A stretch of DNA of 64,000 bases. It comes from Candidatus Hinthialibacteria bacterium OLB16. GTDB taxonomy: Bacteria > Hinthialibacterota > Hinthialibacteria > OLB16. Position 1 is the first letter of the stretch, and the number at the start of each line of letters is the position of its first letter. A model generated the notes under the pieces. It was not told the origin of the DNA and did not search any database. It saw only the letters and a program-made list of their open reading frames with translations. The stretch covers positions 1 through 64,000 of the forward strand of contig LMZT01000147.1 in the NCBI GenBank assembly GCA_001567115.1, written 5' to 3'. A program made the position numbers and the translations under genes. Below, piece by piece: positions 1 through 64,000 of this stretch.

Positions 1-14
1 ATTTTATGTAGATT

Positions 15-74
15 CTATCTTTTCTTTCGATTTGTTGAACCCGGAAGGCCAACCCTGTTCAGAATGTTATTCAT
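15..74 (-). CDS. possible 19-residue ORF with strong ribosome binding site
   Basis: On the minus strand an AGGAGG sits 6 bases before an ATG, and the frame runs MNNILNRVGLPGSTNRKKR and then stops. The Shine-Dalgarno match is as good as any in the window, but the peptide is tiny and unrecognised. It may be a leader peptide or the intact start of a decayed or frameshifted gene that extends past the left edge. No function is suggested. Confidence 0.2.
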   Translation of the reverse strand: MNNILNRVGLPGSTNRKKR

Positions 75-176
75 CAGCAACCTCCTGGATTTTCTGGATA
101 AGGTGATTTTTCTGTAAATAAGTGGTATTCTTTGCTGTCTCAAGGTGGGGACCGCAGGTGGGCAAACCGGAAATTT

Positions 177-198
177 CCTGATTCAATCAGGTTTTATT
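177..198 (+). terminator. weak hairpin with T-rich tail upstream of aroE
   Basis: CCTGA (177-181) pairs with TCAGG (187-191) around a 5-base loop and is followed by TTTTATT. The stem is short, so this is only a possible terminator for transcription entering from the left edge. Confidence 0.25.
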
Positions 199-225
199 CT
201 GAAAAAAACTGTGAATTAATCGGCT

Positions 226-258
226 CCAGACTATCCAGAAGCGGAGTCTGGGAAGGAG
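226..258 (+). promoter_or_regulatory. hairpin abutting the aroE ribosome binding site
   Basis: CCAGACT (226-232) is complementary to AGTCTGG (245-251), with a 12-base loop. The 3' arm ends where the aroE Shine-Dalgarno GGAAGGAG (251-258) begins. Folding in the mRNA could limit access to the aroE start. That role is inferred from position only. Confidence 0.3.
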
Positions 259-264
259 ATAGAT

Positions 265-1119
265 ATGAAAATCGATGCACATACCCAAATTTGCGCGGTG
301 CTGGGAAAGCCGGTGCGCCATTCCCTTTCCCCCACCATCCATAATGCAGCGCTTCAGTCCAAGGGCTTGAATATGGTGTATGTGGCATTCGAAGTCGATG
401 ACATTGCACAGGCAGTCAGCGGGATGCGCGGATTGGGGATCCGCGGATTCAGCATTACAATCCCCCATAAGGTTGCAGCAATGGCATTGGCGGATGAAAT
501 CGATCCGGTTGCGGCCAGCATCGGTTCGATCAACACCCTGGTGAACACCGATGGTGTCCTTCGTGGATATAATACGGATGGATATGGCGCACTGCGTGCC
601 ATCGAGTCGGCAGGCATCAAACTGTCTGGCAGTGAGGTCACGATCCTTGGCAGCGGAGGCAGCGCCCGTGCGATCGCCTGCACCCTGGCGGCAAAGACCG
701 ATATCGCCAAGCTGACTCTCCTGGGCGTGGTTGAGGATGAATTAAAAGCGCTCACACGGCATGTCGCCCAGATTTCCTCGGCTCATGTCGAGGGGCACAT
801 GATCAATGACCAGACAATCAAAGATGCCCTTCAGCATTCCAATCTGCTGGTCAATTGCACTCCGATTGGAATGCACCCCAAGGTGGATGAGACTCTTGTG
901 CCGGCCCAGTTCCTCGGTGAGCCGATGGTGGTCTTCGATATCGTTTACAACCCGATGGAAACCCGCCTGCTTCGAGAGGCGCGCCAGGCAAAATGCCGGG
1001 TCATTTCCGGGGTTGAGATGTTCATCCACCAGGCAGTCGCGCAGTTCGAGCTGTTTACCGGCCAGAATGCTCCTGACAATGTCATGCGGAAGGTCGTCCT
1101 GGAGAGCTTGAAATCTTGA
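265..1119 (+). CDS. aroE: shikimate dehydrogenase AroE
   Basis: NADP-dependent reduction of 3-dehydroshikimate to shikimate in the chorismate pathway, in the cytoplasm. The 284 residues match the family's usual length. The substrate-binding signature GKPVRHSLSPTIHN lies at about residues 14-27, TIPHK has the catalytic Lys at 69, and NTDG at 103-106 carries the catalytic Asp. The nucleotide-binding loop GSGGSA is at 129-134, NCTPIGMHP follows, and GVEMFIHQAVAQF closes the C-terminus. The start is supported by GGAAGGAG 6 bases upstream. Its stop overlaps the next gene by four bases (TTGA), so the two are probably translationally coupled. No other aromatic-pathway gene is adjacent. Confidence 0.95.
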   Translation: MKIDAHTQICAVLGKPVRHSLSPTIHNAALQSKGLNMVYVAFEVDDIAQAVSGMRGLGIRGFSITIPHKVAAMALADEIDPVAASIGSINTLVNTDGVLRGYNTDGYGALRAIESAGIKLSGSEVTILGSGGSARAIACTLAAKTDIAKLTLLGVVEDELKALTRHVAQISSAHVEGHMINDQTIKDALQHSNLLVNCTPIGMHPKVDETLVPAQFLGEPMVVFDIVYNPMETRLLREARQAKCRVISGVEMFIHQAVAQFELFTGQNAPDNVMRKVVLESLKS

Positions 1120-2003
1120 GGCAGTCCCGTTTCCTGCATTCCCTCGCAGCTTGCATCGCTTATCTACTGACCACTTCTGCAGGCAACCTTGCTGCAGTTG
1201 CCGGATCCACTCCGCTGAATGTAGTAGTCAGCATTCTCCCTCAGGCCTTTTTTGTTGAAAGAATCGGTGGCTCCCAGGTCAAAGTGGAGGTGCTGGTAGG
1301 CCCGGGAAAATCCCATCACACCTATGAACCGACTCCCCAGCAGATGGTTCTGATCTCCAAATCGGATATCTGCTTTCTGATCGGGGTTCCCTTTGAAAAA
1401 GGGCTGGCAACCCGCCTGGCCTTCACCCTTCCGAATCTGACACTGATTCAGACACAGAAAGGAGTCCCTCTGAAATGGATTCCGGAATCCGGTGGACAGG
1501 GAGAAGCGGATCCCCATATCTGGCTGGATCCTCATCTTGTCCAGATTCAGGCGGAGAATATCTATGCCGGGCTTGTCCAGAAGGATCCGGAGCACAGGGA
1601 CTATTTTGAGACCAATCTGAAGTCCTTCAAAGCCGATCTCGAGCAGGTGGATTCTGAAATCAAGAAACTGCTGGCTCCTTTTTCAGGCTCCGAGATCTAT
1701 GTTTTCCATCCAGCCTTCGGCTATTTCCTCGAAAGATATGGCCTTAAGCAATGTTCGATTGAGGTCGAAGGAAAAGAACCTGGCCCGCGGCATCTGGCTG
1801 AAATCATATCCCGGATGAAAGAACATCAAGTCAAAGTGCTGTTCGTGCAGCCACAATTTTCGAGCAAGACCGCAGAATCCATTGCCGCTGAGGTCGGAGC
1901 ACAGGTCATCACCATCGATCCGCTGGCTCCCGATTATCTGGCGAACCTTCGAGAGATGACTCATCAAATCGCCGAAGCCCTGTCATTACGCGATCCTGAT
2001 TAA
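1116..2003 (+). CDS. TroA/ZnuA-type metal ABC transporter substrate-binding protein
   Basis: Periplasmic solute-binding protein of the zinc/manganese uptake family (cluster A-I). An N-terminal signal peptide covers roughly residues 1-30. Expected metal ligands are visible: His67/68 in SHHTYEPTP, His134 and His140 in DPHIWLDPH, His198 in VFHPAFGYF, and Asp268 in TIDPLAPDY. The 295-residue length is typical. The long His-rich loop of many ZnuA proteins is absent, so zinc versus manganese cannot be decided. The start is TTG and overlaps the aroE stop. No cognate permease or ATPase gene lies next to it, which is unusual for this family; those partners must be elsewhere if they exist. Confidence 0.85.
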   Translation: MRQSRFLHSLAACIAYLLTTSAGNLAAVAGSTPLNVVVSILPQAFFVERIGGSQVKVEVLVGPGKSHHTYEPTPQQMVLISKSDICFLIGVPFEKGLATRLAFTLPNLTLIQTQKGVPLKWIPESGGQGEADPHIWLDPHLVQIQAENIYAGLVQKDPEHRDYFETNLKSFKADLEQVDSEIKKLLAPFSGSEIYVFHPAFGYFLERYGLKQCSIEVEGKEPGPRHLAEIISRMKEHQVKVLFVQPQFSSKTAESIAAEVGAQVITIDPLAPDYLANLREMTHQIAEALSLRDPD

Positions 2004-2089
2004 ACCTGGCAGATACTGTTTTTTTCAATTTATGGTTGATCGAACTGGTCCAGAAGGGCTAACCTGATAAAGATCTGCCGAAAAAGGCT

Positions 2090-2120
2090 CCACCTGATCT
2101 GAAACAGGTGGTTGAATTTT
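2090..2120 (+). terminator. probable terminator after the TroA-like gene
   Basis: CCACCTG (2090-2096) and CAGGTGG (2105-2111) form a perfect 7-bp stem with an 8-base loop, followed by TTGAATTTT. It lies between the TroA-like gene and the pseudopilin gene, only about 20 bases before the latter's start. It may therefore act as an attenuator as well as a terminator. Confidence 0.45.
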
Positions 2121-2139
2121 CAAGATGAAGGAGGAAGAC

Positions 2140-2814
2140 ATGGTGATGAAAAATCATCAGCGGGCATTTACTCTGATCGAGCTGCTGATTGTCATTGCAA
2201 TCATTTTGATCCTGATTTCCATCGCCCTTCCGAATTTCCTTGAGGCCCAGGGGCGAGCACGGGTCGCACGGGTCAAAGGGGATATGAAAAGCATCGCCAC
2301 AGCGATCGAAGCCTTTCGAACCGAACGAGGCGTCCTGCTGCTCGATTTCTGGGATGATGGCACCAAGACCGCCAGCGAACGCTGGGCGACGAAGTTTGGG
2401 AAGGTTGGGCGAAACCCAATGGGCGAATACAGGTTCTTCGAAGAGTCGTACTACCCGCTCACCTCCCCCGCACGTTATCTTATCAAAGTCCCCTATGACC
2501 TCTGGAACGACCCGAAGCGGCAGGTCGGTTTTTCTGGAAGTGAAATCGGCCTCGGATACATCTATTTCGATAATGATCCGGGTTTTCCCGGCTGGGATTT
2601 CGCGATCAATCGCTTTTTCCCGGGTGATCCGCTTCAGGTATCATCTCAGACCAAACCGCTTGGCGAGGGCGAATTCGCCATTCTGAGTGTCGGTCCGGAT
2701 GGGTTCATCGGGGTCAGCAAAGATGGAAAACAGAGGGGCATGGCCTATACACCGACCAATGGAACCTTCAGCAATGGTGATATGGTGTATCGTTCCTCGG
2801 GTGCTCAGGACTAA
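2140..2814 (+). CDS. type II secretion/type IV pilus pseudopilin (GspG-like)
   Basis: Prepilin-like protein of the inner membrane or periplasm. A short basic leader (KNHQR) precedes AFTLIELLIVIAII, the class III signal and hydrophobic helix. The residue before the Phe cleavage point is Ala, not the usual Gly. The helix continues into ALPNFLEAQGRARVARVKGDM and a conserved-looking IATAIEAFRTERG. The rest is a globular domain ending in a PTNGTFSNGDMVY stretch. An upstream in-frame ATG exists at 2125, but GGAGG at 2130-2134 fits ATG 2140 or 2146, and 2140 is chosen. No secretion ATPase or prepilin peptidase is adjacent, so this is probably one of several dispersed pseudopilins. The exact machine is unknown. 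Confidence 0.8.
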   Translation: MVMKNHQRAFTLIELLIVIAIILILISIALPNFLEAQGRARVARVKGDMKSIATAIEAFRTERGVLLLDFWDDGTKTASERWATKFGKVGRNPMGEYRFFEESYYPLTSPARYLIKVPYDLWNDPKRQVGFSGSEIGLGYIYFDNDPGFPGWDFAINRFFPGDPLQVSSQTKPLGEGEFAILSVGPDGFIGVSKDGKQRGMAYTPTNGTFSNGDMVYRSSGAQD

Positions 2815-2837
2815 TTTCTGGTGAAAAGGTTGATTTT

Positions 2838-3182
2838 GTGATGGCGCACGATTTTTCCTCATCGGATCCTCATGAAATATCCGAGAAGGCCTCCCGCCAG
2901 GAAGCGGCTCGAAAAGAGGGATTCAAAGATCTCCAGCGCGAAGTTGAAAGGTTGAGGCTGGTAGTGGAAACTCTGGTGCGCGCCCTGGTCGAAAAAGGGC
3001 TTTATACCCGCGAGCAGATCAATGCCCTTGCCAACCTGATCGATATGGAGGATGGCCGCCGGGATGGGCGGATACCCATCTCCAGGAAAGTGAAAAACTG
3101 CTCGGCCTGTGGGAAGGTGATGATGAATGTCTCCGGAGCCTGTGTGTATTGCGGCCATCAGGAGGTGATGGATATTGTTTAA
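2838..3182 (+). CDS. small coiled-coil protein with C-terminal zinc ribbon
   Basis: A 113-114 residue cytoplasmic protein that I do not recognise. Residues 15-60 are charged and heptad-like and probably form a coiled coil. The C-terminus has a CxxC...CxxC ribbon (CSACGK, then CVYCGH), likely binding one zinc ion. The start is GTG 2838 or the adjacent ATG 2841. The gene lies 23 bases after the pseudopilin gene and overlaps the next secreted-protein gene by 8 bases. The three therefore look like one transcript. The layout suggests an accessory or regulatory part, but nothing in the sequence gives a specific role. Confidence 0.65.
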   Translation: MMAHDFSSSDPHEISEKASRQEAARKEGFKDLQREVERLRLVVETLVRALVEKGLYTREQINALANLIDMEDGRRDGRIPISRKVKNCSACGKVMMNVSGACVYCGHQEVMDIV

Positions 3183-4131
3183 GCTGTTGCTGCTGCTGTT
3201 CTGCATCTTCCTTTCATCCATTTCACCCCTCGATGCCTGTGCAGAGCAGGGACAGGCGGCCCAGGGGACATCCACCAGCCCGATCACCCTCGCTGTCGGT
3301 GATCTGGCAGTGACCTTCGCAGATAATACTGCCTTCGGGGAGTTCCATAAGAGCAGATACAATGGGATTGCCTCGCTGGTGCATTCCGCTTCACCGGGGA
3401 ACCTGTTTGTCCCGGATTATGCCGGCTTCAATCTCGAGCATTTCTTTGGAGGAGAACGGCTTGAGGAGCTTTTCGAACCCCGTGAACACCCGATGATCCT
3501 CTCACAGATCGACGGCCAGACAGTCCAGTTGCACCAGCCCCCCTCACCCCGTTCCAAAGTCGAGACCAATCAGATATTCAAGGTGGTTCCACCGCACTCG
3601 ATCGATATCCAGGTCCGGGCTGTCCTCGGCGATCTCACACATTTTCCCCATGGTTACGCAGGCTTGTTCTGGGCCAGTTACATCCATCGACCGGAGAACC
3701 GTGCGGTATTCTTCTGGGGGAGAAGCCAGGAGGATCCCACCCCGCGCTGGATTGAAGCATTCTCCGAAGTCCATGGGGTGAAATCATCCCACCTCTATGC
3801 AGAAGACCGTTTTCAGCCATTCTATTCAGCAGATTTTAATGTGACCCTTGCCAATCACTTCTCAGATTTCCAGTACCTTGAACCCTGCTATTTTGGCCGG
3901 AGTGGCAAGATGGTTTTCGCAGTGTTTTTCGATCGCAGTGAGGGGATTCGATTCAGCCAGTCCCCGACTGGTGGAGGAGGCAAAAACCCCGCCTGGGACC
4001 ACCACTTACTGATTCGGAATCCTGAGGTTGGAAAGGAATATGGCTATCGTGCCAGAGTGGTTTATAAGCCTTTCATTTCCAATGAGGATATCCGCGCTGA
4101 GTTCAGCGAATGGCGTCGGCAGCTCAATTAA
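3175..4131 (+). CDS. secreted protein of unknown function
   Basis: 318 residues with a clear signal peptide (hydrophobic FKLLLLLFCIFLSSI, likely cleaved after the Ala near residue 23) and a TTG start overlapping the preceding gene. The mature part is rich in aromatic residues and short beta-like segments (HGYAGLFWASYIH, AVFFWGRSQE, GKMVFAVFFDRSEGIRF). This looks like a beta-sandwich, as in carbohydrate-binding or lectin-like proteins. No catalytic motif was recognised. It is predicted to act in the periplasm or outside the cell. The function is unknown; a glycan-related role is a guess from fold-like features and the nearby secretome. Confidence 0.6.
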   Translation: MFKLLLLLFCIFLSSISPLDACAEQGQAAQGTSTSPITLAVGDLAVTFADNTAFGEFHKSRYNGIASLVHSASPGNLFVPDYAGFNLEHFFGGERLEELFEPREHPMILSQIDGQTVQLHQPPSPRSKVETNQIFKVVPPHSIDIQVRAVLGDLTHFPHGYAGLFWASYIHRPENRAVFFWGRSQEDPTPRWIEAFSEVHGVKSSHLYAEDRFQPFYSADFNVTLANHFSDFQYLEPCYFGRSGKMVFAVFFDRSEGIRFSQSPTGGGGKNPAWDHHLLIRNPEVGKEYGYRARVVYKPFISNEDIRAEFSEWRRQLN

Positions 4132-4245
4132 AGAACAGGTGAATCAGGCATCAAACCGGGCCGGGCAATGATGCAACCAATTGGGTTTTCTGGCTTGAAA
4201 CAGATCTCGATTGGAAATATCTGCAAAGATCAGCCCACCCTGCCC

Positions 4246-5352
4246 TCAGTGAGTTGTTTTCGTGAGAGCGGAGCGAACCGGCCGGATATAACCTGTCAGG
4301 CCCTGTTTTGCGTAAAAAACAATCCCCACATCAAAAGACACATACCAGGATTGCCCCGGAACACCAGCCACAGGTGTTGAGGTCCAAGCCCATGAACTGG
4401 TGTTGAGAAAAACAGGGTCAATTGCGGGGGCGCTCCTCGAATAGTCTATCAGGCTGCTCAATTCATTGAGATTCGGCAAACGCCAGTCGGCAAATCCGGC
4501 AAAAGTGAGACTCTCACAAGTGCTGAGAGCCTCTGACCAATTCATCGCTCCGGCAACTCCAGGGACACTCGGATCTTGTATCCACATCAATCCAGTGTTG
4601 TTGTCGCTAACAGTTCCGTTTCCGTTGACAGTGAAACGTTGGTTCTTGCTTGAGTTACCTCCACGCACCGGGCGTATAAAATTCGAGACTGATTTGAAGG
4701 TCCAGTTAACCGGCCCATAAGAGTATTTCATCCATGCATGACCTTCCGGGTTATTTTTAAAGGGCGTGGCAGACCAATAGGCAGCTTCTGTTCGAGAGGA
4801 AAAAATCGGATTGATGGCTGGATCAGGCCGGCCTGCATCGGTCAGAGTCGAGAGTTCCTCAATTGATGGTAAACGCCAGTCCGAATATCCGGAAAACTCC
4901 AGGCTCGCACAAGCCTGATTGGCCTCATCCCATGTATATGTGGCACTGACAACAGTGGATGCCGGATCCTTCAGCCACATCAGCCCCGTGTTGTTATCAG
5001 TAATGGTTCCATTGCCATGGTCGCTGAAAGACTGAGGCGCCCCCATCCTGTAATGACCATCATCACCAGATATCTGCGAAATTGTGACGCCTGTCGCAAT
5101 CGTTCCAATGATACCCTCCCGCCAGGCTCCTCCCGGATTCGGAGGTGTGGGAGTTGGGGTTGGAAGGATTTGGACCTGCCACTGGCTCATGAAGATGATC
5201 AGGTCTTTAGCATCGATTACCTGGTCGTGGTTTAAATCAATTTGGGGTAAATCCGGAGTGGGAACTGGATCCTGGGCTGATACGGGATGGATCAACCCTC
5301 CAAGGAGGATTGATAGTACCAGAACAACTCTATCGATTTTTCGGTCTTGCAT
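4246..5352 (-). CDS. secreted protein with dockerin-like loop and two DUF1566 (Lcl C-terminal) domains
   Basis: The preferred start is ATG 5352, with AGGAGGATCAGA directly before it; an upstream in-frame ATG at 5391 lacks such a site. A signal peptide (VVLVLSILLGGL) is followed by one EF-hand/dockerin-type calcium loop (DLNHDQVIDAKD). A TPTPTPP linker comes next. Then there are two copies of the DUF1566/Lcl_C fold, each with the pattern NGTxxDNNTGLMW...W.EA...C..L...G(Y/F)(S/A)DWRLP...EL. This domain occurs in surface and fibre-associated lectin-like proteins. No enzymatic residues are known for it. The protein is likely exported and displayed, perhaps through the calcium module. The duplication is obvious in the sequence; the binding target is unknown. 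Confidence 0.75.
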   Translation of the reverse strand: MQDRKIDRVVLVLSILLGGLIHPVSAQDPVPTPDLPQIDLNHDQVIDAKDLIIFMSQWQVQILPTPTPTPPNPGGAWREGIIGTIATGVTISQISGDDGHYRMGAPQSFSDHGNGTITDNNTGLMWLKDPASTVVSATYTWDEANQACASLEFSGYSDWRLPSIEELSTLTDAGRPDPAINPIFSSRTEAAYWSATPFKNNPEGHAWMKYSYGPVNWTFKSVSNFIRPVRGGNSSKNQRFTVNGNGTVSDNNTGLMWIQDPSVPGVAGAMNWSEALSTCESLTFAGFADWRLPNLNELSSLIDYSRSAPAIDPVFLNTSSWAWTSTPVAGVPGQSWYVSFDVGIVFYAKQGLTGYIRPVRSALTKTTH

Positions 5353-5391
5353 TCTGATCCTCCTCTCGAGACCGATTTGTAAGGAGGGCAA

Positions 5392-5420
5392 TGTTATCCC
5401 GTCAGTTAAAAAATGGTCAA
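5392..5420 (-). promoter_or_regulatory. sigma70-like promoter for the DUF1566 gene
   Basis: Reading the minus strand, TTGACC (5420-5415) is followed after exactly 17 bases by ATAACA (5397-5392). The start codon at 5352 would then have a leader of about 30 bases. The -35 is close to consensus and the -10 is weak. Confidence 0.4.
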
Positions 5421-5524
5421 CAACAAAATGATGCTGCCAAGCATATTTTTTCCCTATCCAATCGCATATGACCTCACTAAATTAATGCCCAACTGATGAT
5501 CTGATTTCTGCAGGAGGGAAAATA

Positions 5525-7402
5525 ATGGCACGGCTGCTACAGACTGCATTGCTGCTGGTTGTTTCCGGGGCTTGTCTCTTCATGGCCGCGACTGCACAGA
5601 CAGGAACAAGCCAGACAGGCAGGGAATACCATGTTTCGGTGCATGGCGATGATGCAAATGAAGGTTCCCAGGAAAAGCCATTGCGAACGATATCCGCCGC
5701 AGCGCAACTTGCGCAGCCTGGAGATATCATCACTGTCCACTCGGGGGTCTATCGTGAATCGGTCCAGCCTCCAAGGGGAGGTGACTCGGAGGATAAGCGC
5801 ATAACCTACCAGTCAGCTGCTGGTGAAAAGGCTGAAATCAAGGGGTCTGAAATCATCAGGAACTGGGAGAAAGTCCAGGGTGACACCTGGAAAACAGTCC
5901 TTCCCAACAGCTTCTTCGGAGGCTTCAATCCATACAGTGACCTAATCCACGGTGACTGGTTCAATCCGAAAGACCGGCAGCACCACACAGGCGCTGTGTA
6001 CCTCAATGGCTTCTGGCTGGCCGAAGCGGCGGCACTGGAGGATGTGCTGCAGCCAGCCAGTGAGACTCCGTTATGGTATGGCACAGTCGATGATCAGAAC
6101 ACAACCCTCTGGGCTCAGTTCAAAGGGGTGAATCCAAATGACCAGGAGGTTGAGATCAATGTCCGCAAAACAGTTTTCTATCCGGCCAGGCCAAACATCA
6201 ACTACATCACTGTGCGCGGCTTTACTCTCTGCCATGCTGCGACACAATGGGCTCCTCCGACAGCGGAGCAGACCGGATTGATCGGCACACACTGGAGCAG
6301 GGGGTGGATCATAGAAAACAACACAGTGAGCCACTCGATCTGCTCAGGGATTTCACTTGGAAAATACGGGGATGAATGGGATAACACTTCGGCGGATACG
6401 GCGGAGGGCTATGTCAAAACCATCGAACGCGCTTTGCAGAACGGCTGGGACAAGGGCACAATCGGCCACCATGTTGTTCGCAACAACACCATATCACACT
6501 GTGAGCAGGCTGGAATTGTCGGCAGCCTGGGCGCCGTGTTCAGCACCATCTCGGGCAATACCATCCATGACATCCATGTTCGCCAGCTCTTTACCGGGGC
6601 GGAGATGTCCGGAATCAAACTTCATGCCGCTGTCGATGTAATAATCGAAGGGAATCGGATTTATCGCTGCTGCCGTGGACTCTGGCTTGACTGGATGGCG
6701 CAGGGGACACGTGTGTCTTCCAACCTGTTTTATGACAATATCGATCAGGACCTTTTTGTCGAAGTCAATCACGGCCCTTTCGTGGTTGACAACAACATTT
6801 TCCTCTCACCCATGTCGCTGCTTTCAGTCTCCCAGGGTGGCGCTTATCTGTATAACCTGATGGCCGGGAAGCTGGTGCTGAACAGATTCGATGGACGGCA
6901 GACCCCTTTTCACAAGCCGCATTCCACAGAATTGGCCGGGATGCATGACAACCCCTTTGGCGATGACCGTTACTGCAACAATATTCTCACCGGAGCTGCC
7001 GATCTGAGCCTTTATGATGATGCAACACTTCCAGTTTTTATGGCTGGCAATGTTTTTCTCGGCAGTGCCAAACCATCGAAGCACGAAAAGGATCCACTCG
7101 TCATCCCGGATTATGACCCCGGCCTTGGATTGGCTGAAAAGGGCGGAGAGGTCTTTCTTTCAGGCAGATTCGATAAAGCCTGGTCCGGGACACAGAAGCG
7201 CCAGATCATTACAACCGGACTGCTTGGTAGATCGGCAATCTCAGGGGCCGCCTACGACAATGCCGATGGCACTCCATTGAAGATTCAGCACGATTACTTC
7301 GGGCTGCAGCGCCAAACGGACAACCCTTTCCCAGGGCCATTCGAGACAGCCTCGGATGGAGATCAGAAACTGAAAGTCTGGCCAGTGAGCAGGACCCGAT
7401 AG
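5525..7402 (+). CDS. secreted right-handed parallel beta-helix protein
   Basis: 625 residues. The start has AGGAGGGAAAATA just upstream, and a signal peptide covers residues 1-24. Residues 34-75 match the common N-terminal module of these proteins (YHVSVHGDDANEGS, PLRTISAAAQLAQPGDIITVHSGVYRE). The middle carries repeated turns typical of a parallel beta-helix (VRNNTISHCEQAGI, ISGNTIHDI, IEGNRIYRCCRGLWL, VSSNLFYDN). Related families include pectate lyase-like, alginate-lyase-like and other polysaccharide-acting enzymes. I see no residue set that fixes a reaction. The neighbouring genes also encode secreted proteins, so an extracellular polysaccharide substrate is plausible but inferred. Confidence 0.75.
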   Translation: MARLLQTALLLVVSGACLFMAATAQTGTSQTGREYHVSVHGDDANEGSQEKPLRTISAAAQLAQPGDIITVHSGVYRESVQPPRGGDSEDKRITYQSAAGEKAEIKGSEIIRNWEKVQGDTWKTVLPNSFFGGFNPYSDLIHGDWFNPKDRQHHTGAVYLNGFWLAEAAALEDVLQPASETPLWYGTVDDQNTTLWAQFKGVNPNDQEVEINVRKTVFYPARPNINYITVRGFTLCHAATQWAPPTAEQTGLIGTHWSRGWIIENNTVSHSICSGISLGKYGDEWDNTSADTAEGYVKTIERALQNGWDKGTIGHHVVRNNTISHCEQAGIVGSLGAVFSTISGNTIHDIHVRQLFTGAEMSGIKLHAAVDVIIEGNRIYRCCRGLWLDWMAQGTRVSSNLFYDNIDQDLFVEVNHGPFVVDNNIFLSPMSLLSVSQGGAYLYNLMAGKLVLNRFDGRQTPFHKPHSTELAGMHDNPFGDDRYCNNILTGAADLSLYDDATLPVFMAGNVFLGSAKPSKHEKDPLVIPDYDPGLGLAEKGGEVFLSGRFDKAWSGTQKRQIITTGLLGRSAISGAAYDNADGTPLKIQHDYFGLQRQTDNPFPGPFETASDGDQKLKVWPVSRTR

Positions 7403-7448
7403 AGCCTGCCCCCGAGTCTGCAATGGGGCAGGCCTCTCCCCCGTCTCC

Positions 7449-8879
7449 TTATCTGAGGAAGGGCCAGTTGCCGACCGAAGATGGATTCTGTGTCGGTGTG
7501 GGCGTGGGTGTTTCTGCAAAGGGCAGCACATCAGGAACGACACTGACATCTGTAGTGAACTTGAAGGGGTACAATGCCCCACTCGGAAATTCCAGTTCAA
7601 CAAAGAAAGCACTCCAACCCTGCGCTGGAGGGTTCACCTGGCCGATATAGAGGCCACCACCCTGATTGCTCAAGGGAGTGCTGGTCCAGGCAGGGCCGAT
7701 CGAATCCAGGCGAAAGTTTCTCGCTGAAGGATTGGTCGCCTGCCAGAGCCTGACAGCGGTCGGGCTCGCCACAGTCTGCACATGCAGTGATCCATCCGGC
7801 TGCCGGGTCCAGGAGTACTGCGGCCGGGGTGTCTTGTTCAGAAAGGAATGGTAGCAGGCCAGGAGGCTTTGAACGGCATCGGCATTCAGACCATGGTCTG
7901 TATTGGGAACATATCGCAGGTGCTTTTCACCCACCAGGTCATCGAAATAAAACTGGGAGGAATCCGGCAGGAAGAACTGATCTCCGGTTGAGTTCACGAT
8001 AAATTTGGGCATGGTGTAACGGTTCCGGTAGGAATATGGATCGACGATCGCAAACATGGCCTGGCTCTGTGCAGTCCCCATCCAATCCATAAAACCCATG
8101 TCAACATAATCATTCAGAGCATCAGCCCAGTAGCCATAGGCTTCCCAGTGGTGCTGGATGCTTTTCTCGACATTGAGCACATCGATCACCATGGGGGCGA
8201 TCGCTTCAACCCGCGAATCGACAGCGGCTGTTGTCCAGGTGGTCCAGCCGCGCTTCGATGCTCCTGCGAGCATGAAACCAGTAATCGATGGATATTCGGA
8301 TTGGATGGTGTCCATGGCACGCACAACCGCTTTGGTCATCGGAAGCCGCGGCAGCCACAGGGGATCTTCCTGGTTTGCATCCAGGCTCTGCTTGTATTTA
8401 TCCCAGGCAAAGGCGATCAGCTCATCCTCGATCCGGCCACTGGCGATGTACCTTGGATCGGATTCATCGGAGAACTTGATCGGCTGGTTCGGAATCATCC
8501 GTATCTCAGCAACAACAGAGTTGGTGAGAAAGGCTGCCGACAGGAGGCTGGAATCGACTGTAGAGGGTGCGGGGCCGCCATTGTTTCCAGCACTGATATA
8601 CAGCAAGGACTTGTCATGATGCAGGATCGATGGAACAACAACTATAAGCCAATGCTTCCATAAGGTGCGATCGACCTCAGAGGGGCTGCGCCAGGCCTGT
8701 GAAGTCATTTCCCATACTTTGGCTGTATAACCCGGACCACTGATAGAATTCGCGAGGCTGTAAGAATAATTCGGATCAGGGGCTGCAATGTAGTCATCCA
8801 GGGGTGTTGCCGCTGTCTGCAGGCAGAAAAAAACCAGGGGGGCCACTGTAAAAATAAAACGTATAAACATCTGGAACAT
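7449..8879 (-). CDS. PhoPQ-activated pathogenicity-related (PqaA) family protein, alpha/beta-hydrolase fold
   Basis: 476 residues with a signal peptide (FIFTVAPLVFFCLQTAAT). The body matches the PhoPQ_related (PqaA) family, including TLWKHWLIVVVP, GFMLAGASKRGWTTW and APMVIDVLNVEKSIQHHWEAYG. It has the layout of an alpha/beta hydrolase, with a likely nucleophile Ser208 in GASKRG, acid Asp300 in STGDQFF and His329 in NTDHGL. A triad role is inferred. The C-terminal part is a beta-rich extension ending in a TPTPTQ tail. A start three codons downstream (8870) has better spacing from the AAAGGAAAGG motif. Substrates of the family are not well established. Export to the periplasm is likely. Confidence 0.8.
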   Translation of the reverse strand: MFQMFIRFIFTVAPLVFFCLQTAATPLDDYIAAPDPNYSYSLANSISGPGYTAKVWEMTSQAWRSPSEVDRTLWKHWLIVVVPSILHHDKSLLYISAGNNGGPAPSTVDSSLLSAAFLTNSVVAEIRMIPNQPIKFSDESDPRYIASGRIEDELIAFAWDKYKQSLDANQEDPLWLPRLPMTKAVVRAMDTIQSEYPSITGFMLAGASKRGWTTWTTAAVDSRVEAIAPMVIDVLNVEKSIQHHWEAYGYWADALNDYVDMGFMDWMGTAQSQAMFAIVDPYSYRNRYTMPKFIVNSTGDQFFLPDSSQFYFDDLVGEKHLRYVPNTDHGLNADAVQSLLACYHSFLNKTPRPQYSWTRQPDGSLHVQTVASPTAVRLWQATNPSARNFRLDSIGPAWTSTPLSNQGGGLYIGQVNPPAQGWSAFFVELEFPSGALYPFKFTTDVSVVPDVLPFAETPTPTPTQNPSSVGNWPFLR

Positions 8880-8993
8880 CCTTTCCTTTCGGTCAGCCAG
8901 GTTTTTATTTATGGACCTGGGGCTGCAATTTTGAAATCTTCTCTTTCATTTGAAAAAAATCATCGATAACCATAAAAATATAAAAAGGGCTGT

Positions 8994-10289
8994 TCATTCA
9001 TACAACGACCAGGCGGGGTGATTGGCGGAAAGAGGTCGCGGATAAAAACGAATCAGCTGAGAGATATCTACATTCCGTGGATTCTGCTGGTAACGCAGCA
9101 AGAATTCAGCGACGACATCATAGGCTTCACGGCTGAATGGCGCGATACGCAGAAAATATCCAGGAATCAATACCTGGTTGGGGCCAAATGCTGTAGTTCC
9201 GACAATGTTTCCGAACAACACACCCTCGCCGAGCCTGCCAAAGCCCCGGATGATGGTCCGTGCGAATGCCTGCATGTCGCTTTCGGTAAAAACCTCCCCC
9301 TCCAATCCGAGGGTTAAAGGAAACGCCGCAGTGAGCGCGGCATGAGAAAAATCCTCTCCGCCATTGAGATCCAAGACTTGCTGCTCGGGCAAGGGATTGT
9401 TTAATGGAAGAATCGATAAGTAGTAGGGCCAGAAATAGGCTCCGGGGCCATACTTCGGACCGGCATACAGCCCCATCCTCCGCTTCATATATTGGCCGAT
9501 CTTTCGGGCCATGACCTTGTGCTTGATATTTCCACTCGCCTTCCAGGAACCCCATAATGCCAATCCCATGGCGCTCTGCCAGTTCCCGGGGAGGATATTT
9601 CCTTCCTCAGAGGGAAGGTCGTCTTTGAAGATGTAATGCCCCTCATCCGGACTCGGGCCATCAACCCACTGGCGGTCATGCCAGTCAAGGGTTTCTCGAA
9701 TCTCCGCCAGCCAGGTGTTGAACTCTGCACCAATTTCATTCAGGAGATCCGGCTCCCTTTGAACCAGCTCCAGAAATTCGACAACTCCGAAAGCAATCAT
9801 CCCGGTATGGACAGCATGAATGGTATGCCTTCCAGCGTAATATGAAGTCCCCCAGGCGGGGGCGGTTTCACCGAAGAAGGTGGCATATCCCTTTTTATCA
9901 TCGCGGTTGGCCATGGTGGCACGGATAATTTCGAGGTTCACATCAAGGTATTTCCTGTCCCCGGTCCCACGGTACATGTCATTGAGAGACTGTGCCTGAT
10001 AAGAAGACCCCCATGCCATGTCAGTGTCGAGATTCTGCCTGCTGTTGATACGGTTCAGCCAAATCTGCAGGACCGAATAGAGGTGCCGGCTGTCGTATGT
10101 CTGTGGAACTGCATACTGTTCCAGAGTTGGAACTGTATCCGGAATCTGGCCGAGGCTTCTCCAGTAGTAATCGAAGCTGTCGATATAGGATTGATCCTGG
10201 GAATTCGATTGAGCCGGCACAACAGCAAGGAAGGTGCACACCAGGACAAATTGGAGAAAACAAAATCGCATTTCGCTTGAGATTATCAC
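8994..10289 (-). CDS. secreted helical-repeat (alpha/alpha toroid-like) protein, possibly glycan-active
   Basis: 431 residues with a signal peptide (FCFLQFVLVCTFLAVVPAQS). The mature protein consists of repeated helix pairs with aromatic and acidic patches (WGSSYQAQSLNDMYRGTGDRKYLDV, AVHTGMIAFGVVEFLELV, NWQSAMGLALWGSWKASG). This resembles the (alpha/alpha) barrels of glycoside hydrolases, lyases and epimerases. I cannot name the family. The start is either GTG 10289 or ATG 10271; neither has a strong ribosome binding site. It is followed 114 bases later by the PqaA-type gene in the same direction. A role in extracellular polysaccharide breakdown is inferred from fold and context only. Confidence 0.6.
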   Translation of the reverse strand: MIISSEMRFCFLQFVLVCTFLAVVPAQSNSQDQSYIDSFDYYWRSLGQIPDTVPTLEQYAVPQTYDSRHLYSVLQIWLNRINSRQNLDTDMAWGSSYQAQSLNDMYRGTGDRKYLDVNLEIIRATMANRDDKKGYATFFGETAPAWGTSYYAGRHTIHAVHTGMIAFGVVEFLELVQREPDLLNEIGAEFNTWLAEIRETLDWHDRQWVDGPSPDEGHYIFKDDLPSEEGNILPGNWQSAMGLALWGSWKASGNIKHKVMARKIGQYMKRRMGLYAGPKYGPGAYFWPYYLSILPLNNPLPEQQVLDLNGGEDFSHAALTAAFPLTLGLEGEVFTESDMQAFARTIIRGFGRLGEGVLFGNIVGTTAFGPNQVLIPGYFLRIAPFSREAYDVVAEFLLRYQQNPRNVDISQLIRFYPRPLSANHPAWSLYE

Positions 10290-10389
10290 AAAAAACCTGC
10301 TGAAGTGGTACCCGGGCAGAAATTGGCCTCGCGCCAGCAGCAGGAGACAATCTCACTAATCGAATAAAAGTGAAGAGTTTCAGCGCCTT

Positions 10390-11501
10390 TCAGGGCTTGA
10401 TCGACTGTGTCGGAAAGACCTCACGGATCACCTCGAGTTTCATGGCCTGATCCCCCTGTGTGGGCGCTACAATTCCTCCCTCTCCATACTCATTCCAGGC
10501 ATAGATGGTGAACATCTTCTGATGGGGAAAGCCCAGCCTGGGATTCCCCTGTAGATCGTGTTTTATCTGTTCCAGGGCATGCCTCCACTGCTCACGATTG
10601 GGGAGCTGATAACACGGCCGGGGATCATGCCAGGGGCGTGGGTTCCAGCCAGCTGGAAGGTATGGGATATAGGGAAGCGCATCTTCTGCATGGGCCAGTC
10701 TGCCCTGATGGGCATGGTCGGCGATTTCTTCATACGGATGATCCGGGGGGTCTGGTCACCCGTTGGCACATCCATATAGGTTGTGGTGAATTCGAACAGC
10801 TGGCAGGCAGGGTGCCCTGCCCCGATCTTCTCATGCGCAGAAACCCCACAACCGATCAGCATCTCCCCCAGCCCCGCTTTTCTGACAGCCTCCCTCAGCG
10901 ACTCGATGCGTTGACGGCACAGATTGATGTCCTGACCGCAATGCTTGTACAGATGATGAAGGCTGTGGAACTTGAAAAACAGTTTTCCATCGATCTTGAG
11001 ATAAGCCGGATGGCCCAGAGCAGGCAACCAGGCCTGGATGCACCGCTGCCATTCCTCATCAGTCTTCACGACAAATGGATCATGATTGCAGAATTCGATC
11101 GCAAATTTCATGCGTCCGGATTCCGGTGAATGAACATACTGATCGACACCAGCATTCAGGGAGGCCAGGCCTGGTTCCGGGTTGGGAATGGTATGCACCG
11201 GGTACCAGAGGATCAGGAAGAAATCCACACCATTCCCGGAGGCTGCCCGGATTTCCTGATCCATTGTCTCCTGGGTGTTGTACATTCCCAAAAGGGGTGC
11301 CCGGCCCGGGTAGTCCGGACGCCAATCCCGGCCTGTGCTGTCATGCCATTTGTTCGGCAAGGCCTCCCACCATCCCGCAAAGTAGTTGACCCCCACAAGA
11401 ATTTCCTTTTTAGGGGCTTCCGATGTGGGCTGAGCCAGGGCGGAAATCATCGAAATGAGTAACAGATGGAACACCATTGAGTTGACACTCCCGATTATCA
11501 T
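10390..11501 (-). CDS. GH99/WbsX-like secreted protein, frameshifted
   Basis: The frame from 11501 begins with a signal peptide and GVNYFAGWWEALPNKWHD, then GNGVDFFLILWYP and LKIDGKLFFKFHS. This is the pattern of the glycosyltransferase-WbsX/GH99-like (beta/alpha) barrel family. In this frame the product ends at 10563 in unrelated sequence. Reading one base out of frame from the G6 tract at 10745-10750 gives a natural continuation (HPYEEIADHAH, AGWNPRPWHDP, MFTIYAWNEYGEGG) to a stop at 10390. Adding one base to the homopolymer restores one protein of about 370 residues. AWNEYGEGG is the family's conserved C-terminal motif. It is either a real inactivating frameshift or a sequencing error. A related protein lies at 22974-24821. 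Confidence 0.75.
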
Positions 11502-11642
11502 CAGCCATCGAGGCGGCTCCTTTCCAGAATCCTGGATATGAGCCGCTGCTTATCCAAAACAGATGGTTGAGGAAACAGCCTCTTCAGGTCTTTTCTGTTT
11601 TTGCTGATAATGGAAAGAACTGTAAACCGGGAGGATTCGAAC

Positions 11643-12377
11643 ATGAAGGGTGTCATTCTGGCGGGGGGGCTTGGCTCCAGGCTTCGCCCCCTCACAAAAA
11701 TTACCAACAAGCACCTGCTGCCGATCTATGACCGACCCATGATTTTTTACCCCATTCAGGCCATGATCAATGCAGGCATCAAGGATATTATGATTGTCTG
11801 TGGTGGAAATCATGCCGGTGAGTTTCTCAGGCTGCTGGGAAATGGAAAGGACTTTGGGTTGAAACACCTGAACTACACCTATCAGGAGGGGGAGGGTGGA
11901 ATTGCGGACGCACTGGCACTGACCCGTTTTTTTGTCGATGACGACCGTGTGGCTGTCATGCTGGGGGATAACATCATCGAAAACAATTTCCTGCAGGCCA
12001 AAAATGATTTTGAAGCGCAGGAAACCGGAGCGAAGATCCTCCTCAAAGAAGTCGCCGACCCACGGCCTTACGGGGTGGCTGAGGTCTCTGGTGGCAAGGT
12101 CCTTGGGATCGAGGAGAAACCCCAGCAGCCTAAATCGAACCTGGCAGTGATTGGAATCTATTTTTTCGATAACACGGTCTTCAAGATTGTCGATACCCTC
12201 AAACCATCGGGCCGGGGTGAACTGGAAATTACTGATGTCAACAATGCTTATATCCAGCGGGGGGATATGTCCTATTCGATCCTGGAGGGCTGGTGGGGAG
12301 ATGCGGGAGAATCATTTGAATCCCTGATTGAAGTCAGCAACCTGGTCTATCAGACCGGCGCCAACAAGATGCCATGA
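11643..12377 (+). CDS. glucose-1-phosphate thymidylyltransferase-type sugar nucleotidyltransferase (RmlA-like, short form)
   Basis: Forms dTDP-glucose or a similar nucleotide sugar from sugar-1-phosphate and NTP for cell-surface glycan synthesis. The start at 11643 is chosen over ATG 11601 because GGGAGGATTCGAAC precedes it and the protein then begins with the family signature MKGVILAGGLGSRLRPLT. Other conserved parts are KHLLPIYDRPMIFYP, the metal/nucleotide motif MLGDNI, DPRPYGVAEV, GIEEKPQQPKS and the ending GWWGDAG. At 244 residues it is the short form, lacking the C-terminal extension of classical RmlA. It overlaps the RmlD-type reading frame by ATGA, and together they suggest part of a dTDP-rhamnose pathway. 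rmlB and rmlC are not in the window. Confidence 0.85.
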   Translation: MKGVILAGGLGSRLRPLTKITNKHLLPIYDRPMIFYPIQAMINAGIKDIMIVCGGNHAGEFLRLLGNGKDFGLKHLNYTYQEGEGGIADALALTRFFVDDDRVAVMLGDNIIENNFLQAKNDFEAQETGAKILLKEVADPRPYGVAEVSGGKVLGIEEKPQQPKSNLAVIGIYFFDNTVFKIVDTLKPSGRGELEITDVNNAYIQRGDMSYSILEGWWGDAGESFESLIEVSNLVYQTGANKMP

Positions 12378-12439
12378 AGCCTCCCGGAGAGGGACAGCAG
12401 AATGCACTTGAGATTACAACCAATTGGAATGGCAGGCCA

Positions 12440-13282
12440 ATGAAAATCATTGTCACCGGTTCGAAGGGGAAGCTCGGCCAACGCCTGATCCGTGTGTTAT
12501 CCTATTCACACGATCTGCTTGGCTTCGATCTGCCGGAACTGGATATCTGCAATCTTCAGGATGTTATAAAGCAAATCCTCCAGTTTCAGCCGGATATCCT
12601 GATCAATGCCGCCGCACACACCGCAGTGGACCGTTGTGAAGACGAAGCCGACCTGGCCTACCAGATCAATGCTCTTGCGGTCCGGAACCTGGCGGTTGCT
12701 GCAGAATCCAACCGTGCGCGATTCATTCATTTTTCGACCGATTTTGTCTTCGATGGGGAACGCCAGGGGCCACCCTACATCGAATATGACACTCCCAACC
12801 CACAGTCGGTTTATGGAAGATCGAAGCTGATGGGAGAGAGGGAAGCTCTCTTCAACTGCACCCGTTCGATCGTATTGCGACTTTCCTGGCTGTATGGCAG
12901 TGGGGGGTGGAATTTCACCGACTGGGTGATCGGAGAAGTCCGCGAGAACCGGCCGGTCCGGATTGTCACAGACCAGCTGGGATGCCCCACCTGGATCGGG
13001 GATGTGGTCAATCAGGTGATCCATCTGTTCTCAACATCCGCCCAGGGGCTTTATCATTGTGCAGGAAAAGGCTGCTGCAGCCGGTATGACTGGGCCTGTG
13101 AGGCGGTGAAATGCGCCGGCCTGGATACCTCATTGGTCAAACCGGTAACTTCAACAGAGTTTAAGCAGAAGGCCCCACGGCCGACTTATTCCGCAATGCG
13201 GAATTTCTGCCTGGAAAAACAGGGGCTGGAAGTCATGCGCCCCTGGCAGGATGCCCTGAAGGATCATATCTTCGAGGAATAA
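12440..13282 (+). CDS. dTDP-4-dehydrorhamnose reductase (RmlD) family protein
   Basis: NAD(P)H-dependent reductase of the extended SDR family; in the named pathway it makes dTDP-L-rhamnose. The family start MKIIVTGSKGKLGQRL is at 12440. The open frame extends up to an ATG at 12374 that overlaps the previous stop (ATGA), so a 22-residue longer product by coupling is possible. Seen: the nucleotide-binding GSKGKLG, NAAAHTAVDRCEDEADLAYQ, FIHFSTDFVFDG, catalytic YGRSKLMGE (YxxxK) and DQLGCPTW. 280 residues is normal. It sits directly after the RmlA-type gene and 24 bases before a fumarylacetoacetate-hydrolase family gene. Confidence 0.87.
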   Translation: MKIIVTGSKGKLGQRLIRVLSYSHDLLGFDLPELDICNLQDVIKQILQFQPDILINAAAHTAVDRCEDEADLAYQINALAVRNLAVAAESNRARFIHFSTDFVFDGERQGPPYIEYDTPNPQSVYGRSKLMGEREALFNCTRSIVLRLSWLYGSGGWNFTDWVIGEVRENRPVRIVTDQLGCPTWIGDVVNQVIHLFSTSAQGLYHCAGKGCCSRYDWACEAVKCAGLDTSLVKPVTSTEFKQKAPRPTYSAMRNFCLEKQGLEVMRPWQDALKDHIFEE

Positions 13283-13306
13283 ACCCGGTCAAAAGGAGCA
13301 GCCCCG

Positions 13307-14104
13307 ATGCGAATCGCCCGTTTCAAGACCTGCAAAGGTGATATCCAGTATGGTGTCTGGGAAGACAACGGCAGGATTCGCCTGGTAGCGGGAGATATTC
13401 TGGATCTCTGGGCGGTGACGGACCAATGCATCGATCGTGAGGAGATCGCACAGATCCTCGCACCGGTCTGCCCACCCAATATATTTGCAATGGGGCTGAA
13501 TTATCGTGCTCATGCTGCGGAAGGCGGAGTGCCAGAGCCGGACCATCCTCTTATTTTTATCAAGGCAACCACAACTGTGATCCCGACGGATCACCCCATC
13601 CTGCTTCCGAAACCAGCACCGGATGCGGTTGATTTTGAGGCCGAACTGGCTTTGATCATTGGCCGTAAAACCCGGGAAGTGAATGTCGAGGAAGCGGCTG
13701 GATCGATCCTCGGCTATACTGCTGCCAATGACGTCAGTGCACGCGACTGCCAGATGAAACACGACCGCCAGTGGGCGCGTGGAAAATCCTTCGATACCTT
13801 CTGCCCTCTCGGGCCATTTATCTGCATCGGTGAGGATCCGGATTCCGCCTCGGTCAGAAGCCGCCTCAATGGGGAACCCATGCAGGATGGCCACACAAGT
13901 GACCTGATTTTCAACTGCCGCCACCTCGTCAGTTACCTCTCACACCAGTTCACCCTGCTCCCCGGGACAATCATTCTGACCGGAACACCCAGCGGGGTCG
14001 GGGTTCATCGGAATCCGCCGATCTTTCTCAAAGACGGGGATCTCATCGAGGTCGAAGTGGAGGGTGTGGGTGTTCTTTCCAATCCGATTGTCTGTAGCCC
14101 ATAA
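13307..14104 (+). CDS. fumarylacetoacetate hydrolase (FAH) family protein
   Basis: 265 residues; AAAGGAGC precedes ATG 13307. The FAH catalytic-domain landmarks are present: NIFAMGLNYRAHAAEGG, PDAVDFEAELALIIGRK with the metal-binding Glu pair, GYTAANDVSARD, GKSFDTFCPLGP and GTIILTGTPSGVG. Members hydrolyse, decarboxylate or isomerise 2-oxo acids using Mg2+ or Ca2+. The closest type by layout is the 2-hydroxyhepta-2,4-diene-1,7-dioate isomerase/acylpyruvase group. The true substrate cannot be read from the sequence. It is the middle gene between an RmlD-type gene and ispD with short gaps, an arrangement that does not point to a pathway. Confidence 0.85.
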   Translation: MRIARFKTCKGDIQYGVWEDNGRIRLVAGDILDLWAVTDQCIDREEIAQILAPVCPPNIFAMGLNYRAHAAEGGVPEPDHPLIFIKATTTVIPTDHPILLPKPAPDAVDFEAELALIIGRKTREVNVEEAAGSILGYTAANDVSARDCQMKHDRQWARGKSFDTFCPLGPFICIGEDPDSASVRSRLNGEPMQDGHTSDLIFNCRHLVSYLSHQFTLLPGTIILTGTPSGVGVHRNPPIFLKDGDLIEVEVEGVGVLSNPIVCSP

Positions 14105-14110
14105 ATCGGT

Positions 14111-14887
14111 ATGACCGGAACACAACTGAAACCCTCATCCAACCGGAAGCAACCTGTTGTCGATGCACTCCTGCTCGCGGCGGGAAGTGGGAAGCGGATG
14201 GGATCCGCAGGCCAGGGCGGAAATAAAGTATTACTGCCTCTGATGGGCCATCCGATTCTGTGGTATTCGCTGGTTTCTCTGTTGAAATGTGAAGAGATTC
14301 GCCGGATTGTCCTGGTTCATAGGTCAATCGACCAGGATGAAATCACAAAAACTCTCTCCTCCTGCACACCCGATAAGGAAATTCTTGTGTGTGAGGGTGG
14401 CAATGAACGCCCGGATTCTGTGTTCAATGGCCTTGAAGCATTGTCCGGACAGCCCCCGGAGGTTGTCCTCATTCATGATTCGGCCCGGCCTTTTTTTACC
14501 CGGGAAATGGTGGCCAGCTCGATTGAACTGGCACAGATCAACGGAGCAGCCACTGTCGCCATCCCTCTGACCGATACTTTGAAACGGGGGCGGGATGGCT
14601 TTTTAAACGAAACGCTCCCGCGCAAGGAACTCTTTCGAATCCAGACACCCCAGGCATTCCAGTATGATCTGATACGGGAAGCACACCAGATTTTCAGAAG
14701 CAATCCGGATCCGGGAGTTACGGATGATTGCATGCTGCTTGAGAAAAAGGGGATGAAAATCGCCCTGGTGGCTGGAGATGAGAGGAACCTGAAAATCACC
14801 ACAGCCCTGGATTTGCTGGTGGCGGAAATGATTTTATCCCAGGGGAAAAAAGAGGGTTCTCAACCCTACCCCTTTTATACCCGATAA
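14111..14887 (+). CDS. ispD: 2-C-methyl-D-erythritol 4-phosphate cytidylyltransferase IspD
   Basis: Third step of the MEP isoprenoid pathway, transferring CMP from CTP to methylerythritol phosphate. The CTP-binding motif LLLAAGSGKRMG begins near residue 20. It is followed by KVLLPLMGHPILWYSL, VLIHDSARPF, ATVAIPLTDTLKR, LFRIQTPQAFQYDLI and VTDDCMLLEKKG, all in family order. At 258 residues it is slightly long, with a 16-residue N-terminal extension. The gene starts 6 bases after the FAH-type gene. ispF, often the neighbour, is not present. Confidence 0.93.
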   Translation: MTGTQLKPSSNRKQPVVDALLLAAGSGKRMGSAGQGGNKVLLPLMGHPILWYSLVSLLKCEEIRRIVLVHRSIDQDEITKTLSSCTPDKEILVCEGGNERPDSVFNGLEALSGQPPEVVLIHDSARPFFTREMVASSIELAQINGAATVAIPLTDTLKRGRDGFLNETLPRKELFRIQTPQAFQYDLIREAHQIFRSNPDPGVTDDCMLLEKKGMKIALVAGDERNLKITTALDLLVAEMILSQGKKEGSQPYPFYTR

Positions 14888-15001
14888 TGCTGTCGATAGA
14901 ATAGAGGAAATACGGGTCTCAGGCGGAAAGGATAATCCCGTTGTGCACCTCAACCTCTTTCCCACTTCCCGGATTGATGGGAAGCCATGGAGAGCATTGT
15001 G

Positions 15002-15010
15002 TGCTATAAT
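15002..15010 (+). promoter_or_regulatory. extended -10 promoter for clpC
   Basis: TGCTATAAT fits the extended -10 consensus (TGn-TATAAT) perfectly and lies about 80 bases before the clpC start. No good -35 is present, as is common for extended -10 promoters. I see no CIRCE or CtsR operator nearby. A hairpin CTTCCC/GGGAAG (14965-14984) lies just upstream. Confidence 0.5.
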
Positions 15011-15088
15011 GAAGGTTGAGTGAGTCCGTATCAAAAAGACAAAGGAGAATAGCCCCTCCCAAGGCGATTCCAAGAGGAGCATTCAAAT

Positions 15089-17566
15089 ATGAATCTTGAA
15101 AGATTAACCGAACGCGCACGACAGGTCATGAGGCGGGCCAAAGAAGAAGCCGCCCACCTGGGAAGCAGCCATGCCTCAACCGAGCATATCCTGCTGGGGC
15201 TGATCGCCGAGACGGACAGTGTTGCGGTAACTGCCCTGAGAAATCTGGGGGCTGATCTCTCCCTGTTGCGGAAGAAAACGATCGCCCATATCCAGAATAC
15301 CTCCTATTTCCTTGAGAAAGATGCAACGCAGCTGTCTCCCAGCGGAAAAAGGGCCATCCAGTTCGCCCACCAGGAAGCTCAAAGCCTGGGGGTCAATTTC
15401 ATTGGCACTGAACACCTCCTGCTCGGAATCATCCGCGAGAGCGATGGGATTGCAGCACGGGTCCTCCTGTCTCAAGGGATCGACCTGGTCAAGGCACGCG
15501 CCGAAATTCTACGCCTGATGGGACTCAGCGGAAATTCGAGTGATCCGCAGGCCCAGGCGACCAAAAAGAAATCAAAAACACCTGCTCTGGATGCTTTTGG
15601 AACCGATCTGACCGACTTGGCACGAATGGGGAAACTCGATCCGGTGATCGGCCGCCATGATGAAGTCGAACGGGTGATCCAGATCCTCTGCCGCAGAACC
15701 AAAAACAATCCGGTTCTGATCGGTGAAGCGGGAGTCGGGAAAACAGCAATCGCTGAAGGCTTGGCTCAGAAGATTGTCAATAAACAGGCGCCGGACCTGC
15801 TGGCAAGCAAACGCCTCATCACCCTCGATCTGGCCGCGCTGGTGGCAGGGACAAAATACCGTGGCCAGTTCGAAGAGCGCCTGAAAGCGGTCCTCGAAGA
15901 AATTCGCCGCAATGACAACATCCTCCTGTTTGTCGATGAGTTGCACACACTGGTCGGGGCAGGCGCTGCCGAAGGATCGATGGATGCTTCGAACATGCTC
16001 AAGCCAGCCCTGGCGAGAGGGGAGTTGCAGTGCATCGGCGCTACCACACTCGATGAATATCGAAAACACATCGAAAAAGACAGCGCTCTTGAACGTCGGT
16101 TCCAGACAATCATTGTCAATCCACCATCGGTCAAGGAAACCATCGAAATACTGAAAGGTTTGAGCGAGAAATACGAATCACACCACCAGGTTCATTACAC
16201 CGACAAAGCCATCCAGGCAGCCTCGGAACTTTCTGACCGTTATATTACGGATCGTTTCCTCCCGGATAAGGCAATCGACCTGATCGATGAAGCGGGAGCG
16301 CGTGCCCACCTCAAGGCCACCACCCGACCGCGCGAGCTCAAGGAGCTGGATGATCGAATCGAACAGCTCAACCAGGAGATCGAAGCTGCTTCGGTGACCG
16401 AAGAGTTTGAAAAATGCATGGATCTCAAGCAGCTGCGCGATGAACTCAAGGAAGAAATTCAGACAAAGACCAGCGAGTGGGAAGAACGCAAATCCCGGGA
16501 AGAAAACCGGGTTGTCGTAGATGAGGAGGAGATTGCCTATCTCGTCTCGAAATGGACCGGAATTCCCCTGGTGAAGCTCGAGGAGAGCGAGAGCGAGCGC
16601 CTGCTCAAAATGGCGGATGAGCTGCACAAGCGCATTGTCGGGCAGGAAGATGCCATTCAGACCATTTCCAAAGCAATCCGCCGGTCACGCGCCGGACTGG
16701 CCGAAAGGAAACGCCCAATCGGGTCATTTATGTTTCTCGGGCCTACCGGTGTCGGGAAATCCGAGCTTGCCAAAGCCCTGGCGGCCTATTTGTTTGGCAA
16801 TGAGGATGCCCTCATCAACATCGATATGTCCGAATACATGGAGAAGTTCGCGGTTTCGCGCCTGGTTGGAGCGCCTCCCGGCTATATCGGGCATGACGAA
16901 GGCGGCCAGCTGACCGAAAAAGTGCGCCGCCGCCCTTATTCCGTGGTCCTGCTCGATGAGATCGAGAAAGCGCATCCGGATGTTTATAACATCCTCCTGC
17001 AGGTTCTGGAGGAAGGCCGCCTCACCGATACCACCGGCCATACAGTCGATTTCAGGAATACAGTCCTGATCATGACCTCGAACATCGGAACCCAGGAGAT
17101 TACACGCAAAACCGGGCTGGGATTCGAGGCGCACGCACAATCGCTGGATATGGCCAGCATCCGTGAACGCTTGATGAGCGAGCTGCGCCGGAATTTCCGT
17201 CCGGAATTTTTGAACCGGGTCGATGATGTGATTATCTTCCATCCACTGGATGAAGATCACATGCGCTACATCATCGATATCCTGGTTCGGGATATCGAGA
17301 GCCGCTTCAAAGGAAGCTCGACACGCATTCATTTAACGGATTCAGCACGGGAGTTTATCCTCGAAAAGGGATTCGACCCGGTTTATGGGGCCCGCCCGCT
17401 CAAGCGAGTGATGCAGAGATACCTCGAAGATCCATTGGCAGATGAAATTTTACGTGGAAAAATATTCGAGAATACCGATATTTATGTGGACCGTCGTGAT
17501 GATGATCTGGTTTTTTCCACCCCAGAGGGGGCGGTAACTTCGGAGGCTCTGGCAGAAATCAATTGA
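15089..17566 (+). CDS. clpC: AAA+ unfoldase ClpC
   Basis: HSP100 chaperone that unfolds proteins, usually for ClpP. Two N-terminal Clp repeats (residues 1-145, [26 protein letters not shown]) lead into D1 with Walker A GEAGVGKT at 212-219 and Walker [13 protein letters not shown]. The UVR-like linker [16 protein letters not shown] marks ClpC rather than ClpA or ClpB. D2 has Walker A GPTGVGKS at 551-558, [21 protein letters not shown], and [13 protein letters not shown]. The 825-residue length is typical. GAGGAG lies 9 bases before ATG. mcsA, mcsB and ctsR are not adjacent, so the Bacillus-type operon is absent. bamA follows after a 30-base gap. Confidence 0.95.
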
Positions 17567-17596
17567 TGCGGGTTGGGAGTCCCGTGGGCTGATGCA

Positions 17597-20003
17597 ATGA
17601 TAAGGGTACTGACCTTCATACTATTCCTGTGTCTGACCACCACCGCCAGCCAGGGACAGGTTATCGGGGAGATTCAGGTTGAAGGGACAAAAACATCGGA
17701 TCCGGCTGAAGTCCTGAAAGTTATCAAGACCAAGGTTGGAGTTTCCCTTCAAAGCCAGCTCACCCAGCGATCGATCAGTGAAGATCTCACCCGGATCAGC
17801 GAATTGGAACGGTATGATCCACTGAGCCTGCGTGTTGAAACCCGTGGCTCAGAAACCCTGAAAACTCTCGTCTTTATTGTCAAAGAATTCCCGGTCGTTT
17901 CAGATATCCGTTACAGCGGAAACACCAAGTACAAGAAAAAAACGCCTCGATACGGAAATCGGCTTCGAGGCGGGTGAACCGCTTTTCTTCAAACCGGAAC
18001 TGATTAAAAGCCTCGATGAAAAACTCGAAACTTTTTACAGTTCAAAAGGTTTTACCAATGTCCTTGTCGAAGGACGCCAGGCCGAGGAGACCGATGCCGG
18101 AGTCGTTCTTGAATTCGCCATCGAGGAGGGGCGCAAGCTCAAACTTCAATCGGTCGGCTTTGAAGGGAATACCGCATTTACCGATGATACGCTTCGGAAA
18201 CACATCCAGACCAAACCGAAACTTCTTCATCTTTTCCGGAAGAAATTCGACAACGAGCAATTCCAGAAAGATATCAAGGCCCTTGAATACTATTACCAGC
18301 AGCATGGATTCCTCGAGGCAAAGGTTTCCGAGGGAACCAGAAAGCTGGTCAAGGATGACCGCCGCCTCGATGTCAACTTTGACATCTCCGAAGGCCCACA
18401 GTATCGACTCGGCAAGGTGGTCATCGAAGGGGCCTCGATCTTTGACCGCTCGGATATCCTCCACCCGCTTACTGTTCAACGAGGTGAAATTCTCGACCGG
18501 CCTCGGCTGGTTCAGAACCTTCAGGATGTGCGTTCACTGTATTGGAACCAGGGCTACCGGTTGGTCGATATCGAACCCGAGATCATCCCGGATCGTGAAA
18601 CCGGAGTAGCGGATTTGTTCCTGCGTGTGAATGAAGGGCAAAGGCTCAGGTTGCGGAATGTTCAAATCAAAGGTGTCGGAGAAGCTGCAGATCACAGCAC
18701 CTTCGATGTGCCTATGGAAACGAAAGATTATGTCGTTGAACGGGAATTCGAGCTGGAGGAAGGGGATGTTCTGGACTGGTCGAAAATCGAGGAAACCGAA
18801 CGAAAACTGGTGAATCTCCAGTTTTTTGAAACCCAGGAAGGTGTTTTTCCACCCAAGCTGAAACATGGTTTCCAACTTGAACCCATCCCCGGCACACGTG
18901 AAGCGGATTTGCTGCTGCAGCTGGAAGAAACCAACACCGGATTTATTCAGCTCGGGGGTGGTTTTTCAACTGACTATGGAGCCAGCCTGAACTTTGAGTT
19001 CAAAGACCGCAATGCTTTCGGGAGAGCCTGGAGCTATTCCTTTGCGGCGGATGTTGGCAGCAAGCGCCAGAGTGTGAGTCTGACTTTTTTCAATCCGCAC
19101 CTCAATAACACAGATTACACCAATCGTTACGGCGTCTATTACCGCCGGACAGATAAAATCGGTGGGAAAGATTTCTCCGAGAAACGGATTGGAGGAACTG
19201 TCGCGGTCGGCCGGCAGCTTACCAAAGAGGTCCATGCTGAGATCGAGTACCGCCTCGAACAGGTCAAGCTGGAAGATATCGGCAATGACCTGATCCTGCG
19301 GGATCCCGATGACAAGAATGCGACTCTGGTGGACAAGCTCTACGCCGAAGACAGCACAGTCACCAGCAGCGTGGCGCTGAGGGTTGCCAGAGACACACGC
19401 GATTATGTCTTCTTTCCGACCAAAGGGTTGCGGGATGTTTTCAGCATTGAGGGAGCCGGTTTGGGTGGCGACAATAAATTCGTGGGGCTGGCGGGAACAG
19501 CCGATCGATACATCCAGCTGAAAGAGAAGCTGGTTCTGGCACTGCGGGGCCATTATGCCATGCAGTTTCCGTTCGGAGATACCGAGCGAATTCCATTGCA
19601 TGAACGGTACTTCCTGGGAGGTTCGAATACCATCCGCGGATTCCGGGTAGCGGGAATTTCTCCGGTGAAATATGCTCAGCGCCGGATTGTGGATATCGAT
19701 GGGAATGAGATAATTTTTGATGATGACATGCGGGTTGGGGGCGAAGCCGAGTGGTATACCAACCTCGAACTGCGTTACCGCTGGAATGATACAGTCCAGT
19801 CGGTTGGTTTTGTCGATGCAGGCAATGTTTTCGAGGAAGCCACCGATTTTGATCTGAACACGACCCGCGCCGCAGTTGGCACCGGATTGAGGCTCAACCT
19901 GTTTAACAACGCGCTGGTTCGGCTGGACCTCGGATTCCCTGTCGCCAAAGAAGATGAGGACAAAAAGCAGAACTTCCAGTTCAATTTCGGGGCGAGTTTC
20001 TAA
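17597..20003 (+). CDS. bamA: outer membrane protein assembly factor BamA, with apparent frameshift
   Basis: Omp85-family insertase of outer membrane beta-barrels. The first frame (start ATG 17597; a TTG at 17573 is also in frame) gives a signal peptide and the first POTRA strands (VIGEIQVEGTKTSDPAEVLKVIKTK) but stops at 17977. The second frame continues exactly where the first fails, at a run of seven A (17936-17942), and carries the remaining POTRA repeats and the barrel (RYFLGGSNTIRGFRVAGISP, C-terminal FGASF). Removing one A joins them into one protein of about 800 residues. BamA is essential in diderms, so a real null is unlikely. Sequence error, or slippage at A7, is more likely. Skp and LpxD-like genes follow, the usual order. 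Confidence 0.9.
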
Positions 20004-20064
20004 TCACCTCTGGGGTGCAAGGATAGCATCACAACAATCAAGGGATGGATGAAGGAGGAGAAAA

Positions 20065-20595
20065 ATGAAAGGATATCGTGCTGTCTGGCCTGTAGTCCTG
20101 ATCGGAATTGCCATTGCTGCGGTCAGCACACCTGGTTCAAAAGCCTTTGGGGAAGCTTTGAGCATCGGTTTTGTGGATTTGGATCGAATCCGTGAGGGGT
20201 ACAAGCGTTACCAGGATGCGCTGGGATCGATCCGCGGAGTAAAAGACAAGGAGCAGGCCAATCTGGATGAAATGAGTGCCACTTTCGACAAGGCTGTCCG
20301 CCAATTTGAGCTTAAAGAAGGCCTTTTCGCAACCGAAGAGCAAAAAAAGACTGAGCTCGAGGATCTCAAAAAAAAATGGAATATCCTGAACGAGTACAAA
20401 GCAACCAAAGACCAGGATCTCGAGCGAAAAAGCCGGGAAACCCTGGGGCCATTGATCGAAAAGATTAAAACCACGATCAAAGATGTTGCCGCGAATAATG
20501 GATATCACATGATTTTCAAGCAGTCCGACCTTGCTTACAGTGATCCCCGCCTGGACATCACCGATAAAGTGCTTGCGGCTTTGAATAAGGAGTGA
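20065..20595 (+). CDS. OmpH/Skp family periplasmic chaperone
   Basis: 176 residues; GAAGGAGGAG precedes ATG 20065. A signal peptide (AVWPVVLIGIAIAAVSTPGSKAFG) is followed by GFVDLDRIREGYKRYQ, the conserved start of OmpH/Skp proteins. A long charged coiled-coil region (roughly 55-135) gives the tentacle-like hairpin. The end (PLIEKIKTTIKDVAANNGYHMIFKQSDLAYSDPRLDITDKVL) matches the family's body domain. It carries unfolded outer membrane proteins to BamA, encoded 61 bases upstream. It lies 4 bases before the LpxD-like gene, so coupling is likely. Confidence 0.9.
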   Translation: MKGYRAVWPVVLIGIAIAAVSTPGSKAFGEALSIGFVDLDRIREGYKRYQDALGSIRGVKDKEQANLDEMSATFDKAVRQFELKEGLFATEEQKKTELEDLKKKWNILNEYKATKDQDLERKSRETLGPLIEKIKTTIKDVAANNGYHMIFKQSDLAYSDPRLDITDKVLAALNKE

Positions 20596-20599
20596 AATT

Positions 20600-21625
20600 G
20601 TGCCTACCCTCCGATTGGGAGAATTAGCCGAAAGAATCGCCTGCAAGCTGGTGGGTGATCCGAATGTTCTGATATCCGGTGTCAATACGATCGATGCGGC
20701 AGGTCCAGGGGAGCTGTCGTTTGTTCATAACGAGAAATACATAAGTGCCATCCCGAATTCCCGCGCCTCGGCAATAGTTGTTCCGATGGATTTGGAGACG
20801 GAGTTCCGGCCTTTGCTGCGCAGCGCGGATCCCTATGTCACTTTTGGCGAAGCGATGCGGATTTTTCTTCCAAAGCGCCAGCGCCCCGAACCCGGGAGCC
20901 ATCCTACAGCCATGATTCATCCCACTGCCCGGATCGATCCGACCGCTTCGATCGGACCTTTCTGCTGCATCGAAGAAGGAGTGCATATCGGCCCGGAAGT
21001 TACCATCATGGCTGGATGCCAGATCGGACAAGGGACCTTCATTGGCGCAGGCTCCTGGATCTACCCGAATGTCGTTATTGGAGCGGCGGTCCGCACCGGC
21101 CAGGATGTCATCGTTCACAGTGGAACAGTCCTCATCTCGCCGGTCTGTGAGGTGATCGCAGAAAACGAGAATGCCGGGCGAAAGTTTCTGACCGAAATCG
21201 GAAAGGATGTCGAGATCGGAGCGAGTGTCACAGTCGAACCAGGACGGAATCATCCGACCCGGATCGGTCCAGGGACAAAACTGGATAACCTGGTCCGCAT
21301 CGGCGCCGAGGCGCGCATCGGTGATGATTGTATTATTGTCGCTCAGGTTTCCATCGGAGCGGGTGTCACGATCGGGAACAATGTGACGCTGGCAGGCCAG
21401 GTCTGTATCGAGCCTCATCGCCGTGTCGGGGATGAAGTCATGGTTGGGGCCAAGAGCCTGATTTCCGATGAAGTCGAGGATCGTGCCGTGGTGAGTGGCA
21501 TCCCTGCCCTGCGCCATGACCAGGATCTCCGGTTGAAGGCCCACCTGCGGCGATTGCCGAAGCTGTTTCAGCGTGTCGAAGCACTCGAAAGATCGCTCCA
21601 GTACCCCTCCGACGAACCCAGCTGA
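20600..21625 (+). CDS. LpxD-like hexapeptide acyltransferase lacking the catalytic His
   Basis: 341 residues, as in E. coli LpxD, starting at GTG with AAGGAG upstream. The N-terminal uridine-binding-type domain is clear (GVNTIDAAGPGELSFVHN, AIVVP), followed by left-handed beta-helix hexapeptides and a helical C-terminus. LpxD adds the second acyl chain to UDP-acylglucosamine in lipid A synthesis. Here the usual GADGFG loop is missing, and the IAHNV motif holding the catalytic base (E. coli His239) reads IGAEA, with Ala236 at that position. His273 matches the second conserved His. fabZ, lpxA and lpxB do not follow. The protein is therefore an LpxD homologue by position and fold, but possibly not a standard acyltransferase. 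Confidence 0.8.
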   Translation: MPTLRLGELAERIACKLVGDPNVLISGVNTIDAAGPGELSFVHNEKYISAIPNSRASAIVVPMDLETEFRPLLRSADPYVTFGEAMRIFLPKRQRPEPGSHPTAMIHPTARIDPTASIGPFCCIEEGVHIGPEVTIMAGCQIGQGTFIGAGSWIYPNVVIGAAVRTGQDVIVHSGTVLISPVCEVIAENENAGRKFLTEIGKDVEIGASVTVEPGRNHPTRIGPGTKLDNLVRIGAEARIGDDCIIVAQVSIGAGVTIGNNVTLAGQVCIEPHRRVGDEVMVGAKSLISDEVEDRAVVSGIPALRHDQDLRLKAHLRRLPKLFQRVEALERSLQYPSDEPS

Positions 21626-21647
21626 AACTGGAAACAACCAATCGATA

Positions 21648-21667
21648 AAGATCACTTCTGTGATCTT
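21648..21667 (+). terminator. perfect 8-bp hairpin between the lpxD-like and MFS genes
   Basis: AAGATCAC and GTGATCTT flank a TTCT loop, giving an uninterrupted 8-bp stem. The following CCTTTCC is only weakly T-rich. It could terminate the bamA-skp-lpxD transcript partially, or act as an RNA processing or stability element before the MFS gene. Confidence 0.35.
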
Positions 21668-21690
21668 CCTTTCCGAATCCGGGGTTTACC

Positions 21691-22914
21691 ATGCGTATCC
21701 GAGAACTTCAGGAATTTCTGGGATTGCGGCGCAGCCTGGCCGGGCTTCTGTCCATGTGCATCCTCGTGGGGATGGGCGAAAAGATGGCCGAACGCTTTCT
21801 GCCCATCTACCTCATTGCTCTTGGGGCCGGTCCACTTGCCATTGGGCTTCTGAACGGGCTTGATAACCTTTTATCCGCGTTGTATTCCCTCCCGGGCGGG
21901 CTGTTGTCGGACCGCTTTGGGCATAAAAAGGCACTCCTGATGTTCAACCTGCTTGCTATGGCCGGCTTTGCCATTGTGATCCTGATTCCCCGCTGGGAAG
22001 CGGTTCTTGCTGGAGCGGTTTTCTTTTTATCCTGGACCGCCATATCTCTTCCCGCCACAATGAGCCTCGTTTCGACCCTCCTCCCCAAAAACAAACGGAC
22101 CATGGGGGTTTCCATGCACTCACTGGTCCGGCGTATTCCGATGGGGCTGGGTCCAGTTCTGGGTGGATTGTTTATCGACATCTGGGGGCGGACCAGCGGG
22201 GTCCGGCTTGCTTTTATTCTTGCGTTCGTGATGGCTGGGCTGGCTATCTGGATTCAGCAGATTTTCCTGCCGGAGGATGTACCCGCCAAACGGGAGAGTC
22301 CCGATGATTCACAAAAGAGTCCATGCCTCCTGATGGCTCAGATGGGACCGGCTTTAAAGAATCTGCTCATCTCAGACATCCTGATTCGTTTCTGTGAGCA
22401 AATTCCTTATGCCTTTGTCGTGGTCTGGTGCATGGAAAGCATCCAGCATCCGGTTACAGCTTCTCAATTCGGATTCCTGACTGCCATCGAAATGGCCACC
22501 GCGATCCTGATCTATATCCCGGTAGCATACCTGGCCGACCGATCGACAAAAAAGCCCTTCGTGGTGGCCACTTTTGTCTTTTTCACTTTGTTCCCTCTTA
22601 TTCTGCTGTGGTGCCATTCATTCACAAGCCTTGTATTTGCTTTTGTATTGCGGGGGCTGAAGGAATTCGGGGAACCCACCAGAAAGGCATTGATCATGGA
22701 CCTTGCGCCAGAAGGAGCCAAGGCACGCATGTTCGGGCTTTATTATATGATTCGGGATGTGGTGGTATCAGTTGCGGCATTCGGTGGAGCTTTTCTCTGG
22801 ATGAGAAACCCCGCAACAAACCTGCTGGCCGCTTTCGGATTCGGAGTGCTGGGAACTCTGTGGTTTCTCTGGAAAGGTGAGGATACGGGAAAGGTTGTGG
22901 CGCAAACCGCCTGA
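21691..22914 (+). CDS. major facilitator superfamily transporter
   Basis: 407 residues with about 12 hydrophobic segments. The MFS signature loop between helices 2 and 3 is GLLSDRFGHKK, and its counterpart in the second half is YLADRSTKK. Cytoplasmic loop DLAPEGAKARMFGLYYM resembles those of drug and sugar efflux MFS proteins. The substrate cannot be told. It lies 65 bases after the lpxD-like gene, in the place where fabZ or lpxA is often found, but no lipid A link can be shown. Confidence 0.8.
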   Translation: MRIRELQEFLGLRRSLAGLLSMCILVGMGEKMAERFLPIYLIALGAGPLAIGLLNGLDNLLSALYSLPGGLLSDRFGHKKALLMFNLLAMAGFAIVILIPRWEAVLAGAVFFLSWTAISLPATMSLVSTLLPKNKRTMGVSMHSLVRRIPMGLGPVLGGLFIDIWGRTSGVRLAFILAFVMAGLAIWIQQIFLPEDVPAKRESPDDSQKSPCLLMAQMGPALKNLLISDILIRFCEQIPYAFVVVWCMESIQHPVTASQFGFLTAIEMATAILIYIPVAYLADRSTKKPFVVATFVFFTLFPLILLWCHSFTSLVFAFVLRGLKEFGEPTRKALIMDLAPEGAKARMFGLYYMIRDVVVSVAAFGGAFLWMRNPATNLLAAFGFGVLGTLWFLWKGEDTGKVVAQTA

Positions 22915-22940
22915 AAAGGGGAGGGGCCGCTTCCCTCCCC
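22914..22940 (-). terminator. intrinsic terminator between convergent genes
   Basis: GGGGAGGG (22918-22925) and CCCTCCCC (22933-22940) form a perfect 8-bp GC-rich stem with a 7-base loop. Read on the minus strand it is followed by TTTTC, so it serves the GH99-like gene ending at 22974. It may also stop transcription from the MFS gene. Confidence 0.6.
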
Positions 22941-22973
22941 TGCATTCCGGAAATGTCTGCGCTTCCTGCGGCT

Positions 22974-24821
22974 TCAGTCTGCCACAGAAAAGCGATAATT
23001 CCAGCGCCGATTCGGGGCGCTGTCTCCATTGACACCGAACTCGGATACACCCTCGAAGCTCTGGATATTGTCGGCCCAGTGGAAATCGAAACTGGGTGTT
23101 CCATCATCAAGGCCTGTCAGGTTCCTCGGGACTGCCAGCTCCATCCCATTGCCATTGACCCGATAGGATGCCTGACCGACAGTCTGCCAATCTCCATCCT
23201 TCCAGGCTTTCACAGTTGTTTCTGTTTCGGATGGAACCTCTTTGTTGATTATGTAGTCATACCCCAGCCACCCGGTCTTTGTGTTCTTGTCGCTGTCGAT
23301 GAATAACAGCATCCAGTTGGGATCGGCATGTGAGGAGATCGGCTGGCTGGTCTGCACAAAGAAAGACAGATTCCTGTCATCAAAAGCAGCTTTGGCAATG
23401 ACGAAATCATTTCGCCCAGTGTCATTGGCATACAAGGTTTCTCCATAGCCTTTATGGTTCCGATGGGTAATGTCGCCGATGGTGTCTCTGAATTCGGGGG
23501 TGGCATCTTTCCAGTCCTCGAAAGAGCCATCGATGGCGATCGTGTGGCTCCCATTTGCTTTTGGGATTTCACGTGCGCCTTTGTACCGCCGCACCCAGCT
23601 GGCCAGCTGGTAGTAGTAGTTGTCACCATGCCCACCCCGCATCGGCTCACAGTCACGGCTGTATTCCTGGGTGTACTGATCGACAAACAGCCCGCCCGGA
23701 AAATAGCAATCGGAATCTTTGTAACGGCTCCATTCAAGGAATCTGCCAGCCACCCATTCATTCCAGCCGGTTACGAAAATAAACTTCGGGTTTACCTCAA
23801 GAGCCCTTTGCCATTGTTCATCGAAATTCAGGCCCAGGCTGACTGCATCTTCACGCGGATCTTTAGCCCCTTTATGCCAGCTGCGCCCCATGGCCCCTTT
23901 TTTGTCCGCCATAGGAGCCGGGCCGGGGGTGTTGGGGAGTGCATTCTGCGCCACACCGACACTCATCTGCTCGGCTTCCCCTTTGCTGTTCTTGAAAACA
24001 TGCTGAGGAAAAACCTCCAGCCAGCTCCACTGATCCGGTCCAGTGGGGCCGATCCAGTAATCCGGCATCGGGCGCCTGAAAGTAAAAAAGTCCAGCATGG
24101 CCGGATCTTTGATATAGGCCTTGTCCGCCAGGATGAAGGGCTTCCCCTCCCAGCGGAACCACAGGTCACTCCACAGACCTGGCTGATAAAGATCTTTCCA
24201 GACACGGTCGGTGATCGGGGTGGGATCTCCAAAGGGGGCTATAAAGCCGATGGCCGGTGTGCGCGCTCCTTCCGCCCGCATTGCGGTGTATTCACGGCAG
24301 AGGGCTTCATATTCCTCCTTCCAGGTGAAAGGGGGATTGGTGGTGTCGAAGAGGACCACATCGATGCCCGCATCCACCAGCAGGGTGGCATGTTTCCGAA
24401 TCACGAATGGGTCGGTCATGATGTAGTAGCCCAGCTCCGGCTCACCCCAGTGGTGAGCGGCGGGAGGCTCAGGCCATTTGACAACCCCATCTTTGGCAGT
24501 CGCGATCAGTTTTGTATTATCGAATGGCCCTGGTCGATTGCCGGTGTGCCAGGTCCAGTAAAAAATCCCCACCTGTTTGTCCTTCTTTGGCGAACCACAG
24601 TCCTCATTCCCGGGAACAACTCTTCCGAGATCATCGGTCGCAACCCAGGTATCGGAGAACGTATCTCCATCGGTGAAAGGCTTGCCGGAAAATGGGCTAT
24701 CCGCCGAGATACACTGTGCGGGAAGAATGAGCACTGCAGCCAAGAGGAAAACTCGAGTGACAATCCGATTCAGCTTCTGATCCCGCCGGAATGAACATGC
24801 AAAGTGTTGGTTGATCGACAT
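22974..24821 (-). CDS. secreted GH99/WbsX-like protein with C-terminal CBM9/DOMON-like domain
   Basis: Start ATG 24821 is chosen because AGGAGG lies 6 bases before it and a signal peptide (VTRVFLLAAVLILPAQCISA) follows; the open frame extends further up to 24968. The protein has about 615 residues. The first 430 or so match the GH99/GH71-like barrel: VGIFYWTWHTGN, DAGIDVVLFDTTNPP, GKPFILADKAYI and the conserved FVTGWNEWVAGRF. The last 150 residues (AIDGSFEDWKDATPEF, LFIDSDKNTKTGWLGYDY, FDFHWADNI) resemble a family-9 carbohydrate-binding or DOMON-type beta-sandwich. It is an exported, probably glycan-processing enzyme with unknown linkage. It follows the subtilase gene by 85 bases. Confidence 0.75.
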   Translation of the reverse strand: MSINQHFACSFRRDQKLNRIVTRVFLLAAVLILPAQCISADSPFSGKPFTDGDTFSDTWVATDDLGRVVPGNEDCGSPKKDKQVGIFYWTWHTGNRPGPFDNTKLIATAKDGVVKWPEPPAAHHWGEPELGYYIMTDPFVIRKHATLLVDAGIDVVLFDTTNPPFTWKEEYEALCREYTAMRAEGARTPAIGFIAPFGDPTPITDRVWKDLYQPGLWSDLWFRWEGKPFILADKAYIKDPAMLDFFTFRRPMPDYWIGPTGPDQWSWLEVFPQHVFKNSKGEAEQMSVGVAQNALPNTPGPAPMADKKGAMGRSWHKGAKDPREDAVSLGLNFDEQWQRALEVNPKFIFVTGWNEWVAGRFLEWSRYKDSDCYFPGGLFVDQYTQEYSRDCEPMRGGHGDNYYYQLASWVRRYKGAREIPKANGSHTIAIDGSFEDWKDATPEFRDTIGDITHRNHKGYGETLYANDTGRNDFVIAKAAFDDRNLSFFVQTSQPISSHADPNWMLLFIDSDKNTKTGWLGYDYIINKEVPSETETTVKAWKDGDWQTVGQASYRVNGNGMELAVPRNLTGLDDGTPSFDFHWADNIQSFEGVSEFGVNGDSAPNRRWNYRFSVAD

Positions 24822-24906
24822 AGCCAGCCTCCTGCACAGATGTTTTCCTGTGATACTGAAGGAGAACTCCGATTCTGTCATCCCATGGAGATCATGGCAT
24901 CCAGAG

Positions 24907-27900
24907 TCATTTGGCTGACTTGATGAAGGCCAGCACATCTTTCGAATTGATCTTTCCATCCCGGTCATAATCGACAGCCAGAGGGATATCTCCCTGGCTT
25001 AACCAGTGCTGGGCCAGGCTGAATGCATCGAGGCCATCGACGATTCCATTCATATTGGCATCACCTGGAGGAGCGAACTCGATCGGAATGAAAAGCTGAA
25101 GAGCATGTGGAACACTGCCGGGACCAAGCGTTAGAAAGAGGAATTGCTTCTTATACTCCCCGGGTGGAGTCAGGATATACGCACTCAACCCGACTGTGCG
25201 AACTTCACCTGCCTGCAGATGCGGGGCACCGGGGGAGACGACCCCAGGATTCTTCTTTAAGACCATTATATCCATATCGATGGTGTCATCGGGTGCATCG
25301 ACCGCCCAGGTATAAACATAAGCCCGATAGGTGCCTGCGACAGGAAAAGGATAAAAGATCGATTCGGAAGAGCCTTGAGAATCCGACTGCATAACGAGCT
25401 CTGTGTTCTTGTAAACGCCATCCGGTGTAGTGCCATCAGCGCCATCACGGTACAGGTACAGATCGACATCTTTCGCTGTCGATTTGACATCCACCCTGAT
25501 CAAACCGGTTAAGTTATCGGTTCCAAAAGTTGCATGGTAATATTGGCTTTCCTGGATGGATTGAAAATTGTAGTGGCTGGCGCTTGAGGGGCCATACGCT
25601 TCCCCGGTGAAACCATCCATTGAAATCCCTGAGGTCACAGTGATGCTGTCCACAAAATTATTGGTGGCGGTGTACAGTTTGAGAGGGCTGGGTTTGATGT
25701 TGATTTTCGAAATCTCCACCTGGTATGGAATTTCGAACCTTCTTCCGCTGAACAGGACATTCTGGACAAACAGGGCATGCAGGCCATCGGTTAATGGGGC
25801 CAGCGAGTAGTCACTGTTGGAACCGGAGGCAGTCTGGTACCGCCAGTTGGGACGGCCAGGGCTTCTGAAGCCGCCAACAGGAACCAGGGTATTGGTCCGA
25901 ATTCGGTGTGGTAATCCGGGCTTCCGGGTGTTGTGAAGGAATCTTTTTCCGGCCCCATGATCAGTGTATCGATATCGGTGGGCAGGGTATCCTCCCAGGT
26001 GGTGCGTGTGAGCAGGTAATCGCCGTGTGAAGGGCTCTTGCAATCCAGGAAAAAGAATCGCCCATCACCCGATTCCTCCCGGCCTTCCCATGAGAAATCC
26101 CCTGAGAGGAAAGTATTGCGAAATGGACCAGCAGACTCGGTCACGCCATGAATCAAGTGATTGGAGTTCTCCAGTGTTCGAGCCACATTGATCATGACCG
26201 GAATGACTGTCGAATCGGTTACCTGCTGGAGAGGATCGGGCTGGAGGATCAGTTTGGCGGTATACAACCCCAATGGCATATTGGGTGGGATAGTGGCATT
26301 CAATTGGATATAGCCATGCTGTCCGGGCGGGATGAGGAGTGAGTTCACCCCTGCCTGAAGCCAGGGGCAATCCACTTCACGGAAGTAGGTGGCGCGAATC
26401 CGGATTTTGACCGCCACGGGAGTGCTGACTGGTTTACGGTGCTGGATTCCCACCCAGATCCCATGGTGGTATCGCGAGAGTGGATTGGCAACAAAGGCTC
26501 TGAGCGATGTGCCGTTATTATATCCATAATTGAAACGCATAAACTCACCGGCATCCATTTCTCCATCTTCCACCAGGCCGGGAATCGATCCCCGTGTGTC
26601 ATCGAACAGCTTTCCATTGCCATTGACATCGGTCCAGTCATAAATCAGGAGGCGGTATGAATTCTCGCGAGGTGGAAGAATCGAGCCTGGGTCGCCTGTC
26701 TGATAATTGGTATCAAAATCTTCGAAAGGATAGATTGCTTCAAACACGATCAGATCGGTTCCGGCAGGGATGGGATTCTTCCCGGGGCCATGGAAGAGGG
26801 TTGCATAATCCGGCTGGCGTATATCCAGTTTTTCAGCGGAAGTGGCCAGTGTGTTGATTTCAAAATCGGTATGGCCGAATTCCTCCAGTTGATTGTCCCT
26901 CACCTGAAGTGAAATTGGCTGCGCCCCCTGGTTCCAGACATCCACAGTCTTCTGATAAGCCTGCCCTGGATAGACAAGGCTGGCATACCCCGGATATTCA
27001 GTCCCACGGAAGTTTCCGGGAACCCACGATGGCGGGTTAACCTGAATGCCTTTTGACTGTCGCGCCAGATTGACTGCACGGCCCGCATGGATACGTCCAC
27101 TCCCCTGGCGGAGAATGTCGTAGTTGAGATCAATGGCCGAGCTCATCAGGATCCGCCGGACAGCCTTGGAATTTGGCCAGACACCATTGGCCTGCTTATA
27201 GGCCTGGCAAACAAGAGCAGCAACTCCAGCTGTTTCCGGGCAGGAACGGCTGGTTCCTCCCCACTGATCCCAGGCCTTCCATCCATCCTTGGCTTCATTG
27301 AGTGTCACATCGCCACCCCCCCAGGCGCCATGAGCGACGACATCGACACCGATCTGCCCGGTAGCGGTCGGCCCGGATCCGCTCCATGATTGAATATCAC
27401 CATGGAGAATCTGGTCAGTGCTTGTCAGTGAATCGTACTCATCGCAGGTATCGTAACTGGTACATGCTCCGACTGTGACAGCCCTGAAGGAGGAGGGAGT
27501 CGTGCAGGTCGAATATCCAGGAGCACCATTGCCGGTCGACTTCAACCAGGTTATCTGTGGCGCTTTGAGGGACATCTTATCGATCAGACGCGAGTGAGGA
27601 TCCCAGCCGTCATTATCGATATCTCCGGCTCCATAGCTCATGCTGACAAGGTTGGGTTCATCGCCGGTATTTTCAATGCCATCATACCCGAGAGTGGCAA
27701 AAAGGTGAAAATTGGCGAGTGTTCCACCCACGTAATAATTCCCGACCGCGATGATCTTCGCCTCGGGCGCTGGCCCCTGAACCATGCCATCTCCTGGCCC
27801 CTGAAAGGGTGGTTTGATGCCGGGCGCGCCTCCATTGATGATCCCCCTGGCTACCGCAGCTGAAGCACAGAATGTTCCATGGTTCCCGCCCCTTTCATTC

Positions 27901-29096
27901 TTATCATTGATCATGAAGGCGACCAGGGAGCCATTCGCAGGAGGAGAAGCCTGGTAGAGCCAATCGGCTGTGGGGATATTGCGAACTCCATTGGCGATGA
28001 AATACACCATGCCTCCGGAAACATCCGGATAACCATCTGATCCAGCTGTATTCGCGGCGGAATCCCAGATATCTCGAAAAGAAATCTCGCTTCCGCGAAA
28101 GCAGGGTTTCTCATCGGTGAAATCATAGTCCCCATCCAGGTCGACATACACAGTGTTGTACCCCACACCCCGCTGAGCGGTATTCGGATGATCCACCAGA
28201 AGCACCGCTGCGGAGTAATCATTCAGGACATCTTTCTTCAACTTGGTATCGGGATGAATTCCAAAGCGATAGATCCCCGATACGCTCTCGGCGTTAAAAG
28301 TGTATGTGTGAGTTTCTGTCTGATCGCCATGGTAGATAGCGAAATTGGCTGTTCCCACACCCCCATTGATTGTGACCGGAGGGGTCGAGCTGGTATCGAC
28401 AAACCAGGTCCCTTCGGTTGTGTGTGACATGTAATAGGTCGAAAGGGAACGGTCATCAAAGCAGATCGGCCAGCCATAATGTGGTGAGGCAGGATTTAAA
28501 TCACGCGCCTGGGTTCCCAGGAGATCGGGATTTGCAAAATCGACTCCGGTGTCAATGATGGCAATTTTTACTCCCGCTCCTTTGATACCCAGGGACCAGG
28601 CCTCTTCCAGGCCCAACGGGTTTTTGATCCACCAATCCTTGTTTTCTTTGATAGAGACTTCCTCAACCAGCTTCTTTGCCTCGGAGAAAGGGGGAGCCTG
28701 CTTCAATGCCTTCTGAAATTCCTCGTGACCTGGAAGTTTCCTTTGAATCCCTGGCACATCCGGATCAGGAGGTGAAGGAGGTGTACGAGGCCCAAAGTCA
28801 AAGATTCCCTCCACTCCGGGGTCGCTGGCAGCCTTCAGAATTTCACGTGATGTCAGGAAACCGCGTATCAGACGCATCCCTGCAACATCCATCACCTGAA
28901 TCTGCTTCAAATATTTCGGTGGCTCGGTATCTTGCGAGCAGATAATTGTGACCGGGTGGCGGGCTTCGGATGGAACCGCAATCTGTGCACGGAGTTCCGG
29001 GCTGATTTTATTTCTGGAAGTATCGATCTGGGAGAAGGAAGAATTTGGGGATAGAGAGAATGCCAATGCTGCGAGGCAGGAAATCCATCGAATCAT
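24907..29096 (-). CDS. secreted subtilisin-like (S8) protease with dockerin module, frameshifted
   Basis: AAGGAGG precedes ATG 29096. Signal peptide, propeptide-like region, then the S8 catalytic domain: Asp182 in IAIIDTGVD, His406 in GGNHGTFCA, Ser616 in WGGTSRSCPETAG. A large insert lies between Asp and His. The catalytic frame ends at 25791 in low-complexity sequence, while an overlapping frame carries the continuation (TLVPVGGFRSPGRPNWRYQT) to 24907. Adding one base near 25892 joins them through EFGPN-TLVPVGG, giving about 1395 residues. The C-terminus is a two-loop dockerin-like module (GDANMNGIVDGLDAF, DYDRDGKINSKD). The protease is exported and probably cell-surface bound by calcium. 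The frameshift would remove only the C-terminal domains. Confidence 0.8.
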
Positions 29097-29161
29097 CAGG
29101 GTGCCTCCTTAGGATGAGGGCTGGAGAACAAAGTTCAGATAATGTCAATAATATCAGAATT

Positions 29162-32100
29162 TCAAGACAACAGCTGAATTATTCGTTCAAGGCGATATCC
29201 GGCATCCTGAGCGGCAACAAGGATGTCGTCGGCGATCTGATCGATCCCATTCTGAGAAGGTTGATTATCTTCCGATCTGATATCTTCTTTTTGAATCGAG
29301 GGCATTTTCTCTGCCAGCCACAGCCCCTGGATCAGCCATTCAAGCCGTTCCTTGCTGATCCACCGGGACCCTTCGTATTCATTCAGTTGAAGGTATTCGG
29401 CTACATCGGCATCACTCAGGAGGGCAGCCAGGTCTTCCGCCAGGGTGGCCACAGTGCAGGTGCCAAGGAAACCGGATCTGGCATACAGCAGGACAGACAG
29501 ATTCGCGAGCAGACCCGGAGAAGGGTTATCGTTGCCATCCGCCTCAAAGGCACGCACAAGAACTTGTTCGATCAGCCAGTCTGAGACCCAGCCGCCGTTG
29601 GGTTGGACTGTTTGAGGGCGGATGAATAATTTCTCGAACTGAACCAGCACAGACCGGGCACGCAAGGCGGAACGCAGCGGAGCATCGGGCAATAGCTCCT
29701 CACTGGCCTCAGGATCCTGCTTTGCAGTGGCCGGGCCGGTCCTTCTGTTTTCCACCCATTCCGAAAGCAGGTCATCAATGGTTATACAATCCTTTTCGAT
29801 CTGCCTGGAAATGCGGGTCCAGTCAAGGGTCGCAAGATCGTATCTCCGTGCCGCAGAAAACAGATCGGATGTGACCTTGTTGCCTGCAATAGAAATCTCT
29901 TTCGCTCCGTTTTTCACAACCGACAGCAGGAATGCAGTCATCGGATTCAGGATCGGCGACAGGATCATCTCTTTGCGTGCAATTTTCAGATCAGGCGCAC
30001 CGCTGCCAGACAATCTGGCGGCCAGTTGGCCCCAGGTTCCATCTGAATCGAGAATCTCTTCGAGATCGATAAAGGCCTGGTACTGATAACCAGGCAGCTG
30101 AACAAACAGGCCTTCATCCGCCAGCTGGCGGCCCGAACGGATATACTGAAGAGAATCGCGGTGGTCACGCAGGAGGTAATAAACATTCGATTCCGTGCGC
30201 AGGTTCAACGCCTGAACCAGCGAGCGTGACTGGAGATCGGTTTCATCCTGGCTGCCCATGTTGATCGGGGTGGAGATCCGAATCCATCCCGAAGTGGATC
30301 TGAGCGAGTTGTTGTACAGGATGATGGCCCGTTCATTTCCCGCACGGTTTGAATAAGCAAAGACATCTTCGTTGACATGACCTTCAGGCGTGAAAAAATC
30401 ATAAAAAGCGAAATTCTCGACTCCACTGTAAAGGTAACGTTTGCGCAGGAATGGAAAAATCTGGCCAATGTGGCGATTGACCAGGTCCTGATCCACCGAT
30501 TCATCCCAGTAGGCTTTGCGGTATTCCATCCCATACTTTTCAGCGAACCCTTCGATCTGCCCATGCCCGAACATCGGCAGCCCGGGCATGGTGGCCATCA
30601 TCAGACAGATGCCGAGGTATTTGTCACCTTTTCCGAACTGCTCGACAGCGGTTTTTTCATCGGGGTTGTTCATGAAATTTACAAACCTGCGCAGGATTTC
30701 AGGGCTGAACTCGAGGACATTCCTGATGGTCAGGCGGTATTTGGAATTTTCCTCATCCTTGAGCATGTTCATGAAAGCGCTGTTATAAACACGGTGCATC
30801 CCGAGGGTGCGCACAAAATAGCCTTCCATCAACCAGAATGCTTCAGCGAGCAGCAGGGTGTCCGGCAATTCCTGTGCGATGCGGTCCACCACCTGGCGCC
30901 AGAATTCTTCCGGCATGATTGAGTTGAACTCTTCAGCATCCAGCCCATGCTCGGATCTGGAAGGAATATCTCCTCCGAGGCCGGGTGGAGGAAACCAGAG
31001 GCGATGAAAGTGCCGTTTTGCCAGTGTCATGGCCGCATCGAAACGGATGATCGGGAACTTGCGTGCCACATGCAGGATGGTCTGAATGGCGGCTTCCCGA
31101 ACTTCCGGGAGCAGGTAATTGAGCTGCGCTGTATCGTTCCATGGCATGTGGGTTCCATCATTGCCATGATAGACATAGCGTGCCTCCCCCGAGGCGTTGT
31201 CGACTCTCTGGAATACGACTGCTGCATCACGGTGGTCCCAGTATCGATCCTCGATGCGTATGGACACACGCGGATCACCGGACAGATTTTCACCTGTGAA
31301 TGAGTAGTTGGGGAAAGGTGAATGATCACTCTGAATAAACCAGTCCGGGTGCTCGACCACCCAGCGCGAATCAATTCCCATGTGGTTGGGGACCATGTCA
31401 CTGGCCAGCCTGATGCCCCGTGCCCATGCGCGTGACCTCAGGTTTTCATAAGCCGATTCCCCGCCCAGCTCGGCTGCGATGACATAATCATAGATTGAGT
31501 AAGCAGAGGCCACCGCTTCAGGGTTGCCCCGCAGCTGTTTGATGCGCTGGGAGGCATGGGAACGTTCCCAGACTCCGATCAGCCACAAACCAGTGAATCC
31601 CCATTCCGCCAGACGATCCAGCTCTTCATCGGGGATCTGGTCAAGACGAGTTATTTCATGCTCGTAGGATTTTGAAAGCTGATCAAGCCAGACATATATT
31701 GATTTGGCAATGAGGACTACATTCGACATCCAGTCGCGATCCCGGGTGAAGCGCTCATACTCCGGATGGGCGCTCAATTGACCCGGTTTGCGTGAACGGA
31801 AAGTCAATACTTCGGCCGGTGCGGGGCCGAAACCGCGTGGACGATGCTCTTCACGCAGCAGATCGCGCCCAACCAGCAAACGAGTCTGCAAGTATGAGGG
31901 CAGAATCTTTCCCCAATGCTCATAGATGAATTCAAGCTGGCCGATCAGTGAATCCGGAGCCGCTTTCATCGGCGCCCTTAAAATGTGGAACAGAGAGCCT
32001 CCTAAAAATTCGGAGGCGGGCTGGGATTCAAAAAAGGTTTCGAGGGACTGAACAAGCACCTCATAAACGGTTTCATCTTTCAGGCGCCTGTCATCGAAAA

Positions 32101-32632
32101 GTGGAACAAGGTGCTGAGCAGCCGGATTCTCGACAGAAAGAGACAGAAGAAGCAATTCGCGAATCGACAGGAGCTGATTGGAATGGCCATCCGGGCTGGC
32201 TGCCTGAAGAAAAGAAGCGCTGTCCGCTTCCGAAGTAAGGACATCCAATGGAGGAAAGAAGCCCACAAAGGTGTGGAGTGTTCCCTCGATGGATTCCTCC
32301 CCGTGGGTAGATGAAAACTGGTCCAGCCCATCACCGAGCGCCCCCGGGTTCTCCTCAAAACAGTAATGATCAAAGAAATACCTGAGAACTTCGGAGATCA
32401 GGCTGAGGGCAATCAGCTCCCCGCTGGAGGCATAACGCCCCTCGGGGAGAAGGCCGGGGGAATGGTCATTGATTCTCTGTGCCAGGACACGGATGGTAAA
32501 AACATTCCTTCGGACAGCGCGATTGCCTGTCTCGGGCAGAATGGTTTTGACATTCAGCGCATCCACAACCTGCTGTGTCAGTGCAAATCCAAAAGGAAAA
32601 AAAGGATGGGATTCTTCCCTGATGAGTGGCAT
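29162..32632 (-). CDS. large alpha-amylase family (GH13) protein with extra N- and C-terminal domains
   Basis: 1156 residues, far longer than ordinary amylases, and without a signal peptide, so probably cytoplasmic. The central barrel (about 325-720) has the GH13 regions: SDMVPNHMG, IIRFDAAM (nucleophile Asp532), LLLAEAFW (acid Glu597) and NNPDEKT (Asp658). The N-terminal 320 residues and the C-terminal 350 are largely helical and unrecognised. The GH13 substrate is an alpha-glucan, but hydrolase versus transferase cannot be settled. AAGGATCC lies before ATG. It sits between a Tat-exported isomerase-like gene and the subtilase gene on the same strand with gaps of 134 and 65 bases. Confidence 0.8.
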   Translation of the reverse strand: MPLIREESHPFFPFGFALTQQVVDALNVKTILPETGNRAVRRNVFTIRVLAQRINDHSPGLLPEGRYASSGELIALSLISEVLRYFFDHYCFEENPGALGDGLDQFSSTHGEESIEGTLHTFVGFFPPLDVLTSEADSASFLQAASPDGHSNQLLSIRELLLLSLSVENPAAQHLVPLFDDRRLKDETVYEVLVQSLETFFESQPASEFLGGSLFHILRAPMKAAPDSLIGQLEFIYEHWGKILPSYLQTRLLVGRDLLREEHRPRGFGPAPAEVLTFRSRKPGQLSAHPEYERFTRDRDWMSNVVLIAKSIYVWLDQLSKSYEHEITRLDQIPDEELDRLAEWGFTGLWLIGVWERSHASQRIKQLRGNPEAVASAYSIYDYVIAAELGGESAYENLRSRAWARGIRLASDMVPNHMGIDSRWVVEHPDWFIQSDHSPFPNYSFTGENLSGDPRVSIRIEDRYWDHRDAAVVFQRVDNASGEARYVYHGNDGTHMPWNDTAQLNYLLPEVREAAIQTILHVARKFPIIRFDAAMTLAKRHFHRLWFPPPGLGGDIPSRSEHGLDAEEFNSIMPEEFWRQVVDRIAQELPDTLLLAEAFWLMEGYFVRTLGMHRVYNSAFMNMLKDEENSKYRLTIRNVLEFSPEILRRFVNFMNNPDEKTAVEQFGKGDKYLGICLMMATMPGLPMFGHGQIEGFAEKYGMEYRKAYWDESVDQDLVNRHIGQIFPFLRKRYLYSGVENFAFYDFFTPEGHVNEDVFAYSNRAGNERAIILYNNSLRSTSGWIRISTPINMGSQDETDLQSRSLVQALNLRTESNVYYLLRDHRDSLQYIRSGRQLADEGLFVQLPGYQYQAFIDLEEILDSDGTWGQLAARLSGSGAPDLKIARKEMILSPILNPMTAFLLSVVKNGAKEISIAGNKVTSDLFSAARRYDLATLDWTRISRQIEKDCITIDDLLSEWVENRRTGPATAKQDPEASEELLPDAPLRSALRARSVLVQFEKLFIRPQTVQPNGGWVSDWLIEQVLVRAFEADGNDNPSPGLLANLSVLLYARSGFLGTCTVATLAEDLAALLSDADVAEYLQLNEYEGSRWISKERLEWLIQGLWLAEKMPSIQKEDIRSEDNQPSQNGIDQIADDILVAAQDAGYRLERIIQLLS

Positions 32633-32766
32633 GGTCTGGATCCTTCTCGGAAGAGTAATACTTGCATGATTTGCCTCGATTGGAATATCCCCATCCCAAA
32701 GCAGAATTTATTCCGATCAGACCCGTTTCAAAATATATCGCTGCAGGCCAGGCAACCCTGTGAATC

Positions 32767-34335
32767 CTAAACAGTTTCAGGCGACCCGTCGGAAAGATTC
32801 ACCCAGTCAATACCGATTTTACGCAAGGCATATCCAACCTCTTTGAGATGGTCGCCATAGGCAAGCATCCAGTGGAATCCAACCATTTCCCGGGCGAGTT
32901 TATCGCAGTCACCCTCAATCGAGACATCGATCTGCGAACGGCAGATATCATGGAATGGATTCGCCAGGATCTTCCCACGGAATCCGATCCAGCGCACTGC
33001 ATTGAAATCCGGATCGATCATGGTGATGGTCTGTCCCAGACGCATATCGACCTTGGGGGCCGCCCCATAGTCCGATTCAAAATGGGTGTATAATCCAGCC
33101 TTCTCGAGACGCTTGCCATCCATCATCCGGGGTGCAGTGCAGTGCGCCACTGTCACCATGCCATGATGCGGATAGGTGGGATCATTGAGAAATACCGGTG
33201 TTCCACAAATGTTGTGAAGAAGGATCCCCGAGGGAATCACCACGAAATCGGATTCACAGAACGCCATCGCTCCGGAATCATTGATGACAGACAACGGCAG
33301 GCAGGCTGTGGTTTCGGACATAGGCATGATCGTTCCCATGCAGTTGTTGATGGTCATGGCAGAGACACCTGCTTCAGCCATCAGGTCTTCAAAAACCGAA
33401 GTCAACAGGAATGCACGGTCCACAAACCCCTGATCGGTTTTGAGGCTGGTTCCACGTTGGGAAAGGTACTGCCTGGCTCGCTCGTCACATGCCTGGACCC
33501 TGGCAGTATCGTTTCGAGCGCTCTGAATCCGTTTTCCAAGGTCATCATAGGACACATCCACAAACTGAATCTTCCATTTTTCATTGGTAATCTGAGGGGC
33601 TTTCTGGCCTCCCATGCCCCAGCCACTGGCCCCACCCACAACCAGAATCTTCGAGCCGAGGGTGTTCTTCAATGCCGAGAGAGAGCGGAGCCTCCAGGCC
33701 AGATCGGCGGGTTCATCCACCATGACATCTGCCGGTTCAAGGCCTGGTTGGCCGAGTTCATCGACCGTTTTTCTCAGGAGGCGCGGGCTGGCAATTTCAT
33801 ACCAGAGGTAAACCGGGCCGGACCGGTGACGGAGGAACAGAAGGTTGTAACGGTCGGGCGAAATCAATGATTCAAGGATTTCTCCACCACCGCCAGCGCC
33901 ATAAATCAGCATGACATCGGCTTGGGTTGCTGCAATGGCTTTGCCCTCAGCAGGTGTGGCAGCTTTGGCCAGCGGGAGGAACCTAAGTGGGAATTCACAT
34001 TTTTTCGAAACCTGCGCCAGCTCAGAATCAATCCTTTTCATCTCGGCATCCACATCGGCTTCGGTCATGACTCCACCCCAATCCCGCCAACTGGTTGCCT
34101 TGGCTCGTTGGGGGATGCGATAGGTCAGCACCGGTTGGACCAACAGTTCCTGGCGTGCTGTATTCAAAGCTACTCGAGGTCCTCCACTCAGTGAGGCCGG
34201 ATTCTCACCAGCCTCGGAAATCGAAGCGAAAGCAGCCCCAGCCAGTGCGCCTCCAGCAATAGCCGCTGTCATGAAAGACCTTCGATCCATCCCATGATGT
34301 CCACAACAACCACAACGATGCCCCTGTTCATTCAT
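32767..34335 (-). CDS. Tat-exported protein resembling L-fucose/L-arabinose isomerase family
   Basis: 522 residues; AGGAGG lies 7 bases before ATG 34335. The N-terminus has a Cys/His-rich stretch (CGCCGHHG) just before a twin-arginine signal (DRRSFMTAAIAGGALAG). Such signals export folded, often cofactor-bearing proteins. The mature part (ADVMLIYGAGGG, KILVVGGASGWGM, TINNCMGTIMPMSETTACLPLSVINDSGAMAFCESD, FHDICRSQIDVSIEG) resembles the fucose isomerase-like fold. An exported sugar isomerase would be odd, since the family is normally cytoplasmic. A redefined function is possible. The assignment is by pattern only. It is likely the first gene of the minus-strand unit that includes the GH13 and subtilase genes. 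Confidence 0.55.
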   Translation of the reverse strand: MNEQGHRCGCCGHHGMDRRSFMTAAIAGGALAGAAFASISEAGENPASLSGGPRVALNTARQELLVQPVLTYRIPQRAKATSWRDWGGVMTEADVDAEMKRIDSELAQVSKKCEFPLRFLPLAKAATPAEGKAIAATQADVMLIYGAGGGGEILESLISPDRYNLLFLRHRSGPVYLWYEIASPRLLRKTVDELGQPGLEPADVMVDEPADLAWRLRSLSALKNTLGSKILVVGGASGWGMGGQKAPQITNEKWKIQFVDVSYDDLGKRIQSARNDTARVQACDERARQYLSQRGTSLKTDQGFVDRAFLLTSVFEDLMAEAGVSAMTINNCMGTIMPMSETTACLPLSVINDSGAMAFCESDFVVIPSGILLHNICGTPVFLNDPTYPHHGMVTVAHCTAPRMMDGKRLEKAGLYTHFESDYGAAPKVDMRLGQTITMIDPDFNAVRWIGFRGKILANPFHDICRSQIDVSIEGDCDKLAREMVGFHWMLAYGDHLKEVGYALRKIGIDWVNLSDGSPETV

Positions 34336-34414
34336 CGGCTTGCCTCCTGCTGATTAACTCACGGATCGAGTTTCATTCGATGCCTGATTACAGGAATACT
34401 CGATCATAAATATA

Positions 34415-34423
34415 ATTATAGCA
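34415..34423 (-). promoter_or_regulatory. extended -10 promoter for the Tat-protein gene
   Basis: On the minus strand the bases read TGCTATAAT, the same extended -10 as before clpC. The site is about 80 bases upstream of the start at 34335 in an AT-rich stretch. No convincing -35 is seen. The rest of 34336-34614 holds no further ORF. Confidence 0.45.
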
Positions 34424-34577
34424 TTCTCCCCAGACCTTTGATATCTGCTGTTTTGAGATCCCAGCTTACCGGTTCATTCCGGGGGGGTTTCCTCTTTGAT
34501 TCGAGTGAGTGGTAGGATATGGCCAGCTGGAATCGGCCTGGTCCACTCAAGGTGCCATCAGGCATCTGCCAGCTGTT

Positions 34578-34583
34578 TATAAT
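34578..34583 (+). promoter_or_regulatory. -10 element for the oxidoreductase gene
   Basis: A perfect TATAAT lies 31 bases before the GTG start at 34615. No clear -35 at the right spacing. Together with the divergent site near 34415 it makes this intergenic region a two-way promoter region. Confidence 0.35.
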
Positions 34584-34614
34584 ATGTATGGGTAATTAAT
34601 CAGGAGGCGGGATT

Positions 34615-35769
34615 GTGGAAAAGGTTCGCATGGGTGTGATCGGGATCGGCGGAATGGGAGAGCATCACTGCAGGAGTTTCAACGATCTTTCACGCATTGA
34701 GCTGGCCGCAGTATGTGACATCGATCCGGCAAGACGGAAATATGCCCAGGAACAGTTCGGTGTGCCTGGGTTCGAAGATTACCGGGATATTTTAGAGGGT
34801 GATTTATGCGATGCAGTTTTGATCGCCACTCCTCATTACTTCCACCCACCGATGACCATCGATGCATTTCGTGCGGGAAAGCATGTCCTTTGTGAAAAGC
34901 CTGTCGGGGTTTATACGCTGCAGGCTGAGGAAGCAAACCGTGAGCATGAAAAATACCCTCACCTCGTGTATGCCCTGATGTTCCAGATGCGTGCGGCTGG
35001 AATCAACCGCAAAGTGAAAGAGCTGATCGATTCGGGAGAAATCGGAAGGCTGACCCGCGTGCTGTGGATCAACACCGACTGGTATCGCACCCAGGCCTAT
35101 TACGACAGTGGCGGCTGGCGCGCCACCTGGGCGGGTGAAGGAGGAGGTGTGCTGCTGAATCAATCACCCCACAGCATCGATTTGCTCCAGTGGCTTGCAG
35201 GGATGCCTCACAAAGTGCGCGCTTTCTGCCAGCTGGGAAAATCCCATGACATCGAGGTTGAAGATGATGTCACTGCATATCTTGAATGGGAGAACGGAGC
35301 GACAGGGGTCTTCCTGACCAGCACCTGCGAAGCACCGGGAACTGGGCAGCAGGAGATTATCGGGACTCGAGGGAAACTGGTTATCGCCGGTGGGAAAATC
35401 ACATTTTCAAGAAACCGCACCCCGATGGATGAATTTATCATTGAAAGCACCGGGCGATTCGACCCACCTGAATCCTGGACGATCGAGATCCCTCCATCGA
35501 GAGGAAATGGAATCCATCAGGACATCACCCAAAACTTTGTGAATGCCATCCTCGATAAAGAACCTCTAATTGCTCCGGGTGAAGATGGGATTCACTCGCT
35601 GGCTCTTGCCAATGCAATGATCCTATCCAGCCTCAAAGACAAATGGGTGGAGATTCCATTTGATGGCAGGGAATACAAGGCGCTGCTGGATGATCTGTGC
35701 GAGAGATCGACCTACAGGAAAATTGTCCGTGAGGTCACACCAGAGGACATGAATGCCTCGTTCCACTGA
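34615..35769 (+). CDS. Gfo/Idh/MocA family NAD(P)-dependent oxidoreductase
   Basis: 384 residues, GTG start with CAGGAGG upstream. N-terminal Rossmann fold MGVIGIGGMGEHHCRSF, then CDAVLIATPHYFHPPM and the catalytic-region motif CEKPVG at 93-98, followed by the GFO_IDH_MocA_C domain with GGGVLLNQSPHSIDLLQWL. Members oxidise or reduce sugars and sugar-like alcohols. The substrate is not predictable. No signal peptide is present, so it is cytoplasmic, unlike many exported homologues in PVC bacteria. Just 12 bases separate it from uvrB, which may be incidental. Confidence 0.88.
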   Translation: MEKVRMGVIGIGGMGEHHCRSFNDLSRIELAAVCDIDPARRKYAQEQFGVPGFEDYRDILEGDLCDAVLIATPHYFHPPMTIDAFRAGKHVLCEKPVGVYTLQAEEANREHEKYPHLVYALMFQMRAAGINRKVKELIDSGEIGRLTRVLWINTDWYRTQAYYDSGGWRATWAGEGGGVLLNQSPHSIDLLQWLAGMPHKVRAFCQLGKSHDIEVEDDVTAYLEWENGATGVFLTSTCEAPGTGQQEIIGTRGKLVIAGGKITFSRNRTPMDEFIIESTGRFDPPESWTIEIPPSRGNGIHQDITQNFVNAILDKEPLIAPGEDGIHSLALANAMILSSLKDKWVEIPFDGREYKALLDDLCERSTYRKIVREVTPEDMNASFH

Positions 35770-35781
35770 GAAGGACCGGTC

Positions 35782-37830
35782 GTGACAACAGAAATATCAA
35801 TCCGCCCGAGACAGCCCTACTTCAAGCCACGTGAAGGGAAATTCGAGCTGGTTTCGAAATATGAACCGGCCGGAGACCAGCCCAAGGCGATCCGCGAGCT
35901 GGTTGAAGGCCTGCAGGCCGGGCTGCGATTCCAGACGCTGGTCGGTGTGACCGGAAGCGGAAAGACCTTTGCCATGGCCAAGGTCATCGAGGCAATGAAT
36001 TTGCCTGCACTGGTGATTTCGCACAACAAGGTGCTCGCCGCGCAGCTTTATTCGGAGTTCAAACAGTTTTTCCCCGGCAATGCAGTCGAATACTTTGTCA
36101 GTTATTACGATTACTACCAGCCCGAGGCGTATGTGCCCACCACCGACACCTACATCGAGAAAGAAACCGATGTGAACGATGAGATCGAACGGTTGCGGCT
36201 GTCATCCACCACCAGTCTGATCGAAAGAAGAGATACCATTGTGGTTGCTTCGGTTTCATCGATCTATGGCCTGGGCGCTCCCATCGAATATCTGGACACC
36301 TATCTCCCCATTACTCTGGGAGGTTTTTCAGACCGCACCGCCATACTCCGAAAACTGGTTGCACTTCAGTACGCACGAAAAGATGTCGATTTTCATCGAG
36401 GGGCCTTCCGGGTCAAAGGCGATGTCGTAGATATTTTTCCGGGATATGGAGACACCCCGATCCGGGTCGAACTGTTCGGAGATGAGGTCGAACGGATCTC
36501 CGAATTCGAACCCCTGACCGGGCGGATTCTGCGTGATCTCGAGAGTGTTACCATCTGGCCCGCGAAGCATTATGTGACCAGCAAGGCCAGGCTGGAGGCG
36601 GCAGTCAGGAGTATTCAGGACGAACTTAAAGAGAGGCTGCAGGAACTCCATTCCCAGAACAAGCTTCTCGAAGCGCAACGGCTGGAAATGCGGACCCGTT
36701 TTGATCTTGAAATGCTTCGCGAAACAGGGATCTGCCAGGGAATCGAAAATTATTCCCGGCACCTGGATGGACGGGAGCCTGGAGAGCGCCCTTTCTGTCT
36801 GCTGGACTATTTCCCTGAGGATTTCCTTCTGTTTGTCGATGAATCTCACATCATGCTTCCACAAATCCATGGGATGTATGGCGGGGATCGTTCACGAAAG
36901 CAGACCCTGGTCGATTATGGATTCCGGCTTCCTTCAGCCCTGGACAACCGCCCCCTCATGTTCGAGGAATTCATCGAGCTGGTGGACCGGGCCATTTATG
37001 TTTCGGCCACCCCGGCACAGTGGGAAAAGAGTGTCAGCGGCCAGATTGTAGAATTGATAATCCGGCCCACCGGCCTGGTGGATCCGGCGGTCGAGGTGCG
37101 CCCGGCCCGAGGGCAGGTGGATGATCTGATAGCACGGGTCCGGGAAGTGGTGGAAAAGGGCGGTCGTGTTCTGGCGACCACATTGACCCGGAAGATGGCC
37201 GAGGATCTGGCACAGTTTCTTCAAAGGCTTCAGATCAAAGCTCGTTACCTCCACTTTCAGATCGATACTGTTGAACGGGTGGATATTCTGGAATCACTGC
37301 GGAAAGGGGACATCGAGGTTGTCGTCGGGGTCAACCTGCTGCGTGAAGGCCTTGATCTTCCGGAGGTGCAGCTGGTTGCTGTTCTCGATGCAGACAAGGA
37401 AGGCTTCCTTCGCTCGGAGACCTCGCTGATCCAGATATGTGGCAGGGCGGCACGCAATGTGGAAGGCCGGGTGATTCTGTATGCCGATGAAATGACCGGA
37501 TCGATGGATCGAGCACTGAAAGAGATGCGGCGGCGGCGTGAAATTCAAGAAAAATATAACAAGGACAACAATATCCAACCGCGGACAGTTGAAAAAGCGA
37601 TTACCAACATGCTGGTCGAAGTCCGCCGTAAAAAGGATGAGGCCAATGACCTGGTGTACCAGATTTTCGATGAGTTCGAAAACAAGCGGATTCCGGTCCG
37701 GGAGCAGATTGCACGGCTGAAAGCACGGATGCTGCTGGCAGCAAAGAATCTCGAATTTGAACAGGCTGTGCTCTACCGTGACCGGATCCAGGAGCTGGAG
37801 AAAAAACAGAGAAGCGGAGGACGTTCATGA
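35782..37830 (+). CDS. uvrB: UvrABC excision repair subunit UvrB
   Basis: DNA damage-verifying helicase-like subunit of nucleotide excision repair. The 682 residues are standard. Walker A GVTGSGKT is at 55-62, the beta-hairpin that inserts into DNA is YYDYYQPEAYVPTTDTYIEKE, DESH begins near 353, and AIYVSATPAQWE and GVNLLREGLDLPEV are the later helicase motifs. The C-terminal UVR motif that binds UvrC is present (LEFEQAVLYRDRIQELE). Start GTG 35782 with AGAAGGA upstream. Its stop overlaps the next start by ATGA, so a beta-propeller gene is translationally coupled to it. uvrA and uvrC are not in the window. Confidence 0.96.
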   Translation: MTTEISIRPRQPYFKPREGKFELVSKYEPAGDQPKAIRELVEGLQAGLRFQTLVGVTGSGKTFAMAKVIEAMNLPALVISHNKVLAAQLYSEFKQFFPGNAVEYFVSYYDYYQPEAYVPTTDTYIEKETDVNDEIERLRLSSTTSLIERRDTIVVASVSSIYGLGAPIEYLDTYLPITLGGFSDRTAILRKLVALQYARKDVDFHRGAFRVKGDVVDIFPGYGDTPIRVELFGDEVERISEFEPLTGRILRDLESVTIWPAKHYVTSKARLEAAVRSIQDELKERLQELHSQNKLLEAQRLEMRTRFDLEMLRETGICQGIENYSRHLDGREPGERPFCLLDYFPEDFLLFVDESHIMLPQIHGMYGGDRSRKQTLVDYGFRLPSALDNRPLMFEEFIELVDRAIYVSATPAQWEKSVSGQIVELIIRPTGLVDPAVEVRPARGQVDDLIARVREVVEKGGRVLATTLTRKMAEDLAQFLQRLQIKARYLHFQIDTVERVDILESLRKGDIEVVVGVNLLREGLDLPEVQLVAVLDADKEGFLRSETSLIQICGRAARNVEGRVILYADEMTGSMDRALKEMRRRREIQEKYNKDNNIQPRTVEKAITNMLVEVRRKKDEANDLVYQIFDEFENKRIPVREQIARLKARMLLAAKNLEFEQAVLYRDRIQELEKKQRSGGRS

Positions 37831-39059
37831 AACCTGAAGTGAGCTGGTTCCAGTTCACCGAACACCCGGATTCGGATTCCTGCTGGTCTCTTTCAACCGG
37901 GCCGGATGGCCGTATTTATGCCGCAGCCTGCGCGGAAGGTGTTCCAGGAGGAACAGTCAAAGTTGTTCGCTACAACGAAAAGACAGACGCCCTGGATTAC
38001 CTGTTCGATCTGGATGAGAGGGTCGATGACCCACGCGACTCCGGGCGCGCCACCCAATGCAAGATTCACTACAGCTTCGCCCCTTCCCTTTCCGATGGGA
38101 TTCTCTACATGGCCACACACCTGTCCGGCCCGCCGATCGACCAGCCGGCTTATTCTCCATGGCGGTCCTGGCAGGATCCTGAGAGGTGTTTTCGGGGCAG
38201 TGCCCTGCTGGCTTTCGACACCCACACTGACAAGGTTCTCTGGTGGGATACAATCATCCCGAAAGAAGGATGCCGCTGCCTTCTCATGGATGAGGAGCAC
38301 GGATTGCTATATGCCCTGAGTTATCCCCGGGATCATTTCATCATTTATGACCTGGCAAACCGTTCTCGAAAGGATTTGGGCCGGATCGGGTCGATCAACG
38401 CCCAGGCGCTCTTCCTGGATTCCAGCCATCGTGTCTGGACCTCACGGGATGACGGACGTTTGGTGCGCTATGATCCTCGAACCGGGCGGCTTGAAATTTC
38501 ACCCTATGTCCTTCCCCATAACCCGGAATTTCAGACCGGCTGGCACAGTGTGATTTATGATGTGGTCGAAGCCCCGGACAGCCATGCTTTTTATATGTGC
38601 ACCTGGATTGCCCAGCCCCGCCTGATCCGTTTCTGGGCCAATGAAGGGGATTGGGGGCGGGTTGAAGATCTCGGCCCGGCAACCCAGGATCGAGATCCCT
38701 CCATTCCTTGCAATACTTTTCTGGATCATTGTGGCGGGTTGGTTTTCGGAGCAGATGGAGCGCTTTATTACGTTGCCTCCAGGTGGCGGGACCCGGTTTA
38801 TAATCCATATCCGGAGGATCGGCAGGAACGCGAAGGCGTTGTCTGGCGGCTGGATCCAAAAACTCTCCAACGCGAGGAATTCGCTCTGCTGCATCGTCCG
38901 GATGACTTCGCGCAGTATGTTTCACGTGGCGCTGTCGACCACAATGGCGACCTGTACTTTGGACATGTCGGGAAGCGCCCAGTTGGAATCTTCCGTGTAA
39001 AAATGCCGGAGGCAATGAAGAAGCCGAATGCCCATCTTCCCATCAGGATGTGGGGGTAA
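37827..39059 (+). CDS. cytoplasmic beta-propeller protein of unknown function (first of a pair)
   Basis: 410 residues without signal peptide or membrane segment. It contains six or so blade-like repeats of the form hydrophobic-aromatic, G.(I/L)Y, then polar turn (TGPDGRIYAAACAE, GILYMATHLS, GLLYALSYPRD, DSSHRVWTSRDDGRLVRYDP, GADGALYYVASRW, HNGDLYFGHVG). These suggest a beta-propeller such as those of SMP-30/NHL-type proteins. No metal-binding or catalytic residues were recognised. It overlaps the uvrB stop by four bases and is followed 10 bases later by a second propeller-like protein. The pair may work together. Function is unknown. Confidence 0.6.
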   Translation: MKPEVSWFQFTEHPDSDSCWSLSTGPDGRIYAAACAEGVPGGTVKVVRYNEKTDALDYLFDLDERVDDPRDSGRATQCKIHYSFAPSLSDGILYMATHLSGPPIDQPAYSPWRSWQDPERCFRGSALLAFDTHTDKVLWWDTIIPKEGCRCLLMDEEHGLLYALSYPRDHFIIYDLANRSRKDLGRIGSINAQALFLDSSHRVWTSRDDGRLVRYDPRTGRLEISPYVLPHNPEFQTGWHSVIYDVVEAPDSHAFYMCTWIAQPRLIRFWANEGDWGRVEDLGPATQDRDPSIPCNTFLDHCGGLVFGADGALYYVASRWRDPVYNPYPEDRQEREGVVWRLDPKTLQREEFALLHRPDDFAQYVSRGAVDHNGDLYFGHVGKRPVGIFRVKMPEAMKKPNAHLPIRMWG

Positions 39060-39069
39060 GGAGCTGCTC

Positions 39070-40179
39070 ATGGTAGAAAAGAAACGATATGACATGGATT
39101 CCCCGGAAGCGCGTGCGGTAATCGATGAGATTGTTCATGGAACATTCACCATCGAGGGGACATTTGTCGCCTTTCCGCTATGTTTCCCGGGTGCAAGCCG
39201 GCCCATTCCACCCGATGAGAGCCGCATCGTCTCGCTGGATATTTCCAGGGAAGGCATGATTTATGGCGGCACTGAGGGGTATTGTGTTCACCTGTTTGTC
39301 GCGATGTTTCATGGTGTAACCGGCATGGTGTTTGACCTGGCGCGAATAGAAAATGCCCAGGCCTGCATCGGTGTCCACTGCGGTCCGGAATCAGTTGTCG
39401 CAGTTGTTCATGGGACCGGAGGGAGCCGGATTGTCTCAGTCCCCCACCAGCCTCTTCCGTTTGATCTGATTCAGGAATGGGGATTCGAAAAACCTGTCCT
39501 GAGCGATGTTTATCGGTTCCCGGAAGGCGAAAAGGCTGTTCATTCATATTGTGAAGCAGACCGTGAACACCTTCTGTGCCTGACTGATCAGGGCGCCGTA
39601 CGAATTCACATTCCGACATCGAAGAGGACGGAGATTGAAGCACCTGAGGGGCTGAGCAGGCCGGGAGGATTACAGTCGGGCAAGGTTGTCGCTATTGGAC
39701 CCGACCGAAGCATCTGGGAATATGAGCCGGCTTCTTCCCGGTTCAGAAAGAGTGAGGTTCTTCTCCCGGATGACTTCACGGTTGGCGAAAAAATCTGCTG
39801 GCTCCATGGGAGCAGCCGGGAAGCCACGTTTGTGGCCGATTCGGATGGGCGGATTTACAGGCTCAGCGAAGGTTCTTCAACTCTCGAGTTCTCGAAATCT
39901 TTGGGCCAGACCCGGCACAAGCCGGTTACAGCACTGGCCGAAACACATGATGGCCGCCTTTATGGCTTCGGGGGGGATGGGATCAGCCGTTTCTGGCGCT
40001 TTTCACCCCGGAGCGGTGAGTTGAAAGATCTTGGTGTCGCTGTCTCCATCCTGCAGCAGAGGCGATATGGCTATGAATTCAGCCCCGCTGTTGTCGGTCG
40101 GGATGGACAGATCTTTTTCGGGGAGAACGACCAGGGAGGCCACCTGTGGATTTATTTCCCGAAGGTTGAGAGGGTGTGA
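39070..40179 (+). CDS. cytoplasmic beta-propeller-like protein of unknown function (second of a pair)
   Basis: Start ATG 39070 is preferred because TAAGGAG lies just before it; a longer open frame begins at 39028 inside the upstream gene. The 369-residue product has repeated blade-like segments (DISREGMIYGGTEGYCVHLF, ADREHLLCLTDQGAVRI, GPDRSIWEYEP, DSDGRIYRLSE, THDGRLYGFGGDG, GRDGQIFFGENDQGGHLWIYFP). It has no signal peptide. It has a different blade pattern from the gene before it, so this is not a simple tandem duplicate. No function is suggested beyond ligand binding or scaffold roles common to propellers. Confidence 0.55.
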   Translation: MVEKKRYDMDSPEARAVIDEIVHGTFTIEGTFVAFPLCFPGASRPIPPDESRIVSLDISREGMIYGGTEGYCVHLFVAMFHGVTGMVFDLARIENAQACIGVHCGPESVVAVVHGTGGSRIVSVPHQPLPFDLIQEWGFEKPVLSDVYRFPEGEKAVHSYCEADREHLLCLTDQGAVRIHIPTSKRTEIEAPEGLSRPGGLQSGKVVAIGPDRSIWEYEPASSRFRKSEVLLPDDFTVGEKICWLHGSSREATFVADSDGRIYRLSEGSSTLEFSKSLGQTRHKPVTALAETHDGRLYGFGGDGISRFWRFSPRSGELKDLGVAVSILQQRRYGYEFSPAVVGRDGQIFFGENDQGGHLWIYFPKVERV

Positions 40180-40259
40180 GGCAGTATTCGATCCAGGTCA
40201 AGCACGTGCGGGGAAGTTAACCAGGCTGTGCTTCAGAACCAGGAATTTTTTCGGTCGGG

Positions 40260-40679
40260 TCAAAATCCTGATTCAGGCTGAATGGGTACCAATCCCAGTT
40301 CTGTCCGAATGGATTGGAGCCAGTCGATCTGAGCGGGGAAAACCGCATCGAAATCATACACATCAAGGAAATCTTCGAGGGAATCTGAATCCTGTTTGCG
40401 CATCAGACCGGCACGGATGAGGTTATAGACAATCCGGCCAAAATCGAGTGTCGAATGGATATTCCAGCCATCCAGCACCAGGCGGGCATACGGTCCATAC
40501 TCTTCTTTCATGAATCCCGCCATTCCGATTGCCAGTTCCTGGCCGGTGACATGGCCTAAAGCCCGCTTTGCCCGGATGGTGTACTCAAGACCTCGACTCA
40601 GGCCATGGTATGCAGCAAGAGGGTAGATCGGGTTTTCATCGAGTATCTGGAAGAGTTTTTCATGAGCATCAACACTCAT
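40260..40679 (-). CDS. Minf_1886-type uncharacterised conserved protein
   Basis: 139 residues from ATG 40679, chosen because the protein then begins MSVDAHEKLFQIL as in relatives. The longer frame to 40757 overlaps rplQ. The conserved core of this protein type is plain: HVTGQELAIGM, YGPYARLVLDGWNIHSTLDFGRIVYNLI, then DSLEDFLDVYDFDAVF. The family is widespread in PVC and related phyla, and no biochemical role is known to me. It directly follows rplQ at the end of the ribosomal block and is probably cotranscribed with it. This placement hints at a translation-related housekeeping role, which is inference. Confidence 0.75.
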   Translation of the reverse strand: MSVDAHEKLFQILDENPIYPLAAYHGLSRGLEYTIRAKRALGHVTGQELAIGMAGFMKEEYGPYARLVLDGWNIHSTLDFGRIVYNLIRAGLMRKQDSDSLEDFLDVYDFDAVFPAQIDWLQSIRTELGLVPIQPESGF

Positions 40680-40716
40680 GACGGCCCATCCCCTTTCAAT
40701 ACCCCAGGTGATCTGG

Positions 40717-41073
40717 CTATTCCTCGACCAGTTCGATGCGAGCGATCGGAGCGGCATCGCGAGTCCGCTCCGGCAGGCGGACGATCCGAGTGTATCCTCC
40801 CGGTCGAGTCAGGTATCTCGGGCCGATTTCTGTGAACAGATGATTGATCAGGCCCCAATCCTGGATATCTCTTTTGGCCCGGCGCCGACGAGCCAGATTA
40901 TCTTCTTTAGCCAGGGTGATCAAAGGTTCAACAAAACGGCGGAGCTCCTTGCATTTGGCAAGGGTTGTCACAATGGCCCCATGGGTCAGGAGGGAAACCG
41001 CCTGATTGCGCATAAGTGCTATCCGATGGGAGGAGGTTCTCCCCAATTTCCTTTGTCCCATACGATGGTACAT
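40717..41073 (-). CDS. rplQ: 50S ribosomal protein L17
   Basis: 118 residues. The family opening RMGQRKLGRTSSHRIALMRN is followed by SLLTHGAIVTTLAKCKELRRFVEPLITLAK, both diagnostic for bL17. The C-terminus is RIELVEE, as usual. It lies 62 bases after rpoA, the standard order of the alpha operon, and near the surface of the peptide exit tunnel in the 50S subunit. Confidence 0.95.
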   Translation of the reverse strand: MYHRMGQRKLGRTSSHRIALMRNQAVSLLTHGAIVTTLAKCKELRRFVEPLITLAKEDNLARRRRAKRDIQDWGLINHLFTEIGPRYLTRPGGYTRIVRLPERTRDAAPIARIELVEE

Positions 41074-41135
41074 TATCTAACCCATTCCTTTCGTTTCTGC
41101 CTGCAAATCTGCCTGAAAGATCGAGAGGTGGCCTC

Positions 41136-42152
41136 TCACATCGTTTCAGCATCACGCTTGACCAGGCGTTCCTCAGCCTGCTTCAAGGTGGCTTCATCAA
41201 CCATGGTGACTCCCAGGGAGAGGCCCATGCGATCGAGCAGCTCTTTGATCTCTGTAAGAGATTTTCTCCCGAAGTTACGGTACTTCAGTATTTCATTTTC
41301 CGATTTTTGAACGAGTTCCGCAACAGTCCGAATATTCGCCGCCTTGAGGCAGTTATAAGACCGAACGGACAGTTCAAGTTCATCGACCGCCTTGAACAGG
41401 TTCTGATTGATCTCATGGCGTTCTTCCTGTTCGGTCACATAAATCGGAACCGGGCCTTCTTCGAAGTGAATGAAGAGGGTCATGTAATCTTTGAGAAGGC
41501 GGCCCGCATAGGATAATGCATCTTCCGGTGTAACAGTCCCATTGGTCCAGATCTCGAGGATCAGGCGGTCATAGTCGGTAATGTCACCCACACGGGCATT
41601 TTCGACTTTGTATTTGACCCGTTTGACGGGGGAAAACACACTATCGACCGCGATTGCAAAGATATCATCCTCATCGGTACGGTTCCGTTCGGAGGGGACA
41701 TAACCGATCCCCACATCCACAAGCAGCTCCATTTCGAGCGTGCTGTTTTCTCCGATGGTGGCAATATGTTCATCCGGGTTGAGAATCTCGACATCGGCAT
41801 TGGGGTGGATATCCGCTGCAGTGACGGCACCCGGCCCGGAAACAGAGAGGGTCAGGTTCACTGGATCCGCACGGTGCATTTTGAAGACGATATTGGAGAG
41901 GTTGAGGATGATGTCGGTGACATCTTCAACAACCCCCGGGAGGGAAGAAACCTCCTGAAGGACACCAGCAATTTTGACACTCCGCAGGGCTGATCCACGA
42001 ATCGACGAGAGCAGAACTCTCCGAAGGCTGTTACCCAGAGTGATGCCATATCCCCGTTCGAGGGGTTCGACAATGAACTTCCCATACCGATCGGAATGCG
42101 TTTCTTCTTCGCACTCGATCCGACTGGGCAAAATAACCGACTTGAAATCCAT
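41136..42152 (-). CDS. rpoA: DNA-directed RNA polymerase subunit alpha
   Basis: 338 residues. The N-terminal dimerisation domain has FIVEPLERGYGITLGNSLRRVLLSSIRGSA and VPSERNRTDEDDIFAIAVDSVFSPVKRVKY. After a linker comes the C-terminal DNA- and activator-binding domain (LSVRSYNCLKAANIRTVAEL, ILKYRNFGRKSLTEIKELL). Both domains are complete, so upstream-element recognition should be intact. It sits between rpsD and rplQ. Confidence 0.97.
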   Translation of the reverse strand: MDFKSVILPSRIECEEETHSDRYGKFIVEPLERGYGITLGNSLRRVLLSSIRGSALRSVKIAGVLQEVSSLPGVVEDVTDIILNLSNIVFKMHRADPVNLTLSVSGPGAVTAADIHPNADVEILNPDEHIATIGENSTLEMELLVDVGIGYVPSERNRTDEDDIFAIAVDSVFSPVKRVKYKVENARVGDITDYDRLILEIWTNGTVTPEDALSYAGRLLKDYMTLFIHFEEGPVPIYVTEQEERHEINQNLFKAVDELELSVRSYNCLKAANIRTVAELVQKSENEILKYRNFGRKSLTEIKELLDRMGLSLGVTMVDEATLKQAEERLVKRDAETM

Positions 42153-42170
42153 CGCAGTCTCCCCTTCCGA

Positions 42171-42803
42171 TTAGCGCGAGTAAAGTTCGACGATCAAATC
42201 TTCCTTGACAGGAATATTGATTTCCTCGACTGTCGGCAGCCGTTCAAACTTCGCCGAAAAATCCTCGTTGTTACGGTTGATCCAGGCCGCCTGACGGGAG
42301 CTTTCCGCCAGGTTCCAAGCCAGTTGAATATTGGCAATATTACGGCTGGCTGGTATCAGTTGAACCACATCACCCGGGCGAACCAGGTAGGATGGGATAT
42401 TGATGGCCTGACCGTTGACCGTAAAGTGTCCATGCCGGACCAGCTGGCGTGCCTGGGCACGGGAGAGTGCGCACCCCATGCGGTAGGCGATATTATCCAG
42501 GCGGCGCTCCAGGAGTTGCAGCAGATTTTCACCTGTGACCCCACGCATCCGATTGGCTTTGAAAAAGTAATTCCGGAACTGGGTCTCGAGAATCCCGTAA
42601 ATGCGGCGGGCTTTCTGTTTTTCACGCAGCTGGAAGGAGTAGTTCGATCCGCGTCCGCGTCCACGCCTGGTTCCATGCTGTCCGGGGGCATATTCACGGC
42701 GGCTGACTGAACATTTATCCGAGTAGCAGCGAGGGCCTTTCAGGAAAAGCTTGGTAGTTTCCCGCCGACACAAGCGGCACACCGGTCCGATATATTTGGC
42801 CAC
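42171..42803 (-). CDS. rpsD: 30S ribosomal protein S4
   Basis: 210 residues; primary 16S rRNA binder. It is the zinc-binding (C+) form with Cys9, Cys12, Cys26 and Cys31 in [13 protein letters not shown] and RCYSDKCS. The S4 RNA-binding domain ([26 protein letters not shown]) and the ending LIVELYSR are typical. In other bacteria S4 represses its own operon. No matching leader structure is obvious to me here. Confidence 0.96.
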
Positions 42804-42836
42804 GATTTCCTAACCTTTCTTTAATGATCTTGTTTC

Positions 42837-43229
42837 TTATACGCGACGTTTCTTCGGCGGACGGCACCCATTATGCGGAACGGGGGTGACATCCTTGATC
42901 AGTGCGATGGTCAATCCACAGGCCTGAAGCGAGCGGATCGCCGATTCGCGCCCTGATCCAGGGCCTTTGACATGGACTTCGACTGAACGAAGACCGTGTT
43001 CCATAGCCCGCTTGGCACAGGTTTCTGCAGCAACCTGGGCAGCGAAAGGAGTCCCTTTTCGAGATCCACGAAATCCCATTCCGCCTGAAGTTGCCCAGGC
43101 AATGACATTTCCCGCCATGTCAGAAATCGCGACAATCGTGTTGTTAAAGGTCGCACGAATGTGTACCACCCCTTTCGGGACATTCTTTTTGACCTTCTTG
43201 ACGCGAGTGCGTGGTGCTTGTTTTCCCAC
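42837..43229 (-). CDS. rpsK: 30S ribosomal protein S11
   Basis: 130 residues from GTG 43229, with GAGGAGG 10 bases upstream. [54 protein letters not shown] and the C-terminal [17 protein letters not shown] are diagnostic for uS11, a platform protein of the 30S subunit. Confidence 0.96.
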
Positions 43230-43265
43230 TCTCTGTCATCCTCCTCGATGGAGTTCCTTAGATTT

Positions 43266-43288
43266 CAGTCTCTTCGGAGAACAGACTG
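43266..43288 (-). promoter_or_regulatory. hairpin in the rpsM-rpsK intergenic region
   Basis: CAGTCT (43266-43271) pairs with AGACTG (43283-43288), and an inner stem TCTC/GAGA around TTCG (plus-strand sense) competes with it. This 90-base gap is long for the alpha operon. The two alternative folds just ahead of the rpsK ribosome binding site suggest, but do not prove, translational control. Confidence 0.3.
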
Positions 43289-43319
43289 ATTCGTTTCTCT
43301 GTTTGCATTTAACCTTAAA

Positions 43320-43688
43320 CTACTTCTTTTTGGCGCCAACAGTGCGACGCGGCCCTTTTCGGGTGCGGGCATTGGTGTGCGTCCTCTGGCCTCGTACCGG
43401 CAGTCCGCGACGGTGGCGCAGTCCACGGTAGCAGCCGATGTCCATCAGGCGCTTGATGTTCATCTGTACCTGGCGGCGCAAATCACCTTCCACCACGTAA
43501 TCTGCCTGGATCACTGCCGCAATCTTGGTAATTTCCTGGTCGGTCAGGTCTTTGACCCGGGTTTCCGGTTTCACACCTGCCTTTTCCAGGATATCTTTGG
43601 CATTGACTCTTCCCACCCCATAGATGGAAGAGAGCCCGATATCGATCCGTTTCTCGCGGGGAAGATCGATTCCTGCAATACGAGCCAT
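43320..43688 (-). CDS. rpsM: 30S ribosomal protein S13
   Basis: 122 residues. [26 protein letters not shown] and the ending [25 protein letters not shown] identify uS13, which bridges the 30S head to the 50S subunit. The gene lies 15 bases after rpmJ. Confidence 0.97.
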
Positions 43689-43703
43689 GAGTATCCTCTT
43701 TTC

Positions 43704-43817
43704 TCAGCCTTGGCGCTGTTTGTGGCGCGGATTGGTGCAGATCACACGGATGACGCCCCGTCGCCGGATAATCTTGCACTTATTACAGATCGGTTTGACC
43801 GATGGTCTGACTTTCAT
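43704..43817 (-). CDS. rpmJ: 50S ribosomal protein L36
   Basis: A 37-residue ORF reading [20 protein letters not shown], then [17 protein letters not shown]. The zinc-binding Cys11, Cys14, Cys27 and His32 are all present (C+ form). Position between infA and rpsM is the standard one. Confidence 0.95.
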
Positions 43818-43836
43818 ATCGGTTTACCTGACCCTT

Positions 43837-44046
43837 TCAAAGTCGGCTTATTATTCGTCCCCTGCCCGGGTCATAAGGGGATATTTCCACCTTGACTTCC
43901 TCGCCCGGCAGGAGCCGTGTAAATTTTAACTTCATTTCGTCCGCCAAGTGGGCTTTCACACGTTTGCCCCCTCCCAACTCCAGTTCAAACAGCTGGTTGG
44001 GAAGGTTTTTGACCACTTTGGCGGTTCTCAGTTCGTGTTCTGTCAC
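43837..44046 (-). CDS. infA: translation initiation factor IF-1
   Basis: 69 residues, an OB-fold protein that blocks the 30S A site during initiation. KVVKNLPNQLFELELGGGKRVKAHLADEMKLKF, LLPGEEVKVEISPYDPGRGRIISRL match the family through its conserved PYD..RGRI end. GTG start overlapping the map stop (GTGA). The N-terminus is more divergent than in most bacteria. Confidence 0.93.
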   Translation of the reverse strand: MTEHELRTAKVVKNLPNQLFELELGGGKRVKAHLADEMKLKFTRLLPGEEVKVEISPYDPGRGRIISRL

Positions 44047-44867
44047 GCGACTGGTGCGGCTTCCGGCAACCGTGTCAGGATTTTAGGCCCTTCCTCGGTC
44101 AGGACCACAGTATCCTCGACATGCACACTGGCCTTCCGGTCTCGAGTCACCACAGTCCAGTTATCATCCAGAACTTCAACCTCATGCGTTCCGAGGTTCA
44201 ACATCGGTTCGATGGCCAATGCCAGTCCTACTCGAAGCCGAACACCGGTACCGCTGCGTCCAAAATTCGGGACCTGGGGATCTTCATGCAGATTCCTGCC
44301 GATTCCATGGCCCACAAAATCTCTGACTACACTATACCCCGCCGACTCCGCTCTGGCCTGAACTGCCGCAGAGATGTCATGGAGCCGGTTGCCATCCTGG
44401 AACGCTCGAATTCCATCATCGAGCGATTCATGCGCCACGCGGATCAGCTTCAGGATTTCCGGCTGAACATTTCCAACCGGATAGGTCCTGGCCATATCCC
44501 CGTAAAAGCCCTCATACAGTACCCCGATATCCAGGCTGCAGATATCACCATCCCGCAGCGGGGTGTGGTCCGGGATACCATGGACCACTTTTTCATTGAC
44601 TGAGAAGCAGACCGATGCAGGAAAGCCGCGGTAGCCTTTGAAAGCAGGAGTTCCTCCTCTTTCTCTGATGGCCTTCTCAACCCACCGGTCGATTTCTTTC
44701 GGGATGGCACCCACATCGATCAGATGTTTTACACCCTGCATGACTTCGGCAACCAGCCGGTTGCTTTCGGCCAGCGCCTGAATCTCTTTGGGTGATTTGA
44801 GGTGCATCCCCTCCTGACTCCTCGTGAACATCCGTTTCAGGATTCCGGATTTTTGACCGTCAATCAA
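44043..44867 (-). CDS. map: methionine aminopeptidase, type I
   Basis: Removes N-terminal Met from nascent proteins. The two-metal ligands are visible: Asp in SLDIGVLYEGF, Asp in GDMARTYPVG, His in FVGHGIGRNLHEDP, Glu in LAIEPM and Glu in HVEDTVVLTEEGP. Start is uncertain. TTG 44867 has AGGTGA before it. The in-frame ATG 44807 has AGGAGGGG almost touching it and begins MHLKSPKEIQAL, closer to the family start. It follows secY directly; adk, which usually lies between, is absent. Confidence 0.94.
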   Translation of the reverse strand: MIDGQKSGILKRMFTRSQEGMHLKSPKEIQALAESNRLVAEVMQGVKHLIDVGAIPKEIDRWVEKAIRERGGTPAFKGYRGFPASVCFSVNEKVVHGIPDHTPLRDGDICSLDIGVLYEGFYGDMARTYPVGNVQPEILKLIRVAHESLDDGIRAFQDGNRLHDISAAVQARAESAGYSVVRDFVGHGIGRNLHEDPQVPNFGRSGTGVRLRVGLALAIEPMLNLGTHEVEVLDDNWTVVTRDRKASVHVEDTVVLTEEGPKILTRLPEAAPVA

Positions 44868-44875
44868 CCAATCAC

Positions 44876-46219
44876 CTAGAACCTGGGGCGCCGTGTTGGC
44901 CCGACACGAAAACCATCATAATTCCGTACACGAAGGTGGTTTTCAATCTGATTGACCGTATCGAGCGCGACGCCGACCACGATGATTAACGATGTTCCAC
45001 CTAAAAAGTCATTCATCTGGGGTGGAACCTGCGACCATGCAATAAATATCTGTGGAAGAATCGCGACAAAGGCCAGCATGATAGCGCCAGCCAGTGTGAT
45101 TCTCGTCAGGATATTGTTCAGATATTCCTCGGTGCGTGCTCCATGCTGGTAACCGGGAATGGCAACACCATGCTTCTGGAGATTCTCAGCGATATCCTTT
45201 GGATTGAAGGTAATCGCTGTGTAGAAGTAGCAGAAAAACAGGATCAGAAGGAATTCACCCAGGACATACAGTGGATTCCCCGGCACAAACCAGTGAGTGA
45301 AATCCTGAAGGTACATGTTGATTTTTTCAGGGAGAAAGCCACCGATCAACGAAAGAATTGTCGAAGGGAAGATCATGATCGATGAGGCAAAGATGACAGG
45401 AATCACGCCTGCGGTGTTGATTCGCAGGGGGAGGTAAGAGGTGGTTGCCGGTGCCTGCCGGCGTCCGACAATCATCTTCCCGCGTTTGATCATGACCCGA
45501 CGCTGGCCATAGGTCAGCAGAACGATGAAGCCGATGACACCGACCATCAGGGCGATCATGAAAACGAGAGTGAAGGTTGATATCATGTCTTCCTTCACAA
45601 GCCCGCCCAGAAGGGCGATTGCCTGTGGAAAGCGTGCGATGATATTGGCAAAGATGATCAGTGAAATGCCATTCCCGATTCCCTGCTGGGTAATCTGTTC
45701 ACCCATCCACATCACGAGGATCGAACCCGCTGTCATCGCGATGGCTCCCTGGAAAAGGAAGCTGAAGCCCGGGTTATATGCGACGGAAAATCCATTGACT
45801 TCCTGATGCTGGTAAGCCGAAAGCAGCATGAATGACTGGCCAAAGGTAATCACAACAGTCAGATAACGTGTCCATTGCTCGATTTTTTTCCGACCCTCTT
45901 CGCCCTCTTTGGAGAGCTGCTCGAGGGTTGGAATCACGATGGTCAGGAGCTGGAGGACAATCGAGGCGGTAATATAAGGCATCACGCCCATCGCAAAAAT
46001 GGACAACCGTTGAAATGCGCCACCGGTGAACTGATTGATGAGGCCGAAGATATCATTTGCCCCCCCACTTCCCCGGGACAGCTGGAGAAGGAGGTTGCTG
46101 TCGATCCCGGGAATGGGGATCTGATTGCCAACCTGGAGCAGAAGAAGGATGCCCAGAGTAAAAAGGAGGCGCTTCCGAAGCTCAGGAATTTTGAAAATAT
46201 TTTTGAAGGCGCCGAGCAT
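44876..46219 (-). CDS. secY: protein translocase subunit SecY
   Basis: 447 residues with ten membrane segments. Landmarks: GNQIPIPGIDSN, MGVMPYITASIVLQLL, GNGISLIIFANI, the cytoplasmic loop YGQRRVMIKRGK, INTAGVIPVIFASS, and FNPKDIAENLQKHGVAIPGY. It forms the protein-conducting pore with SecE and SecG, needed by the many exported proteins in this window. It lies 5 bases after rplO. Confidence 0.97.
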   Translation of the reverse strand: MLGAFKNIFKIPELRKRLLFTLGILLLLQVGNQIPIPGIDSNLLLQLSRGSGGANDIFGLINQFTGGAFQRLSIFAMGVMPYITASIVLQLLTIVIPTLEQLSKEGEEGRKKIEQWTRYLTVVITFGQSFMLLSAYQHQEVNGFSVAYNPGFSFLFQGAIAMTAGSILVMWMGEQITQQGIGNGISLIIFANIIARFPQAIALLGGLVKEDMISTFTLVFMIALMVGVIGFIVLLTYGQRRVMIKRGKMIVGRRQAPATTSYLPLRINTAGVIPVIFASSIMIFPSTILSLIGGFLPEKINMYLQDFTHWFVPGNPLYVLGEFLLILFFCYFYTAITFNPKDIAENLQKHGVAIPGYQHGARTEEYLNNILTRITLAGAIMLAFVAILPQIFIAWSQVPPQMNDFLGGTSLIIVVGVALDTVNQIENHLRVRNYDGFRVGPTRRPRF

Positions 46220-46224
46220 TTCGG

Positions 46225-46725
46225 TCAGTTCTCAATCCTGGAGGGAGCAGTTTTGGCGGATGAAGCATCCTGGGTATTGTAGCGTGGGATCAGGTTAAAT
46301 TTTCCACCAGCCTTCTGGAGTTTTTCGAGGGCGCTTTTGCTGATGGCATGGGCACTCAATTCGACTTTGACACCGATCTCACCCTCACCCAGGATTTTGA
46401 CCAGTCCATCAGAGTTTTTAATCCAGCCTCTGGCAGCCATTTCTTCAGGGGTTACCACAGTTCCATCCGTAAGTTTGGAAAAATTGGCCAGATTGACAAT
46501 CTGAAACTCGGTCCGGTCAATGGGTTTGAAGCCCCGTTTGGGCACACGCCTTTGAAGGGGCATCTGACCGCCTTCAAACCAGGCACGCTGCTTGCTGCCT
46601 GCGCGTGCACCTTGGCCTTTGGTTCCACGACCGGCAGTCTTGCCAAGTCCGGAGCCATATCCACGACCCAGCCTCTTTTTTGTTTTTTTCGACCCCGGTG
46701 GGGGAGAAAGCTTTGGTGAACTCAC
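46225..46725 (-). CDS. rplO: 50S ribosomal protein L15
   Basis: The start is GTG 46725, overlapping the rpmD stop (GTGA), with GAGGAAATATC before it; the open frame extends 10 codons further. 166 residues. KKRLGRGYGSGLGKTAGRGTKGQGARAG and FEGGQMPLQRRVPKRGF are the uL15 core. The C-terminus has a short Ala/Ser-rich tail beyond the usual end. Confidence 0.95.
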   Translation of the reverse strand: MSSPKLSPPPGSKKTKKRLGRGYGSGLGKTAGRGTKGQGARAGSKQRAWFEGGQMPLQRRVPKRGFKPIDRTEFQIVNLANFSKLTDGTVVTPEEMAARGWIKNSDGLVKILGEGEIGVKVELSAHAISKSALEKLQKAGGKFNLIPRYNTQDASSAKTAPSRIEN

Positions 46726-46910
46726 GATATTTCCTCGACACAAATTAAGTCGCACACCTTACGAGTCATCCCTGCAATCTGAGGGGTGAGCTGAACTTCG
46801 ACGGACTGGTTGATACGATGAAGCCCAAGCGCCACAAGTGTCGCCGCTCGATCAGGCTTGCGTCCGTATTTGCTCTTTTTCAATGTGATACGAACCTTTT
46901 TTTCACTCAT
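46722..46910 (-). CDS. rpmD: 50S ribosomal protein L30
   Basis: 62 residues. [33 protein letters not shown] fits uL30 well, including the conserved G(L/K)...N turn. It overlaps both rpsE (ATGA) and rplO (GTGA), so translation of the three is coupled. Confidence 0.92.
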
Positions 46911-47428
46911 GACAGTTTCAATACCCCAGAATCTCTCGAACTGTTTTTCCCCGAAGCAGCCGCCTGAGAGGCCATTCGGAGGCCTTTCAATCCTTCGATG
47001 GTGGCTTTGGCGATATTGATCTGGTTGCTGGAGCCGAGTGACTTGGTCAGAATATCCCGGACTCCGGCCACCTCGAGAATATCGCGAACCGGGCCACCCG
47101 CGATCACACCGGTACCGCGTGATGCCGGTTTCAGAAGAACCCGGGCAGCACTGAATTCCCCTGTGGTGTCATGGGGGATCGAAGAGCCGATCATTGGAAC
47201 CGCGAACATGTTCTGGGAAGCTTTTTCGATTGCCTTCCGGATCGCATCGGGCACTTCGGTCGCTTTTCCGTGGCCCAGTCCGACACGCCCTTTGCCATCA
47301 CCGACAGCCACCAGGGCGCTGAAGGAGAAACGGCGTCCTCCTTTGACAACCTTGGCGCTCCGGTTGATTTGAATGATTTTTTCCTGCAACTCGCTTTTCT
47401 GCGATGATTTCGACTGCTCGTTTCTCAT
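46907..47428 (-). CDS. rpsE: 30S ribosomal protein S5
   Basis: Start ATG 47428 gives 173 residues, the family length; the frame stays open through the upstream rplR but lacks S5 similarity there. [36 protein letters not shown] and [23 protein letters not shown] are diagnostic of uS5, a decoding-accuracy protein. Confidence 0.96.
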
Positions 47429-47447
47429 TACGTATCCAGTGCCAATA

Positions 47448-47813
47448 TTAGAATTCGATACCCGCCTCTCGGGCACCATCTGCGAAAGCTTTGACTCGGC
47501 CATGGAAGAGGTATCCACCACGGTCGAAGACCACTGTTGAAATGCCAGCAGCTTTAATTTTTTCACCCATGATTTTGCCGGCACGCGCAGCGGCTTCAAC
47601 GCTGCTTGTGGATTTCACCAGTGCACGGAACTCTTTCGAGTTGGTGGTAATCGCGCACAAGGTGCGTCCGGTGGAATCATCGATCACCTGGCCGGAAATA
47701 TGCCGGAGAGACCGGAATACCGCCAAACGTGGCCTTTCCGATGTGCCGGTGATCTTTTTACGCACACGTCGATGCCTTGCATCTCGTCCCACACGTCTTG
47801 ATTGGACCGTCAT
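47448..47813 (-). CDS. rplR: 50S ribosomal protein L18
   Basis: 121 residues. [32 protein letters not shown] and [28 protein letters not shown] identify uL18, which binds 5S rRNA. It lies between rplF and rpsE in the standard spc order. Confidence 0.96.
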
Positions 47814-47836
47814 TTTCGCTTCGAGACCTTCCGGGA

Positions 47837-48373
47837 TTAAGCGTTCTTCTTGCCGACCTTGAGACGAATGACTTCGCCGGCATAGCGAACCCCTTTGCCT
47901 TTATAGGGTTCAGGTTTTCTGAAAGCGCGGATTTCCGCCGCTGTCTGCCCAACAACCTCCTTGTCGATTCCTTCGACGAAAAGGAGGGTATTCTTTTCTA
48001 CACGAATATCGATTCCCTGGGGGAATGGATAAAAAATCGGATGGGAATATCCGAGATCCAGCTTGAGGCTTTTTCCCTCAACCGCCGCACGATAACCGAC
48101 TCCCTGAATCTCAAGCCGGCGGGTGAATCCCTGGGTCACTCCAACAACCATGTTGTTGATCAGAGCGCGTGTCAGGCCATGGAGGGCCTTGTTCTGCTTC
48201 TCATCATTGGGCCGTGTCACCAGGATTTTTTCATCCTCGATGTTCACCGAGATGCGTGAATGAATGGACCGGCTCAAAGCGCCTTTTGGCCCTTTCACAT
48301 CGATCGTGCTGTTTTCGATTTTAACCTGGACCCCGCTGGGGATCGTTATGGGCATTTTTCCGATTCGTGACAT
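47837..48373 (-). CDS. rplF: 50S ribosomal protein L6
   Basis: ATG 48373 gives 178 residues beginning MSRIGKMPITIPSGV, the family start; the open frame continues upstream into rpsH without meaning. The C-terminal PEPYKGKGVRYAGEVIRLKVGKKNA is diagnostic for uL6, located near the GTPase-associated region. Confidence 0.96.
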   Translation of the reverse strand: MSRIGKMPITIPSGVQVKIENSTIDVKGPKGALSRSIHSRISVNIEDEKILVTRPNDEKQNKALHGLTRALINNMVVGVTQGFTRRLEIQGVGYRAAVEGKSLKLDLGYSHPIFYPFPQGIDIRVEKNTLLFVEGIDKEVVGQTAAEIRAFRKPEPYKGKGVRYAGEVIRLKVGKKNA

Positions 48374-48380
48374 AATATTC

Positions 48381-48779
48381 TCACCAGATTCGGCACAGGA
48401 CCTCGCCACCAATTCCCAGCTTGCGTGCCTGTTTGCCGGACATGACTCCTTGGTTAGTGGATAGGATGACGACACCGATACCCCCCTGAACTCGAGGAAT
48501 ATCCTCCTTCCCGACATAAATCCGCACACTCGGCTTGCTGACTCGCTCGAGGCGGGAAATAACTTTTTCGCCATTCTCGCCATACTTCAGATAAATGCGC
48601 AGGATGCCCTGCTTTTTGTTATCGAGGTATCGATAATTGCGGATAAAGCCTTCCTGTTTGAGGATATTGGCCAGGCTCCTCTTCAGCTTGGAGGAAGGCA
48701 TTTCGACACGGTCTTTGGAGACTGTGTTGGCATTGCGAATCCGTGTCAGGAAATCGGCAATCGGATCTGTCATCGACAT
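48381..48779 (-). CDS. rpsH: 30S ribosomal protein S8
   Basis: 132 residues. [29 protein letters not shown] begins the family fold, and [28 protein letters not shown] is the conserved C-terminus of uS8. S8 represses the spc operon in E. coli. A similar target in the rplE region was not searched for structurally. Confidence 0.96.
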
Positions 48780-48803
48780 GGTTTTCTCTTCTCCGTTCCT
48801 TCT

Positions 48804-48989
48804 CTACCAGCTGGACTTGACCATGCCGGGGATTTCGCCACGATGGGCCATTTCTCTCAAGCAGATACGGCACAGCCGGAATTTTCGATAATAACCGCGG
48901 GACCTTCCGCAGACCTGGCACCGGTGGTAGGCCCGGGAGGCGAATTTCGGCGTACGCTGTGATTTAACAATTAAACTTCTTTTAGCCAT
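48804..48989 (-). CDS. rpsN: 30S ribosomal protein S14, zinc-binding type Z
   Basis: 61 residues, the short C+ form. Zinc ligands Cys24, Cys27 ([15 protein letters not shown]) and Cys40, Cys43 (LCRICLRE) are all present, followed by [11 protein letters not shown]. No duplicate C- form is nearby. Confidence 0.96.
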
Positions 48990-49015
48990 CGGCTCGAGCG
49001 TGTCCTTTCCGGCTG

Positions 49016-49555
49016 CTATTTTCTGAACGGCATCCCGAGAAGGGCGAGCAGCTCGCGGCCTTCTTCGTCATTGCGCGCTGTGGTTACTATTGTCACATCC
49101 ATGCCATGCAGGCGTGGAATGTTGTCGTAATGAATCTCGGGGAAGACCAGCTGTTCGGTCAACCCGAATGAATAATTCCCTCTTCCATCGAAACTGCGTG
49201 TAGGCAGCCCGCGGAAGTCTCGTATACGAGGTATGGCGATGGAAATCAGGCGATCCAGCAGAGACCACATCTGTTCCCGCCGGAGGGTCACCATGCAGCC
49301 GATCGGCATTCCCTGGCGGACTTTGAAGTTGGATATGGATTTCCTGGCGCGTGTAATCACCGGCTGCTGACCGGCGATGGCCGCCATGTTGACTCGCAGC
49401 CCATCGAGAATTTTCGTATCCCGAGTGCCTTCGCCAACGCCCATATTCAGGGTCACCTTGACTATTTTGGGCACTTCCATGGGGTTCTTGTACCCAAAGC
49501 GCTTTATCATCGCTGGCACAACCTGTTCGTTGTATTTCTGTGTAAGCCTGTTCAT
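49016..49555 (-). CDS. rplE: 50S ribosomal protein L5
   Basis: 179 residues. [46 protein letters not shown] and [25 protein letters not shown] are uL5 landmarks. It binds 5S rRNA and contacts the P-site tRNA. Confidence 0.97.
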
Positions 49556-49573
49556 GATTCAGTGGATCCCGCT

Positions 49574-49816
49574 TTACTCTTCGCTAATCACTTTCACATT
49601 CGACTGATGGACAGGGATTTCGCGTTCAATGATACCGCCTTTGATATTTTTCTGGGGATTTGGGCGGACATGCTTCTTCCGCAGGTTGATATTTTCCACC
49701 AGGATGCGCTGATCCTTTGGAAAGACACGCAGAACCTTGCCGGTTTTCCCCCGTTCGGTTTTTCGGCCGCTGATGATGCGGACGGTATCGCCTTTTTTAA
49801 CAAATGCACGAGCCAT
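49574..49816 (-). CDS. rplX: 50S ribosomal protein L24 (short form)
   Basis: ATG 49816 starts MARAFVKKGDTVRIISGRKTERGKTGKVLRVF, the KOW domain of uL24. The protein stops after PVHQSNVKVISEE at 80 residues. Most bacterial L24 proteins are about 20 residues longer at the C-terminus. The gene is separated from rplN by an inserted secreted-protein gene. Confidence 0.93.
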   Translation of the reverse strand: MARAFVKKGDTVRIISGRKTERGKTGKVLRVFPKDQRILVENINLRKKHVRPNPQKNIKGGIIEREIPVHQSNVKVISEE

Positions 49817-49830
49817 ATTGATGATCCTCA

Positions 49831-49858
49831 CACACAAACCTCGGAGTTTCCCCCGAGG
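49831..49858 (-). terminator. hairpin between the TIGR04073-type gene and rplX
   Basis: On the minus strand CCTCGG (49858-49853) pairs with CCGAGG (49844-49839) around an 8-base loop, followed by TTTGTGTG. It resembles a weak terminator. It must allow read-through, since rplX and the remaining spc genes lie downstream with no obvious other promoter. An attenuator is possible. Confidence 0.35.
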
Positions 49859-49902
49859 CCTATGGGTTCCCGTATCCCGCGGGATTGCTTCAGATAATTC
49901 GA

Positions 49903-50274
49903 TTAATAATCGTATGTTTCCGTAATGTACTCAGGTTTGATCCGCGATTTGAAATTGTTTCCGCCCGGGCCAGGACTGAGGAATGTGATAGTATCCCAAA
50001 TCCCATGGCTTGTGCGTCGAATTCCTTCGCGAACCCCCTTGACGGTACCCACCGAGATGGCCTTGACTGTGGCGCGATCGCGGTTGGCGGTGTACTTGCC
50101 AGTATTTTCCCGATAGGTGTTGATCACCTGGTTGGGAACCTCAAACACCCCGAGGAAAGTATTCGCCAGCCCCCGGCCGAGCTTGTCGGTCGCTGATTGC
50201 GCCTGGGCTGACTGATCCCCTGAACAGAACCACATACCTGCAACAAAAACACCCAACACTGCCAGTTTATTCAT
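49903..50274 (-). CDS. exported TIGR04073-type (exosortase system-associated) small protein inserted in the ribosomal operon
   Basis: 123 residues from ATG 50274, with AGGAGG and an 8-base gap upstream; longer in-frame starts lack this. A signal peptide (KLAVLGVFVAGMWFCSGDQSAQAQ) precedes the family hallmark KLGRGLANTFLGVFEVPNQVINTYREN and a C-terminal ISVGTVKGVREGIRRTSHGIWDTITF. The family is known from genomes with exosortase/PEP-CTERM systems and has no known function. It lies between rplN and rplX on the same strand, an unusual place for an exported protein, and so is expected to share ribosomal-protein transcription. A hairpin follows it. Confidence 0.75.
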   Translation of the reverse strand: MNKLAVLGVFVAGMWFCSGDQSAQAQSATDKLGRGLANTFLGVFEVPNQVINTYRENTGKYTANRDRATVKAISVGTVKGVREGIRRTSHGIWDTITFLSPGPGGNNFKSRIKPEYITETYDY

Positions 50275-50331
50275 TTTGCCCACCTCCTGCATGTGTCGGC
50301 CCCCCAAATTATCCCCTTCAATCCGTGGCAC

Positions 50332-50700
50332 TCAGATCACCTCGGGGGCAAGTGAGACGATCCTCATGAATTTGCGATCCCTGAGTTCCCGCGCAATCGG
50401 GCCGAAGACACGTGTGCCGATCGGTTCTTTTGCGTCATTGACCAGAACAGCAGCGTTCTCGTCAAAACGAATGTATGAACCATCGGGACGACGAAACTGT
50501 TTGCGCATTCGAACGATAACAGCTTTTTTCACTTCGCCCTTTTTGACAGTCCCCTCCGGGATAGCCTCTTTCACAGCCACGACAATCAGGTCACCCAAAC
50601 TGGCATAGCGCCGATTGGTTCCACCCAACACACGAATACACTGCACCTTTTTGGCACCTGTATTGTCTGCCACAGACAGAAAAGTTTGTACTTGAATCAT
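50332..50700 (-). CDS. rplN: 50S ribosomal protein L14
   Basis: 122 residues. [27 protein letters not shown] and [28 protein letters not shown], ending [11 protein letters not shown], are diagnostic for uL14, which forms an intersubunit bridge. The next gene in transcription is not rplX, as is usual, but the exported TIGR04073-type protein. Confidence 0.97.
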
Positions 50701-50774
50701 AACAGACTCATTTCCTGTTTTCTACTCCCGCCTGCTTTATAAATCCCCGCAGGGTCGGTTCGCATTAGTGAGAT

Positions 50775-51032
50775 TCAGCCTGCTTTTTTTACAATTTCAA
50801 CCACTCGCCAGCATTTGGTCCTGGAAAGCGGACGGGTTTCCATCATTCGAACGATATCGCCTTCGCCGCAGGTGTTATTTTCATCATGCGCATGGTATTT
50901 CTTGCTGCGTTTGATGGTTTTACCATACAGCGGGTGCTCAACCGGCCGTTCGACCAGCACCACGGCGGTCTTGTCCATTTTAGTGGAGACCACGGTGCCT
51001 ACACGGGTTTTACGGAGTGCAGTTCTAGCCAT
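50775..51032 (-). CDS. rpsQ: 30S ribosomal protein S17
   Basis: ATG 51032 gives 85 residues starting [52 protein letters not shown] and [24 protein letters not shown] complete the OB-fold of uS17. It overlaps rpmC by 8 bases. Confidence 0.95.
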
Positions 51033-51234
51033 TTTTCTTCTTCTCAACAAGCTCGGTTTCTCTCAGCACGGTCAGCCCGCGTGCAATGTCCCTCTTCAAT
51101 TTTTTGAGGAGGTTTGAGTTTTCGATCTGACCGGTGGTCATTTTAAACCTGTTTGAAAACAGCTCCTCTTTGAGCGAGACCACTTTGTGGTCGATCTCGC
51201 TTTTGGTCATATCACGGAAATCATTAGCTTTCAT
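51025..51234 (-). CDS. rpmC: 50S ribosomal protein L29
   Basis: 69 residues of two helices. [32 protein letters not shown] and [17 protein letters not shown] match uL29 at the polypeptide exit site. Order rplP-rpmC-rpsQ is standard. Confidence 0.93.
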
Positions 51235-51248
51235 CGTGGTTTTCCTGT

Positions 51249-51665
51249 CTATTCAATCCGAATCTCATCGCGCGCCACAGTGCGGGTTCTGACAGGCAAT
51301 TTGTGCCCGGCCAGCCGCATGGCTTCTTCCGCCTGGTCCCGGGGAATTCCTTCCACTTCAAAAAGGATCATTCCTGGTTTGACCACCACGACGTGCATTT
51401 CAGGGGTTCCTTTACCGGATCCCATGCGTGTTTCTGCCGGGTGTTTGGTAACCGGTTTGTGCGGGAACACGCGAATCCATACTTTTCCGGTTCGTTTCAT
51501 GTACCGGGTTATCGCAATACGCGCTGCCTCAATCTGGCGGGAGGTCACCCAGCCATTGGTCACTGCTTTCAGGCCAAATTCACCAAACGAAACCTCGCTG
51601 CCGCGGTAAGCGGTACCGGTGAGCCTTCCTTTTTGACATTTGCGGAATTTACTCCGCTTAGGCAT
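51249..51665 (-). CDS. rplP: 50S ribosomal protein L16
   Basis: [32 protein letters not shown] from ATG 51665; an in-frame ATG two codons earlier is less typical. [33 protein letters not shown] is the conserved uL16 core. It overlaps the rpsC stop. Confidence 0.96.
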
Positions 51666-52341
51666 TAACATGGCTTACATTACTCTCCTCTTCAGCAACA
51701 ACTTCCTGCGGGCGGCGTGGCAGGATTTCACCCTTGAAGATCCAGACTTTGACGCCAATCACACCATAGGTGGTCCGTGCTTCAGCGAAACCATAATCGA
51801 TATCCGCCCGAAATGTGTGGAGGGGGACTCTGCCTTCGCGGTATCCTTCGGTGCGGGACATTTCCGCTCCACCCAGCCGCCCCGAGATAATGACACGGGT
51901 TCCCAGAGCACCGGCCTGCATGACAGTCTGGATGGCCCGTTTCAGAGTGCGGCGGAAGGAAGCGCGATTCTCAAGCTGCAGCGCGATGTTTTCAGCCACC
52001 AGCTGGGAATCGAGATCCGCCTGTTTAATTTCCTGGATATTCAGAATGACCTGTTTGTCAGTTTTCGACTGAACCAGTTTCTTGAGGCGTTCCACCTCCT
52101 GGCCGCGGCGGCCGATGATGATTCCCGGGCGTGCGGTATGGATGGTGATACGCAATTTTTTTGTATAGCGTTCAATTTCGACATTCGAGATGCCGGCATG
52201 GGAGAGCTGTTTCTTGACCAGGTTTCGGATCAAGCGGTCTTCGTGCAGGCAGTCGGCAAAGGTTTTTTCGGCATACCATTTCGATTTCCATGTGGTGGTA
52301 ATGCCGAGCCGATTTGCTTTCGGGTGAACTTTCTGTCCCAC
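51658..52341 (-). CDS. rpsC: 30S ribosomal protein S3
   Basis: 227 residues. [13 protein letters not shown], the KH domain [17 protein letters not shown] and the C-terminal [27 protein letters not shown] identify uS3, part of the mRNA entry site. Confidence 0.97.
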
Positions 52342-52371
52342 GATGCTGTGTTCCTTTCTCCCCGCTGTGCC

Positions 52372-52722
52372 TTATTTTTCCTCGAGTTCCACATGAATGT
52401 GGCTGGCTCTTTTGAGGATTGGGTGTGCGCGGCCCTGTGGAGCCGGTTGAATTCGTTTCAGTTTGCCCTGGATGCCCGCCATGCCGGCTTCATCCACCCA
52501 GATTCTGGAAACATAGAGAGAATCGCCATCCATGTTGAAATTGGTGGTTGCATTATGGAAGGCAGACTGCAGCACCTTTTCCACGAAACGGGCTGGCTTG
52601 TTAAATGTAAAGTGAAGGATCGCCTGGGCTTCGTGGTACTTCTTGCCACGAATCATATCCACCACAAGACGGCATTTGCGTGGGGTCACCCTGGCAAACA
52701 TGTGACTTGCTTTGGCAGCCAT
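52372..52722 (-). CDS. rplV: 50S ribosomal protein L22
   Basis: 116 residues. HMFARVTPRKCRLVVDMIRGKK and the extended loop ending APQGRAHPILKRASHIHVELEEK match uL22, whose loop lines the exit tunnel. No macrolide-resistance type insertion is apparent. Confidence 0.96.
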   Translation of the reverse strand: MAAKASHMFARVTPRKCRLVVDMIRGKKYHEAQAILHFTFNKPARFVEKVLQSAFHNATTNFNMDGDSLYVSRIWVDEAGMAGIQGKLKRIQPAPQGRAHPILKRASHIHVELEEK

Positions 52723-52726
52723 TTTC

Positions 52727-53014
52727 TTATCCCTTCATCCGGACGGCTTTACCCGATTTTCCGCCATGTGCTTTGAAAGTTCGAGTGGGTGAAAACTCAC
52801 CCAGTTTATGTCCGACCATGTTTTCGGTCACATAGACCGGGATGAACTTTTTTCCATTATGGACAGCAATGTTATGGCCGACCATTTCAGGCAATATGGT
52901 GCTGCGGCGCGACCAAGTGCGTATCACTCTCTTCTCACGAGACTCATTCAAGGTCTCGATTTTTTTGACCAGGTGAGCGTCCACAAAAGGACCCTTTTTA
53001 AGCGATCTCGGCAT
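52727..53014 (-). CDS. rpsS: 30S ribosomal protein S19
   Basis: 95 residues: [43 protein letters not shown] and [23 protein letters not shown] define uS19. It lies 4 bases before rplV. Confidence 0.97.
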
Positions 53015-53036
53015 ATTTTATCCTTGTTTCGGAGAC

Positions 53037-53861
53037 CTAGCTCTTTCTTCTGCGAACAATCATCGCTTCGGTGCGATGGTTTTTACGTGTACGATAACCT
53101 TTGCTTGGTGTTCCCCAGGGTGAACACGGGTGCCTTCCGCCGGAGGACTTCCCTTCTCCACCACCCATCGGGTGGTCGACTGGATTGCGCGCCACACCTC
53201 GTGACAGGGGGCGCCTCCCCAGCCAGCGGGATCGTCCCGCTTTTCCGATGGAGATGTTCATGTGATCGGCATTGCCAACTGTGCCGATGGTCGCACGGCA
53301 GTCCAGGTGGACATAACGCACTTCGGAAGAAGGCAGTTTGATCTGGGCATATTCACCCTCTTTGGCAGCCACCTGGGCATAAGAGCCAGCCGAACGTGCC
53401 ATTGCAGCTCCCTTGCCTATTTTCAGCTCGATCGCATGGATCAGGGTGCCTTCAAGAATCTTCCGGAGGGGGAGACAGTTCCCTTCCTTGTGTTCGGCAT
53501 TCGGCCCGCTTTCGATGACATCTCCCACCTTGATGTTGGCAGGTGCGATGATATACCGCTTTTCGCCATCCGCATAATGCAGCAGAGCGATTCGTGCGGA
53601 GCGGTTGGGATCATATTCGATATGAGCCACTTTGGCGGGAATGCCATCCTTGGTCCGTTTGAAATCGACAATGCGATATCTCTGCTTGTGGCCGCCTCCA
53701 CGATGCCTGCTGGTGACACGTCCATAGCTGTTGCGTCCTGACGAGCGTGTTTTCGGGGCGAGCAGCGACCTCTCCGGCTTGCTGCGTGTGATCTCCTCGA
53801 AAGCGGAATTCGTCAGAAACCGGCGGCTCGCAGTAACGGGTTTATATGTCTTGATAGCCAT
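53037..53861 (-). CDS. rplB: 50S ribosomal protein L2
   Basis: 274 residues. [23 protein letters not shown] and the peptidyl-transferase-proximal [25 protein letters not shown] are strictly conserved uL2 motifs, with the functional His in the latter intact. Confidence 0.98.
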
Positions 53862-53873
53862 TTTTCAAGATCC

Positions 53874-54164
53874 TTAGAATTCGATCGTATAGCCCGGTTT
53901 AAGCTTTACGATGGCTTTTTTCCAATGAGGAGTGCTGCCTGCACGGACTCGGACACGGCGGATTTTGCCAGGAACATTCATGACACGGACATTGTCCACC
54001 TTGACCTTGAAGATCGACTCGATTGCATTCTTGATCTGGGCTTTATTGGCACGAAGGTCAACCTTGAAGGCATAACGGCCCTCGTCTTCCTGAAGCATGT
54101 TGGTGCGTTCAGTAAACCAGAACTTTTCAACCACATCCTGTGGTGTTCGCAGATGCTGGGCCAT
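53874..54164 (-). CDS. rplW: 50S ribosomal protein L23
   Basis: 96 residues. RYAFKVDLRANKAQIKNAIESIFKVKVDNVRVMNVPGK is the uL23 core that docks trigger factor and SRP at the exit site. Normal position between rplD and rplB. Confidence 0.95.
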   Translation of the reverse strand: MAQHLRTPQDVVEKFWFTERTNMLQEDEGRYAFKVDLRANKAQIKNAIESIFKVKVDNVRVMNVPGKIRRVRVRAGSTPHWKKAIVKLKPGYTIEF

Positions 54165-54179
54165 GATATCCTCTTTACC

Positions 54180-54806
54180 TTATCCAATCAGCCGCAGAGA
54201 GAGCGACTCGACAGTATTTTTCAGCAACACGAGGTTCCGCGCTTCAACCGCATCCAGGGTTGAGAAATCCTGAGACCGTACCAGTTTCAACCCGGGGATA
54301 TTCCGGGCAGACAAACTGGCGATCTCACTCAGTCCATCATGAACCAGAACAGTCCCTTTTCCGCAATCCAAAGCCCCCAGGATGGAAGCAAAGATTTTGG
54401 TTTTGATCTGTTCGAGTTGAATTTCATCAACAACCTTGATGGCGTTCTCTTTAACCTTCTGGGAAAGAGCGCAACGGAGAGCGCCTCTCTTCATTTTCAC
54501 AGGAAGGTCCTGATGAAAGTTGCTTTTCTGGTTGCCGAAGGCACGTCCACCGCCAACCCACTGTGGGGCACGGATGCTTCCCTGGCGAGCGCGGCCTGTG
54601 CCTTTCTGGCGCCACGGTTTTTTTCCGCCGCCGCGGACATGTGACCGGTTCTTGGTCATGGATGTTCCCTGGCGCAGATTGGCTCTCTGGGCAACCACCA
54701 CCTGGTGAACCAGGCCGGGGCGATCATCACAGGCGAAGACCGCATCCGGGAGTTCGATCTCCCCGATGGCCGTTCCATCTTGACGATAAAGGGGTAACTT
54801 CGGCAT
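54180..54806 (-). CDS. rplD: 50S ribosomal protein L4
   Basis: 208 residues. The conserved loop ([45 protein letters not shown]) reaches into the exit tunnel. In E. coli L4 represses the S10 operon; no leader matching that system is claimed here. Confidence 0.96.
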
Positions 54807-54817
54807 GGAAGCCCTTC

Positions 54818-55468
54818 CTATTTCTTTTTTAAAGCCTTTCCGCGGTTACTGGCGCGGATTTCTATCAGGCGTCCCGGAGGTCCAGGAACGCATCCCTTGA
54901 CATAAATGAGGTGATTCTCAGCATCCACTTTGGCGACTTTCAGCCCCAATGCGGTCACTTTGGTTCCCCCCATTCTTCCAGCCATTCTCTGGCCCCGGAA
55001 AACTCTTGAAGGGTAGGAGCTGGCCCCAATCGAGCCTGATACGCGGGTTTCCATCTGGCCATGCGATGCCGCCTGGCCACGAAAGTGGTGGCGTTTGACC
55101 ACCCCGGCGAATCCTCTTCCCTTGCTTGTTCCGGTTATATCGACAAATTCACCTTCAGCAAATGTGTCGGCTGAAAGAGTTGTCCCGATTTCGGGCAATT
55201 CATCATCCTTGTTACAGCGCACTTCGCGCAGGTAACGGGTCGAATCGACACCTGCCTTATCAAAATGGCCTCTCAAGGGTTTGGAAACTTTTTTTTCCTT
55301 GATTTCCCCGAAACCGATCTGATAAGCAGAGTATCCATCGGACTCTGTTTTCTTCACCTGGACAACCGGGCATGGTCCCACCTGCAGGGCGGTCATGGGT
55401 ATGACGACACCATTCTCATCATACATGTGGGTCATCCGCAGTTTTCGTCCCAAAAGGGTCTTAGTCAT
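54818..55468 (-). CDS. rplC: 50S ribosomal protein L3
   Basis: 216 residues. LLGRKLRMTHMYDENGVVIPMT at the start, and GTSKGRGFAGVVKRHHFRGQAASHG with PSRVFRGQRMAGRMGGTKVT later, are uL3 hallmarks, including the loop near the peptidyl transferase centre. Confidence 0.97.
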   Translation of the reverse strand: MTKTLLGRKLRMTHMYDENGVVIPMTALQVGPCPVVQVKKTESDGYSAYQIGFGEIKEKKVSKPLRGHFDKAGVDSTRYLREVRCNKDDELPEIGTTLSADTFAEGEFVDITGTSKGRGFAGVVKRHHFRGQAASHGQMETRVSGSIGASSYPSRVFRGQRMAGRMGGTKVTALGLKVAKVDAENHLIYVKGCVPGPPGRLIEIRASNRGKALKKK

Positions 55469-55482
55469 CGGTGCGGTTCCGT

Positions 55483-55794
55483 TTACACTTGGATTTCGAC
55501 AAAGACGCCCGCTGGCAGGTCGAGCTGCTGAAGGGCATCCATGGTTTTCGGACTGGATTCGCGGATATCGATGAGTCGCTTGTGGGTTCTCATCTCAAAC
55601 TGTTCACGCGATTTTTTGTCCGTAAAGGTGGACCTATTCACAGTGAACCGGCTGAAATTAGTCGGCAGAGGAATCGGTCCAACGATTTTCGCTCCGGTCC
55701 TCCGGGCGGTTTCAACGATCTGCTGGGTTGACTGGTCAATCAACCGATGATCGAAAGATTTCAGCCGGATCCTGATCAGATTTGGCTGCACCAT
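55483..55794 (-). CDS. rpsJ: 30S ribosomal protein S10
   Basis: 103 residues. [39 protein letters not shown] and RTHKRLIDI identify uS10, also the NusE partner in antitermination. It opens the S10 cluster 20 bases after tuf, joining str and S10 in one block. Confidence 0.97.
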
Positions 55795-55814
55795 AAGAGA
55801 TTTCCTTTATGATC

Positions 55815-57008
55815 CTATTCAACAATCTCGCTAATGACGCCAGCGCCGACAGTCCTTCCACCTTCACGGATTGCGAAGCGCAGTTCTTTTTCCATAGCGA
55901 TCGGGGTGAGCAATTCACCATTGATTTCGATATTATCTCCCGGCATAACCATTTCGGTCCCTTCCGGCAGATAGACCGAACCGGTCACGTCTGTTGTCCG
56001 GAAATAGAACTGGGGACGGTAGCCATTGAAGAATGGAGTGTGGCGGCCGCCTTCATCCTTGCTGAGGATGTAGCAGGTAGCCTTGAATTTCTTGTGCGGC
56101 TTGATCGAGCCTGGTTTGGCGATAACCTGGCCGCGCTCGATTCCGGTACGCTCCACGCCACGAAGCAGAAGACCGACATTGTCGCCTGCCTGGGCTGAAT
56201 CGAGCAGCTTGCGGAACATTTCAATATCGGTGCAGGTAGTTTTGACTGTGTCGCGGATTCCAACCAGCTCGACTTCTTCCATGCGCTTGATGGTTCCACG
56301 TTCGACACGCCCAGTCGCCACAGTACCGCGGCCGGCGATCGAGAAAACGTCTTCGACCGGCATCAGGAACGGTTTGTCGACATCGCGCTCGGGGAGCGGA
56401 ATGTAGCTGTCGACCGCTTCAACAAGTTCATCGATGCACTTGCAGGCGGCGTCATCCTTGCCTTCGGATTCCATGGCTTTGAGGGCCGAACCGATTACGA
56501 CAGGGATGTCGTCACCGGGGAAGCCATACGAGGAGAGCAGTTCACGAACTTCCAGCTCAACCAGCTGAAGGAGTTCGGGATCATCCACCATATCGGCCTT
56601 GTTCATGAAGACCACGATGTGGGGAACGTTCACCTGGCGTGCCAGCAGAACGTGCTCGCGGGTCTGTGGCATGGGGCCATCTGCAGCCGAAACAACAAGG
56701 ATGGCACCATCCATCTGAGCCGCACCAGTGATCATGTTCTTGATATAGTCAGCGTGGCCTGGGCAGTCGACATGAGCATAGTGACGGTTGTCGCTCTCAT
56801 ATTCGACATGCTGGGTGGCGATGGTTATCCCTCGAGCCTTTTCCTCAGGTGCATTGTCGATGTCATCGTACTTGCGTACCTGAGCCTTGCCTTTGTGGGC
56901 TTGCCGCATGGTAATTGCTGCGGTGAGTGTGGTCTTGCCGTGATCGACGTGACCAATCGTTCCGATATTGACGTGCGGTTTCGTCCTCTCGAATTTCGCT
57001 TTTCCCAT
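55815..57008 (-). CDS. tuf: translation elongation factor Tu
   Basis: ATG 57008 with GGAGGAAGGACG before it gives 397 residues. An upstream in-frame start at 57080 has no EF-Tu similarity. The G1 loop GHVDHGKT, the [12 protein letters not shown] switch, NKADM and the three-domain layout ([13 protein letters not shown] in domain 2, VVMPGDN-like MVMPGDN in domain 3) are complete. Only one tuf copy is seen. Confidence 0.98.
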
Positions 57009-57085
57009 CGTCCTTCCTCCAGATACCGATGTATCAACCTGACCATCCTCCGACCAGTCGCGGAGGAAGGCCTCTTTCACAATTT

Positions 57086-59167
57086 CTATCTCGCTCGCGC
57101 GATGATTTCATCCATGATCTTCTGCGGCACTGACTCATAGTGGGCCACCTGCATGGTATAGGTGGCACGGCCCTGAGTCAGGGAGCGCAGTGTGGTTGCA
57201 TAACCAAACATTTCAGCGAGTGGCACCAGGGCGGTAATCACCTGGCTGACACTGCGGGAATCCATTCTTTCGATGCGGCCGCGCCGGGAGTTCAAGCTGC
57301 CAACGACATCCCCCAGGTATGATTCAGGGGTAACAACCTCAACTTCCATGACAGGTTCCAGGATAACCGGTTTCCCTTTTTTGAAACCTTCCTGGAAGGC
57401 CATCGAACCGGCAATCGAGAAAGCCATTTCGCTGGAGTCGACGGCATGGAAGGTGCCATCCACCAGAATAGCCTTGATATCGACCACCGGATACCCCGCA
57501 ATGACACCATTCTGCATGGCTGCGAGAATGCCTTTTTCGACAGCGGGGATGTACTCTTTGGGTATCGCTCCACCCACAATGCGGTTATCGAACTCAAAAC
57601 CGGTGCCCGGCTCGAGAGGCTCAAACTCCATGACGACATGGCCATACTGGCCACGTCCGCCGGACTGACGCACAAAGCGTCCTTCGGAGGATGAGGCAAT
57701 CGACATGGTTTCACGGTAAGCGACCTGCGGCTTGCCGACATTCGCTCCAACTTTGAATTCACGTGTCAGGCGGTCGACAATGATTTCGAGGTGCAATTCG
57801 CCCATCCCGGCGATAATGGTCTGGCCGGTCTCCTCATCTGTCCGTATCTGGAAAGTGGGATCTTCTTCGGCCAGTTTGGCAAGACTGACAGCCAGGCGAT
57901 CCTGGTCCAGCTTTGTTTTAGGCTCAATTGCAACACTGATGACCGGCTCAGGGAATTCGAGAGACTCCAGGACAATCGGGTTGGCCGGATCACAGAGTGT
58001 GTCACCGGTATAGGTATTGCTCAGGCCGATGGCGACAGCAATTTCTCCGGTTGTCACTCTTTCAACTTCTTCGCGCTTGTTGGAGTGCATCCGCAACAGA
58101 CGCCCAACACGCTCTTTTTTTCCGGTAGTCATGTTCATGACATACTGGCCGCTGTTGATCGCTCCGGAATAAACCCGGAAATAGACCAGCTTCCCATGAA
58201 CATCGGTCTGCAGTTTGAAAGCAAGGGCGGAAAACGGAGCATCTTCGCGAGGCTCACGGATGACATGGTTATCAGGCTCATCCGGGAGGTGGCCTTGAAC
58301 TGGGGGTTTATCGAGGGGTGATGGAAGGTAATCCACCACGGCATTGAGGAGCAGCTGGACCCCTTTATTCTTGAATGAAGCCCCACACAGCACCGGGATG
58401 AAATCGTTGGCGATCACCGCCTTGCGGATGACAGCCTTGAGGTCTTCAACCGGAATATCCTGTCCCTCGAGGTACCTTTCGAGGATGGTCTCATCCTGGT
58501 CTGCAGCGGCCTCGATCAGGTGAGTCCGGTTTTTTATATAGACATCGCGATATTCTTCCGGAATTTCAAACTGGATTGGCTTGGCGCCAGCTTCTTCGGT
58601 GTTCCATGTGTAGGCAACACCTTCGATGAGATCCACCAGGGCGGTAAAGTTTTCTTCGGCACCGATCGGGATCTGAATCGGAACTGCATTCGCTCCCAGT
58701 CTTTCGTGCATAAGGCGGACAGTGCCAAAAAAATCAGCACCCATGCGGTCCATTTTATTGACGAATGCCAGCCTGGGGACTTTATATTTATCGGCCTGGC
58801 GCCAGACGGTTTCGGACTGTGGCTCAACCCCGCCGACTGCACAAAACAGGGCGACCGCACCATCCAGAACCCTCAGGGAGCGCTCGACTTCAACAGTAAA
58901 ATCGACGTGGCCCGGGGTGTCGATGATGTTGATCCGGTGGTTTTTCCAGAAACAGGTGGTTGCAGCGGATTGGATTGTGATCCCGCGCTCCCGCTCCTGG
59001 ACCATCCAGTCCATTTCAGCGGCACCGTCATGAACCTCGCCAATTTTGTGGGTTCGACCGGTGTAGTAGAGAATTCGTTCGGTAGTTGTCGTTTTACCGG
59101 CATCGATATGGGCCATGATGCCGATATTTCTGACAAGATCAAGACTTTCTACAGTTGCTGTTGCCAT
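57086..59167 (-). CDS. fusA: translation elongation factor G
   Basis: 693 residues. G1 [15 protein letters not shown], switch [24 protein letters not shown], and domains II-V ending [19 protein letters not shown]. The domain IV-type [17 protein letters not shown], which mimics the tRNA anticodon arm, is intact, so this is a translocase and not a recycling-only paralogue. Confidence 0.97.
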
Positions 59168-59194
59168 GATAATTTGGGCGGTTACCGGGGCGGA

Positions 59195-59665
59195 TTACCA
59201 GCGATAGTGGGCAAAAGCCTTGTTGGCTTCAGCCATACGATGGGTATCCTGGCGTTTCTTGATTGTTTCCCCTTGTCCTTTGGCGGCATCCAGAAGCTCG
59301 CCGACAAGTTTGTTTTCCATCGACCTTTCATTCCGGTTCCGAGCGTAGCCGGTCAGCCAGCGGAGAGCCAATGTGATTCTCCGCTCCTGGCGGACTTCCA
59401 CAGGAACCTGGTATGTCGCGCCACCGACTCTGCGGGAACGCACTTCAACGAGGGGCTTGGAGTTGTCAATCGCACGATTGAAAACCTCAAGGGGATCCTC
59501 GCCTGTTTTCTCGGCAATAGTATCAAATGCCCTGTAAACGATTTTTTCTGCGACGCTTCGCTTGCCGCACAGAGTGAGCCTGTTGATCAGCATGCTGACC
59601 AGAACACTCTTGAATTTTGGGTCGGGCAAAACGACCCGCCTGATAATAGTTTTTTTCCTTGGCAT
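59195..59665 (-). CDS. rpsG: 30S ribosomal protein S7
   Basis: 156 residues: [39 protein letters not shown] and [12 protein letters not shown] are uS7 landmarks. It nucleates assembly of the 30S head. The 99-base gap to rpsL is longer than most in the block. Confidence 0.97.
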
Positions 59666-59764
59666 ATTCCTCGTGAGCAGGCAGAGGAACCATCACTTCG
59701 GTTCATGCCGCGTCACCGGCTGGTCGGTGACCGGTGCGCTTTCCTCAAGAATGAATCTATCGCT

Positions 59765-60139
59765 TTAAGACTTTTTAGGTCTTTTAGCTCCGTATTTTGA
59801 GCGTCCGTTGCAGCGTTTCGCCACCCCAGTTGTATCGAGCACGCCACGTACGATGTGGTAGCGGACGCTGGGGAGGTCTTTCACCCTGCCCCCGCGCACC
59901 AGCACCATGGAGTGCTCCTGGAGGTTGTGGCCCTCTCCACCGATATAGGCATTGACCTCGATACCGGTTGAAAGGCGGACACGCGCCACTTTACGCAGAG
60001 CGGAGTTTGGTTTTTTGGGAGTCATGGTCCAGACACGGGTGCAGACCCCGCGTCTCTGGGGGCAGCCTTTGAGGCCGGGCACCTTGGACTTGTTCAATGA
60101 CTGCTGGCGACCGTGACGGATCAGCTGGTTAATGGTCGG
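59765..60139 (-). CDS. rpsL: 30S ribosomal protein S12
   Basis: GTG 60139 with GAGGGAG just upstream gives exactly 124 residues starting [12 protein letters not shown], the universal uS12 start; the ATG at 60184 would add 15 unusual residues. [17 protein letters not shown] and [20 protein letters not shown] contain the decoding-centre loops. The first loop has Lys (TPKKPNS), the streptomycin-sensitive type. Confidence 0.95.
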
Positions 60140-60223
60140 CACGAAACTCCCTCTGTCTTTGCGCGATTGTGTAATAAAACCCATAAATTCCTGACAAACC
60201 GGAAAACATGGGCACGAAAGGGG

Positions 60224-60252
60224 AATCTACAAGAATCGGACCAGCCCGTCAA
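60224..60252 (-). promoter_or_regulatory. sigma70 promoter of the str-S10-spc-alpha block
   Basis: Minus-strand TTGACG (60252-60247) and TAGATT (60229-60224) are separated by exactly 17 bases, the best promoter match in the window. It would give a leader of about 78 bases before the GTG of rpsL. It is the only good candidate found for the whole ribosomal block, though internal promoters may exist. Confidence 0.65.
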
Positions 60253-60320
60253 GGCTTTCTCACAATTTTTTTCAACTCACCTTCGATAATCCACCTAAAG
60301 CAAGTTCTCTCAATCACTTA

Positions 60321-62246
60321 CTAACGGTCAAACCATTTTTCCAATTCACGGCGGCTGATCTTCCAGATTGGCGGGCGGCCATGAGGGCAGGTGGCCAGAG
60401 CCGGCATTTCGGTGTAATGGCTCAGGAGGTCCTCCATCTGCCTCTGAGAGAGTGGATCACCGGCTTTGACAGCGCTTCGGCAGGCCATGCGGGCTAGAAC
60501 CTTTTCAGCCCGGTCACCCACTGGCGCGACTTTTCCAATCGATGCCAGATCATCGAGGGCATCCTCCAGAAGGCCTTTCACCTCAGAAAGGGAAAGGTCT
60601 GCAGGAAGGCTCTGAACCAGATATGTATTTCCTCCAAATGGTTCCATCTCGAAGCCGAGATCAACCAGCAGGTCCAGTGACTCCTGCAGGGCGCCCTGGC
60701 GTTGCAATGGAATTTCGACTGTCAATGGAAAAAGCAGCTTCTGGCGGTTAATGGAGCGTGCCTGGAACTGCTGGCGAAACTTTTCAAACTGGATGCGCTC
60801 ATGCAAAGCATGTTGATCAAACAGAGCCATCTGGTCGTCCCTCTGGGCGACAATGTAGCTGTCAAACACCTGCGCCAGAGGGATCCAGGGTGTCTCCACC
60901 ACAGTTGGAAGAGAGGTCTGGACTTTCAATTCCTCAAGCGAATTGAGAGGCCCCCGATTGAGGCTTTCGATCGGTGCAACAGGTTCAAGACCTGGTTCGT
61001 CCCGGTGTGATGAGGCCCTGACAGGCTCCTGGAATGGCTGGCGGTCATCATCCGGAAGTTTGGGAGCAGTTTTTTGAGAGCTGGCAGGAGTGCCCGCCAG
61101 GGGTTGAGACAAACTGGTTTCTGCCGGGAGAATCTCGAGAAACGGAAAGTCTTCGACCGGAGGCCTGGGGGAAGGTTCCCCCTGGGACTGAGCCGGTTGG
61201 CCTGCAGGAACCGGCTGCGCTTCTCTTTGTATCTGGGCACGGGGAAGCGGGAGAGCCTCTCCCTGTTCCTGCGCCTGGCGAAGCGCCGAGAAGAGGACAT
61301 TCCACACCAGGCGTTCATCCCTGAAACGGATTTCTTCCTTGGAGGGATGGACATTGACATCCACATATTCCGGCGGGAGCTGGATGAACAGAACGGTCAC
61401 CGGGTAACGACGCTGGGGCAGGCTGGCCCGATAGGATTCAATCAGGCACCTGAGCAGCAGGCGATCTCTGACAAAGCGTCCATTGACAAAGAAGTAGACA
61501 TCGCTGGCTGTATTTCGGTGAAGTGTGGCACGGCTGGTGAAGCCGGTTACCTGGATCAGGTCATTGGCATAATCAACCGGGAGCAGCTCCGCCACCACTT
61601 CATTTCCAAAGATCTGGACCAGTCGATCCACCCGGCTGGGCACTGGAGAAAATGTGCGAACTTTGCGCTCATTATGGATCAGGTCAAAATGGATCGAAGG
61701 GCAGCTCATGGCTGTTCGCAGAAAGATCTCGATCACCCGGTCCATTTCGGTGGCCGGAGATTTCAAAAATTTTTTCCGGGCCGGGGTGTTAAAAAAGAGA
61801 TCGGAAACAGTCACCTGTGTGCCGGGCGGAACCCCGATCGGCTCGATCACCTTCACCTCGCTGCCAATCGCATCAAGACGGTGTCCCTGTCTTTCCGAGG
61901 GCTGCCTGGAGATGATTTCGACATGGGAGACTGAAGCAATTGCGGCGAGCGCTTCACCACGAAAACCGAATGTGCGGATGCTCATCAAATCCGCTTCAGA
62001 TTCGATCTTGCTGGTGGCATGGCGCCTCAATGCCATCGGGAGTTCTTCTTTCGACATGCCACACCCATCATCGAGAACCCGGATGAGCGTATTGCCCCCT
62101 CTGGCCACCTCGATCAAGAGCCTGCCAGCCCCGGCATCCAGGCTGTTATCCACCAATTCCCTCACCACCGATGCCGGGCGTTGAACCACCTCGCCCGCAG
62201 CGATCTGTGAAGCCACATGTTCAGGAAGAATGTGTATCCGGCTCAT
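60321..62246 (-). CDS. mutL: DNA mismatch repair protein MutL with endonuclease motif
   Basis: 641 residues. N-terminal GHKL ATPase: AAGEVVQRPASVVRELVDNSLDAGA, DDGCGMSKEELPMALRRHATSKI and TFGFRGEALAAIASVS. A Gln/Pro-rich linker covers about 325-445. The C-terminal domain has DQHALHERIQFE (477-488), the metal-binding DQHA(x)2E(x)4E endonuclease motif, plus ACRSAVKAGDPL and CPHGRPP. It is therefore a self-nicking MutL, as expected where MutH is absent. mutS is not adjacent. The next gene downstream is rpsL, with its own promoter. Confidence 0.95.
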   Translation of the reverse strand: MSRIHILPEHVASQIAAGEVVQRPASVVRELVDNSLDAGAGRLLIEVARGGNTLIRVLDDGCGMSKEELPMALRRHATSKIESEADLMSIRTFGFRGEALAAIASVSHVEIISRQPSERQGHRLDAIGSEVKVIEPIGVPPGTQVTVSDLFFNTPARKKFLKSPATEMDRVIEIFLRTAMSCPSIHFDLIHNERKVRTFSPVPSRVDRLVQIFGNEVVAELLPVDYANDLIQVTGFTSRATLHRNTASDVYFFVNGRFVRDRLLLRCLIESYRASLPQRRYPVTVLFIQLPPEYVDVNVHPSKEEIRFRDERLVWNVLFSALRQAQEQGEALPLPRAQIQREAQPVPAGQPAQSQGEPSPRPPVEDFPFLEILPAETSLSQPLAGTPASSQKTAPKLPDDDRQPFQEPVRASSHRDEPGLEPVAPIESLNRGPLNSLEELKVQTSLPTVVETPWIPLAQVFDSYIVAQRDDQMALFDQHALHERIQFEKFRQQFQARSINRQKLLFPLTVEIPLQRQGALQESLDLLVDLGFEMEPFGGNTYLVQSLPADLSLSEVKGLLEDALDDLASIGKVAPVGDRAEKVLARMACRSAVKAGDPLSQRQMEDLLSHYTEMPALATCPHGRPPIWKISRRELEKWFDR

Positions 62247-63029
62247 CTATTTCACTTCAAGGCCTTCAGATCCGGTCGCCTCGAGGATCATCGGGGACGA
62301 TGTGGCTGCCGAAGGCAGTCCTGCGGGAGATGAACTGCCTGATTCATCCAGTATCGATTCAACAAGGAGCCTCATCTGTTCAGCAAAATCGACACTGTAA
62401 TGATCCTGGGGAATCCCGGCCTGATCGACCAGTCCCTTCATTTTTAAGAGAATCTCCCTCCATTCAGGGGCAGTGGTACTCCCCACAGCCTGTTTATCCA
62501 TTGGGTTTTTCTCATCCATCGGCCAAATTTCCTTGAAGGCAGCGGGGAGTAACTTCCCTTCCACCAGGCCTCTCTGAAAGCGCCCCAGGACGTGAACACC
62601 CTGGGTGACCTCTTCCGGCGAAAAATCCTTGAAATGCTGGATATCGCCTTTGAGCATTTCAAGAAACAGCAGAGGGGGAAACGAGCCTTGCTCGAGATTT
62701 TTCATGATTTTCCGCATATCCTCAAAAGACAGTTTCCCTTCCTCCAGACGGACAGACAATCTCTTCAGCTGAGCGCGGATGCGGTCTTTCTGTTCTTCGC
62801 TGATTTCCAGATCGGTGACCGCTTTGTCCGAAATGAAAGTCAGTGTTTTCGCAACCAGAACCGGCCCTTTGGAACGAAGAAGGAGAAAAGCGACCACGAT
62901 GGAAGTGACCATCAGTGTCGTTGTGACAGCACACCCGACCAGGCAGAATTTCATGCAGCCTGAAGAAGGCTTTTTTTCATGGATGCGCTGGATATCCATG
63001 GGTGCATTGAAACATGGAGGCCCATCCAT
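62247..63029 (-). CDS. single-pass membrane protein of unknown function
   Basis: 260 residues, or 250 from a later ATG at 62999. No clear ribosome binding site decides between them. One membrane helix (FCLVGCAVTTTLMVTSIVVAFLLL) near residues 28-51 is followed by a helical, charged domain and a Ser/Ala-rich tail. The stop directly abuts the mutL start (TAG-ATG), so mutL is probably coupled to it. Neither a domain nor a family was recognised. A link to mismatch repair would be guesswork. Confidence 0.55.
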   Translation of the reverse strand: MDGPPCFNAPMDIQRIHEKKPSSGCMKFCLVGCAVTTTLMVTSIVVAFLLLRSKGPVLVAKTLTFISDKAVTDLEISEEQKDRIRAQLKRLSVRLEEGKLSFEDMRKIMKNLEQGSFPPLLFLEMLKGDIQHFKDFSPEEVTQGVHVLGRFQRGLVEGKLLPAAFKEIWPMDEKNPMDKQAVGSTTAPEWREILLKMKGLVDQAGIPQDHYSVDFAEQMRLLVESILDESGSSSPAGLPSAATSSPMILEATGSEGLEVK

Positions 63030-63135
63030 GACAACCGATCGCTATGTGCTGGTGGCTGTTTTCAAACATCCGGAAGAGTTGTATGTATTGGGGGATTGTT
63101 CCGGCAGATCATATCGAAAAGAATCAGCCGAGTGA
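63028..63135 (+). CDS. possible 35-residue ORF upstream of galT
   Basis: ATG 63028 has GGAGG 7 bases upstream and reads MTTDRYVLVAVFKHPEELYV, then LGDCSGRSYRKESAE. The well-placed ribosome binding site and an amphipathic sequence make it more credible than a random frame. It is unrecognised and could be the remnant of a longer gene. It would overlap the longer form of the divergent membrane-protein gene by two bases. Confidence 0.3.
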   Translation: MTTDRYVLVAVFKHPEELYVLGDCSGRSYRKESAE

Positions 63136-63197
63136 GAAACCTGATCTGTCATTGAGGATTCCAACGACTGGAATAAGTGAAAATCCAGGAAAATCAA

Positions 63198-64000
63198 ATG
63201 TCAGAATTACGGAAAGATCCAATTTCAGGCCATTGGGTGGTTATTTCCCCCGACCAGGAGGCGGCAGTTGTATTGACGACGGATGTCCGATTCATCACCC
63301 CGCAGGAAACCTGCCCTTTCTGTCCGGGAAATGAGATCGGCCCGGTCCACGAAATCCTTGCATATCCCAACCATCTGCCCGAGAACAATGGGGCTCCCTG
63401 GGCCTTGCGAGTCATTCCAAACCGCCTCCCGATCCTGCAGATAGAACGTTCTCTGGAACGGGAAGGACTGGGCATGTATGACCGGATTTCAGGCTTTGGC
63501 GCCCATGAGATCATCATTGAATCTCCGCATCATGACCTTCTGCTTCATGATTTTCCAAATTCCCAGCTGGAGCTGGTTTTGTCGGCCTGGAAAGAGCGCC
63601 TGAATGACCTGAAGAACGACCTGAGGATGCGGTATTTATCGATTTTCAGAAACCAGGGGCGCCGTTCGGGGGCACGGCTCAGCCACCCTTACAGCCAGCT
63701 GATCGCCACACCAGCCATCCCCGCCGGGGTCCGCCAGGAGCTGACTGGCGCACGGCAATACTTTGAATACAAAGACAGGTGCGGGTACTGCGATCTGATC
63801 GATCAGGAGTGCGAGGATAAAGTCCGCCTGGTCTATCAGAATCGGGGATTCATTGCCATGTGCCCATTCGCTTCACGAAATGCTTTCGAAGTCTGGATTC
63901 TGCCCCGGGTTCACTCCCACGATTACGGAACCATATCCCCTGACCAGATTCTCGACCTTGCGGATGCACTCCTTGCTGTCAACCGGGTTCTGGCGATTGC
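63198..64000 (+). CDS. galactose-1-phosphate uridylyltransferase-like protein, partial, nucleophile replaced
   Basis: Runs off the right edge; 267 residues are visible from ATG 63198, with CCAGGA upstream. Family landmarks are RKDPISGHWVVISPDQ, zinc-type CPFCPGNE, RVIPNRLPIL, RCGYCDLIDQE and CPFASRNAFEVWILPRVHSHD. GalT transfers UMP between glucose-1-P and galactose-1-P through a His nucleophile in a HPHxQ motif. Here the motif reads SHPYSQ, so residue 165 is Tyr (codon TAC, 63690-63692). The protein may be inactive in the usual reaction, may use different chemistry, or the base may be an error. Confidence 0.85.
   Translation, partial: MSELRKDPISGHWVVISPDQEAAVVLTTDVRFITPQETCPFCPGNEIGPVHEILAYPNHLPENNGAPWALRVIPNRLPILQIERSLEREGLGMYDRISGFGAHEIIIESPHHDLLLHDFPNSQLELVLSAWKERLNDLKNDLRMRYLSIFRNQGRRSGARLSHPYSQLIATPAIPAGVRQELTGARQYFEYKDRCGYCDLIDQECEDKVRLVYQNRGFIAMCPFASRNAFEVWILPRVHSHDYGTISPDQILDLADALLAVNRVLAI

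Follow-up and report, generated by a model that had tools for sequence, protein, structure and literature searches.

Within the window, a stretch of 64,000 nucleotides of contig LMZT01000147.1, a gene of the TIGR04073 family, here called copy R, is located between rplN and rplX in the S10-spc cluster, one of the most conserved gene orders of bacteria. On the best reading of the sequences, R is a lineage-specific TIGR04073 paralog that has been part of the ribosomal operon since before the split of three genera of one family. We consider it probable that R was captured by this operon and is co-transcribed with it and exported, which would supply an envelope factor in proportion to growth. The unusual aspect of R is its location, and not its protein family.

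The original prediction, made from the window alone, had described a signal-peptide protein of the TIGR04073 type between the two ribosomal protein genes, with a strong ribosome binding site of its own. Its coordinates and strand proved correct, and both neighbours were matched by their NCBIfam profiles (Table 1). The open reading frame lies inside the window and starts with ATG, although a mechanical reading also allows a GTG start at 50331, which would give a protein of 142 aa. R is separated from rplN by 57 nt on its upstream side and from rplX by 86 nt on its downstream side. The gaps of the host cluster, in which rpmJ is readable within the infA-rpsM gap, are mostly short, and most other S10/spc junctions do not exceed 30 nt. 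On the minus strand, neither a promoter nor a terminator scoring better than chance was found between R and either of its neighbours. Together with the same-strand packing and the two gap lengths, this is consistent with R being co-transcribed as part of the S10-spc mRNA.

Table 1. Features of the region of copy R, with positions in the window.
Feature	Position	Strand	Evidence
Inserted gene copy R, TIGR04073 family protein, 123 aa	49903..50274	-	ORF; TIGR04073.1, 61.4 bits; orthologs at the same junction in G001 and G002
Predicted Sec signal peptide of R, residues 1-25 (MNKLAVLGVFVAGMWFCSGDQSAQA), A-x-A site before QSATDK	50200..50274	-	read from sequence
Shine-Dalgarno of R, AGGAGGTG, 6 nt before ATG	50281..50288	-	duplex energy -15.4 kcal/mol
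Intercistronic RNA hairpin GGCCUCGGGG-GAAA-CUCCGAGGUU, GNRA tetraloop, before rplX	49837..49860	-	z -3.35; kept in 3/3 genera
rplN (L14), upstream neighbour of R	50332..50700	-	TIGR01067, 188 bits
rplX (L24), downstream neighbour of R	49574..49816	-	TIGR01079, 81.5 bits, 87-aa reading
Host cluster fusA-tuf-S10-spc-alpha through rplQ, all on one strand	40717..59167	-	gene order and gaps

The rplN-rplX junction was compared in 14 genomes of the phylum, three of them from the family of the window, one per genus (G000, the genome of the window, G001 and G002), and 11 from outside it. All three genera have R at this junction, the orthologs of G001 and G002 being 64% and 52% identical to it over the aligned protein. 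The insertion is therefore older than the separation of the genera, and its suspected conservation in the lineage is borne out. The records of the two relatives are JAJVIK010000004.1 ('bacterium isolate Bin_79R') and JAJDBZ010000235.1 (deposited as 'Candidatus Omnitrophota bacterium'), and these were the only two genomes with the arrangement in a wider contig collection, in which a single-sequence scan alone found none. Outside the family, none of the 11 genomes of the phylum has a gene between rplN and rplX, which are direct neighbours at distances from an overlap to ~20 nt, except in G003, where a gap of ~144 nt is devoid of a comparable ORF. A second phylum, reached through genome G025, was represented by 40 genomes, of which 39 contain TIGR04073 genes, mostly as two copies that are often close together. 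When contigs and positions were compared in the 36 of these genomes in which rplN was found, no TIGR04073 match was located near it, so that the ribosomal location is special to the family of the window among the genomes tested. No homolog of R was found in plasmids, phages or viral contigs.

Membership of R in TIGR04073 was upheld, since the NCBIfam score given in Table 1 and those of the orthologs (61.2 bits in G001 and 66.6 bits in G002) are all above the curated cut-off of 50 bits. Pfam gave no match for R, and no ribosomal protein family matched it in either NCBIfam or Pfam. In an alignment of 10 sequences, R and its paralogs share the invariant core residues K31, R34, G35, N38, E45, P47, G76, G80, R87, G91, P101 and P114. 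The signal peptide was predicted by eye from a hydrophobic stretch followed by an A-x-A site, without a lipobox; the site is kept in all three orthologs, as ASA/QS and AIA/EN in the relatives. The AlphaFold model is helical but weak (pLDDT 67, pTM 0.47), with helices at residues 3-18, within the signal peptide, and at 28-43, 45-58 and 65-96. Residues 79-96 form an amphipathic helix with a hydrophobic moment of 0.59. A Foldseek search of the PDB with this model returned nothing at E<=0.001; TolQ- and ExbB-like helical folds matched at E of about 1 or worse. No paper that mentions TIGR04073 by that name was found in the literature library searched. The product of R appears to be a small, basic, helical protein of the periplasm or the membrane surface.

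For 31 cistrons of the cluster, the duplex energy with the anti-Shine-Dalgarno sequence was calculated over the preceding 20 nt. The site of R ranks first, followed by those of rpsK (-13.7 kcal/mol) and rplP (-9.6 kcal/mol), while the neighbouring rplN and rplX reach -6.8 and -6.4 kcal/mol. The sites of the orthologs are similarly strong, at -15.6 (G001) and -12.6 kcal/mol (G002), compared with -3.7 to -9.1 kcal/mol for rplN and rplX of the same genomes. The codon usage of R (-0.031) is not ribosomal-like (background pieces, -0.017, sd 0.026), but in this organism even the ribosomal genes are barely distinct from the background, and codon usage is therefore uninformative on the expression of R.

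The region between R and rplX contains a hairpin, GGCCUCGGGGGAAACUCCGAGGUU, with a stem of 9 bp. The original prediction of a hairpin following R is borne out, and the structure is retained in both relatives. It is located 20 nt before the start of rplX, just ahead of the rplX Shine-Dalgarno, and does not resemble a terminator, having no U-run; it is therefore an intercistronic or rplX-leader element rather than an end of the gene. The corresponding stems in the relatives are AACCUCGGGG-GCAA-CCCCGAGGUU and GGCCUCGGG...CCCGGGGCC, and the z-scores in the three genomes are -3.35, -3.25 and -1.91. All 27 pair cells hold (27/27), two pairs are changed on both sides and sliding of the partners breaks the pairing (n=3); the structure is thus kept, but covariation was not retained as a signal, because with three sequences shuffles often reach the same values. 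A dispersed repeat was rejected as an explanation of the hairpin: with 2 mismatches allowed, G000 contains it only once, and G001 has one exact copy, its other matches having 2 mismatches. Rfam gave no family match for the hairpin or across the operon. A short stretch like GYGUGUGA lies between the hairpin and the rplX Shine-Dalgarno (49817-49836, minus strand) and is common to the three genera in the alignment, which suggests that conservation may extend over the entire rplX leader. A role of the hairpin as spacer, in RNA processing or in the translation of rplX is possible.

The three genomes of the family each contain three TIGR04073 genes, one of each of the groups R, A and B. A is Cys-rich and has at least 200 aa, B has about 150 aa, and both are encoded away from the ribosomal operon. 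R differs from them by a longer linker, by the absence of the [ST]P[LF][ED] motif and by its basic and more hydrophilic composition. In a tree to which 21 sequences of the second phylum were added, R forms a clade (support 100/99) that groups with A and B (81/77), and a transfer of R from the second phylum is accordingly not favoured. Between G000 and G001, dN and dS are 0.29 and 2.46 for R, the latter near saturation, 0.32 and 1.75 for A, 0.37 and 1.88 for B, and 0.03 and 1.95 for rplN. R therefore behaves as a coding sequence kept by purifying selection of ordinary strength, and is much less tightly constrained than rplN. Two observations were made beside the paralogs. In the genome of the window, 77 nt separate B from the reading frame of a downstream gene that can be read as tgt (queuine tRNA-ribosyltransferase; L037:10429-8679, minus strand). 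The contig of A also carries an ORF of 2305 aa with many repeated modules of ~100 residues ('EIDVSP...LDFG'), probably a large surface protein (L036:6915-13832, minus strand).

The main rival to a growth-coupled role is that R was inserted once by chance and has a useful function of its own unrelated to growth, and has stayed because its loss would put rplX expression at risk, the location being without regulatory meaning. Such a history would fit the paralogs A and B, which manage without the operon, the second phylum with no TIGR04073 gene near rplN, and the much faster evolution of R than of rplN. It accounts less well for a gene kept in three genera under purifying selection with a very strong Shine-Dalgarno. 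Moreover, the intergenic spacing at the site varies among the three genera from 86 to 177 nt, and the site thus tolerates change. We consider this explanation less likely, though quite possible on the sequence evidence.

A link of R with translation itself would be a further explanation, either through binding of its basic mature part to RNA or ribosomes or through its nascent signal peptide, which would fix S10-spc polysomes to the membrane before secY. The location in a ribosomal operon would agree with it, as would the pI of mature R (9.2-9.8), most paralog cores being near neutral or acidic (4.9-6.5 among the A and B cores tested); yet the core of B in G002, an ordinary paralog, is basic as well (pI 9.4). 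In two genomes of another phylum, G025 and G089, a gene readable as rbfA (ribosome-binding factor A) directly follows a tandem TIGR04073 pair (L104:4315-5783, plus strand, and L105:5365-3972, minus strand), an adjacency that could be taken in the same sense. Against such a link stand the clear N-terminal signal peptide with its A-x-A site in three orthologs and the lack of any ribosomal or RNA-binding family match, and we regard it as improbable. An assembly or binning artefact, in which R was misjoined into the operon, might be suspected because the window comes from a fragmented assembly of 181 contigs, but is refuted by the same arrangement in JAJVIK010000004.1 and JAJDBZ010000235.1.

The genomes were also searched for exosortase (PF09721) and PEP-CTERM proteins (PF07589). 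Exosortase was found in G000, G001, G002 and G013, the same four of the 14 genomes that have a TIGR04073 match. This co-occurrence corresponds to about two independent lineages, and the match of G013 is below the cut-off. The protein of G013, which is outside the family, is a divergent, Cys-rich TIGR04073-like protein (L015:1243-1917, plus strand; 46.4 bits). Each of the three family members encodes PEP-CTERM proteins. The genome of the window, as anticipated, has both components, with four PEP-CTERM matches and one exosortase gene, which is preceded by a glycosyltransferase gene and followed by an EpsI-like gene, as read from the translations. R itself has no PEP-CTERM signal: it ends with ...IKPEYITETYDY, lacks a C-terminal hydrophobic helix and is not among the PF07589 matches, and its sequence therefore gives no support for a role as an exosortase substrate.

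In the explanation that we prefer, capture of R for growth-coupled supply, a TIGR04073 paralog would have entered the rplN-rplX junction in the common ancestor of the family and have been held there by selection. R would form an additional cistron of the S10-spc mRNA with strong translation from a Shine-Dalgarno of its own, and its product would be exported through Sec with cleavage between AQA and QS, while the hairpin would serve as a spacer or processing element. Its position in the operon would make its supply track ribosome synthesis, and the envelope or exopolysaccharide (exosortase/PEP-CTERM) machinery could thereby grow in proportion to the cell. We infer both the growth coupling and the envelope role from sequence features. 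In a more far-reaching version, which we consider very improbable, the signal peptide and strong Shine-Dalgarno of R would tether the S10-spc mRNA and its polysomes to the membrane, or R would feed the state of the envelope back to ribosome synthesis; if true, a direct coupling between growth and the envelope would be built into the ribosomal operon. An envelope-protein gene fixed in the S10-spc cluster for the depth of a family would be a natural experiment that ties envelope building to ribosome production, and the existence of a copy in the ribosomal operon is a hint that one TIGR04073 member or more is required in step with growth.

R resembles TIGR04073, annotated in NCBIfam as an exosortase system-associated protein, in its score above the cut-off, its signal peptide, the KLGRG-x2-N-x3-G-x2-E-x-P core, the second G-rich helix, the T-F-x2-P motif and the C-terminal P-E-Y region. 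It departs from the family in its ribosomal-operon location, in the longer linker between its two helical parts and in being basic and hydrophilic without the '[ST]P[LF][ED]' motif of A and B. The EpsH/exosortase system for the sorting of PEP-CTERM proteins was described by Haft et al. 2006 (PMC1569441). The genome of the window is similar to it in having an exosortase, an EpsI-like neighbour and PEP-CTERM proteins, whereas R lacks a PEP-CTERM signal and lies apart from the exosortase locus. Non-ribosomal genes can join the str/S10 cluster and be passed down a lineage, as in the example of bfd-bfr between str and S10 in the part of PMC8046335 considered here. R is alike in being a non-ribosomal gene in a conserved cluster that is inherited within a lineage. 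However, the examples in that part of the source are located between operons or at rplL-rsmC, whereas R is a single gene for a predicted exported protein within the spc operon, at the rplN/rplX junction.
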